A stretch of DNA of 64,000 nucleotides, from NCBI GenBank assembly GCA_011390155.1, contig JAABSW010000001.1, forward strand, positions 184,953 through 248,952, written 5' to 3'. The stretch is from Clostridiaceae bacterium (GTDB taxonomy: Bacteria > Bacillota > Clostridia > Peptostreptococcales > Tindalliaceae). Both the position numbers and the translations under genes were made by a program. The notes under the pieces are model-generated. The model was given only the letters and a program-made list of their open reading frames with translations, was not told where the DNA came from and did no database searches. Shown here piece after piece: positions 1 to 64,000 of this stretch (its first letter is position 1; each line of letters starts with the position of its first letter).

Positions 1-1
1 T

Positions 2-928
2 TCATGGGAAGAAATTGAAGCGTTTGGTGATCTGAAGGTTTATGATCGTACCGGTTATGATCAATCATCTCAGTCCTTGGTCATTGAAAGAGCTTCTGGA
101 GCGGACATAATACTGACAAACAAGACGCCGGTTCAGGAGGAAGCCATGGCCGTACTGCCTGATTTGAAATACATTGGAGTACTGGCCACGGGCTATAACA
201 TTGTTGATGTGGAAGCTGCAAAAAATAGAGGTATTATCGTTGCTAATATTCCCACCTATGGCACAGCGTCTGTTGCTCAGATGTCAATTGCCTTAATGCT
301 GGAGTTGTGTCATCATGTGGGTGCCCATGATGAGGCTGTTAAGAATGGTGAATGGTCAGACAACCCCGATTGGAGTTTTTGGAAGTTTCCACTAATCGAA
401 TTAGAGGGTAAAATATTGGGAATTGTAGGTTTTGGAAGAATTGGGCAAGCGACTGCCAGCATTGCCAAGGCATTGGGTATGAAGGTTCTGGTTCACACCC
501 CTCATCCAAAGGTAGTGAAAGGGTTAGAGGATGTTCAGTATGTTTTATTGGATGAACTCTTTAAACAGTCGGATTTTATAAGTTTGCATTGTCCCCTAAG
601 CGCTGAAACAACTGGAATGATAAACAGGGAGAGTCTTTTAATCATGAAAGATGGTGTAAGAATTATCAACACGTCAAGAGGACCACTCATTGTAGAAGAA
701 GACCTTGTTCAGGCACTGGAAGACAATAAAGTTGGAGGTGCGGCCCTGGATGTGGTGTCTTCTGAACCAATTAAAGAAGATAATCCACTCTTAAGTGCAC
801 CTAACTGTATTATTACACCGCATATATCCTGGGCTCCCATAGAAGCAAGAAGACGTCTGATGAGCTTGGCGGCTGACAACATTCGTCAATATCTTATGGA
901 TGAACCCATAAATGTTGTAAATGCATAA
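2..928 (+). CDS. D-2-hydroxyacid dehydrogenase (glycerate/hydroxypyruvate reductase type), 5' partial
   Basis: The reading frame is open from base 2, so the true start lies before the window. The protein is an NAD(P)-dependent D-2-hydroxyacid dehydrogenase, closest in flavour to hydroxypyruvate/glyoxylate reductase. Visible motifs are the Rossmann loop GIVGFGRIGQ, the catalytic Arg in NTSRGPLI, the Glu region ALDVVSSEP and the catalytic His in ITPHISWAP, in the usual order. The C-terminal end INVVNA is typical of the glycerate dehydrogenase subgroup. Only about 25 N-terminal residues upstream of the first in-frame TTG are visible (beginning SWEEIEAFGDL). A strong hairpin terminator follows directly. 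The exact 2-oxoacid substrate cannot be read from sequence. Confidence 0.9.
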   Translation, partial: SWEEIEAFGDLKVYDRTGYDQSSQSLVIERASGADIILTNKTPVQEEAMAVLPDLKYIGVLATGYNIVDVEAAKNRGIIVANIPTYGTASVAQMSIALMLELCHHVGAHDEAVKNGEWSDNPDWSFWKFPLIELEGKILGIVGFGRIGQATASIAKALGMKVLVHTPHPKVVKGLEDVQYVLLDELFKQSDFISLHCPLSAETTGMINRESLLIMKDGVRIINTSRGPLIVEEDLVQALEDNKVGGAALDVVSSEPIKEDNPLLSAPNCIITPHISWAPIEARRRLMSLAADNIRQYLMDEPINVVNA

Positions 929-930
929 AA

Positions 931-957
931 AAAGATCCCTGGGGCAGGGATCTTTTT
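931..957. terminator. Rho-independent terminator, probably bidirectional
   Basis: Stem agatccctg / cagggatct (933-941 with 945-953) with a 3-nt loop, flanked by an A-run on the left and a T-run on the right. It serves the plus-strand dehydrogenase and can also end the minus-strand chemoreceptor transcript. Confidence 0.85.
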
Positions 958-970
958 CTATGCATAGATT

Positions 971-2575
971 CTATTCGATGCTTAAGTCGCCCACCAAAAC
1001 ACCTTCCACTTTCCCGGAAGGGCTAACGATGGGAACGGCCAATGAGACACAATAGTGATAACTGACATTGGAGATGTATGGTTCAGAGACGTAATTTTTC
1101 CCGGATATGGATTCAATGAAATAGGGCCGATGGCTGTAATCAACTTTTTCAGAGGGTAACTGGACAGTAGCAGCAACCATGTACCCACTTTTTTCGATAA
1201 GACCAATGTTTTCAAATTGCTTGTACTGATTCATCATTTCTTTCAGGTAACCGGATGCATCCTTGAATGCAAGTTGTTTTTCATATAATCCCTTAGAGAT
1301 GTTTTGCAGGAGATCAAAGGTCTTTTTCAGTTCTCTGGTTTGGTCATCATTCATTTTTACAGAACCAATAAAATGATCTAAGTATGAATTAATACCTTCT
1401 GCGTTTGTTTTCATTTGATTTATGCCACCTAACACTTCATGCATCAGAGCGGATTGTTCCTGTGCGCCGGCAGAGACTTCTTCAGTAAATGCTGCAGAAT
1501 TTTCAGTACTACCCGCGATACTGTCCATAAGCTGGTTGGTGCGGTTTGACAATGTGGTGGTACCTGAGGCCAATTGCTGAATCTCTCCGATGGCATCATG
1601 GGTTTCCTGTGTTGCCTGTAAAACCTGGAGGAAAGCTGATTTTGAATGATCTGCATATTTAATGTCTTCTGCCGTTTTTTTGGTTTCCATATCGGCAGCC
1701 TCAGAAATTTCCTTTATCGCATGACTGATGGTATCAATCAATGATTGAATTTCTGATGTTGATTCAGCCGTTTGTTCTGCCAGTTTTCTTACTTCGTCTG
1801 CTACAACGGCAAAACCTCGGCCTTGTTCACCAGCACGTGCTGCTTCAATGGCTGCATTTAAAGCCAATAAATTTGTTTTTTCACTGATTTCTGTAACAAC
1901 AGCCGTAATCTCATAAATACGTTTTGCTTCTTCATGGAGATTGTTGATTTTGTGGGCAGCTTCCTGGTTTGAGGAGGCATTATCCTTCATTTTTTGAATA
2001 AGGGTTTCGAAAACACGATTACTTTCCTGAACAATTTCGATCATTTCCTGCGCTGTCTTCATTGAGTTTGAGGCATGCTGGCCGATGTTGTGAACGTTAT
2101 GTATCATTTCACCCGTCGTTTTCCGGGCATCTTCTATGGCTTCAAATTGCTGGGAAGCGTTTTCCGCCACTTCATTAATGGACACAGCAATTTCCTGGGA
2201 TGATTGTTGAGTTTGTTCAATACTTTGTTGCAATTCATGGGCTAAAGACAAAAATTTCTGTGACATTTCCGCCATCTCGGACAGTATTTTTTTTGTGTTT
2301 TGAGCCATTTGGTTATACCCTTCACCAAGATCACGGAAAGAGCCTTTTCCGGAAACATGGTGGGCTAATTGTCCTTTAATAAGAGGTTCAATACTTTTGT
2401 TAAGCTGTTTTTGTGCATTTGCATTCATTTGAACCATCACCAGTAGGAGGAGTATTGCAGCTGACCCACTGATTAAATTAAGAAGCGAACCAGGCGCAGT
2501 GATCATTGAACCTGCAAAAATAATGATTAAAAGTAATGCAGTAATCATGAGGCCAGAGCGAGATGTTTTTTCCAT
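971..2575 (-). CDS. Methyl-accepting chemotaxis protein with C-terminal Cache-like domain
   Basis: This 534-residue chemoreceptor has two closely spaced hydrophobic segments near the N-terminus (about 10-27 and 32-50) and almost no extracellular loop between them. A HAMP-like linker and a long coiled-coil signalling domain follow. The conserved hairpin tip ([20 protein letters not shown], then [20 protein letters not shown]) spans about 229-269. After the signalling domain, residues about 430-534 resemble a PDC/Cache ligand domain: [15 protein letters not shown], and a final VLVGDLSIE. The sensor is therefore C-terminal and presumably cytoplasmic, the reverse of classic receptors. An ATG preceded by AAGGAGG supports the start. 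The gene is monocistronic, and its ligand is unknown. Confidence 0.92.
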
Positions 2576-2766
2576 GTGGAACCTCCTTGGTAGTAAAAAG
2601 AATGTTGATGATATTTTTAAAAATAAGGATAAAGTCCTTAAACCATTTTGATTCTATATGTTAATGACCCCGCCTGTCAACCTGCCAGCACATAAACCTG
2701 TGTTATAATGGAAAAAAATGCAAATAAAATCAAATGTCTCAATGATTGTCATAAAGGAGAGATGGA

Positions 2767-4185
2767 ATGAAAGGCAGAATCGTAAACGGTTTGTTATTGG
2801 GTATCATAATGGTGATGTTTTCTTTACGTTTGACATATGCTAATGCTGGTCCAATCATTGCGGAAGAGGACCCGGTTTTTACAATGATGCCTGCGGGAAC
2901 GACAGAGATAGTTGTCGAAGAAGAACTGCTGGTTTTTGATTTTCGTAAGGATGATCCTTACAGTGTCGATATTCAGGCAGTGTATACAATGAAAAATGGA
3001 ACTGATACTACCGTTAATCAGAAAATGATGTTTCCACTGATCACGATCCCAGCTTCAAACTTTCTAAACTCTGTCAGCATTTCTGTTGATGGAAAACCGG
3101 TGGGTTTTGAAGCCATGCGTTTACAGGACTATACAGAAAGTCAGCGTATCTCGCCATTGCATAACTATGATGATTATATCACAAGAGCCAATATGTTGGA
3201 CATGAATGAGCTGTTGACTACATGGAACAAAAGCGATAATGAATTGAATTATTTTAACCTGGATGATGAAATACAGTTGATTACCTTTAATGCTCCCCGG
3301 CAAAATGAAAGATACGAGATTAGCATTGACTACCAAATTAATCCTGCAATAAGCAAATTGATGGCATCTGGGTTTACTTTCCATTCAAGGGACAACAAAG
3401 GAACCGGCAGTTTTGGGAAATGGATCCAAAACATTGAAAACGAAGAAAACATTCAAAAAATTGAGTTTTACGTTCTGGGAGAGCCGATCGATGAAGAGCA
3501 GCTGAAGTTTCCAGCTTCTGTTACGATGAATTCTAAGACCATTAAAGCAGGAAAACTAATTGATCATTGGGTTGAGGAACGGATCCACAATGAACCTGCG
3601 AAAAATGAGGAGGAATATGTTGATTATCTCGTAAGGAAAATTGATAATTTTATTGCCTCTGATGAGGTGGTTGCCCAATTAAACGATGATATACTTGAAC
3701 CTTACTTCTATCACTCTTATGTGGGAGCGTTGATCTATGATGTTAACTTTGCCCCCGAAAGTGTGAGAGAAATAACAGTTGAGTATACAGCAAGGGCATC
3801 TCGAGACCGAACAGATACTTCCAGGTATGGTGCTTTGGTGGCGTACCTGTTGAATCCGGCCAGGGAATGGAAAGACTTTAAAGATTTGACAATTCACATT
3901 TACCCTCACCATGAACAACCATATTTACTGGAAAGCAGCCTGGCCTTGGAAGAAAACCAGCATGATGGATCGTATACAGCCTATTATGAAACATTACCAG
4001 AGGAGAACCTGGTCTTTCGAATGTACCACAGGGACAAGGCTGAAACGGGACTGCTTAAAACTTTCAGCAATCCATACATTTTACTGCTGATTATACCGGT
4101 AGGATTGGTGCTGGCTGTTCTGGGGGTTGTCACACTGGTTGTTGTGTTGGCGCTGAAAAAGAATCATATGAACCTTAAAGAATAA
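2767..4185 (+). CDS. Secreted, C-terminally membrane-anchored protein of unknown function
   Basis: This 472-residue protein has an N-terminal signal peptide (hydrophobic stretch about 6-24, likely cleavage near YANA-GP) and a C-terminal transmembrane helix (about 440-464) followed by a short Lys-rich tail. It is therefore probably an extracellular domain anchored at the cell surface. The ectodomain is rich in beta-type alternation and aromatic/acidic residues, and I recognise no catalytic motif. The start ATG follows AAAGGAGAG with good spacing, and a TATAAT at 2704-2709 could be its -10 box. The alpha-glucosidase gene starts about 40 bp downstream, so the two may be co-transcribed, but no shared function can be inferred from sequence. 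Confidence 0.75.
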   Translation: MKGRIVNGLLLGIIMVMFSLRLTYANAGPIIAEEDPVFTMMPAGTTEIVVEEELLVFDFRKDDPYSVDIQAVYTMKNGTDTTVNQKMMFPLITIPASNFLNSVSISVDGKPVGFEAMRLQDYTESQRISPLHNYDDYITRANMLDMNELLTTWNKSDNELNYFNLDDEIQLITFNAPRQNERYEISIDYQINPAISKLMASGFTFHSRDNKGTGSFGKWIQNIENEENIQKIEFYVLGEPIDEEQLKFPASVTMNSKTIKAGKLIDHWVEERIHNEPAKNEEEYVDYLVRKIDNFIASDEVVAQLNDDILEPYFYHSYVGALIYDVNFAPESVREITVEYTARASRDRTDTSRYGALVAYLLNPAREWKDFKDLTIHIYPHHEQPYLLESSLALEENQHDGSYTAYYETLPEENLVFRMYHRDKAETGLLKTFSNPYILLLIIPVGLVLAVLGVVTLVVVLALKKNHMNLKE

Positions 4186-4225
4186 TAAGAGCGAGGTGTC
4201 CTGTAACAAGAAAGGAGGTAAGAAA

Positions 4226-6394
4226 GTGAAAATCATTAAGGTAAACAACCACTGTCTTTGGCTGCGATACGGTCAACCAATTGCAACGGAAAGCCTTGCG
4301 TTTGATACTCAAAACACAGAGGAGCTATCAGCTCTACCATCACTTCCTGTGAAGATTGAAATCATGGAAAATAAAATTAAATTGTCTTTTGGTCTGGATG
4401 AGGCAGCTAAAGTATTTGGATTAGGCCAAAATGTTCGTGGAATGAACAAGCGAGGTGGTCTGTATGAATCGTTTTGTACCGATGATCCTATTCACACACC
4501 AGACAAAAAATCTCTTTATGGTGCACATAATTTTTTATTAATTACGGGAGAAAAACCATTTGGACTTTTCATCGATTACCCGGGAAAAATAATTTATGAT
4601 ATTGGATACACCCTTCATGATGAGATGAACATCACCATTAGTGATATCAATGCTGATCTCTTCATTTTTCAAAATGGCACATTGAAAGAGTTGACATTGT
4701 CATTTAGAAGTCTGATGGGCAACTCTTATGCAGCCCCCAAGTGGGCCTTCGGTTACCAGCAGTCCAGGTGGAGTTATGGGACAAAAGAAGAAGTTGACCG
4801 AATTATTAGTGGATTTGAAGAAAATGAAATCCCTTGCGATGCTGTCTATTTGGACATTGATTATATGGATGACTTTAAGGATTTTACGGTGGATGAACAA
4901 AAATTTCCAAAGTTTGAGGAATATGTAAGGGAACTGAAAAACAAAGGCATTCGACTGATTCCCATCATTGATGCAGGCGTTAAAATTGAAGAGGGTTATG
5001 ACGTTTATGAGGAAGGTGTTGAAAATCAATATTTTTGCCTGAACAGTCAACAGGAACCTTTTGTTGCTGCAGTGTGGCCGGGAAAAGTGCACTTTCCTGA
5101 CTTTTTAAACCCAGAAGTCAGGCGTTGGTTTGGCCTAAAGTATAAGACGCTGGTAGATATGGGGGTTGAAGGTTTTTGGAATGACATGAACGAACCATCC
5201 ATCTTTTATACTGAAGACAGGTTGCAACGTACCATTGACATGGCGAAAAAAAGTGAAGGAGAGAACCTAAACATTCATTCTTTCTTTGAGTTAACCCATG
5301 CCTTTAAGTCATTGTTTAACCACCCGGATGACTACCAAAAATTTTATCATCAAATAGAAGGTACGTTAATCAATCATAAGTCGGTTCATAATTTATATGG
5401 TTATAATATGACAAGATCAGCAGCAGAAGGTTTGGAGAAAATTGACCCGAATCGACGATTTCTCTTATTTTCAAGAGCTTCAACCGTTGGGCTGGGACGT
5501 TATGCGGGGATTTGGACAGGCGACAATTATTCTTGGTGGGAACATATTTTACTGCATCTGCAAATGATGCCAGCGATAAACCAGTGTGGTATCCTCTACA
5601 CAGGGGCAGATACGGGGGGGTTCAGTGGAAACGCTAATGGACAGTTGCTGGTAAGATGGAGCCAATTCAGCTTGTTTTCACCACTATTCAGAAATCATTC
5701 CGCTTTGAATACCCGGGCACAGGAACCATTTGCCTTTGATGAAACAATAACACGAATTATGAGGAATGTTATAAAATTGCGGTATGCTTTGATCCCTTAT
5801 TTGTACAGTGAGTATATGAAATCAGTCACACAGCATGGTGTTTACTTTATGCCCTTATGCTTTGCATTTGAAGATGGTTTTTCCAGCGAGGTGGATGATC
5901 AAATGCTGGTGGGAGAATCTTTGATGGTTGCACCGGTATACCGGGAAAATGCCAAGGGAAGATATGTATATGTTCCAGAGGACATGCTGATGTGGAAAGC
6001 AGTCACAGACAAAATCGAAAAGACTGAGATCATGAAAAAGGGGATTCATTACGTCGATTTGTCGCTTGAAGAGGTACCCATTTTCATCAAAAAGAACAGC
6101 CTATTGATTCTTGCAAGACCGGCGATGAACGTGGACAACCTGGATTTGGGTGAACTGACTGTCCTAGGATATGTTACCGATGAAGCCACATATATTTATT
6201 ATGATGATGATGGTATTACCAGAAACTATGAACGTGGCGATTATTCGGAAGTGATTATAAAGGTTGTTTATGAACACAATCAGTATACCGTAACCATCAA
6301 AAACAATGGTAATCATACGTTGCGAAAAGTAAACTTGATTTTGGTGGGTCCTGATGACAGTAGAGAAGAGCGTGAACTATTGATTGACCAATAA
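4226..6394 (+). CDS. Glycoside hydrolase family 31 alpha-glucosidase
   Basis: This GH31 enzyme of 722 residues hydrolyses alpha-glucosidic bonds (or alpha-xylosides; GH31 includes both). The nucleophile signature GFWNDMNEP places the catalytic Asp at about residue 320, and WTGDNYSWWEH places the acid/base Asp at about 433. The N-terminal galactose-mutarotase-like beta domain precedes the TIM barrel, and a C-terminal beta domain ends near YYDDDGITRNYE. No signal peptide is seen, so it is likely cytoplasmic and acts on imported oligosaccharides. An in-frame GTG exists at 4196, but the GTG at 4226 is preceded by AAAGGAGG with 7-nt spacing and is the better start. No sugar transporter is adjacent. 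Confidence 0.93.
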   Translation: MKIIKVNNHCLWLRYGQPIATESLAFDTQNTEELSALPSLPVKIEIMENKIKLSFGLDEAAKVFGLGQNVRGMNKRGGLYESFCTDDPIHTPDKKSLYGAHNFLLITGEKPFGLFIDYPGKIIYDIGYTLHDEMNITISDINADLFIFQNGTLKELTLSFRSLMGNSYAAPKWAFGYQQSRWSYGTKEEVDRIISGFEENEIPCDAVYLDIDYMDDFKDFTVDEQKFPKFEEYVRELKNKGIRLIPIIDAGVKIEEGYDVYEEGVENQYFCLNSQQEPFVAAVWPGKVHFPDFLNPEVRRWFGLKYKTLVDMGVEGFWNDMNEPSIFYTEDRLQRTIDMAKKSEGENLNIHSFFELTHAFKSLFNHPDDYQKFYHQIEGTLINHKSVHNLYGYNMTRSAAEGLEKIDPNRRFLLFSRASTVGLGRYAGIWTGDNYSWWEHILLHLQMMPAINQCGILYTGADTGGFSGNANGQLLVRWSQFSLFSPLFRNHSALNTRAQEPFAFDETITRIMRNVIKLRYALIPYLYSEYMKSVTQHGVYFMPLCFAFEDGFSSEVDDQMLVGESLMVAPVYRENAKGRYVYVPEDMLMWKAVTDKIEKTEIMKKGIHYVDLSLEEVPIFIKKNSLLILARPAMNVDNLDLGELTVLGYVTDEATYIYYDDDGITRNYERGDYSEVIIKVVYEHNQYTVTIKNNGNHTLRKVNLILVGPDDSREERELLIDQ

Positions 6395-6395
6395 A

Positions 6396-6800
6396 CTAGA
6401 ACCAATTTAGTCGATTAACGATAAGGTAGGTAAAGGTGGAAACTGAAGCTCCCAGGGTGGTTCCCCAGATCAGATCAACAACCGTGACCAGCAGTGGCCA
6501 ATCCTTGAGGGTGGCTAAATTAGTCAGATCATAGGTTGCATAAGTGATAAAGCCAAAGAAAGCCCCTGTGAACAGAGCTGTTTGCCAACTGTTATTAAAT
6601 AATGCCGGGCGTACAGCAAAATAAATGAGGCCCACAATGTATAATAAATAGAATGAAATTGCAGCCTTCCAGTTAACATTAGGTGACAGCAAGAATCCAA
6701 TTTGCTTTTGGTAAAAACGTTGGGCCACAACACCCAGCCAAACCAGGTCAATGCCGAAAAATACAATAACTGCAACCAGGTAAACGCGAATCCATGGCAT
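6396..6800 (-). CDS. DUF2177 family small membrane protein
   Basis: This protein of about 134 residues has four predicted transmembrane helices and the hallmark elements of the DUF2177 family: GIDLVWLG near the N-terminus, the central YATYDLTNLATL, and a C-terminal WGTTLGA. Its function is unknown in the family. The reading frame extends upstream to a TTG at 6824, but the ATG at 6800 lies downstream of AGAGGAG and begins at the first conserved residues (MPWIRVY), so it is preferred. The gene is convergent with the glucosidase, with one base between their stop codons. Confidence 0.85.
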   Translation of the reverse strand: MPWIRVYLVAVIVFFGIDLVWLGVVAQRFYQKQIGFLLSPNVNWKAAISFYLLYIVGLIYFAVRPALFNNSWQTALFTGAFFGFITYATYDLTNLATLKDWPLLVTVVDLIWGTTLGASVSTFTYLIVNRLNWF

Positions 6801-6950
6801 GTTTGTCTCATCTCCTCTTTTCAAGTTATCGCGGACTTATGTTGCTGATTATGTCAAAAATACCCTTTATGATCAGATTGAATCATAGAATCTGACAATG
6901 TTCAAAGTTTAAATGATATCCAATGATGAAGTTGAAATCCTTATTTTTTC

Positions 6951-6980
6951 TTGACATAACGACAGAAAGTTTGATAAGAT
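6951..6980 (+). promoter_or_regulatory. Promoter of the pyrimidine operon
   Basis: TTGACA at 6951-6956, an 18-nt spacer, then TAAGAT at 6975-6980. Transcription would start near 6987, just ahead of the PyrR-type leader. Confidence 0.7.
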
Positions 6981-6997
6981 AAACAAAATTAAATGGT

Positions 6998-7028
6998 CCT
7001 TTAAACTGGTCCCGTGAGACTGGTAAGG
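6998..7028 (+). promoter_or_regulatory. PyrR-binding RNA loop (attenuator, anti-antiterminator)
   Basis: The RNA would form a hairpin with outer arms CCTT/AAGG and a top containing GGTCCCGTGAGACTGG, which closely matches the known PyrR-binding consensus (AGUCCNGNGAGGCU). Binding of PyrR with UMP/UTP would stabilise this loop and favour termination before carA. The 3' arm (aaggaa, 7025-7030) can instead pair with ttcctt around 7058-7063 to make an antiterminator. pyrR itself is not in the window. Confidence 0.85.
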
Positions 7029-7052
7029 AATATGAACAGGTACTGACTTCCT

Positions 7053-7084
7053 GAACCTTCCTTTTCTCGCGCAAAGGAAGGTTC
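7053..7084 (+). promoter_or_regulatory. Strong leader hairpin in the pyr attenuator
   Basis: A perfect 12-bp stem (gaaccttccttt, 7053-7064, with 7073-7084) and an 8-nt loop. It overlaps the sequence able to pair with the 3' side of the PyrR loop. The bases after it (ctttgcgtg) are poor in T, so it may act as the attenuator terminator or as part of the switching structure. Confidence 0.65.
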
Positions 7085-7101
7085 TTTGCGTGAGTGGGAG
7101 G

Positions 7102-7137
7102 AAAATCCTTGCTGTCTTCATGACAACAAGGATTTTT
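7102..7137 (+). terminator. Attenuator terminator upstream of carA
   Basis: Stem aaaatccttg (7102-7111) with caaggatttt (7127-7136), with a T6 tract at 7133-7138 overlapping the descending arm. It lies about 35 bp before the carA start codon, the position expected for the PyrR-regulated terminator. Confidence 0.75.
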
Positions 7138-7172
7138 TGCGAGTTAAACATGAAAGATGGAGGAGGAATATG

Positions 7173-8243
7173 ATGAAAGGAATACTGCACCTTGAGGATG
7201 GTATGCAATTCGAAGGCACATTATTTGGTGCGAAAAACAGGGTAAAAGGTGAAATGGTTTTCAACACCAGCATGACAGGATACCAGGAGATTTTAACAGA
7301 TCCGTCCTATGTCAACCAAATGGTTGTGATGACGTATCCTTTGGTGGGAAACTATGGTTTTAACAGAGAAGATTTGGAATCTATCAGTCCAAAGGTTAAC
7401 GCATTGGTGGTAAAAGAATTGTGTCGAAGGCCAAGCAATTTCAGATCAAAGGGCAACTTGGATACTTATCTGGAAGAAAACGAAATCACTGGAATCGAAG
7501 GTATCGATACAAGGGCCTTAACACTTCACATTCGGGAAAAAGGTGCTTTGAGAGGTGTTATTCTACCCGAAGGTGATCTACTGGACATAACAGATTTTCT
7601 AAAACCACTACCTGACCCGGTGGAACTGGTCACAACCAGAAAAATTATGTATCATGGTAATCCTGATGGCTTAAAGATTGCATTGTTGGATTATGGGGTT
7701 AAGACTTCTATTCTTAATCACCTGATTAACCTGGGCTATTACATTGCCCAGTTTCCCGCTGACACCGAGGCAGCAGAAATATTGTCTTTCAACCCCAGGG
7801 GTGTGCTTTTATCCAATGGACCAGGCAACCCGGAAGACTTAACCTTAGCCATTGAGAATATCAAAATATTAATGAAAAAAAAGCTGCCCATGATGGGTAT
7901 TTGCCTTGGTCACCAATTAATCAGCCTTGCGTGTGGTGCAAATACCATTAAACTCCCCTTTGGACACAGGGGCGGAAATCATCCGGTAAAAGACCTGGAA
8001 ACAGGAAAAATAAAGATAACCTCACAAAACCACAGCTATACCGTGGATGATTTATCTCTTCCGACATGTTTACACATTACGCATATAAACCTGAATGATA
8101 ATACAATCGAAGGTCTTAAACACCTTCAACTACCTGTGTTTTCTGTTCAATACCATCCAGAGGCATCACCGGGACCTGAAGATTCTATTTCCGTATTCGC
8201 TACATTTCAATCATTACTGAAGGAGGGCCATATATGCCGTTAA
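7173..8243 (+). CDS. carA: Carbamoyl-phosphate synthase small (glutaminase) subunit
   Basis: This subunit hydrolyses glutamine and passes ammonia to CarB for carbamoyl phosphate, the first step of pyrimidine (and arginine) synthesis. The protein has 356 residues. The N-terminal CPSase small-chain domain (FNTSMTGYQEILTDPSY) precedes the class I glutaminase, with nucleophile Cys about 244 in GICLGHQL and the His/Glu pair in YHPEASPGP. Two adjacent ATGs (7170, 7173) follow GGAGGAGG; the second has better spacing. Longer starts run back through the attenuator hairpins and are rejected. The gene overlaps carB by 10 bp, indicating translational coupling. The pyrimidine-type leader and pyrK/pyrD downstream assign it to the pyrimidine branch. 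Confidence 0.97.
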   Translation: MKGILHLEDGMQFEGTLFGAKNRVKGEMVFNTSMTGYQEILTDPSYVNQMVVMTYPLVGNYGFNREDLESISPKVNALVVKELCRRPSNFRSKGNLDTYLEENEITGIEGIDTRALTLHIREKGALRGVILPEGDLLDITDFLKPLPDPVELVTTRKIMYHGNPDGLKIALLDYGVKTSILNHLINLGYYIAQFPADTEAAEILSFNPRGVLLSNGPGNPEDLTLAIENIKILMKKKLPMMGICLGHQLISLACGANTIKLPFGHRGGNHPVKDLETGKIKITSQNHSYTVDDLSLPTCLHITHINLNDNTIEGLKHLQLPVFSVQYHPEASPGPEDSISVFATFQSLLKEGHICR

Positions 8244-11200
8244 ACAAGATGCTTAAAAAGGTGATGGTGATTGGGTCAGGACCCATTATCATTGGGCAGG
8301 CAGCAGAATTTGATTATGCCGGCACACAGGCTTGCATGGCCTTAAAAGAAGAAGGAATTGAAGTGATTTTGGTTAACAGCAATCCGGCCACAATCATGAC
8401 TGATCCAGGGATCGCAGACAGGGTCTACATGGAGCCGTTGACAGTTCCTTTTATTAAGAAAATTATCAGAAAAGAAAAGCCAGAGGGTCTCTTGCCAACA
8501 TTAGGAGGACAAGTGGGACTGAATTTGGCGGTTGAACTTGCAGAAGAGGGTTTTCTTGAAGCAGAAGGGGTTCGTTTGTTGGGAACTCAGGTGGAAGCCA
8601 TCCAAAAAGCAGAAGACAGACAGCTTTTTAACCAGATGTTGGAGAGCATTGACCAGCCGGTTGCCTTGAGTAAAATTGTCAATAAATTAGATGATGCCTT
8701 GGAATTTGCTGCTGAAATTGGATACCCTGTTATCGTTCGCCCAGCCTATACCATGGGTGGAACTGGTGGTGGGATAGCCGCAAATGAAACCGAACTAAGA
8801 GAAATTGGCCGAATTGGATTAAAAAGCAGCCGGGTAACCCAAATATTAGTAGAAAGATGTGTCTCAGGGTGGAAAGAAATTGAATTTGAAGTGATGAGAG
8901 ACAGTAATGATACTTGTATCGCCATCTGCAGCATGGAAAACGTTGATCCTGTCGGCGTTCACACGGGTGACAGCATTGTGGTGGCACCCAGCCAAACCCT
9001 GGCGAACCGGGAGTATCAAATGCTTCGCAGTGCATCCCTGAAAATTATTCGTGCCCTTGGGGTGGAGGGTGGGTGCAATGTACAGTATGCGTTGCACCCA
9101 GACAGTATGGATTATGTTGTCATTGAAGTGAACCCACGTGTAAGCCGCTCCAGTGCATTGGCTTCAAAAGCAACTGGATTTCCCATCGCCCGCATTGCCA
9201 CAAAAATTGCCATTGGCCTCCATCTGGACGAAATTCCAAACCCCATCACAGGAATGGGACACACTGCCTTTGAACCATCATTGGACTATGTAGTTCTGAA
9301 ATTTCCCCGCTGGCCATTTGATAAGTTTGCCTTAGCAAACAGAAGTTTGGGCACTCAAATGAAAGCGACAGGAGAAGTCATGTCCTTGGATCGCAGCTTT
9401 GAAGCCGCGCTTCTTAAAGGAGTGCGATCACTTGAACTGAACAGAAGCAGCCTGGTCATTGGTGGACTGGATGGTTTGTCGATAGAACAATTGATGGAAA
9501 GAATTGCAGTGAGAGACGATGAGCGTATTTTTTATATCGCCACAGCTTTGGCCAGAGGTGTCGAGATCGGGTCAATTAATGCAATGACAGGAATGGATCC
9601 GTTTTTCTTAGAGAAAATTAAAACCATAACTGATATGGAAGAAAAGATTCGCGGGCTATCCATTGATCAACTTCCGGATACGATGCTGAAGGAAGTAAAA
9701 AAAATGGGCTTTTCGGATGAGCACCTTGCTGATTTGCTGAACACAAATGAGAAAGAGTTCCGGTCTTATCGCATCAGCAAAGGAGTCATTCCGGCGTATC
9801 ACATGGTGGACACATGCGCAGGAGAATTTCCGGCAGTAACACCTTATTTTTACGGTAGTTATGAAGGAGAAAATGAAGCATTTCCAAGCAAAAGGAGAAA
9901 AGTGTTGATTTTGGGATCAGGCCCGATTCGCATTGGACAAGGCGTTGAATTTGACTATTGTACGGTTCACTCATTGTGGGCACTCCGTGAAATGGGAATT
10001 GAATCCATCGTCATCAACAACAACCCTGAAACAGTGAGTACTGATTTTAATACGTCGGACCGTCTTTATTTCGAACCATTGACCACTGAAGATGTTTTAA
10101 ATGTTATCGAACTGGAACAACCGGAGGGTGTCATTGTCCAGTTTGGTGGACAAACAGCTATTAATTTGGCTGATTCTCTGGATAAAGCAGGCGTAAAAAT
10201 TCTGGGAACTGCCGTTTCAGATATTGATGCTGCAGAAGACCGGGACAAATTCAATCAACTGGTGCAGCAGTTGGGTATACCAATGCCCTACGGAAAAACT
10301 GCCAGATCAGAAGAAGAAGCTGTCATGTGTGCAAAAGAGATAGGTTTTCCTCTGGTGATCAGACCCTCCTATGTACTAGGTGGCAGAAACATGGAAATAC
10401 TCTACTCAATGGAAGAGTTGGAAGAATATATGACCAATGCAGCCCTGGTGTCACCAAAACATCCAGTTTTATTGGACCAGTACCTTCAGGGAATGGAAGT
10501 GGAAGTGGACGCCATATCGGACGGAGAGCAAATATTGGTGCCTGGCATTCTGGAGCACATTGAACGGGCGGGTGTTCATTCCGGTGACAGTATAGCAGTA
10601 ACACCACCCCTTAACCTGAACCGGCACATGCAGGAAACGGTCATGGATTATACCTTGAGACTGGCAAAAGCCTTGCAAGTGAAGGGCATGATCAACCTTC
10701 AATTTGTTATCAGGCATAACAGGGTGTACCTTCTTGAAGTGAATCCACGTTCCAGCCGTACCATTCCCTTTCTGAGTAAAGTCACCGGTATACCCATGGT
10801 CTCCATCGCCACAAAAGCAGCTATGGGAGATTCGCTGCGAAAACAAGGCTTGAGAGCTGGGCTGGCAGCCGCACGACCGGGCTATGCTGTAAAGGCACCT
10901 GTGTTTTCTTTCTCAAAACTCATTGAAGTGGATACATCCTTAGGACCTGAAATGAAATCAACGGGGGAGTCAATTGGTATGGATGAACTGTATCCAAAGG
11001 CACTCTACAAAGCATTGACAGCTTCTGGATTAGAAGTGCCAACAGATGGCAATATTCTGGTCACCATTGCCGATAAAGATAAAGACGAAGCCATTCCCAT
11101 TGTCCGTGAACTTTGGGAAATTGGTTTTTCCATTTTTGCCACTGCAGGAACTGCATTGGCCCTCAGGCAAGCGGGGATCCAGGTGAAGGAGACACGAAAA

Positions 11201-11425
11201 ATCGAAGAAGAGAGCCCAAACCTTCTTAACCTTATTCAGGAAGAAAAGGTTCATTTGGTCATCAACACACCGGCAAAAGGCAAGCAGCCAAAACGCGATG
11301 GGTTTAAAATCAGAAGAGCAGCAGTTGAATCCGGTGTGCCATGTGTGACTTCCATGGATACAGCAAGAGCTCTTTTGGAGGTGCTTAAATCAATCTCATT
11401 CAAAGTGACAGGGCTGGAAGGCTGA
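8234..11425 (+). CDS. carB: Carbamoyl-phosphate synthase large subunit
   Basis: This 1063-residue protein has the duplicated ATP-grasp architecture of CarB. Each half begins with a preATP-grasp loop (VMVIGSGPIIIGQAAEFDYA near the N-terminus and VLILGSGPIRIGQGVEFDYC near residue 557) and carries an ATP-grasp core (EVNPRVSRSSALASKATGFP in half one, EVNPRSSRTIPFLSKVTGIP in half two). A C-terminal MGS-like allosteric domain follows (FATAGTALALRQAGI), where UMP/ornithine effectors bind in the family. It uses ammonia from CarA, bicarbonate and two ATP. The ATG is preceded by AAGGAGG and lies inside the carA 3' end. Length is normal and no damage is seen. Confidence 0.98.
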   Translation: MPLNKMLKKVMVIGSGPIIIGQAAEFDYAGTQACMALKEEGIEVILVNSNPATIMTDPGIADRVYMEPLTVPFIKKIIRKEKPEGLLPTLGGQVGLNLAVELAEEGFLEAEGVRLLGTQVEAIQKAEDRQLFNQMLESIDQPVALSKIVNKLDDALEFAAEIGYPVIVRPAYTMGGTGGGIAANETELREIGRIGLKSSRVTQILVERCVSGWKEIEFEVMRDSNDTCIAICSMENVDPVGVHTGDSIVVAPSQTLANREYQMLRSASLKIIRALGVEGGCNVQYALHPDSMDYVVIEVNPRVSRSSALASKATGFPIARIATKIAIGLHLDEIPNPITGMGHTAFEPSLDYVVLKFPRWPFDKFALANRSLGTQMKATGEVMSLDRSFEAALLKGVRSLELNRSSLVIGGLDGLSIEQLMERIAVRDDERIFYIATALARGVEIGSINAMTGMDPFFLEKIKTITDMEEKIRGLSIDQLPDTMLKEVKKMGFSDEHLADLLNTNEKEFRSYRISKGVIPAYHMVDTCAGEFPAVTPYFYGSYEGENEAFPSKRRKVLILGSGPIRIGQGVEFDYCTVHSLWALREMGIESIVINNNPETVSTDFNTSDRLYFEPLTTEDVLNVIELEQPEGVIVQFGGQTAINLADSLDKAGVKILGTAVSDIDAAEDRDKFNQLVQQLGIPMPYGKTARSEEEAVMCAKEIGFPLVIRPSYVLGGRNMEILYSMEELEEYMTNAALVSPKHPVLLDQYLQGMEVEVDAISDGEQILVPGILEHIERAGVHSGDSIAVTPPLNLNRHMQETVMDYTLRLAKALQVKGMINLQFVIRHNRVYLLEVNPRSSRTIPFLSKVTGIPMVSIATKAAMGDSLRKQGLRAGLAAARPGYAVKAPVFSFSKLIEVDTSLGPEMKSTGESIGMDELYPKALYKALTASGLEVPTDGNILVTIADKDKDEAIPIVRELWEIGFSIFATAGTALALRQAGIQVKETRKIEEESPNLLNLIQEEKVHLVINTPAKGKQPKRDGFKIRRAAVESGVPCVTSMDTARALLEVLKSISFKVTGLEG

Positions 11426-11465
11426 ACAGAGATAGGGTGTTTGGAGATAGGAGGGGGTTCTGCGT

Positions 11466-12266
11466 ATGAAAAAAGAATTTATAGGTGAAATACTGTATCA
11501 GGAAATGATGTATGATGGGTGTTACCGGATGGTAATCAAAACAGACGAAGATCTATTAAAGGCTTCACAACCTGGCCAGTTTGTTCACCTTAAAATAAAT
11601 CAAACAGGAAGCCCTTTGCTGAGAAGACCATTCAGCATACATCGGATTGACCTGGAACAAAAAACAATCTCATTATTGTACGCTGTTGTTGGGAAAGGTA
11701 CCAGAATTATGGCCATGGACCTGCCAGGAAAAAAGGTGGGAATAATTGGACCCCTGGGTACTGGCTTCCCATTACCGGACCCCAAACCATATCACGTTGC
11801 ACTGATTGGAGGTGGCTTGGGTGCAGCCCCGTTGCTATTCACTGCAGAGAGACTGGTTGAGAAAGAAATTAAGACAACTGTCATTTTGGGTTACGCAGAT
11901 AAGCAAAGATCAATGCTTGAAGGTGATTTTAAACGTTTGGGGGTTCGAACATACATCTCGACAGAAGATGGCAGCATAGGCAACAGGGGCTATCCAACAG
12001 AAGTGCTGCAAGAGATGATATTATCAGAAAAGATTGATGCGGTGTTTACCTGCGGACCGGAAATCATGATGCATAAAGTGGCAGTCATTTGTGGGGATGC
12101 TGGTGTAAAAGCATGGGTTTCCCTGGAAGAGAAGATGGCATGTGGTGTTGGGGCCTGTCTGGGATGTGTGGTGAGAATCAGAGATGAAGGCGGAAGTCAT
12201 TATGAAAAAGCCTGTAAGGAAGGACCTGTGTTCAAAGCATCGGAGGTGATTTTTCATGAAAACTAA
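11466..12266 (+). CDS. pyrK: Dihydroorotate dehydrogenase electron transfer subunit
   Basis: PyrK carries FAD and a [2Fe-2S] cluster and passes electrons from dihydroorotate oxidation in PyrD to NAD+. This 266-residue protein has the FAD-binding RRPFSIH motif, the nucleotide-binding segment [11 protein letters not shown], and the C-terminal cysteine cluster CGVGACLGC followed by a fourth Cys in EKACKEGP, matching the family spacing. A GGAGGGGG ribosome binding site precedes the ATG. Its 3' end overlaps pyrD by 11 bp. Together they make the NAD-dependent type-1B enzyme typical of Firmicutes. Confidence 0.96.
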
Positions 12267-13194
12267 TGGGTTGAGGGTGACCATACCTGGAAAGTCTAGA
12301 GGTTGTAAAAACCTTGTGCTGGATAACCCTGTCATCGCGGCTTCCGGAACCTTTGGATTTGGAAGGGAATATGCAGAATATATAGACCTCAATCAGTTGG
12401 GGGCAATCGCTGTAAAAGGGTTAACCCCGGCAGCGAGAGAAGGTAATCCGACACCCCGGATTGTGGAAACGGAAATGGGGATCATCAATTCCATTGGTCT
12501 GCAGAATCCTGGTATTGAGAAATTTATTGAAGAGGAAATGCCTTTTCTCACCCAGTACAATACAAAGGTGATTGCAAACATATCAGGAAACAGCGTGGAA
12601 GAGTTTGTGTGGATGTCACAGCGATTGTCTATGGAAAAAAATATTGATGCGCTGGAAGTCAATGTGTCCTGCCCTAATATTCACCGTGGAGGAGAAGTTT
12701 TTGCGACAAATCCCGAAATGGTGGAATTGATAACATCTGCTGTGAGAAAAGCCACTGATTTGCCAATCATTGTCAAATTGTCACCCAATGTGACTGATAT
12801 TGGAAGCGTAGCCAAACGGGCAGAAGCAGGAGGAGCTGATGCTGTGTCCCTGATTAATACAGTCTTGGCAATGGCAATCGATATACGCCAACAAAGGCCC
12901 GTGTTAAAACAGGTATTTGGTGGATTATCCGGACCGGCCATTAAACCTATCGCTTTACGACAGGTATGGCAGGTTTATCAGTCTGTTACCATACCCATTA
13001 TTGGTATGGGAGGGATTATGGATGGCAATGATGCCATTGAGTTTATACTGGCGGGAGCAACGGCGGTTTCAGTTGGCACTGGAAATTTTGTCAATCCCAC
13101 TGCATGTGTGGATGTGTTAGAAGGAATAAAAGATTATATGAAAGACCACCACCTTGATCATATTAACCAGCTGGTTGGAAAGGCACATCGATAA
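12256..13194 (+). CDS. pyrD: Dihydroorotate dehydrogenase (NAD+), catalytic subunit, type 1B
   Basis: This 312-residue FMN-containing TIM-barrel enzyme oxidises dihydroorotate to orotate. The catalytic Cys is in [11 protein letters not shown], and FMN/phosphate-binding loops are seen at [15 protein letters not shown] and [19 protein letters not shown]. It overlaps pyrK, supporting a PyrD2-PyrK2 complex. It is the last gene of the unit: pyrB, pyrC, pyrE and pyrF are not here, so the pathway genes are split in this genome. A GGAGG precedes the ATG. Confidence 0.96.
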
Positions 13195-13214
13195 TATAAT
13201 TTTGCTTAATAAAA

Positions 13215-13253
13215 TGCTCCCCTGAGAATAAACCGTTATCCTAATGGGGAGCG
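13215..13253 (+). terminator. Hairpin after pyrD (weak terminator)
   Basis: Arms GCTCCCC (13216-13222) and GGGGAGC (13246-13252) enclose a 23-nt loop. Only a poor T-rich tail follows (gtatcttatt), so termination is plausible but not strong. Confidence 0.45.
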
Positions 13254-13260
13254 TATCTTA

Positions 13261-14973
13261 TTAAACTAAAATTTTTGCCACACCTGATTCATTTACCTGG
13301 GTTTCAAACTGATTTCGATCATCCGGATGAAAGACTTCCATATAAGTTCGATAGCCACCATCCAGGTTTTTTACCTGAGAGAAACCATGTTGTTTTAAGA
13401 TGCGACTGGCCAGGTACCCGCGAATACCCACCTGGCAATAGACATAGATGGGTTGGTTTTTCGGGATTTCACTCATACGGGTTCTCAGCTGATTTAGAGG
13501 AATCAACGTAGAGTGATCAATAGAACCAGTCTCATGCTCGTTATCGTCACGAACATCAATCATAATGGCTTTTTGACTAACCAATTTATCCACTTCATGC
13601 CATTGAAAAGAATCGGTGAGTGATTCGATAACATTGGTGGCGGCAAACCCCAGCATATTGACAGGATCTTTTGCAGAAGAATAAGGTGGTGCGTAGGAAA
13701 GTTCAAGTTCCTGAAGATCAGATACGGTTAAACCTCCTTTGATGGCAGTGGCAATGACATCAATCCTTTTTTCCACTCCGGACCACCCAACCGCCTGGGC
13801 TCCCAATATTTTACCATTCGCAGGGTCAAATAGTAGTTTCATGGTGATGGAATTAGCACCAGGATAATAACCGGCATGAGAACCGGGGTGAATGTGCAGC
13901 GCCTGGAATGGTAAATTAAGTTGACGCAGACGTTTTTCGTTAACTCCGGTGGAAGCGGCTGTCATATCAAATACTTTTACAACAGCGGTGCCCATTGTAC
14001 CGGGATAAGTGGCGGCACGACCGCAGATATTGTCTGCAGCGATACGAGCTTGTTTGTTTGCAGGTCCGGCAAGGGGAATCATCGTTGGCAAGCCTGTGAT
14101 GTAGTCGGTAACTTCAATGGCGTCTCCCACTGCATAAATGTAGGGATCTGAGGTTTGCATGTGTTTGGTTACTTTTATACCGCCGCGTTCACCCAGGTCA
14201 AGTCCGGCATCTTTGGCTAGCTGATTCTCCGGCTTCACACCAATTGCCAGCATAGTAATGTCACTGGAAATTAATTTTCCGCTGTTAAGCTCTATTTCAG
14301 CGCCATTTTTGTGGAAGGCTTTTACGCCATCAGAAAGTATTAGGTTCACACCTTTTTCTCTCAAATGGTTGTGAAGTACAGAAGCCATTTCATAATCCAT
14401 TGGAGCCATAATCTGGTCCAGCATTTCCACCAGTGTAACATGGATGTCTCTGTCAACAAGGTTTTCTGCCATCTCAACACCAATAAAACCTCCGCCTATG
14501 ACAACTGCATTTTGGGGTTGTATTGTGTCAACCTTCTGTTTAATCAGATCGGTATCAGGTATATTTCGCAATGTGTATACATTATCAGCAGTATCTAAGC
14601 CGGGAATAGGAGGTTTTAAAGGACTGGCACCTGGAGATAGAATGACATTGTCATAACTTTCTTCGTAGATTTTTCCTGTGGTAAGGTTTTTAACAGTGAC
14701 GGTTTTGTTGCTTCTGTTGATGGAGGTTACTTCGTTAAATGGCCTGACATCAAAATTAAACTTCTTAGTCATATCCTCCGCTGTCAAAACCAACAGTTCT
14801 TCACGGTCTTCGATGGTTCCCCCAATATAGTATGGTAATCCGCAGTTAGCAAATGATATAAATTCACCCCGCTCAAGCAGAATGATCTCCGCATGTTCAT
14901 CCATTCTTCTTAAACGTGCTGCAGCAGAAGCCCCGCCAGCAACACCACCGATTATTACAATTTTTTTATGCAT
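13261..14973 (-). CDS. CoA-disulfide/persulfide reductase with C-terminal rhodanese domain
   Basis: This FAD/NAD(P)H pyridine-nucleotide-disulfide oxidoreductase of about 570 residues is fused to a rhodanese domain. The N-terminal FAD loop is IIGGVAGGASAAARLRR. The single active-site Cys lies in FANCGLPYYIGG (about residue 44), as in CoA-disulfide reductases. The second nucleotide loop is VIGGGFIGVEMAENL, and the rhodanese Cys is in YVYCQVGIRGYLASR. Known relatives reduce CoA persulfide, polysulfide or CoA disulfide. Downstream of ATG 14979, the ATG at 14973 has better spacing from GAGAGGG. It lies about 55 bp downstream of the ArsR gene on the same strand, which suggests sulfur-stress control. 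Confidence 0.93.
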   Translation of the reverse strand: MHKKIVIIGGVAGGASAAARLRRMDEHAEIILLERGEFISFANCGLPYYIGGTIEDREELLVLTAEDMTKKFNFDVRPFNEVTSINRSNKTVTVKNLTTGKIYEESYDNVILSPGASPLKPPIPGLDTADNVYTLRNIPDTDLIKQKVDTIQPQNAVVIGGGFIGVEMAENLVDRDIHVTLVEMLDQIMAPMDYEMASVLHNHLREKGVNLILSDGVKAFHKNGAEIELNSGKLISSDITMLAIGVKPENQLAKDAGLDLGERGGIKVTKHMQTSDPYIYAVGDAIEVTDYITGLPTMIPLAGPANKQARIAADNICGRAATYPGTMGTAVVKVFDMTAASTGVNEKRLRQLNLPFQALHIHPGSHAGYYPGANSITMKLLFDPANGKILGAQAVGWSGVEKRIDVIATAIKGGLTVSDLQELELSYAPPYSSAKDPVNMLGFAATNVIESLTDSFQWHEVDKLVSQKAIMIDVRDDNEHETGSIDHSTLIPLNQLRTRMSEIPKNQPIYVYCQVGIRGYLASRILKQHGFSQVKNLDGGYRTYMEVFHPDDRNQFETQVNESGVAKILV

Positions 14974-15027
14974 GTACATCGCCCTCTCGTTAAAATATTT
15001 ATTTTTTCTTACAGTGTATGATTATTT

Positions 15028-15312
15028 TTATAAAAACAAGTTCAATACTTGTCTAGCTCGCTGGTCAGTTATCCGATAATTTATTTCGTTTCCCTTTCGT
15101 TGTCCAACCACAATACCTGCATACCGCAGAACACTTAGATGTTGAGACAAGGTGGATTGTGGTATATTGATGCATTCTTGCATTAATCTTACATTGCTGA
15201 TTTCAGCTTTTGAAAGGTAATGAAGTATGCACAATCGTATAGGGTGTCCCATTGCTTTTAAAAAGTCTGCATCTCCCTGGAAAACATCCGGAGAATGTTT
15301 ATGTAAGGTCAC
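15028..15312 (-). CDS. ArsR/SmtB family repressor
   Basis: This 94-residue winged-helix regulator has KAMGHPIRLCILHYL in the N-terminal helix, the recognition helix region SQHLSVLRYAGIV and wing RKGNEINYRI. Two cysteines (28 and 47) are present; they do not form the classic ELCVCDL metal motif, so a thiol/persulfide or metal signal remains open. It is the first gene of a two-gene minus-strand unit with the rhodanese-fused reductase. A palindrome covering the -10 box of its own promoter suggests autoregulation. The start ATG follows AAGGAGG. Confidence 0.92.
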   Translation of the reverse strand: MTLHKHSPDVFQGDADFLKAMGHPIRLCILHYLSKAEISNVRLMQECINIPQSTLSQHLSVLRYAGIVVGQRKGNEINYRITDQRARQVLNLFL

Positions 15313-15349
15313 TTAACGCACCTCCTTATAAAATTCACAAACTTAAAAC

Positions 15350-15389
15350 CGTATATTAGAATAATACGATATAAATAGATGGATGTCAA
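15350..15389 (-). promoter_or_regulatory. Promoter with overlapping ArsR-type operator
   Basis: On the minus strand, TTGACA (15384-15389), a 17-nt spacer and TATTAT (15361-15366) form a near-consensus promoter for the arsR-reductase unit. The palindrome CGTAT-N9-ATACG (15350-15368) covers the -10 element, the usual place for an ArsR operator. Confidence 0.75.
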
Positions 15390-15483
15390 GTATTATCTTC
15401 AGTAGTTTGTAGATAATCAACATTGACACCTCATGTGTAAATTGGTAGGGTAGAATCAGAATATAAATGAAAGGAGTTTTTCT

Positions 15484-16110
15484 ATGAAATTGACTGAATT
15501 GAAAACAAAAGAGTTTGTCGACATGCTGGCATCAGAGGCGCCTGCCCCTGGCGGAGGGAGCGCATCTGCTCTTTTTGGTGCGTTAGGTACTGCATTAGTA
15601 TCAATGGTAGCCAATTTGACAACTGGCAAAGAAAAGTACGCTGAGTATGAAGAACTTATGCAAGAAGTACGTAGAGAAACACAAACCCTCATTAATTCAT
15701 TTAATGAACTTATTGAGAAGGATACTGAAGTTTACAATGCTGTAGGAGAAGTTCTTTCAATGCCTAAATCAAATGAGGAAGAAAAAGCCCTCAGAAAAGA
15801 AGCCATGCAAAACGCCTTGAAGGAAGCTACTATTGTGCCGTATCAAATGATGGAAGAGGCAGCCAAAACCTTAGTGGTACTCCAAAAAGCATTGGGTCAT
15901 TCAAATCCCAATGCGGTCAGTGACCTTGGAGTAGGTGCACTGGGATTGAAAGCTGCTATGCAGGGAGCTTGGCTGAATGTGAAAATTAACCTGGGCAGTA
16001 TTAAAGACGAAGCTTTTGTTGCTGAATACACCGAAAAAGGTGAAAAGCTTCTAAAGGATAACCTAAAATTAGCTGATGGTCTATACAAGACTGTGGAAGA
16101 GCAATTATAA
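15484..16110 (+). CDS. Cyclodeaminase/cyclohydrolase family protein (FchA/FTCD-C type)
   Basis: This 208-residue helical protein has the family N-terminus with APAPGGGSASAL, the folate-binding region of formiminotransferase-cyclodeaminase C-terminal domains. Stand-alone members act as formimidoyl-THF cyclodeaminase or methenyl-THF cyclohydrolase (FchA) in amino-acid and one-carbon metabolism of anaerobes. The sequence ends with the usual helical segment NVKINLGSIKDE. A strong AAGGAG site lies before the ATG. A TTGACA at 15423-15428 could be its -35 element, but the -10 is unclear. No glycine or histidine catabolism gene is adjacent, so the exact reaction is unresolved. Confidence 0.87.
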   Translation: MKLTELKTKEFVDMLASEAPAPGGGSASALFGALGTALVSMVANLTTGKEKYAEYEELMQEVRRETQTLINSFNELIEKDTEVYNAVGEVLSMPKSNEEEKALRKEAMQNALKEATIVPYQMMEEAAKTLVVLQKALGHSNPNAVSDLGVGALGLKAAMQGAWLNVKINLGSIKDEAFVAEYTEKGEKLLKDNLKLADGLYKTVEEQL

Positions 16111-16133
16111 GCAACTTAACGCTAAGGGTAAAG

Positions 16134-16167
16134 AAACTGGTCTGTTACAAGCGGATCAGTTTTTTTA
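16134..16167 (+). terminator. Terminator after the cyclodeaminase gene
   Basis: Stem AAACTGGTC (16134-16142) with GATCAGTTT (16154-16162), including one G-T pair, followed by a T7 tract at 16160-16166. Confidence 0.8.
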
Positions 16168-16255
16168 AATTAAAACACTCATGGTATTTACATAAAGTCA
16201 ACATATTAACACTTTAAAGCATAAAAACAGGAAATATCTTATTAGTCAGATGAAA

Positions 16256-16450
16256 TTGTCAAATGTGACAAATATAAAAAAGCTAAATTTCAACGATGCT
16301 GGAAATGAATGATTGAATTTTCAGATATGAGATTTATTTTATTGACATATCTATGACAATCAAGAAAGTTAATATCAAGGAGTTACTTTTAATGCCTGAA
16401 TTTCCGATGAAGGATCTCTACAATCAGCTGTATTCAGTCAATTTTGACAA
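16256..16450 (+). promoter_or_regulatory. Candidate upstream activator sites for the sigma-54 regulator
   Basis: Three related dyads sit upstream of the sigma-54 promoter: TTGTCAAATGTGACAA at 16256-16271, TTGACATATCTATGACAA at 16342-16359, and GTCAATTTTGACAA at 16437-16450. All have TTGWCA/TGWCAA-like arms. Their distance of about 70-265 bp from the predicted start site is usual for enhancer-binding-protein sites. The 16111-16612 interval otherwise holds the terminator, the promoter, and no gene I can support. Confidence 0.55.
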
Positions 16451-16494
16451 TGGCAATGAAAATAATTTGATGATAACCCCTATTCTCAGAAATC

Positions 16495-16510
16495 CGGCAC
16501 GATGTATGCA
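16495..16510 (+). promoter_or_regulatory. Sigma-54 (-24/-12) promoter of the NhaC-type antiporter
   Basis: The bases CGGCACGATGTATGCA match the sigma-54 consensus TGGCACG-N4-TTGCA with two mismatches. The invariant GG (16496-16497) and GC (16508-16509) are correctly 10 bp apart. It lies about 100 bp before the antiporter start, and a sigma-54 activator gene follows the antiporter. Confidence 0.7.
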
Positions 16511-16612
16511 TTATTGACAACTGTGGTTAAATAATACCTAGCTGAAGGTAAAGGAGGTAAATTTGTCATAAGCAGCCACATGATTGATCGAGTAAAAGGA
16601 GGGGTTGATCCA

Positions 16613-18106
16613 ATGAATGCATCAGATAAAAAAGCTTTGTCGGATAAGTTTGGAACAGATGGGTTCAAAAAAACACTGATTGTTTATGGTATTTTAGCAG
16701 CTTTTTTTGCACTGGTTGTCTTAATGATCCCAGCGGATATGGAAAACTTCGGTATTTTGACTTTAATTCCTGCTGCATTTCTTCTGGTGTACATATTTTA
16801 CACCAAGCGCATTTTCGAATCACTGATTTTAGGAGGGCTTTTAGGCTTCCTAATGAAATACAAGGGTGATTTTTTCTCTCCTGTCAGTGAATCATTCTTA
16901 AACATCCTTATGAATGAAGACATCGCATGGTTGTTTATTGTTTGTGGGTTGATGGGAAGTATCATTGCCTTGGTTGAACGTGGCGGTGGAGCACAAGCCT
17001 TCGGTGAATGGGTGGCCAGAAGAGCCAAAACAAGGAAAAGCACACTTCTTTGGACGTGGCTTTTGGGTGTGGTTATTTTCTTGGATGATTACCTTAACTG
17101 TTTAACCGTTGGTTCCTCAATGTCACCTATCACCGACAAACACAAAGTCTCCAGGGAATTTCTGGCTTACGTTGTTGACTCCACTGCGGCGCCGGTATGT
17201 GTGCTAATTCCAATTTCCACATGGGCTATCTTCATAGCAAGCCTCATGGAACAATATGGCATGGCACCCAGTGGTCAGGGTATCGCTTATTTTATCAGGA
17301 CAATCCCCTATAACTTTTACGGCTGGATTGCAGCAATTATTGTACCACTGGTAATCGTGGGTGTCATACCCATTGTTGGGCCAATGAAAAAAGCAGAACA
17401 AAGAGCACAGGAAACCGGTGTATTGGCGCCTCCGGGATCAGAAAAAATTGACATGAAAGCTGGAGAACAATTTGAAGTTTCTGATAATGCCAGTGTGTTG
17501 AATTTCTTTTTACCAATTTTGTTCCTAATAGGTTCTACAATTTATTTCGAATTAGACATGCAAATGGGTGTACTTGCCACCATGGGATTCATTTTTGTGT
17601 ACTATATTGTCAGAAACATTATAACACCAGAAGTATTTATGGACATGACTTTACTGGGATTACGCAATATGTTGGCGCCATTAATACTGGTTGTGTTGGC
17701 TTACTTCTTTGCCGACGCCAGCGATCAAATAGGTTTTATTGATTATGTTATCGACATTGGCAGGCAGTTTATGACGCCGCAACTGTTTCCGCTGGTCATT
17801 TTTATTACCTTTGGAATTACTGAGTTTATCATGGGTATCAGTTGGGGTATGTATGTCATTGCCCTTCCCATCGTTATTCCATTGGCGACTGCACTGGGAG
17901 CCGATCCGTTTCTGGCAGTGGGAGCTGTTACTTCAGCAGGTGTTTGGGGAAGTCACATCTGTTTTTATTCGGACGCGACGATTTTATCCTCTGCAGCCAC
18001 AGGCTGTGATAACTTTAGACATGCCATTACACAACTGCCTTATGGTATGTTAGGAGCGGCTTTGTCTGCTGTTGCCTTCCTTGTTGCCGGGTATATAATG
18101 GCATAG
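16613..18106 (+). CDS. NhaC family Na+/H+ antiporter or related transporter
   Basis: This 497-residue integral membrane protein has about 11-12 hydrophobic segments and the NhaC-family elements VVIFLDDYLNCLTVG and VDSTAAPVCVLIPISTW. NhaC-family members exchange Na+ for H+; some relatives exchange amino acids or organic acids, so the substrate is not certain. The reading frame runs back to 16580, but the ATG at 16613 follows AAAGGAGGGG at good distance. It lies downstream of a sigma-54-type promoter, and its stop is 27 bp from the adjacent sigma-54 activator gene. Expression is probably induced by the signal sensed by that regulator. Confidence 0.9.
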   Translation: MNASDKKALSDKFGTDGFKKTLIVYGILAAFFALVVLMIPADMENFGILTLIPAAFLLVYIFYTKRIFESLILGGLLGFLMKYKGDFFSPVSESFLNILMNEDIAWLFIVCGLMGSIIALVERGGGAQAFGEWVARRAKTRKSTLLWTWLLGVVIFLDDYLNCLTVGSSMSPITDKHKVSREFLAYVVDSTAAPVCVLIPISTWAIFIASLMEQYGMAPSGQGIAYFIRTIPYNFYGWIAAIIVPLVIVGVIPIVGPMKKAEQRAQETGVLAPPGSEKIDMKAGEQFEVSDNASVLNFFLPILFLIGSTIYFELDMQMGVLATMGFIFVYYIVRNIITPEVFMDMTLLGLRNMLAPLILVVLAYFFADASDQIGFIDYVIDIGRQFMTPQLFPLVIFITFGITEFIMGISWGMYVIALPIVIPLATALGADPFLAVGAVTSAGVWGSHICFYSDATILSSAATGCDNFRHAITQLPYGMLGAALSAVAFLVAGYIMA

Positions 18107-18132
18107 CTGCAATAAATAAAGGAGTGACGTAA

Positions 18133-19884
18133 ATGACCCGTTTATTTCAAATCCAGGACACAGTCCAGGAAGTGGCAGAAGCGATCACGGCTGCGTTAGG
18201 TATAGAAACAGAATTCACTGACGATTTTCTGACCATTGTAGCGGGTACTGGCCGGTATCGGCAAAAAATTGGTACAAAGGAAGAAAATGGAGATTTGGAA
18301 TCAGGCTACTTATATGCAGAAGCGCTTAAAACGGGTAAAACGTACATTATTGAAGAAGTTAGTAATTATGAAACATATGGCCCCAAAGAGGATGAGCTGG
18401 CAGAAGTGTGTTGCCCGATTATTTTGGAGGGAAAAGTAATCGGGCTCATGGGGCTGGTGGCCTTTAATGAACAACAGCGTGATCGATTATTGAGTCAAAA
18501 AGAAAGCTTGTTACAGTTCATAAAAAGCATGGCTGGGTTATTAGCTTCTAAGGTTGCGGAAAATGAAATGGCCATGCTGATGAATGAGGTTCTCCAATCA
18601 ACCCATGATGGTATCATTTCTGTTTCGCGAGAGGGCAGGGTTACTTCTGTCAACAGGATGGCCGAAGCTCTACTGAAAACACAACGGGATAAACTAATAG
18701 GAAGCAGTTTGCATGATCTTTGGCCTGATCTGCCCTTGGAAGAAGCATTGATAAAAAGAGAGAATTACCTTGATTATGAAGTGATAATGGTGGATAGGGC
18801 TAAAAATGTCAACAGATTTTTAGCAAGCATATCGCCGCTAGGAGATGCACCATCCGGTGCAGTGATTTCTTTCAGAGACATGGCAGAAGTTAGAAAAATG
18901 GCAGCTAAGTTGACTGAATTGGGAAGTGAATCATCCTTTAATGAATTATTGGGGACCAGCCAATCTATGATTGAGTTGAGAGAAAAGGGTAGAAAGATCG
19001 CTGCTTATCATTCTACGGTACTAATCACTGGCGAAAGTGGCACAGGAAAGGGTTTACTGGCAAGGGCGATTCATTCTGCAAGCCCTGTCAGTCAGGGACC
19101 AATGGTCACCATCAACTGTGGCGCTATACCTGACACACTATTGGAAGCTGAATTATTTGGTTATGAAGGAGGCGCTTTCACAGGAGCCAATAAGGCAGGG
19201 AAAGCGGGCAAATTTGAACTGGCTAATGAAGGAACATTATTCCTCGATGAAATTGGAGATTTGCCACTTCATTTGCAGGTGAAATTACTTCATGTATTAC
19301 AAAATAAAGAAGTGCAAAGGATTGGCGGTATTTATCCGTTACCCATAAAAGTACGAGTGATTGCCGCAACTAACAGAAATCTGGAAAAAATGATTCGTGA
19401 AAAGCTGTTTCGTGAAGATTTGTTTTTTCGACTAAACGTTATTCCACTCCATATACCACCGTTAAGGGACCGAAAAGATGACATTCAGATTTTGTTGGAA
19501 AAAGCGATGGAAAAATACTGTGCACTTAATCATAAAGACATGTTGGGATTTGAAAAAATGTCACTGGATTTATTGCATGAGTATGATTGGCCAGGCAACA
19601 TCCGAGAGTTGGAAAATGTTGTTGAGTATGCTGTAACGCTGGAAATGGGAAATATGATCACCCTGGATAATCTGCCACTTCGTATCCAGCAGTGGGAGAG
19701 GAAAAAAGGAAATATTAAACCATTGAAGCTCCATAACCAGGAAAAAGAAAGAGAAATCATTGAAGAGTGCCTTCAGATGACTGGTCATAGTCTGGAAGGT
19801 AAAAGAAAAGCAGCTGAATTGCTTGAAATTAGTGAATCTACACTTTATCGAAGAATCAAGGATCTTAAAATCACTAAACCTTGA
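18133..19884 (+). CDS. Sigma-54-dependent transcriptional activator with PAS sensor
   Basis: This 583-residue enhancer-binding protein has an N-terminal sensory region of about 150 residues (heme/ligand-type unknown), a PAS domain at about 150-250 (MNEVLQSTHDGIISVSREG), an AAA+ domain and a Fis-type HTH at the C-terminus (AAELLEISESTLYRRIKDL). In the AAA+ domain are Walker A GESGTGKG (about 300), the sigma-54 contact loop GAFTGA (about 348) and Walker B TLFLDEIGDL. It has no response-regulator receiver domain, so it senses its signal directly. It follows the antiporter with AAAGGAG spacing and most likely activates that operon. Confidence 0.95.
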   Translation: MTRLFQIQDTVQEVAEAITAALGIETEFTDDFLTIVAGTGRYRQKIGTKEENGDLESGYLYAEALKTGKTYIIEEVSNYETYGPKEDELAEVCCPIILEGKVIGLMGLVAFNEQQRDRLLSQKESLLQFIKSMAGLLASKVAENEMAMLMNEVLQSTHDGIISVSREGRVTSVNRMAEALLKTQRDKLIGSSLHDLWPDLPLEEALIKRENYLDYEVIMVDRAKNVNRFLASISPLGDAPSGAVISFRDMAEVRKMAAKLTELGSESSFNELLGTSQSMIELREKGRKIAAYHSTVLITGESGTGKGLLARAIHSASPVSQGPMVTINCGAIPDTLLEAELFGYEGGAFTGANKAGKAGKFELANEGTLFLDEIGDLPLHLQVKLLHVLQNKEVQRIGGIYPLPIKVRVIAATNRNLEKMIREKLFREDLFFRLNVIPLHIPPLRDRKDDIQILLEKAMEKYCALNHKDMLGFEKMSLDLLHEYDWPGNIRELENVVEYAVTLEMGNMITLDNLPLRIQQWERKKGNIKPLKLHNQEKEREIIEECLQMTGHSLEGKRKAAELLEISESTLYRRIKDLKITKP

Positions 19885-19896
19885 AAGAAAAGGATT

Positions 19897-20499
19897 TCAG
19901 ATTTCAACCATTAATGGTTTTTGGGCTATCCCACCAACGAAAATATCCTTATGCACAGGATATAAATTAATTGTATTAAACCCTGCAGTTTCAATAAACT
20001 TCAGGGTTTCTCTGTTCAAATGACAATTATGTGCGACTTCTTTCCATATAGGTGTGATCATCTGAAACAGATGGTTAAGAAATTTATTTTCTGGAAGCAC
20101 ATGCTCGATAAATATAAAAGTTCCTCCAGGTTTCAATACCCGAAATACTTCGCCCAGGCTTGCATTCAGATCCGTCACCGAGCAAAGCACCAGGGTAATA
20201 ATAACGTAATCATATAAATCATCGCTAAAAGGTAATGCTTCAGCTTGTCCTTGGATGAAGCGGACTGGGAGGTGGTCAGGGTATGCATAGCCTAGCACCT
20301 GTTTCTGAAGGGATACATCCAAAATATCTAATTGGTCTATATGCTTGAAATGATAGTGGCTTAAATTTGCTCCCGTACCCGCACCTATTTCCAGCACAAG
20401 ACCACGAGCCCGTGAAACAAGGTTTTTTCGGGCCCTGCTTAATATTCTGTTTTCCAACGGAGTCATGATTACATCATAAAAAGAGCGCATCATATACAT
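19897..20499 (-). CDS. Class I SAM-dependent methyltransferase
   Basis: This 200-residue methyltransferase has motif I VLEIGAGTGANLSHY, a motif II-like LDILDVS, and YDYVIITLVLCSVTD followed by VFRVLKPGGTFIFIEHV, as in UbiE/type 11 enzymes. Several relatives with the MYxxMxxPLE-like N-terminus act on lipids or small thiols, but the substrate is not defined here. It is convergent with the sigma-54 activator gene (12 bp apart) and divergent from the XRE regulator. The AGGGAGGCA site precedes the ATG. Confidence 0.9.
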   Translation of the reverse strand: MYMMRSFYDVIMTPLENRILSRARKNLVSRARGLVLEIGAGTGANLSHYHFKHIDQLDILDVSLQKQVLGYAYPDHLPVRFIQGQAEALPFSDDLYDYVIITLVLCSVTDLNASLGEVFRVLKPGGTFIFIEHVLPENKFLNHLFQMITPIWKEVAHNCHLNRETLKFIETAGFNTINLYPVHKDIFVGGIAQKPLMVEI

Positions 20500-20649
20500 T
20501 GCCTCCCTGTGATAGAAGATATTTAACTAATACCCTTTGTGATTATAAATAGACAAAATGACGATCTTAATCTGTCAGGTTGATCATGGTATAATAAGCC
20601 TAATAATGATTGGTGTTGAAATCCTGTTTATGTTGAAAGGATGTTGTTG

Positions 20650-21342
20650 ATGAACCTGATCGCTGAAAAGGTAAAAAACGGGAGGATCAAAGCGGGTATA
20701 TCTGAGAAGATACTGGCAAAGAAATGTGGGCTGTCGGAGAATTATATTAAGCAGATTGAATCTGGGAAAAAGGTCATTAATGAACAGGCAGCACAAAAAA
20801 TATTCAAGGTGCTGGGTGTTGATGTTGATTTGTTACAACAGGGTGCAAATTTATCGAGAACAGATGTGCAGTCAAATCAGTTGCATAAACCTGAAAAAAA
20901 AGGAGTGCCAGCGAAAAGAGAAACTGTAACAATAGAACCCAATGATCAGTGGACAGATGCCCTGGCACACATCATCAAGCAATTTCCTGTGGTTGATATG
21001 CTTACAGGAAAAATTGTGGGCACAAAAGAAATACCTGTTTTGAGCAAAAATATCGAAGGTTGTCCATGGAATAAAACCAGTTTTTACCACATTGTTGACG
21101 ATCAACTGTCCCACATGAGGATAAAAAAAGGGGATGTTGTTATGATTTGCGAAAGGGAAGAAGTCATCAATGGAAAACTGATGCTCATTGAAGTGAAAGG
21201 ATATCGCGTTCTTAGAAAAATTTGGAAGAACCATAAAAAAATGCTTGTATCAACGGGTGCACAAAATGAAGAACCTGTTGAGTACAATGAGGATCAGATT
21301 CGCGTGCTGGGTCAATGTATAAAAGTGGAATTTAAGCTTTAA
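20650..21342 (+). CDS. XRE-type HTH regulator with LexA/S24-like C-terminal domain
   Basis: This protein of about 230 residues has an N-terminal Cro/C1-type HTH (ILAKKCGLSENYIKQIESGKK) and a C-terminal domain that resembles the S24/LexA peptidase fold (RIKKGDVVMICEREEVINGK, then VKGYRVLRKIW). The usual catalytic GDSM and the Lys of the dyad are not clearly kept, so it is probably a non-cleaving ligand or partner-binding domain. ATG 20641 is too close to GAAAGG; ATG 20650 is preferred. TATAAT at 20590-20595 may be its -10 element. No phage genes are nearby. Confidence 0.82.
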   Translation: MNLIAEKVKNGRIKAGISEKILAKKCGLSENYIKQIESGKKVINEQAAQKIFKVLGVDVDLLQQGANLSRTDVQSNQLHKPEKKGVPAKRETVTIEPNDQWTDALAHIIKQFPVVDMLTGKIVGTKEIPVLSKNIEGCPWNKTSFYHIVDDQLSHMRIKKGDVVMICEREEVINGKLMLIEVKGYRVLRKIWKNHKKMLVSTGAQNEEPVEYNEDQIRVLGQCIKVEFKL

Positions 21343-21353
21343 TTGCTTGCAAG

Positions 21354-22061
21354 TTAAATTAATCCTTGCTGAATAAATGACTTTACCAGTGATGTGCCAT
21401 CAGGACCGAACACGTTATCAATTGATCCTTGATCATGAATAACTCCTTCGTGAAGAAAAGCGACTTTACTGCATAATCGTTTGGTTTGCTGTAAGTTATG
21501 GGTCACCATAAGAACAGTAGGTTTAAATTTCTCATAGTGAAAACGAAGTCTGTCCTCAAGCAACATAATGGATCCAGGGTCAATGTTAGCCGTGGGTTCA
21601 TCCAGCATAATTAATTCGGGATTGAAGACAAGAGCTCTGGCCAACGCAACTTTCTGAGCTTCTCCTCCGCTTAAAGTCCAGGCTTTTTGGTCAGCTAAAG
21701 ATTCAATTTGAAATGAAGTTAACATTTCTTCCACTTTCTGGCGTATTTCTGGAGGATGAACCTGTCGAATTTGAAGTGGGTAGGCGATGTTGTTATAAAC
21801 GGATGTTCTCAAGAGGTATGGTTTCTGAAAAACCAAAGTCATCGAGCGTTTGATGGCTTGTCCTTTGTCTCTCAGCTCATAAGTGATTTTCCCAGAAGAA
21901 GGCTCGGTAAGGCATGAAATTAAGCGTAATAGCGTGCTTTTACCAGAACCGTTAGGCCCAATAATCCCCCAAAAATCTCCAGACTCAAAAGTGAACTGAT
22001 CTATATCGAGGACAGTTTTCTGGTTATATACTTTTGTGATCCCTGTTCCTTGAATCTTCAT
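21354..22061 (-). CDS. tupC: Tungstate-type ABC transporter ATP-binding protein
   Basis: This 235-residue ABC ATPase has Walker A GPNGSGKST, signature TLSGGEAQKVALARAL and Walker B LIMLDEPTANIDP. It pairs with the adjacent TupB-type permease, with one base between the genes. The reading frame extends to 22127, but the ATG at 22061 follows CAGGAG and starts at the natural domain edge (MKIQGTGITKVY). Family relatives import tungstate, needed for W-dependent oxidoreductases. The usual substrate-binding protein TupA is missing from the neighbourhood. Confidence 0.88.
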   Translation of the reverse strand: MKIQGTGITKVYNQKTVLDIDQFTFESGDFWGIIGPNGSGKSTLLRLISCLTEPSSGKITYELRDKGQAIKRSMTLVFQKPYLLRTSVYNNIAYPLQIRQVHPPEIRQKVEEMLTSFQIESLADQKAWTLSGGEAQKVALARALVFNPELIMLDEPTANIDPGSIMLLEDRLRFHYEKFKPTVLMVTHNLQQTKRLCSKVAFLHEGVIHDQGSIDNVFGPDGTSLVKSFIQQGLI

Positions 22062-22062
22062 A

Positions 22063-22752
22063 TTATCGCTCCTGTTGCCAGTAATATAGTAATGAATTAA
22101 TGATAAATGAGATGAGTAGTAACACAATGCCCGTTGCGATGGCCAGTGAGTATTCTCCCATGTTTCGAAGCATGGCGATGGTTGTGGTCATAACGCGGGT
22201 ATGACCTCTGATATTGCCGCCGACAACCATTACTGCACCAACTTCGGAAATAGCACGACCGTAACCTGTTACAACAGCCGTCATGATGTTTATCCTAAGT
22301 TCTCTGATCAAGAGCCAAAGGGTTTGGCTTCGTGATGCCCCCAAAGTTCTGGCAAGTTCACGAATATCCTGACCTCTTTCTTTTGTACCATTAATAACCA
22401 CGCCGGTAATGATGGGGGTCACCAGACAGAATTGGGCAATGATCATAGCTGTTGGGGTAAAATTCAAGCTAAAATGGCCAAATGGTCCATTGCGTAATAA
22501 CAATAGAAAGATGATTAAACCAATGACAACAGGAGGCATGCTCATCAAGGTATACACAATTCGTATGATTATTTTTCTGCCTGGAAAATTTTTTATGCCT
22601 ATGACAATGCCAGCCGGGATTGCAAGAATAGCGGCCAATAAAGTGGCTGTCAAGGAAACAAACAATGACAGACGGACAATGGTGTAAAATTCAGGGTCCA
22701 ATGTCGTTAGCAGTATCAAAGCATCTTTGACACCTTCAAGGATGTTTTCCAT
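22063..22752 (-). CDS. tupB: Tungstate-type ABC transporter permease
   Basis: This 229-residue permease has about five transmembrane helices and the hallmark segment YGRAISEVGAVMVVGGNIRG, followed by TRVMTTTIAMLRNMGEYS, characteristic of TupB/WtpB-like permeases. The EAA-like cytoplasmic loop is seen at RELARTLGASRSQTLWLL. Start ATG 22752 follows TTTGGAGG; a GTG/ATT-side extension to 22773 is less likely. It lies 50 bp after the DMT transporter gene and directly before the ATPase gene, giving a DMT-tupB-tupC transcript without tupA. Confidence 0.9.
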   Translation of the reverse strand: MENILEGVKDALILLTTLDPEFYTIVRLSLFVSLTATLLAAILAIPAGIVIGIKNFPGRKIIIRIVYTLMSMPPVVIGLIIFLLLLRNGPFGHFSLNFTPTAMIIAQFCLVTPIITGVVINGTKERGQDIRELARTLGASRSQTLWLLIRELRINIMTAVVTGYGRAISEVGAVMVVGGNIRGHTRVMTTTIAMLRNMGEYSLAIATGIVLLLISFIINSLLYYWQQER

Positions 22753-22802
22753 TGGGTAAATCCTCCAAATCATGAATTATGACGTGCCAGTGATCCTCCT
22801 GA

Positions 22803-23651
22803 TTATAGCTTCTTTCGTTCAGCAATTTGCAACCTGGCGTGGAATAAATATCTGCCAGTTACGCCGACCACCACAAGAACTCCTCCAATGAATGTCCAGA
22901 ATCCCGGCGCTTCACCTACGAATAGCAACACCCATATAGGATTGAACAAAGGTTCTATAACTGGAATTAAAGCGCTCTCAATGGCGCTTAAGTGTTTAAC
23001 AGCAGTGGCATAAAACAAGTAGGCCAGTCCAAGTTGGACGGTACCCAGAAGAAACAAACCAATCCAACTGTGGGCGGAAGGCATTGATTGAAACATAAAA
23101 GGAAGCGTTATTACTCCAGCCAAAATATTTCCCAACAACACAGATTCCATTGGCCGGGCATCTTTCTGTTTTCGCAACAGGAGCACCATTGCAGCAAAAC
23201 TAATTCCTGTAAAAACGCCCACAACATTGCCCCAAAAATGGGAAAAACTTAAATCATCTAGAAAGAAAAGTGCCATGCCAATCATAACCAGCAAGATCGC
23301 CATCCAGTCAATCCGGGATACTTTTTCCCGCAAAACAAAGAAACTGAAAAGACCTATGTAGATGGGCGATGTAAACTGAAGCAATGCCGCGTTTGCCGCT
23401 GTTGTAAGTCGTGTTGATGTGACAAAGAAAATCATCACACACGCGTAAGCCACTGCAGCCCCGACCTGTGCTGTTGACCAGGTGAATACAGGTTTTTTGA
23501 GAAACAGGAAGATGACAATGGCAGCGATTAAACTTCGCATGCCAGCAATTGCCAGAGGGTTCCAATCAACCAGTTTGATTAAAACACCACCCAGGCTCCA
23601 CAAAAAAGCTGCAGCCATCATCTGATAACGAGCTTTTGTAGCAATGTTCAT
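22803..23651 (-). CDS. DMT superfamily (EamA) transporter
   Basis: This 282-residue protein has ten hydrophobic segments arranged as two EamA repeats (about 10-135 and 145-275), with the typical second-repeat segment LSAIESALIPVIEPLFNPIWVLL. Such proteins usually export metabolites or amino acids, and the substrate cannot be read. It leads a likely operon with tupB and tupC on the minus strand. The start ATG 23651 is preceded by an AAGGATGG-type site. Confidence 0.88.
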   Translation of the reverse strand: MNIATKARYQMMAAAFLWSLGGVLIKLVDWNPLAIAGMRSLIAAIVIFLFLKKPVFTWSTAQVGAAVAYACVMIFFVTSTRLTTAANAALLQFTSPIYIGLFSFFVLREKVSRIDWMAILLVMIGMALFFLDDLSFSHFWGNVVGVFTGISFAAMVLLLRKQKDARPMESVLLGNILAGVITLPFMFQSMPSAHSWIGLFLLGTVQLGLAYLFYATAVKHLSAIESALIPVIEPLFNPIWVLLFVGEAPGFWTFIGGVLVVVGVTGRYLFHARLQIAERKKL

Positions 23652-23847
23652 GAATATCCATCCTTACTATTTAGATGATAACCTATTTTACAGCATAACC
23701 TAAAAAATGCTATTTTAAAAGGGTTTTGTTCTTATAAATGACTAGATTTATGTGCAGGTTTGTTATGCACTTGTGTTTTATTATGAACAACAAGGGTAAC
23801 ATTAATTTCGTAAGTGACTAATAAGACAAAGACAAGGAGGGAATTGC

Positions 23848-24639
23848 ATGGAAGCTTTATATGCTTTAATTGTGTCCTATGCGGGAAAAGTTATCTTGGC
23901 ATTGGTCGTATTATTGGTTGGTTTATGGGTGATTAGAAGAATAACTAATCTTATTACAGACCGATTGCAGAAAGCCACACTGGAAGATTCACTGAGATCT
24001 TTTTTAATACCATTAATTCGGGTGACGTTACAAATTTTATTGGTAATCACCGTCGCTTCAATGCTGGGAGCAGAAATGACATCTTTTATAGCCATCATTG
24101 GTGCGGCAGGCTTGGCCATCGGTTTGGCACTTCAGGGGAGCTTGGCAAACTTTGCAGGCGGTGTGTTGATATTAATATTGAAACCCTTTATCGTGGGCGA
24201 CTATATAGAAGCCGCTGGTTTTTCAGGCACAGTGAAGGAGATTCAAGTGTTTCACACTATCTTGAACACTCCTGACAATCGTAAAATTATTATACCCAAT
24301 GCCAATTTATCCAATAGCAGTACAGTAAACTATTCTGCTTACGACACAAGAAGGTTGGATTTGAAATTTGGTGTGGGGTATGAGGACAATATTGATAAGG
24401 TAAAAGAAGTGCTTTTAAAAATTGCCACCGATCATCACCTTGTCATGAAAGTACCGGCACCCATGGTTGTACTTGGAGAACATGGAGACAATTCGGTTGT
24501 CTTTTTTTTCAGGGTGTGGTGTGCTGCCACTGATTACTGGACGCTCTATTTTGAGTTTATGGAACAGGTAAAATTGACTTTTGACAAAGAGGGTATCAAC
24601 ATACCTTACCCACAAATGGATGTCCATATGATCAAATAG
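23848..24639 (+). CDS. mscS: Small-conductance mechanosensitive channel MscS family
   Basis: This 263-residue channel has three transmembrane helices; the pore helix TM3 contains the Gly/Ala-rich run IGAAGLAIGLALQGSLANFA, which defines MscS. The beta domain follows (KPFIVGDYIEAAGFSGTVKEI), then NTPDNRKIIIPNANLSNS and the alpha/beta C-terminal domain. It releases solutes on hypo-osmotic shock. Start ATG has AAGGAGGG. The gene is single, with a hairpin terminator downstream. Confidence 0.95.
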   Translation: MEALYALIVSYAGKVILALVVLLVGLWVIRRITNLITDRLQKATLEDSLRSFLIPLIRVTLQILLVITVASMLGAEMTSFIAIIGAAGLAIGLALQGSLANFAGGVLILILKPFIVGDYIEAAGFSGTVKEIQVFHTILNTPDNRKIIIPNANLSNSSTVNYSAYDTRRLDLKFGVGYEDNIDKVKEVLLKIATDHHLVMKVPAPMVVLGEHGDNSVVFFFRVWCAATDYWTLYFEFMEQVKLTFDKEGINIPYPQMDVHMIK

Positions 24640-24663
24640 TCGTCCTCATAGCAATCGGTTGTA

Positions 24664-24712
24664 AAAACCCCTTTGACGATCCAATCTTACAAGAGACGAT
24701 GGTATAAAGGGG
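24664..24712 (+). terminator. Terminator after mscS
   Basis: Arms aaaacccctttg (about 24664-24675) and aaagggggttt (24696-24706), followed by a short T-rich tail. The loop is about 21 nt and could fold further. Confidence 0.55.
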
Positions 24713-24815
24713 GTTTCTTATGATAAATTCTGGTATTTCTGATAGAATAGTGGCATATTTGTTGTTAATTATTCTGGGGATTCCAAGATCATAGTTGTTT
24801 AAAGGAGAAGAAGAA

Positions 24816-25595
24816 ATGATTGTTTTGGAAAATGTGTCACTTTGGAGAGGCAGGGATTACCTGCTAAAAAATGTTAGCTGGGAAGTTAGTAAAGGAGAAC
24901 ATTGGGCCATTCTTGGGTTAAATGGATCGGGAAAAACCACATTGTTAAACATGATTAATGGATACCTTTTTCCTTCCGTAGGTAAGGTTACTGTGTTGGG
25001 CAATCAATTTGGTAACTATGACTTACGAGAATTGAGAAAGTCCATCGGCTGGGTTAGTACATCGTTACAGGAAAAATTATATGTGACAGAAACGGCCACA
25101 GAAATTGTCATCAGTGGTAAGAAGGCTATGATTGGATTGTTTGAAGATCCTTCGGAAGAAGACAGGGAAAAGGCAATCCGGTTATTAAACAGATTGGGTT
25201 GCAGCGAATTTGTTCATCGCACGTATCAAACGTTATCCCAGGGGGAAAAGCAAAAAGTTCTAATCGCCAGAGCGTTAATGGCACAACCTAAATTGCTGGT
25301 ACTGGATGAACCATGTACAGGACTGGATATATTTGCCAGGGAGAATTTATTAAGATTCATTGATCAATTAGGCCGAGAACCAAACGCCCCGACGTTGGTC
25401 TATGTAACACACCGAACAGAAGAAATACTACCCGTATTTAATAAAACTCTCCTCTTGAAAAAGGGCCAGGTTTACGGAAAAGGTGATACGCAAGAGATAT
25501 TAACCAAAGAAGTCCTAAGTGGTTTATTTGACACCAGTGTTACAGTATCTCACACTAGTGGACGCACTTGGATTCACCTGGTTGAAAAAATGTAA
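24816..25595 (+). CDS. ABC transporter ATP-binding protein (YlmA/ModF-like)
   Basis: This 259-residue single ABC ATPase has Walker A LGLNGSGKTTLLNMI, signature TLSQGEKQKVLIARALM and Walker B LLVLDEPCTGLD, with the H-loop in VYVTHRTEEI. It resembles YlmA-type proteins, often found without a permease partner, and none is adjacent here. The ATG at 24816 follows AAAGGAGAAG and is preferred over the frame start at 24795. Its transport role or partner is unknown. Confidence 0.85.
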   Translation: MIVLENVSLWRGRDYLLKNVSWEVSKGEHWAILGLNGSGKTTLLNMINGYLFPSVGKVTVLGNQFGNYDLRELRKSIGWVSTSLQEKLYVTETATEIVISGKKAMIGLFEDPSEEDREKAIRLLNRLGCSEFVHRTYQTLSQGEKQKVLIARALMAQPKLLVLDEPCTGLDIFARENLLRFIDQLGREPNAPTLVYVTHRTEEILPVFNKTLLLKKGQVYGKGDTQEILTKEVLSGLFDTSVTVSHTSGRTWIHLVEKM

Positions 25596-25612
25596 AAAAA
25601 TAGGGACGGTAC

Positions 25613-25641
25613 TTGACAAACATCGTTATTTCATTTATACT
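25613..25641 (+). promoter_or_regulatory. Consensus promoter of the RAYT-like gene
   Basis: TTGACA at 25613-25618, a 17-nt spacer and TATACT at 25636-25641, an almost perfect sigma-A promoter. It is preceded by the AGGGACGGT motif (25602-25610), often seen beside RAYT genes in clostridia. Confidence 0.75.
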
Positions 25642-25663
25642 AACAATCAAGGCAGGTGATCAC

Positions 25664-26404
25664 ATGGCTCGCCAAGCAAGAATAAAAAACATCTTTGGCA
25701 TCTATCATATTTTCCAGCGAGGCGGTAAAGCAAGACCACTGTTCACAAGCCGGAAAGACCGGGAGAAGTGGTTGACCATCGTGTCGAAGGCCAAGGAAAA
25801 ATATCAGTTTAAACTATATGCGTATTGCGCTTCTGAACCTAATGAATATCACCTTGTACTTAATCTTCAAGGAGGGGATATATCAAAGATAATGAAGAGC
25901 ATTAACATTGCTTATGCCATGCATGTCAAGTGTCCTGAACAACTTTTTAAAGACAGGTATCGGAGCGAACTAATTGAAACAAAAGAAGCATTGTTGGGTT
26001 TGATGGCATCGGTTCATCGAAGATCTAATTTGTTAGAAAATGAATCAGATCCATACAATAGTTTTTGTTGTTACAGAGGAATGAATAGAGATACACTGGT
26101 TCCGGTGGATATTAGTGACATTAAGACAAGGGAAGATATAACCAGAACAGGTGAAAATGGTAAAAAACAGTGTGATAATTGCATACAAACAATGGGAGAG
26201 GCAGAAGAAAAGTTAACACATCTACTCTCTATAAGCATGTTGACAAAAGAGGATCTTAACAAAGATAAACCCTATCGAAACCATCTAATCCGAAGGTTTC
26301 GAAAAGAAAGCACCTTAAGCCTGAAAGAATTGGGAATTCTTTTTGGAGGATTATCAGAGTCAGCTGTGAGTAAAATTATCAGTCGTTATGATAGCCCTGA
26401 ATGA
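25664..26404 (+). CDS. REP-associated tyrosine transposase (RAYT/Y1) family protein with altered HUH motif
   Basis: This 246-residue protein is of the TnpA-REP family: N-terminal MARQARIKN, FGIYHIFQRGGK, YQFKLYAYC and a Y1-type Tyr region (INIAYAMHVK). Family members nick single-stranded DNA with the HUH metal-binding pair. Here the expected H-x-H (as in DNHVHLL) reads PNEYHLVL, so the first His is replaced by Glu. A C-terminal HTH-like segment (LKELGILFGGLSESAVSKII) is retained. It may be a domesticated or inactive relative. Start ATG 25664 is preferred over the in-frame 25613 codon, which lies in the promoter. No terminal inverted repeats are seen. Confidence 0.8.
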   Translation: MARQARIKNIFGIYHIFQRGGKARPLFTSRKDREKWLTIVSKAKEKYQFKLYAYCASEPNEYHLVLNLQGGDISKIMKSINIAYAMHVKCPEQLFKDRYRSELIETKEALLGLMASVHRRSNLLENESDPYNSFCCYRGMNRDTLVPVDISDIKTREDITRTGENGKKQCDNCIQTMGEAEEKLTHLLSISMLTKEDLNKDKPYRNHLIRRFRKESTLSLKELGILFGGLSESAVSKIISRYDSPE

Positions 26405-26467
26405 TGTATTAACGAAAAAAATTCAAGTAGCGTCACCTTCGTATATCCGCAGACAGGAGTGGTATCA

Positions 26468-27481
26468 ATGGATTTACAGCTTGACATTGGGTTAATGAAT
26501 CACACAAAGGACAATTCATCGTCACAAATTTTGCCTGACTACGTTGACGTAGCCATTATTGGTGCAGGGCCAGCAGGATTAAGTGCAGGAATTTACGCAC
26601 AGCGTAAAGGCCTGAAAACAATCGTGATAGGAAATAGTACAGGTGGACAAGTCAATGATACGTCAACGGTTGAAAATTATCCTGGATTCTCTTCTCTTTC
26701 GGGAGAATCACTTGCACATAAGTTTTATGATCATGCTATCTCTTTGGATATACCTGTGATAAAAGAAACGAAAGTTGTTGACATAAATGTCCAGAACAAA
26801 GTAAAGCTTGTTAAAATGGATAACGGTAATTCCATCAGGGCCAAAGCCATTATTATTGCCACTGGAAGCAACCATCGTATATTGGGAGTAAAAGGTGAAG
26901 ATAGATTAGCAGGCAGAGGAGTTGCTTATTGTGCTATATGTGACGGACCCTTATTCCAGGGCCGAGAAGTTATTGTTGCTGGTGGCGGAAATGCAGCGGT
27001 TGAAGCTGCCATTGATTTGTCTAAAATCGCTAAAAAAGTTTCAATTGTCCATCGAAGTATTTTTAGGGCAGATCAAATATTGATTGACCATATGAAGAAA
27101 CTACAGAACATCGACGTCTATCTGAAAACTCAAATTTTGGAAGTTCTAGGAGAAAATAGAGTTACAGGTGTTCGTGTGAAGAGTAAGAATACTAAGGTGG
27201 AACAGATAATTCAGGCAGAGGGAGTGTTCGTTGAAGTTGGATACACACCAAATTCTTCCCTTGTGAGAGATATTGTAGAAATCAATGGTCGGGGAGAGAT
27301 AAAGATAGACTCAAAAATGCAAACAAGTGTACCTGGCATATTTGCAGCAGGTGATGTTGTGGAAGGTCCATATAAACAAATAGTCATTGCTGCTGGTGAT
27401 GGGGCAAAAGCTGCGTTATCAGCCAATGAATATATAAATCATTTATCAAATGAGGAGGAATTAAACAATGAAATTGCTTAA
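26468..27481 (+). CDS. trxB: Thioredoxin reductase
   Basis: This 337-residue FAD/NADPH enzyme reduces thioredoxin-like partners. The FAD loop is VAIIGAGPAGLSAGIYAQRK, the redox pair is CAIC at residues 155 and 158 (CAICDGPLF), and the second nucleotide loop is VAGGGNAAVEAAI. The C-terminal GIFAAGDV motif contacts FAD. There is an unusual 28-residue N-terminal extension before the FAD domain. ATG 26468 lies after CAGGAG; a GTG at 26459 is possible. The 3' end overlaps the next gene by 14 bp, so the two proteins are likely redox partners. Confidence 0.95.
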   Translation: MDLQLDIGLMNHTKDNSSSQILPDYVDVAIIGAGPAGLSAGIYAQRKGLKTIVIGNSTGGQVNDTSTVENYPGFSSLSGESLAHKFYDHAISLDIPVIKETKVVDINVQNKVKLVKMDNGNSIRAKAIIIATGSNHRILGVKGEDRLAGRGVAYCAICDGPLFQGREVIVAGGGNAAVEAAIDLSKIAKKVSIVHRSIFRADQILIDHMKKLQNIDVYLKTQILEVLGENRVTGVRVKSKNTKVEQIIQAEGVFVEVGYTPNSSLVRDIVEINGRGEIKIDSKMQTSVPGIFAAGDVVEGPYKQIVIAAGDGAKAALSANEYINHLSNEEELNNEIA

Positions 27482-28124
27482 TGAAGAGGTTAGAGCACAG
27501 TTGCAACAAGTTTTCGAAAACATGAAGACGGATGTGACCATTGCGTTGTTTACTAAGGAAAGTGAATGTGAAACCTGCAAAGAAACTGACAGTTTTCTTA
27601 ATGAATTGATTGAAACCAGCGATAAACTGCACTTAAAACATTATGATCTGGATGAAAATGAAGACATTGCTGAAAAATTTCAAGTGAATGTTGTTCCGGC
27701 CATCGTGTTGCTTAATCACCAGGAAGAGTATCAGAGAATAAAATTCAATGGAATTCCTGCGGGTCACGAAATTAATTCTTTTGTTAAAGGAATATTGGAA
27801 GTTTCCGGCGCTGGAGTCCCTTTGCCTGAGGCTGTGGCTGAAAGGCTTTCGGCTATCACAAAACCAGTAAACATCAAAGTCTTCGTCACGCTGGGTTGCC
27901 CCCATTGTCCTGGAGCCGTTGAAAAGGCACACAAACTGGCTTTGATGAACCCCCATGTTGAAGCTGAAATGATAGAAGCTCAAACTTTTTATGATCTATC
28001 AGAGAAGTTTAATGTATCCAGTGTTCCTAAAGTTGTGATTAACGACCAATATGAATTTGTGGGTAATCAATCGCTGGAAGTATTTATGGAGGAAATAGAA
28101 AAAACACAAATGACAGTTCAATAG
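27468..28124 (+). CDS. Protein disulfide oxidoreductase with two thioredoxin folds (PDO/AhpF-N type)
   Basis: This 218-residue protein has two tandem thioredoxin-like domains. The first has Cys34-x-x-Cys37 (CETC), the second Cys144-x-x-Cys147 (GCPHCPGAV). This is the layout of archaeal/bacterial PDO proteins and of the AhpF N-terminal domain. The start lies inside trxB (14-bp overlap) with a GAGGAGG site. It most likely accepts electrons from the neighbouring TrxB and passes them to disulfide or peroxidase substrates. No ahpC is adjacent. Confidence 0.9.
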   Translation: MKLLNEEVRAQLQQVFENMKTDVTIALFTKESECETCKETDSFLNELIETSDKLHLKHYDLDENEDIAEKFQVNVVPAIVLLNHQEEYQRIKFNGIPAGHEINSFVKGILEVSGAGVPLPEAVAERLSAITKPVNIKVFVTLGCPHCPGAVEKAHKLALMNPHVEAEMIEAQTFYDLSEKFNVSSVPKVVINDQYEFVGNQSLEVFMEEIEKTQMTVQ

Positions 28125-28138
28125 TGAACAGATGGTTA

Positions 28139-28167
28139 ACAGGGTATTGATAGTACCCTGTTTTTTC
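28139..28167 (+). terminator. Terminator of the trxB-PDO operon
   Basis: Stem ACAGGGTA (28139-28146) with TACCCTGT (28154-28161), a 7-nt loop, and T6 at 28161-28166. Confidence 0.9.
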
Positions 28168-28339
28168 TTGTCCGGAAAGTGGAATTTTTCAGATAGAATT
28201 TATCCTGTTTATTCTGAGGACGCTCAGGTAAGGGTGTTTATTTATTTAAACGGTTTATGGTATGATGAATTATCGAATAGTATTAAATCAACAGGCCATA
28301 GAATATGAGCATTGGATTGAATGAAAACGAAAAGGAGAG

Positions 28340-28909
28340 ATGATGAAAATGGGATTAACTGTTGCCATAGTTCTTATTACATTAATTGCGTTATTTATGT
28401 TTTTTTTGATTGGTTTCTATAATTCCACAATAAAATTAAGGAATTTTGTTCAGAATGCGTGGGCGCAAATAGATGTTCAACTGAAGAGGAGAGCTGACCT
28501 GATACCAAATTTAGTTGAAACAGTGAAAGGTTATGCGTCACATGAAAAAGAAACCTTGGAAAATGTAACGAAGGCAAGGGCCGAAGCTATGCATGCACAA
28601 TCTGTTGAACAGCGCCAACAGGCAGAGAATGAACTTTCAGGGGCGTTAAAATCATTGTTTGCAGTCGCTGAATCATATCCCGAACTAAAAGCAAGTGAGA
28701 ATTTTTCCAAACTACAGGGGGAACTGGCAGAAACGGAAGATAAAATTGCTTACAGTAGGCAGTTTTATAATGATACCACCATGAAGTATAATACTAAAAT
28801 TCAAATGTTTCCTGGTAATGTATTGGCTGGCTTTATGGGTTTTGGCCACAAGCCATATTTCGAAGTTGTTGAAACGTCTGAGCGAGAATCGGTAAAAGTC
28901 GGGTTTTAA
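28340..28909 (+). CDS. LemA family protein
   Basis: This 189-residue protein has one N-terminal membrane helix (about 5-25) followed by a helical LemA domain: [33 protein letters not shown] and a final [13 protein letters not shown]. Its function is poorly defined; in other bacteria it accompanies a metalloprotease or TPM-domain protein, neither of which is seen here. Three close ATGs (28340, 28343, 28349) follow AAAGGAG, so the exact start is uncertain by up to three codons. Confidence 0.92.
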
Positions 28910-28968
28910 TCCTAAGAATCCTGTTTATAAATACATGAACGTTCTTTTGGTCATCTTTAGAGAAAGTG

Positions 28969-29295
28969 GTGATTTATTTGAACATAGTAATCACAGACCA
29001 GTTACACAAATACATCAGTAGACATCAGATAACAGACATTATCTTAGGGCCAGTGATGAAGCAGGTTTGCTGAGCAGGGCCTAGACTGCCTTCGGTGAAG
29101 ACAGGTAAACCTGAAAAAGTGATCGATTACCGTAAAATTAAATTAGGTGACATAAACATCCATGTTCACCATGATGTGGTTTATAACAAACAAACATTAT
29201 CAATAGGGATTCGAAAATATCTATTCATCACTGAGGTTTACGTGTATGATCCCGAAACAGTATGCTTGTGCAGTGGTGGACAAAAAGACAGTTGA
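28969..29295 (+). CDS. Probable CC/Se-motif selenoprotein with in-frame UGA (Sec)
   Basis: Reading this frame through a UGA at 29071-29073 gives a single protein of about 108 residues. It begins MIYLNIVITDQLHKYI, has the motif V-C-U-A-G-P-R-L-P-S-V-K-T-G-K-P around the UGA, and continues to IRKYLFITEVYVYD. The layout recalls the family I know as 'CC/Se motif (seleno)protein', in which the second Cys can be selenocysteine. Both parts are in the same frame with no other stop, and coding character continues after the UGA. A hairpin with a GGU loop lies about 20 nt downstream. Starts could be GTG 28966, GTG 28969 or TTG 28978. The HAD gene follows after 28 bp. I infer Sec; a pseudogene is the main alternative. 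Confidence 0.72.
29074..29113 (+). promoter_or_regulatory. Candidate bacterial SECIS hairpin
   Basis: Immediately after the UGA the RNA can form CTG-C-CTTC (29086-29093), triloop GGU (29094-29096), GAAG-A-CAG (29097-29104), with outer arms CAGG (29075-29078) and CCTG (29110-29113). A G/U-containing apical loop about 20 nt after the UGA is what SelB-dependent elements have. Confidence 0.55.
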
Positions 29296-29323
29296 TAGCT
29301 TATATTGTCAAGTAAGGGGAGTT

Positions 29324-29800
29324 ATGACAGTGATCGAAACCAATTATCAAGGTAGTAAAAAAAGATTTATTGAAACGATTGTTATCGATTTTAATGGAAC
29401 GTTAGCTGTGGACGGGGTCTTAGTGCCGGGTATAAAGAGTAAACTCATGGAATTGAGCAAATTGGTGAAGATTGTTATTCTCACAGGAGATACGTATGGA
29501 ACAGTTGAAAAACAAATGGCTGGCACTGGAGTGGAAATTCATAGATTCATTAATGGTGATGCTGGAACGATGAAGCGAAACTACATTATTGACAGAAATC
29601 CCGAAGCTACAGCGACGATTGGAAATGGGTATAATGATATAATGATGAGCGAAACTGCAAGCTTATCAATTGCAGTGATTGGTGATGAAGGGTGTTATGG
29701 TAAATTACTTGGCAGAGTTGATATAGTAGTGATGGACATTCATAAAGCATTGGATCTATTTTTACACTCCACACGTATTAAGGCTACGTTGAACATATAA
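29324..29800 (+). CDS. HAD-superfamily soluble P-type-ATPase-like hydrolase
   Basis: This HAD protein of 158 residues has the nucleophile loop TIVIDFNGTLA (Asp22), motif II ILTGDTYGTV and motif IV IGNGYNDIMM. The second acidic residue of the canonical DxD is Asn24, resembling P-type ATPase phosphorylation loops (DKTGT) and the COG4087 group. Phosphatase activity is plausible but its substrate is unknown. The reading frame extends to 29246 inside the upstream gene; ATG 29324 after AAGGGGAG is the likely start. It lies 28 bp after the selenoprotein candidate and may be co-transcribed. Confidence 0.82.
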   Translation: MTVIETNYQGSKKRFIETIVIDFNGTLAVDGVLVPGIKSKLMELSKLVKIVILTGDTYGTVEKQMAGTGVEIHRFINGDAGTMKRNYIIDRNPEATATIGNGYNDIMMSETASLSIAVIGDEGCYGKLLGRVDIVVMDIHKALDLFLHSTRIKATLNI

Positions 29801-29805
29801 GACAA

Positions 29806-29841
29806 AAAAACCTCGAAGGTTAAGAAACCTTGAGGTTTTTT
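29806..29841. terminator. Bidirectional terminator
   Basis: A-rich left arm aaaacctcgaaggtt (29807-29821) pairs with aaccttgaggtttt (29826-29839), giving a U-tract on both strands. It separates the HAD gene from the convergent small membrane protein. Confidence 0.9.
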
Positions 29842-29861
29842 ATCAGTAATGAATTGCAAGG

Positions 29862-30179
29862 TTAAACGCTATTTTCAACGTACGCTTGTCGATCGTCCCA
29901 AGAACTGAAATACACAGGATTATTATCACTGTCCAATATTATATAAGCCTGTTTTTTTGCGATTTTTGAACCATGTACTTTGTCAATAACCATTTCAGCA
30001 GAAGGTTCTTTTTTCTGTGGTTCTTGATTGTCATTGTCATCAGGAGAGATTTCTTGATTACGTTGCTTGATGTTAAACCGGAATGATTTTGTTTTAGGAT
30101 AAGCAAACAGACGAAACAAAGTTCGCAATATCAAGATCATAACGGTAATTCTTAAAACCGAATAAAGGATTGTATCCAT
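29862..30179 (-). CDS. Small membrane protein of unknown function
   Basis: This 105-residue protein has one N-terminal hydrophobic segment (about 8-25: VLRITVMILILRTLFRLF) and a Lys/Arg-rich linker. An acidic/Gln-rich stretch and a C-terminal segment VIDKVHGSKIAKKQAYIILD, then DNNPVYFSSWDDRQAYVE, follow. The frame extends to 30281, but ATG 30179 has GGAGGTGA with good spacing. I do not recognise a family, and no partner gene is evident. Confidence 0.7.
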   Translation of the reverse strand: MDTILYSVLRITVMILILRTLFRLFAYPKTKSFRFNIKQRNQEISPDDNDNQEPQKKEPSAEMVIDKVHGSKIAKKQAYIILDSDNNPVYFSSWDDRQAYVENSV

Positions 30180-30417
30180 TTCTTTCACCTCCAAGGCAAG
30201 GGTATAACATTGATGCCCTTTGTGTATGAATACCCTAATATTGAGTTGGAACACATCCTGACAAAACATAACAGAAAACATATAGCCTACTTCATTGTAC
30301 CTGATGAACTTACAAAGGTCAAGGCAAGTTAATAAACATTATCATTTGCTCGATCTGTTTCATTAAAATAAAGCTTTTGGGGTAAATATCTGAGTAATAA
30401 AAGTAGAGAGGTGAAAA

Positions 30418-30675
30418 ATGGATAAGTATCAGGAAACAATTATCAGCAGTGCTCCAAACAATGAGATAAAATCATTTTTGGAAAGTCTATCAAACGCGGC
30501 GGCAGAAAATAAATATTTCTGTGATCATTGTGAGATTATTATAAATAGGACATGGGTCGAAAAAATGGGATCATTATATTTTCAACGTACAGAAATCACT
30601 TTTTTCGGCAGAGAAGAATTAGTAAATCATTACACGAAGTTATTTAGATTGAGGTTTTTATCAGCAGGAGGGTAA
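30418..30675 (+). CDS. Small protein of unknown function
   Basis: This 85-residue protein begins MDKYQETIISSAPNNEIKSF, contains a Cys pair (YFCDHCEIII) and ends in an aromatic/basic segment. An AGAGGTGA site precedes the ATG. It lies about 60 bp upstream of the LTA-synthase-like gene on the same strand. No recognised domain; the CxxC could bind a metal, but that is speculation. Base composition is similar to the surroundings, so it is likely a real gene. Confidence 0.6.
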   Translation: MDKYQETIISSAPNNEIKSFLESLSNAAAENKYFCDHCEIIINRTWVEKMGSLYFQRTEITFFGREELVNHYTKLFRLRFLSAGG

Positions 30676-30737
30676 GCGGTTGTTGTCACAGAATATATGG
30701 ACAAATGACATAGACGAGAGGGGTGTGGAGGTTTCGT

Positions 30738-32648
30738 ATGAGAATGAAGGTAACAAGATTACAGCAAGACTGGCATTTCATTACCTTGGCATTGATATTT
30801 TCCAGTATCATTCTTTGTAAGATGATGTTGCTCCACGCTGTGATGAATATTCGGACGAATCTGATGCAAATCACTTTAACTAATTTTAGCACCTTGATGA
30901 TCCTCTACCTGGTGGTTTTTATCATCACACCTTCCCGTTGGTTTGGCGTTTTTGTTAGTCTTCATATAGCATTGAGTAGCTTGGTATTTATAAATACTGT
31001 TTACTATAGTCATTTTTTCACATTGGTTCCAGCAAGTAGTGTGTTTCAAATGGGTCAGATTGGTGGCGTGACTGATAGTATATTGGCGCTGATAAAACCC
31101 GTGTACTTGCTGTACTATATTGATACAGTTGTGCTATGGTACCGATATCGATTACTAAATTTAACAACCACCCGATACGAACTGCGTCGTAGTAAAGTAT
31201 ATATGGGTGTTTTGTTGATTTTGGTAAGCGGTATGATATTGTCTTTGGTAAACATATCCCAAAAAACGGAAGGTCATCTTACACCGGTGAATTTAGGCAT
31301 GTTGAATTACCATGTTGTGGATATTTTGGGTTTCTTTAGACCATCCATTGTGGATCCAAAAATAACGGAAGAGGCTGTTGTTGAAGTAATAGAAGAAGAG
31401 GAAGATCTTAAGTGGCAGGGATTGTTGGCAGGAAGAAATATCATTGTTATCCAGGCTGAATCTCTTCAAGCTTTTGTGATTGGTAGAGAAATAAATGACC
31501 AGGAAATTACCCCTATGTTAAACCGTATAAGTCAGACCGATTCATTCGTTTTTGAAAATTTTTATGAACAGGTGGGGTGGGGAAATACTTCTGATGCAGA
31601 ATTTATTAGTCACAACAGCTTTTATGCATCAACGAAAACCTTTAGTTACAAAGCGTATGAAAATAATACTTTTAGAACCCTGCCCATGCTATTAAAAGAA
31701 AGTAATTACACGACCATGGTTATGCATGGAAACGATCCTGAATTTTGGCAAAGAAGAAATGCTTATGAGGGTCAGGGGATTGATCGGTTTTATAGCAGCA
31801 CCGAGTTTGATATGAACCAGGTGATTGGTATGGGGTTAAGTGATGAAGAATTGTTTCATCAATCAATTAAGTGGCTGAAAGCCACTCCGACCCCTTTCTA
31901 TGCCATGTATATAACACTCACCTCCCATCATCCTTTTGAACTTGAAGATCATTATAAATCCCTTGTTATGCCAGATGTTTATCAAGATACCATGTTGGGG
32001 AATTACCTCCATGCAGTTCACTACCTGGACAAGGCAATAGAAGGATTCATACACCAACTTAAGCAGGAAGGATTATACGAATCAAGTGCAATTGTCATTT
32101 ATGGCGATCACCAAGCCCTTGATATGCGCAACGAAGAGGCTAATCAGGAAATGAGCCGATTTTTAGACAAGCCATACACTGAAGAGGAGATGTTTAAGGT
32201 ACCATTGATTATTCATATACCTGGTAGTCGCATTCAGGAGAAGGTGACAACTGCAGGAGGCCAAATTGATTTTTTCCCCACCATGGCAAACCTTATTGGC
32301 AAACCCATTGAACCGGATAAAGTAATGGGAAAAGACTTACTAAACATCCAGGAAGGTTTTGTGGCAAAACAAGTTCATGTGGCGGCAGGGTCATTTATTG
32401 ATAATGAAAAAATCTTTATCATGTCACCTGATGGTATTTATGAAAACAGCCGTGCATGGAAATTAAATTCCGGAGAAGGAATTCCTTTGAAAGATTGCCG
32501 GGAAGGATACGATCGTGCAATGGCAGAAGTGGCCTTGTCTGAATACATTTTACAAAATGATCTGGTCGTTGAATTGAATGAAATGGGACTGCAAGGAATA
32601 TTGGATGACATTCGGCTTATGTTGAAAATGGAGGATACCGAAGAATAG
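30738..32648 (+). CDS. LTA synthase family (sulfatase-fold) membrane protein
   Basis: This 636-residue protein has five N-terminal transmembrane segments (to about 180) and an extracellular sulfatase-fold domain. The LtaS catalytic Thr lies in GWGNTSDAEF at about residue 284, with metal-binding IVIQAESLQAF before it and YGDHQALD near residue 456. Known relatives polymerise glycerol phosphate from phosphatidylglycerol onto a glycolipid (lipoteichoic acid). ATG 30738 follows GTGGAGG; an upstream GTG is in frame. Whether it is a primary synthase, primase or another phosphoglycerol transferase is not decidable here. Confidence 0.92.
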   Translation: MRMKVTRLQQDWHFITLALIFSSIILCKMMLLHAVMNIRTNLMQITLTNFSTLMILYLVVFIITPSRWFGVFVSLHIALSSLVFINTVYYSHFFTLVPASSVFQMGQIGGVTDSILALIKPVYLLYYIDTVVLWYRYRLLNLTTTRYELRRSKVYMGVLLILVSGMILSLVNISQKTEGHLTPVNLGMLNYHVVDILGFFRPSIVDPKITEEAVVEVIEEEEDLKWQGLLAGRNIIVIQAESLQAFVIGREINDQEITPMLNRISQTDSFVFENFYEQVGWGNTSDAEFISHNSFYASTKTFSYKAYENNTFRTLPMLLKESNYTTMVMHGNDPEFWQRRNAYEGQGIDRFYSSTEFDMNQVIGMGLSDEELFHQSIKWLKATPTPFYAMYITLTSHHPFELEDHYKSLVMPDVYQDTMLGNYLHAVHYLDKAIEGFIHQLKQEGLYESSAIVIYGDHQALDMRNEEANQEMSRFLDKPYTEEEMFKVPLIIHIPGSRIQEKVTTAGGQIDFFPTMANLIGKPIEPDKVMGKDLLNIQEGFVAKQVHVAAGSFIDNEKIFIMSPDGIYENSRAWKLNSGEGIPLKDCREGYDRAMAEVALSEYILQNDLVVELNEMGLQGILDDIRLMLKMEDTEE

Positions 32649-32703
32649 TTGGTCATCGCCTTGACGACTTGTTTGATAAGGGTTATAATTAGTTTTGTTA
32701 AAT

Positions 32704-32789
32704 AAAGGGGAGCTGAGTTAAATCGGCTGAGAGGGAGCGTATGGTTCCGACCCATAACCTGATCTGGATAATGCCAGCGGAGGGATCAA
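32704..32789 (+). promoter_or_regulatory. TPP riboswitch (THI element)
   Basis: The leader contains GGGGAGC, CGGCTGAGAGGG, GACCC and ACCTGATCTGGATAATGCC with AGCGGAGGGA in the known order and spacing of thiamine pyrophosphate riboswitches. It precedes the ThiY-like lipoprotein gene, and a terminator follows at once. Confidence 0.96.
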
Positions 32790-32799
32790 TAGAACTGAT

Positions 32800-32837
32800 G
32801 AACCTTGATCCTGTTGTTTGGGATGAGGTTTTTTTTG
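32800..32837 (+). terminator. Riboswitch-controlled terminator
   Basis: Stem AACCTTGATCC (32801-32811) with GGGATGAGGTT (about 32820-32830) and a T8 tract. The segment TTGATCC can alternatively pair with GGATCAA at 32783-32789 in the riboswitch P1 region, giving a simple TPP off-switch. Confidence 0.85.
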
Positions 32838-32882
32838 TTTACCTCAGGGCAGGATCAGGCCTCAAATATGAAAGGAGAGGTC

Positions 32883-33911
32883 ATGATGAAGAAGAGTAAT
32901 GGTAAGAAAGGTTGTACAAAAGGTTTTAAATGGATGGTTACCTTGTTAGCTTTAGCAATGGTAATGACTGGTTGCACGCAAGATTTGGGTACGGAAGTTG
33001 AAGAAGAGTTGCGTGATATCACTTTGGTGTTGGATTGGGTGCCCAACACAAATCACACGGGGTTTTATGTGGCAAACCATTTGGGATATTTTAAGGATGA
33101 AGGGTTGAATGTATCAATTATTCAACCAACCCAGGGAGGAAGCACTGAACTAGTGGCAGCAGGGCAAGGTGAATTTGGTATCAGTTACCAGGAACAGATA
33201 ACGTATGCTCGAACAGCGAGAGATCCCCTTCCTGTAACTGCAATTGCAGCCATCATTCAACATAATACTTCAGGATTTGCATCTGCTGCAGAGAATAACA
33301 TAGTTCGTCCACGGGATTTTGAAGGAAAAACCTATGGCGGGTGGGGATCGCCCGTTGAGGATTCGATGCTTGAATTATTAATGACAGAAGACGGCGGAAA
33401 CTTCAGTAAGTTGTCAATGACGAATATTGGAACTTTGGATTTTTTTGACGCTGTCAGCAACCATGTTGATTTTGCCTGGATTTATTATGGATGGGATGGA
33501 GTGGCAGCTGAATTGCAGGGATTTGACATAAATTTTATATTGTTACAGGATTATGGAGAGGTGTTGGACTTTTACACACCAGTGCTAATAACCAGCGAAA
33601 AAATGATTGAAGATGATCCAGCCTTAGTATCATCTTTTATGCGGGCAAGTACACGAGGGTATACCTATACAATGGAAAATCCGGAAGAAGCAGCAGCTAT
33701 TCTGCTTGATGCAGTACCAGAGCTGGATGATGATATTGTTGTAGCCAGCCAAATATATTTGGCGGACCAATATCAGGCAGATGCTGAACGTTGGGGTGAA
33801 ATGAAGCTGGAAATTTGGGCTGATTATGCAGATTGGATGTATCAGGAAGGTCTTCTAGAAAGTCCTCTCGATGCTGAAGAAGCATTCACAAATCATTTCA
33901 TACCTCAATAA
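32883..33911 (+). CDS. thiY: ABC substrate-binding lipoprotein, ThiY/NMT1 family
   Basis: This 342-residue NMT1/ThiY-like protein binds a thiamine pyrimidine precursor (formylaminopyrimidine or HMP) in known relatives. A lipoprotein signal peptide ends in VMTGC (Cys31). The mature part has ITLVLDWVPNTNHTGFYVA, a ThiY/Thi5 hallmark, and GGWGSPVEDSML. The TPP riboswitch directly upstream supports a thiamine role. No thiX permease or thiZ ATPase follows; a terminator does. The ATG pair 32883/32886 follows AAGGAGAGG, and longer starts lie in the riboswitch terminator. Confidence 0.92.
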   Translation: MMKKSNGKKGCTKGFKWMVTLLALAMVMTGCTQDLGTEVEEELRDITLVLDWVPNTNHTGFYVANHLGYFKDEGLNVSIIQPTQGGSTELVAAGQGEFGISYQEQITYARTARDPLPVTAIAAIIQHNTSGFASAAENNIVRPRDFEGKTYGGWGSPVEDSMLELLMTEDGGNFSKLSMTNIGTLDFFDAVSNHVDFAWIYYGWDGVAAELQGFDINFILLQDYGEVLDFYTPVLITSEKMIEDDPALVSSFMRASTRGYTYTMENPEEAAAILLDAVPELDDDIVVASQIYLADQYQADAERWGEMKLEIWADYADWMYQEGLLESPLDAEEAFTNHFIPQ

Positions 33912-33917
33912 AATCAA

Positions 33918-33955
33918 CAGGTCTTCTCTCGTGGAGAGGACCTGATTTTTTTTCC
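33918..33955 (+). terminator. Terminator after thiY
   Basis: Stem CAGGTCTTCTC (33918-33928) with GAGAGGACCTG (33934-33944), 5-nt loop (TCGTG), then a T8 tract. Confidence 0.92.
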
Positions 33956-34047
33956 TGCTTATGATAAGATATTATATAACAGGGTTATACGTGTTTTAGA
34001 GGGACTACTCTTGCATACTGTTATATGTGGAAAGGAACAAGGTATAA

Positions 34048-34872
34048 ATGAACGATTCATTTATCTGGCAAAGTAACGGTGAAGTGGTTTATGGGATTTT
34101 CCCACTGCTAGCAGAGACTGGAAGAGTCACCCAGGGTATCAGTACCAGAATGGGAGGTGTAAGCACAGGCTATTATAGGTCCATGAACCTGGCTTACAAT
34201 AGTGATGATGAACAAATAAAAGTCAGAATGAATTACCAAATATTTACGTCTGCCCTTGGTGTAGATCTCCAGAATGCTGTACTCAGCCACCAGACTCATC
34301 ACACAAATATTCGAATGGTTACGGCGGCTGACAGAGGAAAGGGATTTGACATTCAAAGAGATTATGAATCGATTGATGGTCTCATTACCAATGAGATTGA
34401 TATACCTCTCATGACATTTCATGCTGATTGTGTTCCATTGCTATTTGTTGACCCAGTATCCAATGCGATCGGATTGGCGCATGCCGGCTGGAAAGGAACT
34501 GTTCATAACCTGGCGGGGAAAATGGTTGAAGAAATGGCAAATGCCTATGGATCGAATCCTAGCGATTTACTGGTGGGTATAGGGCCATCCATTAGGGAAT
34601 GTTGTTTTATCATAAGAGACGACGTACGACAAGTCTTTCTTAAGGAATTACCCTTCTCAGAGGAACTATTTAAAGTAATGGGCATAAATCAATGGAAGGT
34701 TTCGTTACAAAAGAGCAATATTGAGTTGCTCATGAAATCAGGTGTAAAAAGTAAGCACATTGTTGATGCAGGAGTGTGTACATGTTGCCAGAGTGATTTA
34801 TTATTTTCTCACAGGGCACAAGGAAAAAACAGGGGAACAATGGCGGCGTTGTTACAACTAAATGAAAAATAA
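34048..34872 (+). CDS. pgeF: Laccase-domain protein YlmD/YfiH (PgeF)
   Basis: This 274-residue member of the Cu-oxidase-4/YfiH family has QTHHTNI, FHADCVPLLFVD, LAHAGWKGTVHNL and the C-terminal CTCCQSDLLFSHR. These contain the His/Cys zinc/copper site. Relatives have purine nucleoside phosphorylase/adenosine deaminase activity and, in E. coli (PgeF), correct peptidoglycan edits. It has no signal peptide. The 3' end overlaps the frame of the following gene; that gene's preferred start lies 19 bp downstream. Confidence 0.9.
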   Translation: MNDSFIWQSNGEVVYGIFPLLAETGRVTQGISTRMGGVSTGYYRSMNLAYNSDDEQIKVRMNYQIFTSALGVDLQNAVLSHQTHHTNIRMVTAADRGKGFDIQRDYESIDGLITNEIDIPLMTFHADCVPLLFVDPVSNAIGLAHAGWKGTVHNLAGKMVEEMANAYGSNPSDLLVGIGPSIRECCFIIRDDVRQVFLKELPFSEELFKVMGINQWKVSLQKSNIELLMKSGVKSKHIVDAGVCTCCQSDLLFSHRAQGKNRGTMAALLQLNEK

Positions 34873-34891
34873 GTCAAGGAGGGTGTTAAGA

Positions 34892-35392
34892 ATGTCAGAA
34901 GAAATGAACCAGGCACAACGCGTGATCAGCGCCTTGGAAGAATTGGGAATTGAGTATGTGTTGCATGAACATCCAGCTGTCTTTACAGTTGAAGAGGCGC
35001 AGCAACATGCTGAAGGCATTGAAGGGCTCCATTGCAAAAACCTGTTTTTGAGAGATCAAAAAGGGAAGAAGCACTTTCTTGTTGTGGCAGAAAATGTCAA
35101 ACCCATTCAAGTAAAAGAAGTGGGCAGAAAACTGGGAGCAGGGAATCTGAGTTTTGCCTCTCCAGAAAGATTATTGAAACACCTTGGACTGACACCAGGT
35201 GCTGTGAGTCCATTTGGCCTTATCAACGATACTGAAAACAAAGTTGTGTTAGTTCTTGATGAAGAAATAAAGAAATCAGCCTTGTTGAATTTTCACCCGA
35301 ATGACAATACAAAGACCATCACATTATCCTATAAGGACTTTGAAAAATACGTTAAATCGACAGGCAATACTGTGAAGACATTGATGCTTTAG
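34892..35392 (+). CDS. Prolyl-tRNA editing protein (ProX/YbaK-like deacylase)
   Basis: This 166-residue single-domain YbaK/EbsC-fold protein has EHPAVFTVEEAQQHAEGIEG and HCKNLFLRDQKGKKHFLV, then GLTPGAVSPFGLIND, the motif set of ProX/PrdX. These clear Ala or Cys wrongly attached to tRNA-Pro. The frame starts at 34862, but ATG 34892 after AAGGAGG is far better. Followed by a hairpin terminator. It is coupled to pgeF only by position. Confidence 0.9.
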   Translation: MSEEMNQAQRVISALEELGIEYVLHEHPAVFTVEEAQQHAEGIEGLHCKNLFLRDQKGKKHFLVVAENVKPIQVKEVGRKLGAGNLSFASPERLLKHLGLTPGAVSPFGLINDTENKVVLVLDEEIKKSALLNFHPNDNTKTITLSYKDFEKYVKSTGNTVKTLML

Positions 35393-35398
35393 GTTTTT

Positions 35399-35443
35399 GG
35401 TCCGGCAATTTGCTCATATGCAACGTGCCGGACTATTCTTTTA
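35399..35443 (+). terminator. Terminator after the ProX-like gene
   Basis: GTCCGGCA (35400-35407) with TGCCGGAC (35426-35433) and an inner TTGC/GCAA extension, followed by a short T-rich tail (tattctttt). Confidence 0.7.
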
Positions 35444-35494
35444 GAAGAAGATTGTAGCCATGCTGTTAGAATATGTAAGAATTGTGTTTGTCTA

Positions 35495-35523
35495 TTGGAG
35501 GATGTTTAAAAGAAGGGTATAAT
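35495..35523 (+). promoter_or_regulatory. Promoter of the HDOD gene
   Basis: TTGGAG at 35495-35500, a 17-nt spacer and TATAAT at 35518-35523, 40 bp before the start codon. Confidence 0.6.
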
Positions 35524-35562
35524 ATACATAGATATAAATTTTGCTGATAATGGGGCGAGATT

Positions 35563-36411
35563 ATGACAAAAATTGCCATGGAAGATATTATACAACGTGT
35601 GAAAGACATTCCAGCTTTTCCACACACAGTTGTTAAGATTATTCAATTGGCTGAATCACCAGATTCAACTATACAGGACATCGAAAACACCATCATTCAG
35701 GATCAAAGCCTGACAGCGACAGTGTTAAGATTTGCTAACTCAACCCACTATGGGTACTCAAGAACAATATCAACCATTTCCCAGGCAACTGTTGTTCTGG
35801 GTTTTCAGGCAATAAAGAGTATTGCCATGGCTGCCTCTGTCAGCCAAATGATGTCAAAAGAATTGCCGGGTTATGCATTAGAAAAAGAAGCACTGTGGCG
35901 CCAATCTCAAACATGTGCCATCGCCGCCAGGTTTATTGCCAAAAAAGTGAAGTATCCAAAACCTGATGAGGCATATGTGGCAGGGCTTTTGCGGGATATT
36001 GGAAAAGTGATTCTGGACACTTACCTGAAAGAAGCCATGGATGAAATTAATGACTTGGTAGAAAACCAAAAAATACCATATATTGAGGCAGAGGAAATGG
36101 TGTTGGGTTTTCACCACGGGCAAGTGGGAGAAAGTATAGCAGAAAAATGGCAGTTACCGGAAAGTTTGGCTGAATCCATCGCACTTCACCATAAACCGGA
36201 AAAAGCTCTGATAAATCCAAAACTTGTTGCTATTACACATTTAGCAGATGCACTGGTCATGATGATGGGGATACAGGTTGGGGCAGACGGACTGGCCTAC
36301 CGTTTTTCGGGACAGGCTTTGGACCTTCTTGACCTGAATGAAGGAAAACTTCAGCAAATGATGGCAGAAATTGTTGATTTATTGGAAGACGAAGACGCTT
36401 TTCGGAATTGA
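35563..36411 (+). CDS. HDOD domain protein
   Basis: This 282-residue protein has an HDOD domain across most of its length: RVKDIPAFPHTVVKIIQLAE, then IQDQSLTATVLRFANSTHYG and YVAGLLRDIGKVIL. HDOD is related to HD phosphohydrolases but lacks full catalytic His/Asp pairs and usually acts in signalling or regulation. A HHKPE segment occurs near residue 210. A promoter is at 35495-35523. No partner GGDEF/EAL domain is fused. Its target is unknown. Confidence 0.9.
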   Translation: MTKIAMEDIIQRVKDIPAFPHTVVKIIQLAESPDSTIQDIENTIIQDQSLTATVLRFANSTHYGYSRTISTISQATVVLGFQAIKSIAMAASVSQMMSKELPGYALEKEALWRQSQTCAIAARFIAKKVKYPKPDEAYVAGLLRDIGKVILDTYLKEAMDEINDLVENQKIPYIEAEEMVLGFHHGQVGESIAEKWQLPESLAESIALHHKPEKALINPKLVAITHLADALVMMMGIQVGADGLAYRFSGQALDLLDLNEGKLQQMMAEIVDLLEDEDAFRN

Positions 36412-36427
36412 CTGACAGGGTGCCGTT

Positions 36428-36472
36428 TCCGGAGAATTTTGTCGAAGGACACTTTCTCCGGTTTTTGTTTTA
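36428..36472 (+). terminator. Terminator after the HDOD gene
   Basis: CCGGAGAA (36429-36436) with TTCTCCGG (36454-36461), then TTTTTGTTTT. Confidence 0.85.
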
Positions 36473-36526
36473 TCCGTTTGAAGAAAAAATTCTGTTAATA
36501 GCGGAAGAAAGATAGGGTGGTCTTGA

Positions 36527-37216
36527 ATGATTAAAACAGATGGCCAGAATCGAGGTATTAGTCGTGCGTTCCTGATAGGGCTCTTATTCCTGTTGATAAC
36601 TGTCACAAGCATTCAATCTAATGCCACTGCCAACTGGAGAGAGACAATGTCAATTCCCGATTCATTAAACGGATATTATTATGCTACTCCCTATGCCTAT
36701 AGTAATCGGCACTATGGCATTATGCGCGTCTGGAACCAGGGTTATGCCCAGCGAATTGAAATGGTTAACCATGGAACAGGAGAAACAATGATTATATTAA
36801 CCCGACAACAGGATGGAGCCTATTACCAAATTGATCCTCAACGTAATGAGGCGATTGGGTATCGTTATCGGGAAGAAGTAATACCTGAGGGAGTATTGGA
36901 TGAAGAACGCTATGCCGTATCAGGTGACCGATATGATCCAGTGTTTTTAAGTAGAGTCTCTAAAGTGGAATATGTTGAACATAACGGCCAAGAGGCAATT
37001 CAATTTGAATATTCATCTTCACATCGTAATGGAGAAGAACTTTACCGCGCCTGGATTTCCATGGAATATGGGTTACCGTTAAAAGAAGAAATGGTAATGG
37101 CAGATGGAAGAGTACACCAGAGATTCTACACTGATCATAAAGAAGGGCCTTTTCCTCAGGAATTGTTTGCACTCCCTGAAGGTTTGGATATTATTAGCTG
37201 GACTTGGTATAATTGA
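36527..37216 (+). CDS. Secreted protein of unknown function, LolA/MucB-like fold suspected
   Basis: This 229-residue protein has an N-terminal signal segment (about 13-32) with likely cleavage near SNATA-N. The rest is beta-rich: RIEMVNHGTGETMIILTRQQ, YYQIDPQRNEAIGYRYREE, and PLKEEMVMADGRVHQRF, resembling LolA/MucB/Lpp20-like antiparallel sheets in outer-surface lipoprotein handlers. That assignment is only by pattern. It precedes the sortase gene by 11 bp and may share its transcript. Confidence 0.65.
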   Translation: MIKTDGQNRGISRAFLIGLLFLLITVTSIQSNATANWRETMSIPDSLNGYYYATPYAYSNRHYGIMRVWNQGYAQRIEMVNHGTGETMIILTRQQDGAYYQIDPQRNEAIGYRYREEVIPEGVLDEERYAVSGDRYDPVFLSRVSKVEYVEHNGQEAIQFEYSSSHRNGEELYRAWISMEYGLPLKEEMVMADGRVHQRFYTDHKEGPFPQELFALPEGLDIISWTWYN

Positions 37217-37227
37217 GGTGATGATGT

Positions 37228-37869
37228 ATGAAAAAAAGTCGGATGAGAATCATATTATGGGTGATGGCACTCTTGTTTGTATTGATTATTGCGCTCTGGG
37301 AAATAAGAAAAATAGATGAACCTGTGGAAATGCGAGTTGAACAGGAGGCAGAAGAATTGCCTGAAGAATTAGAAAGTGCAGCAGAAATTGAACCTGAGGA
37401 AATTCCTCCTGAAGAGGATCAAGAACCCTCACAATTGTTATTGCCGGAATTTATAGCAGATCAAATGGATTCAGGCCAGGAAGCTGGTACGCTATCCATA
37501 CCTGTCATTGATTTCGAAATGAAAGTTTTGGCGGATGCAACAGCAAATAATTTAAACAGGTCTCCTGCGCTAATGAAAAGCGCACATATACCTGGTAACC
37601 TTGGTAATGCTGTGATTTCAGGACATAGGATGTATGAATATGGAAGTCACTTTAACCGTATTGATGAACTGAAAGTTGGAGATATAATATTCTTTGAAAT
37701 GGCGGATAAGATATTTGAGTTTGAGGTTGAACAGATCATGGTAGTTGATCCATCAGAAATTTGGATTACTTTGGGCGACCAAAGAGAAGCCAGGTTAACT
37801 TTGTTTGCCTGTACACCAATTCGTATAGCGACACATCGAATCGCAGTATTTGCGGTGCTCAAGGAGTAA
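37228..37869 (+). CDS. Sortase family transpeptidase
   Basis: This 213-residue sortase has an N-terminal membrane anchor (about 7-25), an acidic Glu/Pro-rich linker and the sortase domain. The catalytic His133 lies in VISGHRMYEYGSHF, the Cys195 in LTLFACTP, and the Arg in the following RIATHRI segment. The spacing is that of class D/E-like housekeeping or spore sortases. It attaches proteins to the envelope in known cases. No LPXTG-type substrate is visible near it. The neighbouring secreted protein may be functionally linked. Confidence 0.9.
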   Translation: MKKSRMRIILWVMALLFVLIIALWEIRKIDEPVEMRVEQEAEELPEELESAAEIEPEEIPPEEDQEPSQLLLPEFIADQMDSGQEAGTLSIPVIDFEMKVLADATANNLNRSPALMKSAHIPGNLGNAVISGHRMYEYGSHFNRIDELKVGDIIFFEMADKIFEFEVEQIMVVDPSEIWITLGDQREARLTLFACTPIRIATHRIAVFAVLKE

Positions 37870-37907
37870 AAAAGAACATTAACTCTATTAAAAAGGCAGG
37901 GAACATC

Positions 37908-40070
37908 ATGGAGACGATCAAAGCCATCATCGAACGAATCACCTTTCAAAATCCTGAAAATGGATATACTGTTCTCAAAGCAAAGGTAAAAGGATATAGT
38001 GATTTAGTGACGCTGGTAGGTATTCTTGAGAGTGTTAACATTGGTTCGATATTAACCGCTAAAGGAAACTGGAAAACTGATAGCCGTTATGGCTATCAGT
38101 TCCAGGTGGTTGAATATAAAGAAGCTGTTCCTGCTACGCTGCATGGATTGGAGAAATATTTGGGAAGTGGTTTAATTAAAGGGATTGGACCCGTGAATGC
38201 CAAACGTATTGTTGCCGAATTTAAGGAAGAAACCATCAACATTCTAGAGCACCATCCTGAAAAATTGACAGATATCAATGGCATTGGACAGAAAAGGGCA
38301 ACAATGATACGTGACGCATGGGAAGAGCAAAAAGAAGTTAAAAATGTCATGCTTTTCCTTCAATCCAATGGTGTTTCAACGACCTATGCTGTTAAAATAT
38401 TCAAAATGTATAAAGACGATAGCATATCAGTTGTTCAGGAAAATCCTTATCGTTTGGCAGAAGATATCTGGGGCATTGGTTTTAAAACCGCAGACCAGAT
38501 CGCATCAAACCTGGGGTTTACACAGGAACATCCAGAAAGAATAGCTGCCGGTATTTTACATATAATCAATGAACTGGCAGGATCTGGACATTGCTATGTA
38601 ACGAAAGAACAGGTGTTAAGCGACGGCTCTAAAATGTTGGAAGTAAACCAAACACTCCTTGAAAAGAGCTTGGTCCAATTGACTCAGGTCAATAAAGTCA
38701 TTAAAACGAACCTAGATCAATATTACTTGCCTATATACTATTATAGTGAAGAACATGTCGCAGAAAATATGGCTCACTTATTAGATGAACCCTCACAATA
38801 CGATTACTTAAATGACGCTGACATTTTACAAAAGCTGCCATCGGGGATTAAATATGATCCCATACAGGAACAGGCAGTCATTACTGCTGTTAAGTCAAAA
38901 TGTATGATATTGACAGGAGGACCTGGAACAGGTAAGACAACAACAACAAAAGCGATAATGAAAATATTTCAGACGCTGAAGGCAAAAATTATGTTATGTG
39001 CACCTACTGGCAGGGCAGCCAAGAAACTTTCAGAAACAACAGGAAAAGAAGCTAAAACAATACACAGACTTCTTGAGTATAAACCAGGTGAAGGATTTAA
39101 TAAAAATGAAGAACACCCGTTGAATTGTGACGTTCTTATTGTTGATGAATCATCGATGCTGGACATAATTTTGACGCACCATTTATTGAAAGCCTTGAAC
39201 AAGAAAACAACCCTCATTCTAGTGGGAGACATAGACCAGTTACCATCGGTAGGCCCTGGAAATGTACTTAAAGACTTCATAAACTCTCAAGCCATTTCGG
39301 TTGTTCGCCTGGAGCGCATCTTTAGACAGGGCAAGAACAGTCTGATTGTAACCAATGCACATCGTATAAACAAAGGGCTGTTTCCATACCTGTCAGGTCA
39401 AAAAAAGCGGGACTTTTTTTATGTGGAAGCAGATGAACCTGATGAGATACCCCAGTTAATCATCGATTTATGCAGGAAAAGAATACCAAAATACTATGGG
39501 ATTAATCCCATTGATGACATTCAAATTTTATGCCCAATGCAACGTGGTAGCACAGGAACACAACAGTTGAACCAGGTGCTACAAAACGCTCTGAATCCCC
39601 AGCAAAAAATGATTAAATATGGAAGCTTGGAATACAGGCTTCATGATAAAGTGATGCAGATAAGAAACAACTATGATAAGAATGTCTATAACGGAGATAT
39701 CGGAAGGATTTCAGGAATTGATGAGATTAATCGTATCTTTTATATCAATTTTGATGGACTTACGAAAGAATATCCGTTGGCGGATATGGATGAAATTGTG
39801 TTGGCCTACGCCATGACAGTACATAAGAGTCAGGGGAGTGAATACCCTGTTGTCATCGCACCGTTAACAACACAGCATTTCATGATGTTACAACGGAACC
39901 TCCTATACACGTGTGTGACAAGAGCGAGAAAAGTATTTGTGCTCATTGGCTCAAAAAAAGCGATTGCCATGGCTGTTAAAAATGATCGGATTACAGAACG
40001 AAACACCAGGTTAAGCGAAAGAATACAGGCATACCAGAAATCAATCAAACAAAGCTTTACATTGCAGTAA
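37908..40070 (+). CDS. recD2: RecD-like ATP-dependent helicase (RecD2/TraA family)
   Basis: This 720-residue SF1B 5'-3' helicase has an N-terminal OB and helix-hairpin-helix region (HPEKLTDINGIGQKRATMI), Walker A TGGPGTGKTTTT, Walker B DVLIVDESSMLD, RLERIFRQ and VHKSQGSEYP. RecD2 proteins act in replication-fork and mismatch-related repair where RecBC is absent. The frame begins inside the sortase gene; ATG 37908 after GGCAGGG is the natural start, 39 bp from the sortase stop. Confidence 0.94.
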   Translation: METIKAIIERITFQNPENGYTVLKAKVKGYSDLVTLVGILESVNIGSILTAKGNWKTDSRYGYQFQVVEYKEAVPATLHGLEKYLGSGLIKGIGPVNAKRIVAEFKEETINILEHHPEKLTDINGIGQKRATMIRDAWEEQKEVKNVMLFLQSNGVSTTYAVKIFKMYKDDSISVVQENPYRLAEDIWGIGFKTADQIASNLGFTQEHPERIAAGILHIINELAGSGHCYVTKEQVLSDGSKMLEVNQTLLEKSLVQLTQVNKVIKTNLDQYYLPIYYYSEEHVAENMAHLLDEPSQYDYLNDADILQKLPSGIKYDPIQEQAVITAVKSKCMILTGGPGTGKTTTTKAIMKIFQTLKAKIMLCAPTGRAAKKLSETTGKEAKTIHRLLEYKPGEGFNKNEEHPLNCDVLIVDESSMLDIILTHHLLKALNKKTTLILVGDIDQLPSVGPGNVLKDFINSQAISVVRLERIFRQGKNSLIVTNAHRINKGLFPYLSGQKKRDFFYVEADEPDEIPQLIIDLCRKRIPKYYGINPIDDIQILCPMQRGSTGTQQLNQVLQNALNPQQKMIKYGSLEYRLHDKVMQIRNNYDKNVYNGDIGRISGIDEINRIFYINFDGLTKEYPLADMDEIVLAYAMTVHKSQGSEYPVVIAPLTTQHFMMLQRNLLYTCVTRARKVFVLIGSKKAIAMAVKNDRITERNTRLSERIQAYQKSIKQSFTLQ

Positions 40071-40127
40071 AAATGTTTGCGAAACAACTGACAAGTAAAT
40101 TTTTGATGAACGGATGGTGTTATTTTA

Positions 40128-40868
40128 GTGATCCTAGGGGTTATACTTATAGCTGCTTCACTAGGTGGAGCCGTGTTAACTGGTGTTGGATTTGAGTGGT
40201 TAGCACTTTTATTAGTTGGTTATGTTGTCACTGCAACTTTCTATACACAGAAGTTATTTAGTCGATATCAGAATAAAACATTTTTGAGAACATTGTTTTT
40301 AACGCTGCTTTTATCGATAGTCATTTTTATTGGTTCATTTATGATGGTGCAAGTTTTAATTGCATCAGCAGGTAGGTACAACCAGCATTATACATCTAAT
40401 TACCTGCTGGTACCTGGGGCTGGTATCATTAGAAAGGAGCCTTCCTTTACCCTTGCGGGGAGATTGGATACAGCCATTCACTATCTGAACAATAATCCTG
40501 AAACAAAAGTCATTGTATCAGGTGGGTTATCGGATGGACAGTTGGCTTCAGAGGCACAGGTAATGGCTTGGTATTTGGAAAAATATAAAATTAGTTCTGA
40601 CCGAATCATTTTGGAGGAAAATGCTTCCAATACATTGGAAAATATATTGTTTTCAAAAAAACATGTGGAAAACCTTTATGAAACATCATTAAATGAAATA
40701 ATCATAATAACCAGCGATTATCATCTGCTTCGTTCTCAAATGATCGCCAGGCGAACGGGCATGAGGGCATCTGGCATTAAGTCCACTTCTCCTCCTGACT
40801 TGTATCAACAATATGCAGTCAGAGAATATTTTGCCATTTTCAAATCGATGTTGTTGGATTGGCCATAA
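40128..40868 (+). CDS. YdcF/SanA family (DUF218) membrane protein
   Basis: This 246-residue protein has two or three N-terminal hydrophobic segments (to about 90) and an extracellular or cytoplasmic DUF218 domain: LLVPGAGI, VIVSGGLSDGQLASEAQVM, ILEENASNTLENI and TSDYHLLRSQMIARRTG. Relatives influence envelope integrity, and the activity is unknown. The start is a GTG 9 nt after GGATGGTG. It is convergent with the T-box-controlled small gene, sharing the hairpin at 40872. Confidence 0.86.
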   Translation: MILGVILIAASLGGAVLTGVGFEWLALLLVGYVVTATFYTQKLFSRYQNKTFLRTLFLTLLLSIVIFIGSFMMVQVLIASAGRYNQHYTSNYLLVPGAGIIRKEPSFTLAGRLDTAIHYLNNNPETKVIVSGGLSDGQLASEAQVMAWYLEKYKISSDRIILEENASNTLENILFSKKHVENLYETSLNEIIIITSDYHLLRSQMIARRTGMRASGIKSTSPPDLYQQYAVREYFAIFKSMLLDWP

Positions 40869-40898
40869 AAAAACGACAAGGCAACCATCCCTGTCGTT
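40867..40898 (-). terminator. Terminator of the T-box-controlled small gene
   Basis: Arms AACGACA (40872-40878) and TGTCGTT (40892-40898) extended by GG/CC. On the minus strand a T7 tract follows the stem (A-run at 40867-40873), so it ends the small gene's transcript and can also slow the plus-strand ydcF transcript. Confidence 0.8.
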
Positions 40899-40922
40899 GT
40901 TAGTATAAAATGAATGTATGAA

Positions 40923-41099
40923 TCATTCCCAGTCAGACTTTAGTGAGCCGGCTCCGAAAAAATTCATGGTGCAAGGTCCGTTTTGGATTGCATACTGGTC
41001 TACTGAACCTGTTTGGCGAACATGTTTTTGTTGGGCATGAGAAGCAGTATGTTGTTTACTTACCTTAGATTTTGTTGGTGTTGAGGTAGCTCTTGTCAT
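40923..41099 (-). CDS. 58-residue protein of unknown function, controlled by a T-box leader
   Basis: On the minus strand ATG 41097-41099 lies 6 nt after AGGAGGAAT. It opens a 58-codon frame to TGA at 40923-40925. The N-terminal half is basic and Gln/His/Ser/Thr-rich (MTRATSTPTKSKV), followed by SVDQYAIQNGPCTMNFFGAG and ending SLKSDWE; one Cys. There is no signal peptide or membrane helix. It is the only gene between a complete T-box riboswitch and a terminator, and it is not an aminoacyl-tRNA synthetase, biosynthetic enzyme or transporter. I recognise no family. Size, strong ribosome binding site and isolated transcript make it likely real. Confidence 0.75.
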   Translation of the reverse strand: MTRATSTPTKSKVSKQHTASHAQQKHVRQTGSVDQYAIQNGPCTMNFFGAGSLKSDWE

Positions 41100-41195
41100 G
41101 ATAATTCCTCCTTAATAATAGTAGAATAATGGCAATACACAGATAATACAACTGGCGCTAAACGTTGACCTCCTTTCAAGGTTTGCACAAATATC

Positions 41196-41440
41196 AAAAA
41201 TCCGTCCTTTGTCAGACAAAGGACGGATTAACTAATTCCGCGGTACCACCTTCATTGTTTGCTTTGCAAACCTCTCATGGGAAACTTCCCGGCTATATCG
41301 TAACCACCGGTTTCTGCTACTATGTTTCACAGAAACTGCTCTAGAGTGAGATCCTAATGTTCCAGTACCGGTTCGCAGCACCACCGACTCTCTTAACCTG
41401 GAGAACATTTGGAATTCTCTATCAACGCATTAATAATATA
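41196..41440 (-). promoter_or_regulatory. T-box riboswitch leader (probably Leu-tRNA specific)
   Basis: On the minus strand the leader carries a stem I with specifier loop, an AG bulge and distal loop of the AGAGAG/GGTGCTGCGAACC type, and then AAGGTGGTACCGCGG (41238-41252), the T-box motif. A strong terminator ATCCGTCCTTTGTC/GACAAAGGACGGAT follows (41197-41230). The base after TGG is T, which pairs with a tRNA discriminator A. The specifier loop reads ATCTCACTCT; CTC followed by A is the best codon (Leu), with ATC (Ile) a lesser option and TCT (Ser) disfavoured by the discriminator. Confidence 0.93.
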
Positions 41441-41449
41441 TTAGAATTG

Positions 41450-41478
41450 ATTATAACAGCGTATAGGCATCACGTCAA
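41450..41478 (-). promoter_or_regulatory. Consensus promoter of the T-box unit
   Basis: On the minus strand: TTGACG (41473-41478), 17-nt spacer, TATAAT (41450-41455), one mismatch from the sigma-A consensus. Transcription would begin near 41443 and enter the T-box. Confidence 0.85.
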
Positions 41479-41575
41479 TAGAAAATTCTAAAAAAAATAA
41501 AAGATTTTAAATATTAAAAATTTGTAGTAAAAGCAAGTCAAAAAACGTGCATGTCGTTGGTTTATTAAATATGAA

Positions 41576-41604
41576 TTGAACATCATTATAGGTAGATGTA
41601 TAAT
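41576..41604 (+). promoter_or_regulatory. Promoter of rarD
   Basis: TTGAAC at 41576-41581, 17-nt spacer and TATAAT at 41599-41604, 52 bp before the start codon. Confidence 0.8.
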
Positions 41605-41655
41605 GATGTCATTGCATCATTGTGTTAAGAATTTATATCACTGGAGATGAGAAGT

Positions 41656-42579
41656 ATGCAAACAAAGGCTGATAAGAATGTTATACAGACAAAAGTGGGG
41701 GTATATTATGCATTGGCAGCTTTCACGTTATGGGGTTTTCTTCCGTTATACTGGAAATTGCTAAACGCTTTCACTGCAGGAGAAATTTTGGCCAACCGGA
41801 TGATCTGGTCAGCAGTATTTGTTTTCATATTGCTACTGAAACGAGGGCAAGTAGACGAAGTAAAACAAATCTTTAAACAGCCTAAAAAATTGAGACTGGT
41901 AATGTTATCCGCTGTTATTATATCTACTAATTGGTTTATTTATATTTGGGCAGTTAATTCGAATCATGTGTTGGAAACCAGCATGGGGTACTACATCAAT
42001 CCTTTGATTGTCATCTTGATGGGAACATTGATATTAAAAGAAAAATTGAACAGGCTGGAAATCATTGCTATATTATTTGCTGCCACCGGTGTCTTGATTA
42101 TGACTTTACAATATGGCCGTGTACCCTGGGTATCTTTAGCTTTGGCCGTCAGTTTTGCATCGTATGGATTATGCAAAAAAGTGGTTCAGATAGACTCATT
42201 GGTGGCACTAGGAGTGGAAACATTTTTATTATCACCCTTTGCCCTACTATATTTAGTCGTAACCCGAACAAGCTTTTTAAGTACAGCTGCAACAGTTGCA
42301 CCAGCGACAGTACTGTTACTGACCATGGCAGGCTTTTTTACAGCCTTACCGCTGCTTTGGTTTGCCCAGGCAGCTAAACGTGTGACTTTGGCACTGTTAG
42401 GATTTTCCCAGTACCTGTCGCCTACCATTACATTGCTACTGGGAATCTTTCTTTTTCGTGAGCCATTTACTACCACTCACATAATTAGCTTTGGTTGTAT
42501 ATGGATCGGTCTTATGATCTTTTCATATGTACAAACAATAAAATTGAAGGCATCACGCAAAACACATAAAATAGTATAG
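41656..42579 (+). CDS. rarD: RarD family EamA transporter
   Basis: This 307-residue protein has ten hydrophobic segments and the RarD hallmarks GVYYALAAFTLWGFLPLYWK and SNWFIYIWAVNSNHVLETS-like start of the second helix pair (reads TNWFIYIWAVNSNH). Family members are suspected drug/metabolite exporters. The ATG at 41656 follows GGAGATGAG better than the in-frame ATG 41647. Its strong promoter diverges from the T-box promoter (98 bp between the -35 boxes). Confidence 0.88.
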   Translation: MQTKADKNVIQTKVGVYYALAAFTLWGFLPLYWKLLNAFTAGEILANRMIWSAVFVFILLLKRGQVDEVKQIFKQPKKLRLVMLSAVIISTNWFIYIWAVNSNHVLETSMGYYINPLIVILMGTLILKEKLNRLEIIAILFAATGVLIMTLQYGRVPWVSLALAVSFASYGLCKKVVQIDSLVALGVETFLLSPFALLYLVVTRTSFLSTAATVAPATVLLLTMAGFFTALPLLWFAQAAKRVTLALLGFSQYLSPTITLLLGIFLFREPFTTTHIISFGCIWIGLMIFSYVQTIKLKASRKTHKIV

Positions 42580-42591
42580 AGGAGGAATCCC

Positions 42592-43206
42592 ATGTCGAAA
42601 ATATTTCTGATGCGTCATGGACAAACAGTATGGAACCTGGAAAAGAGATTTCAGGGGAGTGGGGACTCGCCTTTAACAGTTGAAGGGAAACAACAGGCAA
42701 TGCTAGTGTCAAATAGATTGCAGAAATGTGACATTAAGGCAATCTACAGCAGCCCACGAAAACGTGCCATAGAAACTGCAACACCCATCGCTGAGTTACT
42801 TTGCTTATCTATTCATAAACATCCTGGATTAGGTGAAATTTCATTGGGTAATTGGGAAGGTAAAACCTATGAAGACATAAAAATCCATTACCCCTTAGAA
42901 TATCAAGCTTTTTTTCATGATCCAGCTTCATTTGCCGGAGTTAATGGAGGCGAATCACTGCTTCAAGTGAGGGAGCGAGCTGTGAAAGCACTGGAAGAAA
43001 TTGCATTTAATCATAAGGATAATAGTGTTTTAGTGATCAGTCATGCCATTACCATCAGGTTATTGTTGACATACTACATGAAAACATCGTTAAAAGAACT
43101 TTGGAAAGTGGCAGATATATCCCAAACCAGCCTATCTCAGATCGATTTCTCAGGGCAATTTCCTCAAGTAACCATGTTGGGTAACGTAGATCATTTGCAC
43201 AGTTGA
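42592..43206 (+). CDS. Histidine phosphatase family protein (phosphoglycerate-mutase-like)
   Basis: This 204-residue protein has the phosphohistidine motif FLMRHGQTVWN, RFQGSGDSPLT, the SSPRKRAIETA Arg motif, and the second catalytic His in LVISHAITIRLLL. Substrates in the family range from phosphoglycerate to alpha-ribazole phosphate and broad phosphate esters. The start follows AGAGGAGG, 12 bp after rarD, suggesting one transcript. It has no cobalamin-gene context for CobC. Confidence 0.9.
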   Translation: MSKIFLMRHGQTVWNLEKRFQGSGDSPLTVEGKQQAMLVSNRLQKCDIKAIYSSPRKRAIETATPIAELLCLSIHKHPGLGEISLGNWEGKTYEDIKIHYPLEYQAFFHDPASFAGVNGGESLLQVRERAVKALEEIAFNHKDNSVLVISHAITIRLLLTYYMKTSLKELWKVADISQTSLSQIDFSGQFPQVTMLGNVDHLHS

Positions 43207-43271
43207 AAAAGCTGTTAGACGGACGAGAAACCGGGTAATTGTATCATATAATGATGAAAGGGTGATGATGA

Positions 43272-43766
43272 ATGGCAGTTGAATTCAGCGCAGAAAAATT
43301 GTTACAGGTATTAGTGAGGAACGAGGCAAAGGTGGCTGAGCTGTATACTAATTTGGCTACTCAAATGGAAGTTGGTAAAGGTGCTAATCTGTTTCAGTTA
43401 TTAGCAGAAGACGAAAAAAGACATGAAAAAATTTATTCAGCTTTGCTTGAAAGATTACCAGATGGAGGAAAGGCAGAAGTGACTGAAGAGGACATGGCTT
43501 ATTTGGAATCATTGATGGAAAACGATATGTTCGCTGATGCGGAGCAATCCATGGAGAAAATAAAGGGAAAATATACAAAGGATGAAGCACTGGAAATTGC
43601 TGAAAAAGTTGAACGTGATGGCATTATGTATATTTATGAAATGCAGACATTATTCCCCGATTTGGCACCGAAGGAAATGAAAAAAATTCTGAATGAAGAG
43701 AGAAAACATCTGCAAGCTGTGCTTAGCAGAGGAATGGTAGATCTTGTTAAATACCTGCGATACTAA
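43272..43766 (+). CDS. Ferritin-like/rubrerythrin-like di-iron protein
   Basis: This 164-residue four-helix protein has the ferritin-like Glu/His pattern: NEAKVAELYTNLA, LAEDEKRHEKIYSALLE, VERDGIMYIYEM and ILNEERKHLQAVL. It lacks a rubredoxin domain. Such proteins store iron or reduce peroxide in anaerobes. The ATG follows GGGTGATG. A terminator is directly downstream. Confidence 0.85.
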   Translation: MAVEFSAEKLLQVLVRNEAKVAELYTNLATQMEVGKGANLFQLLAEDEKRHEKIYSALLERLPDGGKAEVTEEDMAYLESLMENDMFADAEQSMEKIKGKYTKDEALEIAEKVERDGIMYIYEMQTLFPDLAPKEMKKILNEERKHLQAVLSRGMVDLVKYLRY

Positions 43767-43777
43767 AGCTATTTGTC

Positions 43778-43815
43778 CAGCTCCCTTTGCTCATGGTAAA
43801 GGGAGCTATTTTTCT
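43778..43815 (+). terminator. Terminator after the ferritin-like gene
   Basis: AGCTCCCTTT (43779-43788) pairs with AAAGGGAGCT (43798-43807), then a T-rich tail ATTTTT. Confidence 0.9.
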
Positions 43816-43852
43816 GTGAATTATATGATCACACTTGATGGGAGCGATTACA

Positions 43853-45352
43853 ATGAGTAAACTTATCATGGTGTTTGACCAAGGCACAACCAGTTCACGA
43901 GCTGTGTTGTTTAATAGGGCTGGAGAAGTCGTGGCTATCGCACAAAAGGAATTGAACCTTATATACCCACAACCAGGGTGGGTGGAACAGGATCCTTCTG
44001 AAATTTGGGCAACACAGATGGGTGTTGCTGGCGAGGTGATACAACGTGGGGACGCCAAGCCAGCAGATATTCTTGGGATTGGGATCACCAATCAAAGGGA
44101 AACAACAATATTATGGGATAGAAACACAGGTAAACCTTTCATGAATGCCATCAACTGGCAATGCAGGAGGTCTGCAAATATATGTGAAGAGTTAAAAGAA
44201 TTAGGCTGGGAAGACCGGATAAAAGAAAAAACAGGGTTATTACCAGATGCATATTTTTCAGCGACAAAAATTGCGTGGGCCTTTCGCCAAAACCCAAAGT
44301 TAAAGCAGAAAGCGGAAAAAGGGGATCTTTGTTTTGGTACTGTGGACAGTTGGTTAATGTGGAATCTGACCAAAGGAAAGAAACACATAACAGATGAAAC
44401 CAATGCTTCCAGAACAATGCTTTACAATATACATAAGCGGCAATGGGATAAAGATTTACTACACTTATTTGATTTGCCAGAAAGCATACTGCCTGAGGTG
44501 GTGCCTTCTCTGGGTGTCATGGCAGAAACTGATGCAGGTTACTTTGGTGGGCAGGCACTGCCCATCGCCGGGGTTGCTGGTGATCAGCAGGCTGCTCTGT
44601 TTGGTCAGGTTTGCTTTGAACAGGGCGAAGCAAAGAATACCTATGGAACTGGATGTTTTATGTTGATGAACACCGGGGAGCACCCGGTAAATTCGAACAA
44701 AGGCTTATTATCAACCATTGCATGGTCAGATGATACTTCGGTCAATTATGCCCTGGAAGGAAGTATTTTTAATGCAGGGACAGTGGTTCAGTGGATGAGA
44801 GACGAATTGAAAATGATCAGCAATGCTGCAGAATCAGAATTACTGGCCCAATCAGTCAGTGATACCAATGGTGTCTATTTCGTGCCTGCTTTTACCGGTC
44901 TTGGTGCGCCTCTATGGGATATGTATGCCAGAGGCATGATCATCGGTTTAACACGTGACACAAAAACAGCACATATTGTGCGGGCTGGATTGGAAGCCAT
45001 TGCATATCAAACAAAAGATGTTTTGGAACTCATGGAAGAAGAAGCAGGAATTCGGCTTAAATCTTTACGGACAGATGGGGGTGCCTCATCCAATGATTTT
45101 CTCATGCAATTTCAAGCGGATGTCCTTAACCGGAAAGTGTTGAGATCCACGATACAGGAAACAACAGCATTGGGCGCTGCTTATATGGCTGGTATAGCAC
45201 TTGGTTTCTGGAAAAATAAGGAAGAAATAAAAAAACTATGGAAACATGATAAAGAGTTTAATCCAATGTTAAAGGAGAAAGAACGGGATAAACTAATTCG
45301 GGGATGGAATAAAGCAGTAAAACGGTCATTAAGATGGGAAATTGAAGAATAA
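43853..45352 (+). CDS. glpK: Glycerol kinase
   Basis: This 499-residue FGGY-family kinase phosphorylates glycerol to sn-glycerol 3-phosphate. Motifs: MVFDQGTTSSRAVLFN at the N-terminus, NWQCRRSANICEEL (glycerol pocket), GVAGDQQAALFGQ, and GTGCFMLMNTGEHPVNS, all matching bona fide GlpK. ATG 43853 after GGGAG is preferred over in-frame 43835. No glpF or glpD is adjacent. The lipoteichoic-acid and phospholipid genes nearby could use its product, which is inference. Confidence 0.95.
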   Translation: MSKLIMVFDQGTTSSRAVLFNRAGEVVAIAQKELNLIYPQPGWVEQDPSEIWATQMGVAGEVIQRGDAKPADILGIGITNQRETTILWDRNTGKPFMNAINWQCRRSANICEELKELGWEDRIKEKTGLLPDAYFSATKIAWAFRQNPKLKQKAEKGDLCFGTVDSWLMWNLTKGKKHITDETNASRTMLYNIHKRQWDKDLLHLFDLPESILPEVVPSLGVMAETDAGYFGGQALPIAGVAGDQQAALFGQVCFEQGEAKNTYGTGCFMLMNTGEHPVNSNKGLLSTIAWSDDTSVNYALEGSIFNAGTVVQWMRDELKMISNAAESELLAQSVSDTNGVYFVPAFTGLGAPLWDMYARGMIIGLTRDTKTAHIVRAGLEAIAYQTKDVLELMEEEAGIRLKSLRTDGGASSNDFLMQFQADVLNRKVLRSTIQETTALGAAYMAGIALGFWKNKEEIKKLWKHDKEFNPMLKEKERDKLIRGWNKAVKRSLRWEIEE

Positions 45353-45385
45353 AAAACGAGGTTTCAGGATTATTCTGAAACCTCG
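45351..45385 (-). terminator. Terminator of the DUF3798 ABC operon
   Basis: CGAGGTTTCAG (45357-45367) and CTGAAACCTCG (45375-45385) form an 11-bp stem. The A-run 45351-45356 gives a U-tract on the minus strand; the plus strand has none, so it chiefly ends the ABC operon. Confidence 0.85.
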
Positions 45386-45416
45386 CCGCGTTTAATCGAG
45401 TATAGAGCAACTTGTA

Positions 45417-46709
45417 TTATTGTTGGCTAAGTCTTCTTCTGCCTTCAATTTGTTTCCGCCATGCATGCATGACAAGTGATACACCAATAACACCATATGC
45501 CACAAATACACGGAAATATTCACCAAGTTGGGCATCGCCAAATAGATTTCTGCCTGCCAAAGGTGAAACGATGAACAAGGTGTGGAACAGGAAAGTTCCC
45601 AAAAGGGCATGGCTGATTTTTGCGTTGGTGACAGAAGCGCCGCCAATCAATAATGCTGCCACTGAATAGAAACCAATTTGTTCATGACTTCCATAGGTGC
45701 TGAAAGTTCCCAGGTTTTGCAGAAAGATTAAATGACCCCAGGATGCGAAGACCGTGGATAAGATCATTGCAGTTAACCGGGTGTTGTCAGAATGAATACC
45801 GGAAACACCTGCAATATGTCTGTCTTGGCCAACTGTTCGAAAATCCTGTCCAAGTTTTGTCCGTGCAAAATAGGTGGTGAAGATGCACATTAGTGCAATC
45901 AGGATCACTGTCAGCATGGGCACTGTGATCATGTTAATGTAGGATGATCCGCTTCTGATGTAAAGCAACCAGGCAATAAAGGCGACCCCGGTGGCACCGG
46001 ATAGAAGATACTTCTTTTGTCTTGGTTTTTGTGCCAGGGTAGGAATCCCTTTGATGTAGCGATACACTGCATGAAGGATTGTGGCAACCCCAAAAGCCAT
46101 ACCTGCCATTGTGAAGGGTAGTTTCCAAACATCATCAATGGCATATCGCATGCCGCCTGCCAGGTCAATGGTGGTTCTGAGGCCCACACCGGAGCTTAGT
46201 ACCAGTGTTTCGTTGTTAAATGGGATCACTGAACCGATGAGGATTAGGAAGATCAGCTGATAAATACCATTGGAGAAGAATCCTAAAATCAAACCGCCGA
46301 TCATTTCCTGACCTTTTGTTTTGTTAAAGAGTTTACCTGTCAAATAGCCCAGGCCCATGGCAAGGGGTGTTGTTAAGATCACTGTTAGCCCAATGCCCGG
46401 CATGCCAACCACTCCCCAATGGGTGACAAAGATGATGGCCGCCTGGGCACACATGGCTCCCAGAACAATGGCAAAATTAAGTCCCATCCCTGCCATAACA
46501 GGCAAGAGAAGTGCCAGTACCAGAAAACTATTTCTCACCAAACGGGAGATAATAGAGTTAATCAAAAAGCCAAAGGTGAGACCTGAATAATAGAAACCTA
46601 TGACACAGAGAATAATAAAGAACACTGTAACCATGTTATGAACCAGGCTTTTTTTGATTTTTTGAACTAAACTCAGTTCTGGTGGGGTTACTCTAATATT
46701 TGCATCCAC
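45417..46709 (-). CDS. ABC transporter permease (BPD_transp_2 type), 430 residues
   Basis: This membrane protein of about ten helices is of the RbsC/BMP-type permease family, with GLRTTIDLAGGMRYAID, KLGQDFRTVGQDRHIAGVSG (the cytoplasmic EAA-like coupling segment) and VAALLIGGASVTNAKI. It is longer than usual (about 310-350) through an N-terminal soluble/membrane extension and central insertion. Its start abuts the stop of the second permease gene (one shared base). The pair probably forms a heterodimeric channel with the double ATPase and DUF3798 lipoprotein. Confidence 0.88.
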   Translation of the reverse strand: MDANIRVTPPELSLVQKIKKSLVHNMVTVFFIILCVIGFYYSGLTFGFLINSIISRLVRNSFLVLALLLPVMAGMGLNFAIVLGAMCAQAAIIFVTHWGVVGMPGIGLTVILTTPLAMGLGYLTGKLFNKTKGQEMIGGLILGFFSNGIYQLIFLILIGSVIPFNNETLVLSSGVGLRTTIDLAGGMRYAIDDVWKLPFTMAGMAFGVATILHAVYRYIKGIPTLAQKPRQKKYLLSGATGVAFIAWLLYIRSGSSYINMITVPMLTVILIALMCIFTTYFARTKLGQDFRTVGQDRHIAGVSGIHSDNTRLTAMILSTVFASWGHLIFLQNLGTFSTYGSHEQIGFYSVAALLIGGASVTNAKISHALLGTFLFHTLFIVSPLAGRNLFGDAQLGEYFRVFVAYGVIGVSLVMHAWRKQIEGRRRLSQQ

Positions 46710-47749
46710 TATTCTCCACCTCCAATCTGAGTTAACGCATACAAGATGATGCCGTTACTGATGACAATCCGTGCAATTTCCGCCAAACTGCTAACATCTG
46801 CCAAAATTTTATTAGCTACCGGAAGCGAAACAACCAGGAGTGACTGGAATAGTAAAGTACCAATAATAACATTGGTAATGTTGGCTTTTTTAATGGAGGC
46901 GCCACCAATCAGTACAGCTGCAACAGCTGCAAAGCTCATGAACATGGGTGCCTGGTACAATTGGATAAAACCGAAACTTTGGCTGTACACCACAATACCA
47001 ACCGCACTTAAAGCCGTTGACAGCATGGTACCTGTCACACGCATGCGGTTCACGTTAATGCCTGAAGCAGTGGCAAATTTGGGATTATCTCCTGCAGCAA
47101 TCATTGCCACGCCCGTACGGGTACGTAAATAAGCCCATACAAGGAAGCAGAAGAAGAGCATAAACAACAGCAGTCCTGTGGGCACTGTCACATTCATGAT
47201 ATTGAAAGAACCCCAGTCATTTAGAAGTCTTTCATAACGACCCTGTAACGTAATGGTGGTCCGCAAACCTGTGCCGATGGGCCACCGCATGTCCTCGCTT
47301 GTAAAAGGAAGCACAAGCCAACCGATGCTCATTAAGGATACAATAGAGAAGCCAACATATGTAGCGATTGTCATCTCTGAACCTTTAACACGGTTAAGCA
47401 ACAATCCATAGAAATAACCAGCCACCAGTGCCAACGGAATGCTGATGGCGACGGCGGTGAAAAAGGCTGTAAATCCGGTTAGATTAAACTGGATGGCTAA
47501 CAATCCACCGAGAAGGCCGCACACAATACCGATAGGAATACCAAAATTAAGGCCAATACCTGCCAAAATGCCAGGGACCATGGAAAGAACCAGGATGCCA
47601 TTCATACCAGTACGCACCAAGGCATCTGAAATGAGATCGGTGATAGGAATCTCCAGCATAATTGCAGCAACGCATAGAAGCAATAAGAATGCAACAATGA
47701 TGATCCGTGGAAGTCCAAACCGGTCAACAAACTCTTTGATTTTATTCAT
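46709..47749 (-). CDS. ABC transporter permease (BPD_transp_2 type), 346 residues
   Basis: This second permease shares the layout of its neighbour: GTGLRTTITLQGRYERLL, TGVAMIAAGDNPKFATASGI (coupling loop) and FAAVAAVLIGGASIKKANI. Its start overlaps the end of the ATPase gene by 8 bp. The parallel segments GLRTTI and IGGAS in both permeases show that they are paralogues arising by duplication. A GGAGGTG site lies in the ATPase gene end. Confidence 0.9.
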   Translation of the reverse strand: MNKIKEFVDRFGLPRIIIVAFLLLLCVAAIMLEIPITDLISDALVRTGMNGILVLSMVPGILAGIGLNFGIPIGIVCGLLGGLLAIQFNLTGFTAFFTAVAISIPLALVAGYFYGLLLNRVKGSEMTIATYVGFSIVSLMSIGWLVLPFTSEDMRWPIGTGLRTTITLQGRYERLLNDWGSFNIMNVTVPTGLLLFMLFFCFLVWAYLRTRTGVAMIAAGDNPKFATASGINVNRMRVTGTMLSTALSAVGIVVYSQSFGFIQLYQAPMFMSFAAVAAVLIGGASIKKANITNVIIGTLLFQSLLVVSLPVANKILADVSSLAEIARIVISNGIILYALTQIGGGE

Positions 47750-49364
47750 CTGCCTTCACCTCCCTGCCTTTAACCTTATGGTATTCGCCAGCCATCATCA
47801 AACCAAAATCAACATCACTGGCATTTGGTGGTAAAATGCCTTCTAGTTTACCTTCATTGATGATAGCGATTCGGTGGGAAATCATTCTTAATTCCGCCAA
47901 TTCACTGGATGTCATGATGATGGTCATCCCATGCTCTTTGTTAAGCTGCACAAGTGTGTCCAGTACAAGTTTTTTGGCGCCTACATCAATGCCGCGGGTA
48001 GGTTCTGATACAAACAAGACCTTAGGGTTGAGGGTTAATGCACGGGCAATACATACTTTTTGTTGATTACCGCCACTGAGTCGTCGTGTGATCTGTTGAG
48101 GTCCTGTACAGCGAATATCCAACTCTTCAATCATTTTAAGGGCGTGTTGACGAATTCGGTTATTCTCACGTTGTGACAAGGGTCCGTACTGTTTTAAGAA
48201 TTGACGCTGGATCTGCATGGCAGTAATGACAATGTTCAGTTCAATTGAAGTGTCCAGTAGTAAACCAATGCCCCTGCGGTCTTCGGATACGAAGGCCAAT
48301 CCCTGTTTCAATGCCTTTTCAGGATTGTTCAGGATAACTTCTTTTCCATCCAACATTACGCTGCCTTCGGATTCATAAAGACCCATAATTCCATTGGCAA
48401 GACCAATCTTCCCCTGTCCTGCCAGACCGCCGACCCCCAGGATTTCGCCGTCCAGGATATCAAGGCTTATACCTTTCACAACCTCGCCAGGCATGTCAAC
48501 ATAAAGGTCTTTGATTTCAAGTTTAACTTTTTTATCGGTAGATGTATCAACTTCAGCTGTGGTCATTTTAATTTCCCGGCCCACCATCAGGTTGGCCATT
48601 TCAAATACATCAGTGTCTTCAATGTTCTTTGTGGCGACGTGTTGTCCATCCCGTAAAACCGTAATACGATCAGCGACACGTTTCACTTCATCAAGGCGGT
48701 GAGTGATAAATAAAATAGCAATACCTTCAGAAGCGATCATTCTCATTGTTTCCAGTAACCTGTCAGCATCAGTCTCTGTCAGTACAGCCGTTGGCTCATC
48801 AAAGACCAACACTTTAAGGTTTTCTTTATCCAGCTCCCTTGCGATTTCCACGAACTGCATGAAACTGACAGGTAGCCCGGCAACTTTCACCCATTCCTCA
48901 ATGTTTAAACCTAGTTTATCAAGAGCTTTACGTGCATCTTTATTCATTGCATCAAAATCCAGGATTTCCAATCTTTTTCCGGCAATGCGGCTTAGAAGTC
49001 CGGGGTTTGTGATTTCTCGGTTTAATTTAATGTTTTCAGTAATGCTGTAGCCGGGTATCAACATGAACTCCTGGTGAACCATGCCAATGCCTTTGTGCAT
49101 GGCTTCCACTGGTGAAGTAATAAATGTTTCTTCTCCATCCACAACTACCTGGCCTTCAAAGCCACCTGTATTGTGAATGACTGACATTCCAAACAGAATG
49201 TTCATCAACGTTGATTTTCCAGCACCGTTCTCTCCCAGAACTGCGTGAATTTCACCAGGCTTAAGTTGCAAATTAATGCCGCCTAGAACCCTGGTGCCAT
49301 AGTATACTTTCCCGATATCACGCATGTCCAAGACATAATGATCGTTCTTATGATCCGTGTTCAA
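47742..49364 (-). CDS. ABC transporter ATP-binding protein with two ABC domains
   Basis: This 540-residue protein has two fused ABC cassettes as in RbsA/BMP-transporter ATPases. The first has Walker A GENGAGKSTLMNILF, Walker B VLVFDEPTAVLTE; the second has degenerate Walker A GLAGQGKIGLANGI and signature RRLSGGNQQKVCIARAL with VLFVSEPTRGIDVGAKK. The second ATP site is therefore likely inactive, as usual in this family. It lies after the substrate-binding gene, separated by a 14-bp stem-loop. Confidence 0.94.
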   Translation of the reverse strand: MNTDHKNDHYVLDMRDIGKVYYGTRVLGGINLQLKPGEIHAVLGENGAGKSTLMNILFGMSVIHNTGGFEGQVVVDGEETFITSPVEAMHKGIGMVHQEFMLIPGYSITENIKLNREITNPGLLSRIAGKRLEILDFDAMNKDARKALDKLGLNIEEWVKVAGLPVSFMQFVEIARELDKENLKVLVFDEPTAVLTETDADRLLETMRMIASEGIAILFITHRLDEVKRVADRITVLRDGQHVATKNIEDTDVFEMANLMVGREIKMTTAEVDTSTDKKVKLEIKDLYVDMPGEVVKGISLDILDGEILGVGGLAGQGKIGLANGIMGLYESEGSVMLDGKEVILNNPEKALKQGLAFVSEDRRGIGLLLDTSIELNIVITAMQIQRQFLKQYGPLSQRENNRIRQHALKMIEELDIRCTGPQQITRRLSGGNQQKVCIARALTLNPKVLFVSEPTRGIDVGAKKLVLDTLVQLNKEHGMTIIMTSSELAELRMISHRIAIINEGKLEGILPPNASDVDFGLMMAGEYHKVKGREVKADE

Positions 49365-49406
49365 AAGACTATTCCCTCCTTTGCAAAAATGTCAGAGAAT
49401 GACATG

Positions 49407-49440
49407 ACAGTGTGCAAGGCATCATGCCTTGCACACTGTT
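49407..49440 (-). other. Intercistronic stem-loop between SBP and ATPase genes
   Basis: A perfect 14-bp hairpin (ACAGTGTGCAAGGC with GCCTTGCACACTGT, 5-nt loop). It has no adequate U-tract on the minus strand, so it looks like a processing/stabilising element that gives more SBP than ATPase mRNA. Confidence 0.6.
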
Positions 49441-49495
49441 TGAAAATACTCTATTCTTAATAACTATTCAGGCTGAAATACTTATGTTTGTTAAC

Positions 49496-50662
49496 CTAAA
49501 ATACGATAGGGGCTCCTAAATACAAGAAGTAGTTGTCATAGTCACCGTAGTTTTCCAGCACGATTTCGCCACCGGCTACTTCGCTCATGATTTCTGTCAA
49601 CACAGCTTCATCAGCTTTACCATCGGTTTCGCCCTCAAGGTAAGCAATAGCATATTTAACGCCAGCTTCAACGTACATCATGTTAACAGGAACTGACCAC
49701 GTTGCAACGCGTCCAGCCATTTCAGCTTCTTCACATTTGGCTTCAATTTCGCTTAAGATATAATCCAGGTCGCCAGCTTTGTCTTCAGGAACAGAAATAC
49801 CCAAAGCTGCTGGTAAGGCATGGTAAGGTGATGGGCAGCACTGTACAGGGTAAATAGCGCCTGTTTCTACAGTCTGACGAATCATAGGTTCCATCATGGA
49901 GCAGTTTGTACCAAAGAAAGCGGTATTGGTACCATATTCAGCAACTTTACGTGGAACGTCTTCCATGATGAATTGCTGTGTTCCTGGGACGCCGGCATCG
50001 CCGGTTGGGTCTGGTGCGTCTTCTTCTACAAATGCAAGACCAATACTTTCAGCGGCTTCCTTCATTAAGTCGCGTCGAGCTGCCAGCATTTCATAAGACA
50101 TATGACGTGGGAAAGAGTAGTGAACGAGTGTTTCTGCACCCATGTCTTTGGCTTGTTGTGCAATTTGAGCACCACGAGCCAAGTCGTTGGTTTGCATGAT
50201 CACATCGCCGTATCCTGCGATAACGTCTGGGTCTTCACCGGGAACGCCCAAAACAATAAGGATATCGTCTCTGATTTCACGAACGCGTCCAACTGCTGCA
50301 GCGGCACCAGGTACGGCCTGAACCATAACGATGGCTTTCACGTCAGGATCTGAAGCCATGGCCATCATGTTGGTGATGGTGGTTTCCTGCTCCTGCATGA
50401 AACGGTCAGGATAGGTTGACAGCACAATCATGTCACCGTAGACTTCCTTCATGTTCTCAGCCGCTCTGAATTCTTCTTCACCCTGAGAAACGGTACCAGT
50501 CATGACACCAATTTTATAGGAAGTTTCTTCTGCAACTTCTTCAGCAGGTGCTTCTGCAGCCCCTTCAGCTGGTTCTTCGGCTGGAGCTGGCTCAGGGCTT
50601 CCACAGGCTGCTAAACTAACCAACATAACTAAGGCTAATAATAAAGCGATACTTTTTTTCAA
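49496..50662 (-). CDS. DUF3798 ABC substrate-binding lipoprotein
   Basis: This 388-residue lipoprotein has a signal peptide ending LVSLAAC (Cys20), an Ala/Glu/Pro-rich linker, and a periplasmic-binding-protein-like domain: YKIGVMTGTVSQGEEEF, VPGAAAAVGRVREIRDDI and TAFFGTNCSMMEPMIRQ. It appears to be DUF3798, which occurs with CUT2/BMP-like ABC systems; ligand unknown. The start is TTG 50662, 7 nt after AGGGAGG. It heads a four-gene importer operon with a promoter at 50846-50874 and a long leader. Confidence 0.85.
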   Translation of the reverse strand: MKKSIALLLALVMLVSLAACGSPEPAPAEEPAEGAAEAPAEEVAEETSYKIGVMTGTVSQGEEEFRAAENMKEVYGDMIVLSTYPDRFMQEQETTITNMMAMASDPDVKAIVMVQAVPGAAAAVGRVREIRDDILIVLGVPGEDPDVIAGYGDVIMQTNDLARGAQIAQQAKDMGAETLVHYSFPRHMSYEMLAARRDLMKEAAESIGLAFVEEDAPDPTGDAGVPGTQQFIMEDVPRKVAEYGTNTAFFGTNCSMMEPMIRQTVETGAIYPVQCCPSPYHALPAALGISVPEDKAGDLDYILSEIEAKCEEAEMAGRVATWSVPVNMMYVEAGVKYAIAYLEGETDGKADEAVLTEIMSEVAGGEIVLENYGDYDNYFLYLGAPIVF

Positions 50663-50845
50663 ATTAAATCCTCCCTTTTGTGTGCTTATCAATTTCTTTT
50701 TAAATCGGATGGGTAAAGACTAACGATGGCATTCCTCCTCTCGCAGTAATGCATAGCAGCATATATGCAGGAAATTGCAGTTAACCCGACATAATTCGAA
50801 ATGTGTCCAAACTCAAGGGGTTGAACCAACTCCCTGCTTCATAGA

Positions 50846-50874
50846 ATTATACTTGACCAAAGAATAAAATGCAA
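50846..50874 (-). promoter_or_regulatory. Promoter of the DUF3798 ABC operon
   Basis: On the minus strand: TTGCAT (50869-50874), 17-nt spacer, TATAAT (50846-50851). The resulting leader is about 175 nt. Between 50663 and 51104 I see no other gene; the leader has possible hairpins but no riboswitch class I can name. Confidence 0.75.
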
Positions 50875-51104
50875 GAAAATTCTACGCATTTACACAGTAC
50901 AGCAAGATATTGCAATAGGTACGATGAAAACAAGAAATAAGGCTAATATACAGTAAGGTATAAAACTAAACATATAAAAACGTCAATATATAGTGACCGT
51001 GCTTAGATATAAACATTGTGTCCACAATCATATTTCGTTATACTTTAGACTATACAAGTTAATTTTATAGGAAACTACAAGAATGATTGAGAGGGATCAG
51101 GTTA

Positions 51105-52007
51105 ATGAGCATTGTTATAGTTGACCGACGGACAGGAGAAAAAATTGAGGAAGTCGTTGCTGGTGAATCATTTCTAAAATGGAGTTGTCAGACAAAAGTT
51201 GGCAGATCATTCATGAAGTTAGTTGGAAGCAAAAGAAATTTGTCATTGCTGATGGGGTGTTACCAGAGTTCGCGATTAAGTAAAGGTCAGATAAACAGCT
51301 TTGTTAAGAAGATGGAAATTAATATGGAAGAAGCTGAACGTTCTAAGATATCTGAATACAAGTCTTTCAACGATTTTTTTACACGCAAACTGAAACCTGG
51401 AACAAGGTTTATTGATAAGGCTGAAGATGTTGTCATATCACCTGTGGATGGAAGAATTCTGGCGTATCAAAATCTGCAAGAATATCAAATGTTACAAGTA
51501 AAAGGTAAGTATTTTTCAATAAAAGAACTGCTTGCAGATGCAGCGAATGCAGAACAGTTTAAAAACGGCAGTTGTATTGTGGCACGTTTGAACCCGGCAG
51601 ACTATCATCGATTTCATTTTCCTATTACCTGTATACCTGGGAAATACCAGGTGATTGAAGGGCGGTACTACTCTGTCAATCCCATGTCCCTTGAATCTGT
51701 TGATGAAGTGTATTGTAAGAATGTGAGACACATAAGCTTTTTAATGGGTGAAGAATTTGGGACAATGTACATGGTGGAAGTGGGAGCAACAATGGTTGGT
51801 AGTGTTGTGCAGACTTATGAACCAGGCTTTTTAGTAAAAAAAGGGGAAGAAAAAGGGTGTTTTCAATTCGGTGGGTCTACTGTCATATTGCTCTTTAAGC
51901 CAGATCAAATAACACTGGATGCTGACCTGATTGTTAATACAAAGAATGGATTTGAAACACTGGTAAAAATGGGAGAGTCAATTGGTAAAATTAAAGACGT
52001 CGAATAA
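51105..52007 (+). CDS. psd: Phosphatidylserine decarboxylase proenzyme (PSD type II)
   Basis: This 300-residue proenzyme decarboxylates phosphatidylserine to phosphatidylethanolamine after self-cleavage at the Ser of GGST (Ser258). The small alpha subunit would begin there. Other motifs are FFTRKLKPGTRF, DVVISPVDGRIL and RLNPADYHRFHFP, with the conserved His. ATG 51105 with GAGGG is preferred to 51087. No pssA is next to it. It is divergent from the DUF3798 operon. Confidence 0.94.
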   Translation: MSIVIVDRRTGEKIEEVVAGESFLKWSCQTKVGRSFMKLVGSKRNLSLLMGCYQSSRLSKGQINSFVKKMEINMEEAERSKISEYKSFNDFFTRKLKPGTRFIDKAEDVVISPVDGRILAYQNLQEYQMLQVKGKYFSIKELLADAANAEQFKNGSCIVARLNPADYHRFHFPITCIPGKYQVIEGRYYSVNPMSLESVDEVYCKNVRHISFLMGEEFGTMYMVEVGATMVGSVVQTYEPGFLVKKGEEKGCFQFGGSTVILLFKPDQITLDADLIVNTKNGFETLVKMGESIGKIKDVE

Positions 52008-52067
52008 TCAACGACGATTTTGTCATTGATCATTTCAACGCCTTCGAAAAGATTTTTAAAATGTCGG

Positions 52068-52625
52068 TTAGGCAGTCTTAAAGGTGGTAAACATTTCAGG
52101 TTTTGCCTTACAGATGGGACAGTCATCTTCTACCTCGGGGCCAGCAATGGTATAACCACAGATGTTACAAACGTGAATGCTTGGTTCGTCGTAGTCTTTA
52201 CCCGTTTCAACCCTTTCCTTTGCATTTGAAAAGAGTTCTGAATGGGTTTTTTCTGCTTCAAGGGCAAACTGAAAACTTCTTATACTGCCTTTTTCTTCCT
52301 GCAAGTTAGCTACCTGAATAAAGGCAGGATACATTTGGTCAACCTCATAATTTTCTCCTTCAATAGCTCCCTGAAGGTTTTCAGCTGTATTCGTCATACC
52401 GAAACCAGCTCCTGCTGTAACAGAAGCTTCGCCAACCTCTTTCTTAAGTTCGCGAAAATGATTGGCCGCGTGAACCTGTTCAGCATAAGAAACCGCCATA
52501 AAAAGGTTGCTGGCATTTGGGAAGCCCTCTTTTTTTGCTGCTTCGCCCCACTGAATATAGCGCATATGCGCCATGCTTTCCCCGCCGAAGGCTGACTTAA
52601 GGTTTGATGAAGTCATTGGATTCAA
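52068..52625 (-). CDS. rbr: Rubrerythrin
   Basis: This 185-residue non-heme iron protein has an N-terminal di-iron four-helix domain (GGESMAHMRYIQWGEAAKKE, ANHFRELKKEVG, EKTHSELFSNAKE) and a C-terminal rubredoxin domain with CNICGY and CPICKAK. It reduces peroxide in anaerobes, drawing electrons from rubredoxin or NADH reductases. The TTG at 52625 after AAAGGGG is favoured over the upstream ATG 52655 and the later ATG 52616. It is convergent with psd. Confidence 0.94.
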   Translation of the reverse strand: MNPMTSSNLKSAFGGESMAHMRYIQWGEAAKKEGFPNASNLFMAVSYAEQVHAANHFRELKKEVGEASVTAGAGFGMTNTAENLQGAIEGENYEVDQMYPAFIQVANLQEEKGSIRSFQFALEAEKTHSELFSNAKERVETGKDYDEPSIHVCNICGYTIAGPEVEDDCPICKAKPEMFTTFKTA

Positions 52626-52824
52626 AATGATTTCCCCTTTCAAAGATATGATCATTATTTGGTTCGTTATAACTGTGAACCGATTATAAAATTACCCAAT
52701 TACAGGCGTGGTAAACATGTAATAAATGATTTAAGGTGAATCGAAATCTATAGTGGTGGTTGGACACCAGTATTAAGGATAATCATGAGTTATCGTATAA
52801 AATTTTGTGAAAGGTGGAACCCCA

Positions 52825-53793
52825 ATGGAAATGACACTTAATCAACTATCCGATAAATATTTGAATAAAGAAGTATCAATTACGTTGTTACTGACAGATG
52901 TGAAAGTCAAAAAAGCACGAAATGGAAAAGAGTATGCTGATTTATTTTTGCAGGACCAAACGCAGAAAAGTGAAGCAAGGCTTTGGGATTACAGTGTCTA
53001 TTCAAGTATATTATCCCAAATGGAATATCCATGTATTCTTGACTGTGTCATTCAGGTGGGAGAATACAAGGGACAGACACAGCTAACGATGAAAAGCTTT
53101 CAAAGTTCGAAGGATCAGGACATCACCATAGATCAATTGGTTCAGAGGAGTAAGTGGAATGCAGAAAAAATGAGGGATTGGCTTGATGATTATTACGAAT
53201 TTATTCAGGCGCCACACATAAAAGAATTGGTGCATAAACTTGTTTTTTCTGAGCAGCATTATGAAAAATTCTGTACTCATTCAGCCGCCAAAACAGTGCA
53301 TCACAATTATATGCATGGAATTCTTCAGCATACTTTGGAGGTGCTAAAATATGTTAAAATCGTTGCTGGCACAAAGAGGTTAACACAGCGACAAACAGAC
53401 CGTTTACTGGCAATGACGTTTTTGCATGACTGGGCCAAAATTAGAGAATATGAGCCAGTGCCTTTAAATGATCTAACTGTAGAAGGAAAACTGCTTGGTC
53501 ATATTTTTATTGGTGCTTATGAAACAAAAAAAGCAATAGAATCAATTGAAGGATTTAATCAGGACGATGCATTAATTATTATTAACGGCATTTTAGCGCA
53601 TCATGGGTCGCTTGAATGGGGATCTCCGGTTTTACCTAAAACTGTGGAGGCCCAAATACTGCACCAGGCTGATAAGCTCTCAGGCGATGTGGAAAGTATA
53701 TTAGCTTTTGTGGAAAGTCAGGGAGATGAAGATGGGTTTACTGACAGGTTATGGAACATGGGAACGGACTATTACAAAGGAGGGATGGAATGA
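52825..53793 (+). CDS. 3'-5' exoribonuclease YhaM-like (OB + HD domain)
   Basis: This 322-residue protein has an N-terminal OB-type nucleic-acid domain (VKKARNGKEYADLFLQDQTQ) and a C-terminal HD domain with HHNYMHGILQHTLEVLK and the metal-binding TFLHDWAKIREY, then LAHHGSLEWGSP. YhaM-family enzymes degrade RNA/DNA 3' to 5'. Start ATG 52825 after AAAGGTGG. Its stop overlaps the following DUF47 start (ATGA arrangement). Confidence 0.9.
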   Translation: MEMTLNQLSDKYLNKEVSITLLLTDVKVKKARNGKEYADLFLQDQTQKSEARLWDYSVYSSILSQMEYPCILDCVIQVGEYKGQTQLTMKSFQSSKDQDITIDQLVQRSKWNAEKMRDWLDDYYEFIQAPHIKELVHKLVFSEQHYEKFCTHSAAKTVHHNYMHGILQHTLEVLKYVKIVAGTKRLTQRQTDRLLAMTFLHDWAKIREYEPVPLNDLTVEGKLLGHIFIGAYETKKAIESIEGFNQDDALIIINGILAHHGSLEWGSPVLPKTVEAQILHQADKLSGDVESILAFVESQGDEDGFTDRLWNMGTDYYKGGME

Positions 53794-54443
53794 AAAAAAT
53801 ATTTTCCAATAGAAACAAAGAATTGGAAAACGAGATAACTGCATACCTCAATGCGGTCACCAAAGGTGGTTTGATTTACAAGGAAGGGATTAGAGAATAT
53901 TTACACGGCAGCGAGGATGTTTTTGAGCTTAGAAAAAATGAAATGCTTGAAATAGAACACGCGGCCGACGACCATCTAAGGGAAATAAAACGAAAGCTGT
54001 ATGCGTATAATTTAATTCCTGATTCCAGTGGAGATATCTTGGAATTAACCGATTCTTTGGATGAACTTGTTGATACGGCCAATCATACCTTACAACATTT
54101 GTCCATTGAAAAACCTATATTCCCAACTGAAATAAAGAGTTCATTTGAAGAACTAATGGTGATGTCTTGCCAGGCAGCTGACGAGTTGATCAAAGGGGTT
54201 TGGAGTTTTTTTCAAAACACAGGAATGGTAGAAGATTTTGTTACCAAAGCTTCTTTTTACGAAAGTGAGACCGATAAAAAGGAGGAGGCCATTGCCAGGC
54301 TGGTATTTCAATCTACTTCCATAAATGAACTCAGTCATAAAATTCACCTGAGGTATTTTATACAGCAGGTGGCAATGATCTCTGACATTGCTGAAGGAAT
54401 AGGTTTAAAACTTTCTGTTTTTCAGTTAAAAAGACAGTTATAA
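53790..54443 (+). CDS. DUF47/PhoU-like protein
   Basis: This 217-residue all-helical protein of the DUF47 (TIGR00153, YkaA) family contains the conserved EHAADDHLREIKRKLY and a long series of helices with FYESETDKKEEAIARLVF and the family-typical HLRYFIQQVAMISDIAEGIG. Family members usually accompany Pit phosphate transporters and may regulate them. No pit gene is next to it here. ATG 53790 has AAAGGAGGG and overlaps the YhaM-like stop by 4 bp. Confidence 0.88.
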   Translation: MKKIFSNRNKELENEITAYLNAVTKGGLIYKEGIREYLHGSEDVFELRKNEMLEIEHAADDHLREIKRKLYAYNLIPDSSGDILELTDSLDELVDTANHTLQHLSIEKPIFPTEIKSSFEELMVMSCQAADELIKGVWSFFQNTGMVEDFVTKASFYESETDKKEEAIARLVFQSTSINELSHKIHLRYFIQQVAMISDIAEGIGLKLSVFQLKRQL

Positions 54444-55202
54444 TAAAAAACTATTTAATGGAGAAACAGTATGTCCTTTATCAATAAGGGCTTTTTTAAG
54501 AGACTTTGCAAATAGCACAGCTTCAGGATGATCACCGTGCAAGCAAATTGTATCACCTGAGAGTGATAGCGGATTGCCATTGATCGATTGGACAGGTTTT
54601 TGATCCAGCATATCCAACATCCTTTCAATGCAGGTATTCGTATCATGAATTAAAGCTCCTTTCGCATGTCGGCTGACCAAATGGCCTTTATCATCATAAG
54701 CACGATCTGCGAACACTTCACGGGCAAATGGAATTGAATGCTTCAAAGCAGCCCGTTCAAGTTCAGAGCCAGAAGGTCCCATCAGTATTAAATCTGGTTG
54801 AAAAATTGAAACAGCACGTGCAATGGCAGACGAAAAGAGAAAGGATTTAACAGCTTCGTTATATAGCGCACCGTGGGGTTTAACATGCTGAAGTTTACCT
54901 CCTGATGCTTTTACAAAGGCATAAAGAGCGCCAACTTGATATAAAACCATATCGTGTACTTCCTCAGGTGAAAAGCTCATAGTTCTCCTTCCAAATCCCT
55001 GAAGATCCGGATATCCAGGGTGGGCGCCGATGGAAACGTCATGTTTTAGTGCCAGTTTTACAGTATTATGCATAACAGAGGGATCCCCGGCATGAAAACC
55101 ACACGCAATATTAGCAGATGAAACAAATTCAAGTATGCTTTGGTCATTACCAATGGTATACTGACCGAAACTTTCACCGATATCAGCATTGAGATCTATC
55201 AT
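54438..55202 (-). CDS. pxpA: 5-oxoprolinase subunit A (LamB/YcsF family)
   Basis: This 254-residue protein is of the LamB/YcsF family: MIDLNADIGESFGQYTIGND, SANIACGFHAGDPSVM, HPGYPDLQGFGRR and KPHGALYNEA. It acts with PxpB and PxpC in ATP-dependent opening of 5-oxo-L-proline in bacteria. PxpB/PxpC genes are absent here, and its partner is instead a glutamate-cyclase-like protein overlapping its start by 4 bp. Convergent with DUF47 (6-bp overlap). The exact combined reaction is open. Confidence 0.9.
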   Translation of the reverse strand: MIDLNADIGESFGQYTIGNDQSILEFVSSANIACGFHAGDPSVMHNTVKLALKHDVSIGAHPGYPDLQGFGRRTMSFSPEEVHDMVLYQVGALYAFVKASGGKLQHVKPHGALYNEAVKSFLFSSAIARAVSIFQPDLILMGPSGSELERAALKHSIPFAREVFADRAYDDKGHLVSRHAKGALIHDTNTCIERMLDMLDQKPVQSINGNPLSLSGDTICLHGDHPEAVLFAKSLKKALIDKGHTVSPLNSFLL

Positions 55203-56107
55203 ACTAGCCCTCCTTCGTTATGGTGTAAGGCGTTATCCACTATTTGGGATATTTGTTGGATTACATGAATGTATAAGTCGAAATCAATGCCATCAACAGA
55301 GACTTCACTTCTCTTTGTGCAACCATCCACTGCACCAACATCAATCATAGCGGTGACAACTTCTTTTTCTGTTCCCATTGGGGGAAGCAGGTATTCTCCT
55401 GAAAGCAATGAAAGAGCTGCCGCCATTGCATACCCGCCCCAGTTTGATATGCCTGCGGGGATAGCATAGTCGGCAGTGGTTGTGGTGGCGATAAGTTCAC
55501 CCAGAGGAACGGATTGGGTGATTTCATCATAAAAGGAACCTAAACCCATTTCATTACCACCATCTCCAACAGCGGTTGTAATATATGACCGCTCAAAGGG
55601 AGGATGAAACATCATGTCGAGTTGTGGAACGACATGGTTCAACTTTTCACCACGCATTGAATAAGTATTACCATCCGAAGCCATACCTGGTCTTTCAATG
55701 GAAACAATATGGTCGGGGTTAAATTGTTTTAGTAGATGAGTGATCTCAGCGTCTGTGTTTTTTTTCGTAATGGTTGCAATTGTTTTATGACTGGTTAAGT
55801 CATACTGTCTCATTCCCTGTTGCAGGATGGCGTATGAGTACTGATCAGTTACATAGGCGATTTCTTTGCCAAGAGCATTGAGGGCGTGTCCTAATACCAA
55901 TGCACCGGGGGGGCCATCAGTCTCACCAGTCATTGTGTCTAGCACACAAAACCCTGTAACAATAAGAATGCGATGATTATGAAGTAGATGAGATGCAGAT
56001 TCAAGTAAATTGCTATGGTTCACAACTGATGTAAAATGTCTGTCACCTGGATCCTGCTGAATTAATCCTTCGATACTGTGAATGTGTTGTGCAGATTTTG
56101 TTGTCAA
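55199..56107 (-). CDS. Glutamate cyclase-like (DUF4392) protein
   Basis: This 302-residue protein resembles the DUF4392/D-glutamate cyclase C-terminal domain: RILIVTGFCVLDTMTGETDG, DHIVSIERPGMASDGNTYSM and YITTAVGDGGNEMGLGSFYD. Mammalian DGLUCY with this domain converts 5-oxo-D-proline and D-glutamate. Its coupling to pxpA suggests a pathway for 5-oxoproline stereoisomers. The GTG at 56125 is in frame, but TTG 56107 follows AAGGAG at 7 nt and is preferred. No racemase is adjacent. Confidence 0.82.
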   Translation of the reverse strand: MTTKSAQHIHSIEGLIQQDPGDRHFTSVVNHSNLLESASHLLHNHRILIVTGFCVLDTMTGETDGPPGALVLGHALNALGKEIAYVTDQYSYAILQQGMRQYDLTSHKTIATITKKNTDAEITHLLKQFNPDHIVSIERPGMASDGNTYSMRGEKLNHVVPQLDMMFHPPFERSYITTAVGDGGNEMGLGSFYDEITQSVPLGELIATTTTADYAIPAGISNWGGYAMAAALSLLSGEYLLPPMGTEKEVVTAMIDVGAVDGCTKRSEVSVDGIDFDLYIHVIQQISQIVDNALHHNEGGLV

Positions 56108-56213
56108 TTTTTGTCTCCTTCCCACTGTTAATTAATGGTATTTATTATTTTTTCTGGATTGTACTGGTGGTATGTAAATATTCGCAATAGTATACTAGGT
56201 TGTGTCTTAAGAT

Positions 56214-56241
56214 TTGATTTTATAATACTTTATGGTATAAT
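56214..56241 (+). promoter_or_regulatory. Promoter likely serving the TAXI transporter genes
   Basis: TTGATT (56214-56219), 16-nt spacer, TATAAT (56236-56241). It gives a leader of about 290 nt before the SBP gene. The interval 56126-56536 contains this promoter and the small ORF at 56434; no other gene is seen. Confidence 0.5.
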
Positions 56242-56433
56242 ATGAATGTGATTTTATTATAACAAAATATTTGATCCCAACATAGACAATAGTTTAGATA
56301 ACATTGTTTATAAGGCTCTTTCACATCAAAATATGTAAATATTAAACTGTGATCGGGCACTAGATTGTGTATTATTTAACTAAAATCCCGAATTTTATTC
56401 TGGGTTTTATACAAATAGATCTGGGGGGTGGTA

Positions 56434-56514
56434 ATGACCAAGGGCATGAGTAAAGCAACGAAGATTACAGCGATGCAATTTGGAAAGAACACAAAGGGGA
56501 GGTGTAAACCCTGA
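56434..56514 (+). CDS. Possible 26-residue upstream ORF in TAXI leader
   Basis: An ATG 6 nt after GGGGGGTGG starts a frame beginning MTKGMSKATKITAMQ, basic, ending RCKP. The ribosome binding site is strong, and its stop is 22 bp before the SBP start. It could be a leader peptide or a chance frame. Confidence 0.3.
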   Translation: MTKGMSKATKITAMQFGKNTKGRCKP

Positions 56515-56536
56515 TGTTCAGACGTCAGGGGAAAAT

Positions 56537-57598
56537 ATGAACAAAAAATTAGCGCTATTTTTGGCAGGTATGATGATGTTAGCTTTATTGGCAGGCTGTG
56601 GATCACCGGCACCGGAAGAACCAGCAGAGGAACCGGCACCAGCTGAAGAACCAGCGGAAGAGCCAGCAGAAGAACCGGCTGAAACAGATGAATTGACTCA
56701 GGACTACGAAGATCAGTTTTTATCAGTTGCTACAGGCGGAACGGGCGGTACTTACTTCCCATTAGGTGGCGCACTGGCAAGTATTTTTAACAGCAATGTG
56801 CCTGGAGTAACAGCGAATGCTGAATCAACTGGCGCATCCGTGGCCAATATTGACCTGGTAAGCCAGGGTGAATCTGAGATGGCTTTTATCCAGAATGATG
56901 TCACATTCTATGCCTATACTGGAACAGAGATGTTTGCAGATCGACCAGCGGCCATTGAAAACATTCGGGGAATGGCTGTGTTATACCCTGAAATAATACA
57001 AATCGTTGCAGCTGCAGATTCTGGAATTACAACGGTTGAAGACCTGGCTGGTAAGAATGTTGCTATTGGGGCACCAGGATCTGGAACAGAAGCGAATGCA
57101 AGACAAATTTTAGCAGCTCACGGTTTAAGCTATGACGACCTGGGAAAAGCTGATTTCTTATCATTCTCAGAAGCAGCGGACCAGTTAAAGAACAAACAAA
57201 TTGATGCTGCTTTTGTAACAGCAGGTATTCCAACAGCAGCTATATCTGAAGTAGCAACCACTTCAGACATCGTTATCGTACCTTTTGATTCAGCAAAGAT
57301 CGAAGAACTGGCAAGTGAGTATCCTTTCTACGTTGAAGTCACCATTCCTGGCGGCACATATCCAGGAACTGACAGCGATACCGTCACAACAGCAGTACAA
57401 GCTATGCTGGTAGTGCCGGAAGATTTGCCGGAAGGTCTTGTCTATAACATGACCAGGGCTATGTTTGAAAATCGCCAAGCGATTATTGACACCCATGACA
57501 GAGGTAATGACATTACTCTGGACACAGCTTTAAAAGGTATGCCCATTGAACTGCATCCAGGAGCAGCCAGATACTATGAAGAGATGGGTGTAAACTAA
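56537..57598 (+). CDS. TAXI family TRAP transporter solute-binding lipoprotein
   Basis: This 353-residue protein has a lipoprotein signal ending LALLAGC (Cys21), a Glu/Pro/Ala-rich linker and the TAXI domain: FLSVATGGTGGTYFPLGGAL, NIRGMAVLYPEIIQIVA and KNVAIGAPGSGTEANARQI. It binds an organic acid such as glutamate or a related anion in known relatives and delivers it to the fused permease downstream. ATG 56537 follows AGGGGAAA and starts before the signal peptide. Confidence 0.93.
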   Translation: MNKKLALFLAGMMMLALLAGCGSPAPEEPAEEPAPAEEPAEEPAEEPAETDELTQDYEDQFLSVATGGTGGTYFPLGGALASIFNSNVPGVTANAESTGASVANIDLVSQGESEMAFIQNDVTFYAYTGTEMFADRPAAIENIRGMAVLYPEIIQIVAAADSGITTVEDLAGKNVAIGAPGSGTEANARQILAAHGLSYDDLGKADFLSFSEAADQLKNKQIDAAFVTAGIPTAAISEVATTSDIVIVPFDSAKIEELASEYPFYVEVTIPGGTYPGTDSDTVTTAVQAMLVVPEDLPEGLVYNMTRAMFENRQAIIDTHDRGNDITLDTALKGMPIELHPGAARYYEEMGVN

Positions 57599-57664
57599 AC
57601 CGTAATTGAGGTGGATAGGAGTGAAGGTGTTGGATAAACTCCAATACCTTCCTCTCTTTTAGCT

Positions 57665-58189
57665 ATGAAAAGGTCTAAAAATGCTATTATACTGTTTCTT
57701 CTTATAACGATAGGCATTGTACATATTCCTATTACTTTTATTGAAATATCCCATAACCGTGATGGGATCGTATATGATCGAAGGATGATTGATATTAACG
57801 ATAGTATTTCTATCAGATACATTCATTCCGTCATGAAAACACCTGTGTATGAACACTATCTCGTTATGCCGGATGGGCGTTTGCTTCTGACAGACACAGA
57901 GTTTATGTCTTATGGGGCAGGTTTACCGGAAAAAAATGAGCATGATTTTGAAATGACAGACAAAGGGTTTAGAGTATATAATATTAACCAACCCTTTGAT
58001 TTTATTGTGTATAGAACTGCACCTATCCATACAGGTGCAGACATAACACTGATGACAGAAAAAAACGAAATTCCCTTTCTTTCCTTTTCGCAAGAAAGAA
58101 CACCCGTACGAATTTCAATAAAAAAAGTGCCAGGGTGGATTTATTTATGCAGGGAGGTTGGCAAATGGTTGATGAGCAAAAGAAGGTAG
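57665..58189 (+). CDS. DUF1850 protein of TAXI TRAP operon
   Basis: This 174-residue protein has an N-terminal membrane segment (about 8-25) and the DUF1850 core: ISIRYIHSVMKTPVYEHY, LLTDTEFMSYGAGLPEKN and GFRVYNI. DUF1850 genes occur between TAXI binding protein and permease genes, and its role is not known. The 3' end overlaps the permease gene by 25 bp, consistent with translational coupling. Confidence 0.85.
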   Translation: MKRSKNAIILFLLITIGIVHIPITFIEISHNRDGIVYDRRMIDINDSISIRYIHSVMKTPVYEHYLVMPDGRLLLTDTEFMSYGAGLPEKNEHDFEMTDKGFRVYNINQPFDFIVYRTAPIHTGADITLMTEKNEIPFLSFSQERTPVRISIKKVPGWIYLCREVGKWLMSKRR

Positions 58190-60231
58190 AAGAAAACGAA
58201 CTAGAAGACAAAACCAACAACAGTGAAAATGATTCGTGGATTGATGAGAATGTCGATATTAATGGAGCAATGGAAAAATTTGACAAAGAGGCAGGATCAC
58301 AGCGCAAACTTCGGGGAACAATCGGTAAAGCAGTCACCGTATTGGCCATTGCAATGTCAACATTTCATATGTATACCGCTTTCTTTGGTACATTGCTGTC
58401 CATTAGACAAAGATCATTACACATTATTTTTGCTTTTGTGATTGGTTTCATGATTTACCCGTTGAGCAAAAAGAGTAAGGAAAAACATGGCTATAAAGTG
58501 CCCTATTATGATTATGCCTTGGCTGCATTGGCAGTGATCGTATTTGGCTATTTATTTATTAACTTTCAAGAGATTGCCCTGCGGGGAGCCACCATGCAGT
58601 TCCAGGATTATGTATTGGGATTTTTCGCCATCCTTCTCACCCTGGAGATCACACGCAGGGTGGTTGGTCCTGAATTACCGATTGTTGCCATTGCTTTTCT
58701 TGTTTATGCAAAATTCGGTCCTATGATGCCGAGTTTGTTGGCACATCGGGGATACAGTTTTCAGAGAATAATTAGCCAGATGTATATGACCACTGAAGGA
58801 ATCCTGGGAATTCCAATTGGGGTCTCAGCCACCTTTGTGTTTATGTTTATCTTGTTTGGCGCTTTTCTTGATAAAACAGGTGTTGGAAAATTTTTCATTG
58901 ATTTAGCCTTTGGATTAACAGGTCACCTGAAAAGTGGACCTGCCATGTCAGCAGTTGTTGCCAGCGGGTTCATGGGATCTATTTCAGGCAGCTCAGTGGC
59001 CAACACAGTAACAACAGGTGCTTTCACAATTCCATTGATGAAAAAAGTTGGCTACAAACCTTATTTTGCAGGAGCTGTTGAAGCGGCAGCATCAACTGGT
59101 GGACAAATCATGCCACCTGTTATGGGCGCAGCAGCCTTTATCATGGCAGAGTTCACAGGTATACCATACATTAGTATTGTAAAGGCAGCCATTATACCTG
59201 CACTATTGTATTATTTTGCTGTTGGTACCATCGTACATTTGGAAGCCTCAAAACTGGGGCTGGAAGGTATCCCAAAAGATCGTCTGCCAAATATGAAAAA
59301 ATTGATTTTATCAAAAGGATACCTGTTTATTCCATTGTTTGTGATTGTGTATCTTCTGATAAGCGGACGCACACCCTTGTTTGCTGCTATATACTCAATC
59401 CTTACGGCTGTTATACTGGCATCACTGGTAAGCATCGGAACAATCCTAATTTTAAAGAAAAAAGCAGCGTTTACATGGCGAGACTTCCTGGATGCCATGG
59501 AACAGGGTGCCAAAGGAGCAGTAAGTGTAGCCTGTGCCTGTGCCTCAGCGGGGTTAATCGTTGGTGTTGTTACCATGACTGGTCTGGGTTTACGTGTTGC
59601 TGAATTGATTGTAACATTGGCCCAGGGCATGCTCTTACCTACTTTATTCTTTACTATGATTGCATCTATTATTCTGGGTATGGGCCTTCCCACAACTGCC
59701 AAATACATTGTTTTGGCAACAATGGCGGTACCTGCACTGATCAGGCTTGATGTAAACTTGTTGTCAGCCCATTTATTTGTGCTTTATTTTGGTGTTATTG
59801 CGGACATCACTCCTCCCGTCGCCTTAGCAGCTTATGCGGGTGCAGGCATAGCGGGTGCCAATGCTATGAAAACTGGATTTCAGGCGGTTAAACTGGCTTT
59901 GGCAGCGTTTATTGTTCCCTATCTATTTGCCATGGACTCTCATCTAATCATGGTGGAATCGGTTTCGGGGTCAACTGTTAATTTTTATGGGCTTCTTGAA
60001 TCAATGCCTGTAATCATTCCGGCAATCATGGGAACTTTCTGTTTGGCCAGTGGCGTTACGGGATATTTTGTAACAAAAAATAAAATATACGAATCAGCAG
60101 TCATGCTGCTTGCAGCAATAGCCCTTATGAATGTTGGCACATACACAGACTTGATTGGAATTTTTGTGATCGGTGGTATTTACCTGTTACAAAAAGCGCG
60201 AGTGAAAAAAATGTCATCTTCGAATGCATAA
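58165..60231 (+). CDS. TAXI TRAP transporter fused permease
   Basis: This 688-residue protein fuses the small (DctQ-like) and large (DctM-like) membrane subunits, with about 16-18 hydrophobic segments. Hallmarks are SGSSVANTVTTGAFTIPLMK, VEAAASTGGQIMPPVMGAAA, and GMGLPTTAKYIVLATMAVPA. The acidic soluble N-terminus (about 60 residues) is extra. ATG 58165 follows GGGAGG, inside the DUF1850 gene end. It imports the ligand of the upstream SBP using an ion gradient. Confidence 0.93.
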   Translation: MVDEQKKVEENELEDKTNNSENDSWIDENVDINGAMEKFDKEAGSQRKLRGTIGKAVTVLAIAMSTFHMYTAFFGTLLSIRQRSLHIIFAFVIGFMIYPLSKKSKEKHGYKVPYYDYALAALAVIVFGYLFINFQEIALRGATMQFQDYVLGFFAILLTLEITRRVVGPELPIVAIAFLVYAKFGPMMPSLLAHRGYSFQRIISQMYMTTEGILGIPIGVSATFVFMFILFGAFLDKTGVGKFFIDLAFGLTGHLKSGPAMSAVVASGFMGSISGSSVANTVTTGAFTIPLMKKVGYKPYFAGAVEAAASTGGQIMPPVMGAAAFIMAEFTGIPYISIVKAAIIPALLYYFAVGTIVHLEASKLGLEGIPKDRLPNMKKLILSKGYLFIPLFVIVYLLISGRTPLFAAIYSILTAVILASLVSIGTILILKKKAAFTWRDFLDAMEQGAKGAVSVACACASAGLIVGVVTMTGLGLRVAELIVTLAQGMLLPTLFFTMIASIILGMGLPTTAKYIVLATMAVPALIRLDVNLLSAHLFVLYFGVIADITPPVALAAYAGAGIAGANAMKTGFQAVKLALAAFIVPYLFAMDSHLIMVESVSGSTVNFYGLLESMPVIIPAIMGTFCLASGVTGYFVTKNKIYESAVMLLAAIALMNVGTYTDLIGIFVIGGIYLLQKARVKKMSSSNA

Positions 60232-60245
60232 GAAAAATATTGCTG

Positions 60246-60280
60246 ACCTTCTGTGTGAAACGACACAGGAGGTTTTTTTA
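60246..60280 (+). terminator. Terminator of TAXI operon
   Basis: Stem ACCTTCTGTGT (60246-60256) with ACACAGGAGGT (60263-60273), 6-nt loop, T7 tract. Confidence 0.92.
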
Positions 60281-60334
60281 TTAAGAAGACATAATTTGTC
60301 AATAAGGGATGATATAATTAAACACTAGCAAGTA

Positions 60335-60517
60335 GTGCAGATAATATCTCCCAGGAGATGCGTTGTGGGTACTTATGGAGAGTTGAGAATAGCTCGGGAG
60401 AATTTGATGATTCAGCTGGCCCTGGGAAGACCGAAAGAACGACTATGGTTAAGTTATAGCCAGGCAACTGTCAAAAGTGAAACAAGAAGACCTTCCACCG
60501 TAATCACTATTATTTGA
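60335..60517 (+). pseudogene. addB: addB remnant (C-terminal fragment)
   Basis: The residues IARENLMIQLALGRPKERLW followed by LSYSQATVKSETRRPS match the conserved AddB (RexB) segment after the helicase-like core, of the form E-R-E-x-L-x-x-Y-L-A-L-T-R-P-x-x-x-L-x-x-S-Y. The rest of AddB (over 1000 residues) is absent upstream, and the frame ends at 60518. No good start and no ribosome binding site are present. It adjoins the addA remnant in the usual addB-addA order. It is a decayed gene end. Confidence 0.75.
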
Positions 60518-60520
60518 TTA

Positions 60521-61558
60521 ATGTAGAGGCATCGTTTAAGACGACTGACCAGGCGACTATGCTCCTGCTCCAACAGGAAGCTATGGATGAGTTGTTAGAG
60601 AAAGCTTACGAAGAAGCGAACCCACAGCAAAATTTTCATCGGATGAGGGGCTTCATAATTCGCAGTGGGTTATATACTTAAAAGCGTATTCAATTTTAGT
60701 AGTCGAGAGCGTCATTTCTGCAAGCAAACAAGCTTTGAATATAGCGCAAAAACCAAATGGTCCACAACTATATATGTCTATTTTGACCCAAGAGATGGAG
60801 TCTTTCGTTTTGTTAAAAGATAGATTGCAGGAAGATATAAATGTCGGATTGAGCTTTGTACACAAATTAGAGTTTAAAAGATTACCTCCCTGTAAAGATG
60901 GGGATTTAGAGCTGCGAGAAACTGTTAAAAGTATTAGAAATATAGTAAAAAATGACATCAAGCGACTCAAGGAGCTGTGGTTTTATGATACGATAGAAAC
61001 ATATCAGGAAGATCATGCAAAAATTGCAGATGCAGTTAACCAACTGGTTATTTTAGTCAATAAGTTGAATCCATCTATCAAGATAAAAAGAAAAATCGAA
61101 ATGTACTAGATTTCCATGACTTAGAGCACTATGCATTAAAAATACTTTCTTTTTCTGAAGCAAAAGATTTTTACAAGCAACAGTTTGCAGGAATATTCAT
61201 TGATGAATATAAGGATAGTAATCGGGTTCAAGATCTTTGATTGATAAAATCAAACAGGATGATAATCTTTTCATGGTAGGGGATGTTAAACAGAGTATAT
61301 ATCGTTTTAGGCTCGCTGAACCATGAAACAACCCTTATCCAAGGAATAATCGATTGCTGTTTCATAGAAAACGAAAATTGGATCCTTGTAGAGTATAAAA
61401 CCAATAGAATATCAGAAGAAAGATTAATGCAATGGAGCCAATCCTATGAAGCTCAAATACATTTATACAAACATGCATTGGAAAAGACTTCAAACTTCAA
61501 TGTGAAGGCGGCTTATTTGTATTCTTTCCATCATAACAAAGAAATAAAAATAATATAA
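60521..61558 (+). pseudogene. addA: addA remnant (multiple frameshifts and deletions)
   Basis: Scattered segments in different frames match AddA helicase-nuclease in collinear order. First, FKTTDQATMLLLQQEAMDEL (60540s). Then ALNIAQKPNGPQLYMSILTQ and LEFKRLPPC (60735-61109). A frameshifted DFHDLEHYALKILSF and [16 protein letters not shown] (61111-61240) follow, with a stop before [19 protein letters not shown] and [10 protein letters not shown] (61241-61325). Last is the C-terminal nuclease piece TTLIQGIIDCCFIENENWIL with VEYKTN (61335-61410). Most of the gene is missing, and stops interrupt each piece, so no product is possible. Confidence 0.85.
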
Positions 61559-61575
61559 GAGAAAGAGGGATATTG

Positions 61576-62610
61576 ATGAAATCAGACGAATATAGTTTTG
61601 CTAGTGATAATTGCGCGGGAGTAGATCTGGATATTATGCGTGCATTGAATGATGTAAACCAAGGCTATGTGCATTCATATGGCGATGATGTTTATACAAA
61701 TAAAGCGAAAGAAACCATTAAAAATATGTTTGGCGGTAAAGCTTCAGTGTATTTTGTTTATAATGGTACAGGCGCAAATGTGACAGGCATATCTCAATTG
61801 GTACATTCTTATCATACGGTATTTTGTTCTCAAGTGGGTCATATTCATGTCGACGAATGTGGATCCCTTGAACATAATGCAGGGTGCAAGGTGATTGCCC
61901 TGCCAAGTACAGATGGAAAGATTTTTCCTGAGCAAATTGCTCCCTTGTTGGTTGGAATTGGTGACGAACACAGGTCGCAGCCTGGGTTAATCTCTATTAC
62001 ACAATCAACTGAGTACGGCGTTGTGTATTCCCAGGAAGAAATCAGTAAACTTGCAGTTTTTGCCCACGACAATAACATGCATCTGCACATGGATGGAGCC
62101 AGAATTTCTAACGCAGCAGCTGCACTAAATTTACCCTTAAGAGCCTTCACAAGTGAATGTGGAGTGGATTTACTGTCATTGGGAGCGACAAAAAATGGTC
62201 TTATGTTTGGCGAAGCGGTAGTGTTTTTAAATGAAGCTTTAGATAAATGTTATCCTTATGTCAGAAAGCAAGGGATGCAATTGCATTCTAAAATGAGATT
62301 TATCGCAGCACAATTTGAGGAAATGTTTGGAACAGATAGGTGGTTAAATAATGCCACGCACGCAAATAACATGGCCCAACGCCTGGTGAGGGGGATCGAA
62401 AAACATCCTCAAATTACCATCACACAAAAGGTTCAATGTAATGCCATTTTTGCAATATTACCTGAAAGTATGATTCCTGATTTGCAGAGCTTATTTCATT
62501 TTTATGTTTGGGATGAGTCAAAGGGAGAAGTAAGGTTAATGACTTCCTTTCAAACGACCCAGCAGGAAGTGGATCACTTTGTTGATGCTATAAACAGGCT
62601 GATGCAATAG
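61576..62610 (+). CDS. L-threonine aldolase family PLP enzyme
   Basis: This 344-residue fold-type I PLP enzyme cleaves L-threonine/allo-threonine to glycine and acetaldehyde in known relatives (beta-eliminating lyase family). Key segments: SFASDNCAGVDLDIMRAL, YGDDVYTNKAKETI, HIHVDECGSLEHNAGCKV and the PLP Lys206 in LLSLGATKNG, with HMDGARISNAAAA. ATG 61576 after AAAGAGGG. It directly follows the addA remnant and probably has its own signals in or before it. Confidence 0.93.
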   Translation: MKSDEYSFASDNCAGVDLDIMRALNDVNQGYVHSYGDDVYTNKAKETIKNMFGGKASVYFVYNGTGANVTGISQLVHSYHTVFCSQVGHIHVDECGSLEHNAGCKVIALPSTDGKIFPEQIAPLLVGIGDEHRSQPGLISITQSTEYGVVYSQEEISKLAVFAHDNNMHLHMDGARISNAAAALNLPLRAFTSECGVDLLSLGATKNGLMFGEAVVFLNEALDKCYPYVRKQGMQLHSKMRFIAAQFEEMFGTDRWLNNATHANNMAQRLVRGIEKHPQITITQKVQCNAIFAILPESMIPDLQSLFHFYVWDESKGEVRLMTSFQTTQQEVDHFVDAINRLMQ

Positions 62611-62694
62611 TTGCAAAGCAGTCCTCTGATTATTTTCTTTCTTTCTTGGGTAAACATAAATACTCCCGTTGGTTGGAATGAAAGGATGGTTCCT

Positions 62695-62952
62695 ATGAAC
62701 ACTGAAGCATTTGAATCATATTTAAAGAAAGAAAAGCTCATGACTGACCATGAAGCCAGAGAAGTTATATCGAGAATCAGATGGATTGAAACAACTTTTA
62801 ACATCAGTCTTGATAAAATGTTTAACGAAGGTGAAGATTTGGATGAGATAAAAATAACAATAATGGATGTTGTTGTAGCTGAAGATAAGGCAAATCTGTT
62901 TTATGAAGCTATTTGTTTATACCAAACCTTCTCAAAAATACATTGTCAGTAA
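62695..62952 (+). CDS. Small protein of unknown function
   Basis: This 85-residue protein begins MNTEAFESYLKKEKLMTDHE and continues with ISRIRWIETTFNISLD, resembling the start of SAM-like/core-binding folds in appearance only. It has no catalytic residues and ends SKIHCQ. ATG 62695 follows AAAGGATGG; longer starts to 62611 are less likely. It lies 84 bp after the aldolase gene and 15 bp before the next. Confidence 0.55.
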   Translation: MNTEAFESYLKKEKLMTDHEAREVISRIRWIETTFNISLDKMFNEGEDLDEIKITIMDVVVAEDKANLFYEAICLYQTFSKIHCQ

Positions 62953-62967
62953 AGGTGGACAGGATAC

Positions 62968-63864
62968 ATGGACATATTGACTATCGTGGGGTTTGCCATT
63001 GCAGGTTTTGTTTTGGTGCTCTCTATAATATTTATGGTAGGATTTAAAACTAAAGTACCTGATGCAGAAAGCGCGTTTGAGATAGAACCCATTAAATATG
63101 AACAATGGAAGGAAGACATTCCTACATTAATCATTAAACATTATGAATCCATCTATGAGATTGCTGGTATGCCTGTGATTAAAACCGTGATGTTTAAAGG
63201 AAAAGCAAAATATAAAATATCTAATCTTTGGATGCCGGTCATTTATCATACCTGGATCGAGAATGGAACGGGATTTCTTCGCGAACTTGATTTTTATTGG
63301 TATGGAAAAACCATCTTAAAAGGTGTAGATTTCTGGATTAATGGAGTTGGAGCCCTACAAGTAAATGGTGTTATTCGAATGAATGAAGCTGGAAATAATG
63401 TCACGAAAAGTCAATATATAAATTTTTTAGCCGAAAGTTTGCTTCTTGGCATTTTCGATTTTTCAAAAGAGCAGTTTACATGGAATACTCTAAATGAAAA
63501 TACTGTCCGTCTAACATGGCCCTCCCGTGATGATAAGACCCAAGATGTTCATACCATAGACATTCACTTCGATGATAGAACAGGACGAATTAATTATATT
63601 TCTTCACAGCGTTACCGGGGACAACAGGAAAACAAACAGATACAATGGACACTAGGAGTAAAAAAATGGGATAAAAAGCAGGGGATGTGGGTTCCTCAGT
63701 ACCATGCTAAGTGGGAAGATCAAAAGAAACCGTGGTGTCATTATTCAATACACAGTGTGTCTATAAATACAGCCCCAAGAGCAGTAGCAGAAGCTATTTC
63801 CAAAATTCATACCAGTAAATACAAAAAAGAAAAGGAGATAAAAAAACACAATAATAGAATTTGA
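62968..63864 (+). CDS. DUF6544-like membrane-anchored protein
   Basis: This 298-residue protein has an N-terminal membrane helix (about 4-25) and a domain resembling DUF6544: VMFKGKAKYKISNLWMPVIY, then LRELDFYWYGKTILKGVDFW, QYINFLAESLLLGIFDFS and INYISSQRYRG. It probably faces outside or the periplasm-like space. Its function is unknown. The C-terminus is very Lys-rich. The ATG is preceded by AAAGGTGG. Confidence 0.7.
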   Translation: MDILTIVGFAIAGFVLVLSIIFMVGFKTKVPDAESAFEIEPIKYEQWKEDIPTLIIKHYESIYEIAGMPVIKTVMFKGKAKYKISNLWMPVIYHTWIENGTGFLRELDFYWYGKTILKGVDFWINGVGALQVNGVIRMNEAGNNVTKSQYINFLAESLLLGIFDFSKEQFTWNTLNENTVRLTWPSRDDKTQDVHTIDIHFDDRTGRINYISSQRYRGQQENKQIQWTLGVKKWDKKQGMWVPQYHAKWEDQKKPWCHYSIHSVSINTAPRAVAEAISKIHTSKYKKEKEIKKHNNRI

Positions 63865-63948
63865 AAGTCAGAAATAATATGTTCTTCTATTAGTAGATAG
63901 ATTGATAAATAACAAACAAGGCGACGAAAAGAAGAAAAGGGGATGCCT

Positions 63949-64000
63949 GTGATTTTATCAGGAAAGGAAATCAAGAACAGACTGGGTAAGGACATATTCA
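63949..64000 (+). CDS. dcd: dCTP deaminase, 3' truncated by window end
   Basis: Only the first codons are present: MILSGKEIKNRLGKDIF, the diagnostic N-terminus of dCTP deaminase. An upstream in-frame ATG at 63943 abuts AAAAGGGG, so GTG 63949 has the better 6-nt spacing. The enzyme makes dUTP from dCTP for thymidylate synthesis; the catalytic part lies outside the window. Confidence 0.85.
   Translation, partial: MILSGKEIKNRLGKDIF

Follow-up and report, generated by a model that had tools for sequence, protein, structure and literature searches.

A T-box unit with an orphan small protein as its only product, probably under double branched-chain amino-acid starvation control

Genes under T-box control nearly always encode enzymes, synthetases or transporters, and to our knowledge anti-TRAP is the one well-studied case in which a T-box governs the making of a small regulatory protein. 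In Bacillus subtilis, this zinc-binding small protein (AT, encoded by yczA/rtpA) is induced via a tryptophan T-box and disables TRAP (PMC11255114). A second point of reference is ilv-leu of B. subtilis, where a branched-chain T-box and CodY act on one promoter (PMC5794164). Wels et al. 2008 counted 54 genes of unknown function behind T-boxes; the names in their Table 2 stand mostly for transport, biosynthesis or tRNA ligase functions, and in the main text we found no mention of the protein family described below (PMC2494555).

Here, we analysed a 64,000-nucleotide stretch of DNA from a member of the Tindalliaceae (the window) and describe a unit whose product, as our best guess, is a trans-acting effector that resembles anti-TRAP in logic and is unrelated to it in sequence. 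As with anti-TRAP, for which trans regulation is established, the output of a T-box for an uncharged tRNA is a small protein. Unlike the tryptophan T-box of anti-TRAP, all 26 T-boxes found before members of the family carry CUC or AUC specifiers, and while anti-TRAP is a zinc-binding trimer, the protein of the window contains a single cysteine and shows no evident metal site, nor is a fold predicted for it. As for membership of the anti-TRAP family, no Pfam or NCBIfam match reached the cut-off in any member scanned. Like B. subtilis ilv-leu, the unit has a branched-chain tRNA T-box, and CodY may act on its promoter too, as the promoters of the family suggest when taken as a set, but its sole product is a small protein rather than biosynthesis enzymes. 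A preceding sequence-only reading of this DNA had proposed that a dedicated small protein induced by amino-acid starvation would be new: the protein family does appear to be new and has no name in the libraries searched, whereas the principle has its precedent in anti-TRAP (PMC11255114).

Architecture of the unit

The unit occupies positions 41478-40872 of the window, on the minus strand like all of its parts. Promoter and Rfam T-box, the latter with a terminator of its own, are followed there by a single gene of 58 codons and a closing terminator. Its sigma-70-type promoter, TTGACG-17-TATAAT (41450-41478), agrees with 11/12 consensus positions and has a TG before the -10 box. The T-box leader, from stem I to the T-box core, is found at full length at 41216-41434 (Rfam RF00230, 108.4 bits with a gathering threshold of 93, E 5e-23). 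The specifier codon CTC (Leu; 41348-41350) was assigned by position, being followed by an A and then by the 3' strand of the stem I base, and the core AAGGTGGTACCGCGG (41238-41252), read from the sequence, contains UGGU and so expects discriminator A; CUC specifier and UGGU were thus both read by position in the window. Downstream lie the intrinsic terminator of the T-box (41199-41229), with a 14-pair hairpin and a T-tract (-20.8 kcal/mol, z -6.0), a Shine-Dalgarno sequence AAGGAGG read from the sequence (41107-41113), the gene for the 58-residue protein (40923-41099) and the intrinsic terminator closing the unit (40872-40898; 10-pair hairpin and T-tract, z -3.5). The complete T-box unit with a 58-residue protein as its sole gene, as it had first been described, was therefore confirmed where it had been placed.

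Both adjoining genes are on the opposite strand, a ydcF-like gene (named by eye) at 40128-40868 being convergent and rarD at 41647-42579 divergent. The unit consequently holds no classical T-box target, and none of the usual synthetase, biosynthesis or transport genes lies within it. The reported absence of such targets was borne out, and no missing synthetase or biosynthesis gene, which had been raised as a possible real target, explains the unit. Elsewhere in the window, a TPP riboswitch (32696-32802, plus strand, 60.8 bits) precedes genes at about 33 kb.

A conserved element was seen between the T-box terminator and the gene by alignment of the six Tindalliaceae and inspection of their reading frames (TTATCTGTGTATT, 41134-41146). 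This element, TTnTCTGTnTATT, is kept in all six, reads x-Ser-Val-Tyr and varies at third codon positions only. An AGGAGG resembling a Shine-Dalgarno sequence stands upstream of it in several Tindalliaceae, and the frames running through it end at inconsistent places. In the members with an isoleucine T-box, it was not seen by eye. It could be a short leader peptide or an RNA element; anti-TRAP has a short leader peptide.

The genome of the window contains 14 T-boxes in 2.7 Mb, and we estimate the chance of a random gene start lying as close behind a T-box as the genes of the family described below at about 0.2%. The others precede synthetases, ilvN-ilvC, ilvB and proC (genes named by eye). Two T-boxes stand in tandem before ilvN-ilvC (L003 and L013; G000:C32:39397-39834), the second with the specifier CUC (Leu) and the first apparently with AUC (Ile). 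The T-box of the window scores best against this second ilvN-ilvC T-box, percent identities being similar for several T-boxes. The T-box itself is ordinary; the novelty appears to lie in the family of proteins and in the double control that it is probably under.

A family of small proteins behind T-boxes

The first homologues, in five genomes (G002-G006), came from a single-sequence search: Anoxynatronum buryatiense has one with 47% identity (E 1e-12), and the others are in four genomes of the sister genus, two of them named Tindallia. Profiles A1, A2 and A3 were grown from them and then searched against other families of the same order, which raised the family to 32 loci in 31 genomes of that order, the window included; the homologues in relatives that had been named as a check thus exist. 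For the weaker homologues, the ground for acceptance was in most cases the motif described below inside a short frame. An alcohol dehydrogenase (L034), a 241-aa protein (L053/L119) and L037, L054, L055, L056, L074 and L117 were removed as chance homologues. Class-wide and phylum-wide samples gave no further match bearing the motif, two weak phylum matches being left out, and a plasmid search gave no match. By this comparison the family appears confined to the order at the sensitivity used. Pfam, NCBIfam, PHROGs and PDB sequences yielded no credible profile match for the members scanned; matches to PDB antibody heavy chains were rejected, as they probably reflect the chance string YWGQG.

The proteins are 43-71 residues long (32 members). 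Their N-terminal half varies in both length and sequence, and conservation is concentrated at the C-terminus, in the motif N[FY][FW]GxG and the acidic and aromatic residues after it. Within the motif, N is present in all 32 members, F/Y in 31, F/W in 31 and both G in 32, with any residue between them; positions +9/+10 after it are mostly acidic and +11 is mostly L/W/F/Y. The window protein has NFFGAG, and the codons of its conserved C-terminal motif (CTMNFFGAGSLKSDW) lie at 40929-40973. In close pairs dN/dS was 0.08-0.56, and it was below 1 in every pair with a finite estimate; one distant pair was saturated, so that only a pN/pS, of 0.61, was available. The last 22 codons showed low pN/pS in most pairs. 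We conclude from these comparisons that the 58-codon gene is a real coding gene under purifying selection.

In two AlphaFold2 models the protein had no fold (pLDDT 57-58), the block bearing the motif being the most confident part of both, and the N-terminal half is probably disordered throughout the family. The RNA-binding, ribosome-binding or toxic role that had been suggested from the basic N-terminal half found no support, since that half is not conserved and conservation resides in the last ~22 residues. Leucine makes up 2.0% of residues in the leucine-controlled group versus 6.9% in the other members (p 1e-4, kinship ignored), and isoleucine about 3% in both. A low-leucine composition fits use under starvation; the contrast is suggestive only because the six leucine-controlled members are related.

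The homologue search used no T-box criterion, and an Rfam T-box was nonetheless present upstream of 26/32 family loci (93-131 bits), which answers the earlier proposal to check for such leaders in front of the homologues. Nearly all lie close to the gene. In one case (L125; G016:C1:824000-827500) the distance is about 750 bases; the interval contains a weak RF01405 match, and a 16S rRNA gene lies downstream. In one genome (G066, L072:1755-1836, minus strand), an Rfam 'Clostridiales-2' RNA (82 bits) sits between the T-box and the small gene and resembles a palindromic repeat insertion. By the positional rule GAA...XXXA (PMC5794164), the specifier is CUC (Leu) in all six Tindalliaceae and AUC (Ile) in the other 20. 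The leucine signal that had been proposed for the window therefore holds there and in the six Tindalliaceae, but not as the general signal of the family. Members with no T-box match came from G019, G047, G055, G057, G032 and G493; among these, the promoter stood directly before the gene in 5/5 upstream regions examined, several with a strong CodY-box-like site.

CodY-box-like sites and links to branched-chain metabolism

CodY is a sensor of branched-chain amino acids as well as of GTP; the CodY box reads AATTTTCWGAAAATT (PMC5314169 and others). We scanned the 60 bases before the -35 box of 26 family promoters with this consensus and with permuted palindromes. The mean best match of the CodY consensus was 12.0 of 15, ranking 1 of 105 permuted palindromes, the next reaching 10.8. 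A match of 13 or more was found in 9/26 promoters, whereas no permutation reached this in more than 2. Some members lacking a T-box were among the best (14/15 in G057 and G032, 13/15 in G019). It is therefore likely that the promoters, as a set, have a CodY-box-like site ahead of the -35 box. The corresponding stretch in the window (41484-41498, minus strand) is weak, with 11/15 matches and a p of about 0.4 when taken alone, significance belonging to the family set only.

The genome of the window encodes CodY (G000:C115, E 1e-63). CodY was present in 31/31 family-positive genomes, one of them with a fragment, versus 34/44 negative genomes, a co-occurrence that says little because CodY is found in most genomes of the order. 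The gene for ilvC was found in 28/31 positive versus 9/20 negative genomes (Fisher p 8e-4) and, within a single taxonomic family (f3), in 10/11 positive versus 1/5 negative genomes, this within-family comparison being the one phylogenetic correction in the co-occurrence tests. The small gene is present and ilvC was not found in G097, G477 and G049, the last two of which are fragmented assemblies. G066 has two copies of the small gene, the first in divergent orientation next to an ilvC-citramalate synthase operon and the second behind ilvN-ilvB. Across the family loci, we detected no recurrent neighbour that would name a partner. In L092, L093, L058, L059, L095, L097 and L098, which belong to several other families of the order, metA (homoserine O-acyltransferase) and an O-acetylhomoserine sulfhydrylase gene lie near the small gene, which may be synteny only.

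Proposed role and alternatives

The unit, the family, the selection on its coding frame, the T-box association and the CodY box of the set are supported by comparison; from these we infer a chain of events that runs through tRNA response and CodY binding to action in trans and docking. Uncharged tRNA-Leu (tRNA-Ile outside the Tindalliaceae) would bind the T-box leader and let transcription pass the terminator. In many relatives, a likely CodY box would allow CodY to shut the promoter as long as GTP and the branched-chain amino acids are in good supply. Once induced, the protein would act in trans, since its gene is alone in the unit, is closed off by a terminator and has no neighbour that recurs. 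Its C-terminal motif would dock on a partner in branched-chain amino-acid metabolism or regulation, with the N-terminal half serving as a disordered carrier; docking through the motif is proposed because the remainder of the protein varies and the models show no fold. Candidate partners are acetolactate synthase, isopropylmalate or citramalate synthase, and CodY. This regulator and the branched-chain enzymes suggest themselves because the family tracks ilvC and appears to answer to the same signals. We give a probability of roughly 60% to this reading, a stand-alone small protein made at branched-chain amino-acid shortage under T-box and CodY control and acting in trans by docking of its C-terminal motif. 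An extension to the whole order is offered more tentatively: the family may consist of starvation effectors convergent with anti-TRAP, small disordered proteins which, with one docking motif each, let the charging state of tRNA-Ile or tRNA-Leu directly govern a branched-chain enzyme or regulator (as an allosteric peptide acting on acetolactate synthase or as an 'anti-CodY').

A narrower proposal, that the protein is a dedicated CodY antagonist, strikes us as unlikely. It would be the branched-chain counterpart of anti-TRAP and would disable CodY when tRNA is uncharged and CodY is still ligand-bound. The logic of such a circuit is the same as that of anti-TRAP (PMC11255114), every positive genome encodes CodY, and the CodY-box-like sites at the gene's own promoters would close a feedback loop. 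However, CodY is widespread in the order and occurs in most negative genomes too, and ilvC tracks the family as well as CodY or better.

The protein might instead be a peptide precursor from which the C-terminus is cut out, perhaps with modification (of AgrD type or another ribosomal peptide), and released at branched-chain shortage. The precursor-like small size and the Cys or Ser before the conserved C-terminal motif in many members are consistent with this, and AgrB genes lie about 2-5 kb from the gene in G068, G478, G091, G019 and G066. A partnership with AgrB was nevertheless rejected, as AgrB has no match in the window's genome and seven other positive genomes (8/31 absent). A lasso-type peptide (G1 to D/E at 7-8) was likewise dropped, with too little sequence past the ring and no processing genes seen. 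Moreover, neither a modifying enzyme nor an exporter is found repeatedly next to the gene, the ring residue lacks conservation (10/32 members have Cys at motif -3) and no amphipathic N-terminal helix is apparent, which leaves a precursor improbable.

A conserved C-terminus next to the stop codon and a variable N-terminal half are typical of arrest peptides, and the family shows both. Ribosome stalling in the conserved C-terminus would then control a downstream gene in cis. We regard this as very unlikely: the frame in the window has a terminator behind it, the gene that comes next in the Tindalliaceae is in convergent orientation, several members extend up to 21 residues past the motif, and no downstream gene is common to the family loci. 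A decaying gene or chance frame behind a T-box left from an ilv or leu operon, to which the similarity of the window T-box to that of ilvN-ilvC and the short, low-complexity protein could point, was already disfavoured and is scarcely credible with a motif kept over 31 genomes, dN/dS below 1 in all finite pairs and promoter, ribosome site and terminator all retained.

If the favoured reading of a trans-acting starvation protein is true, the family would be a second, unrelated and widespread case next to anti-TRAP, which would mean that bacteria repeatedly make a protein signal out of tRNA charging. The motif, being short, conserved and probably under double control, would offer a precise handle for finding the partner. 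For the related bacteria that carry it, the small gene is probably an unstudied part of the response to amino-acid shortage.
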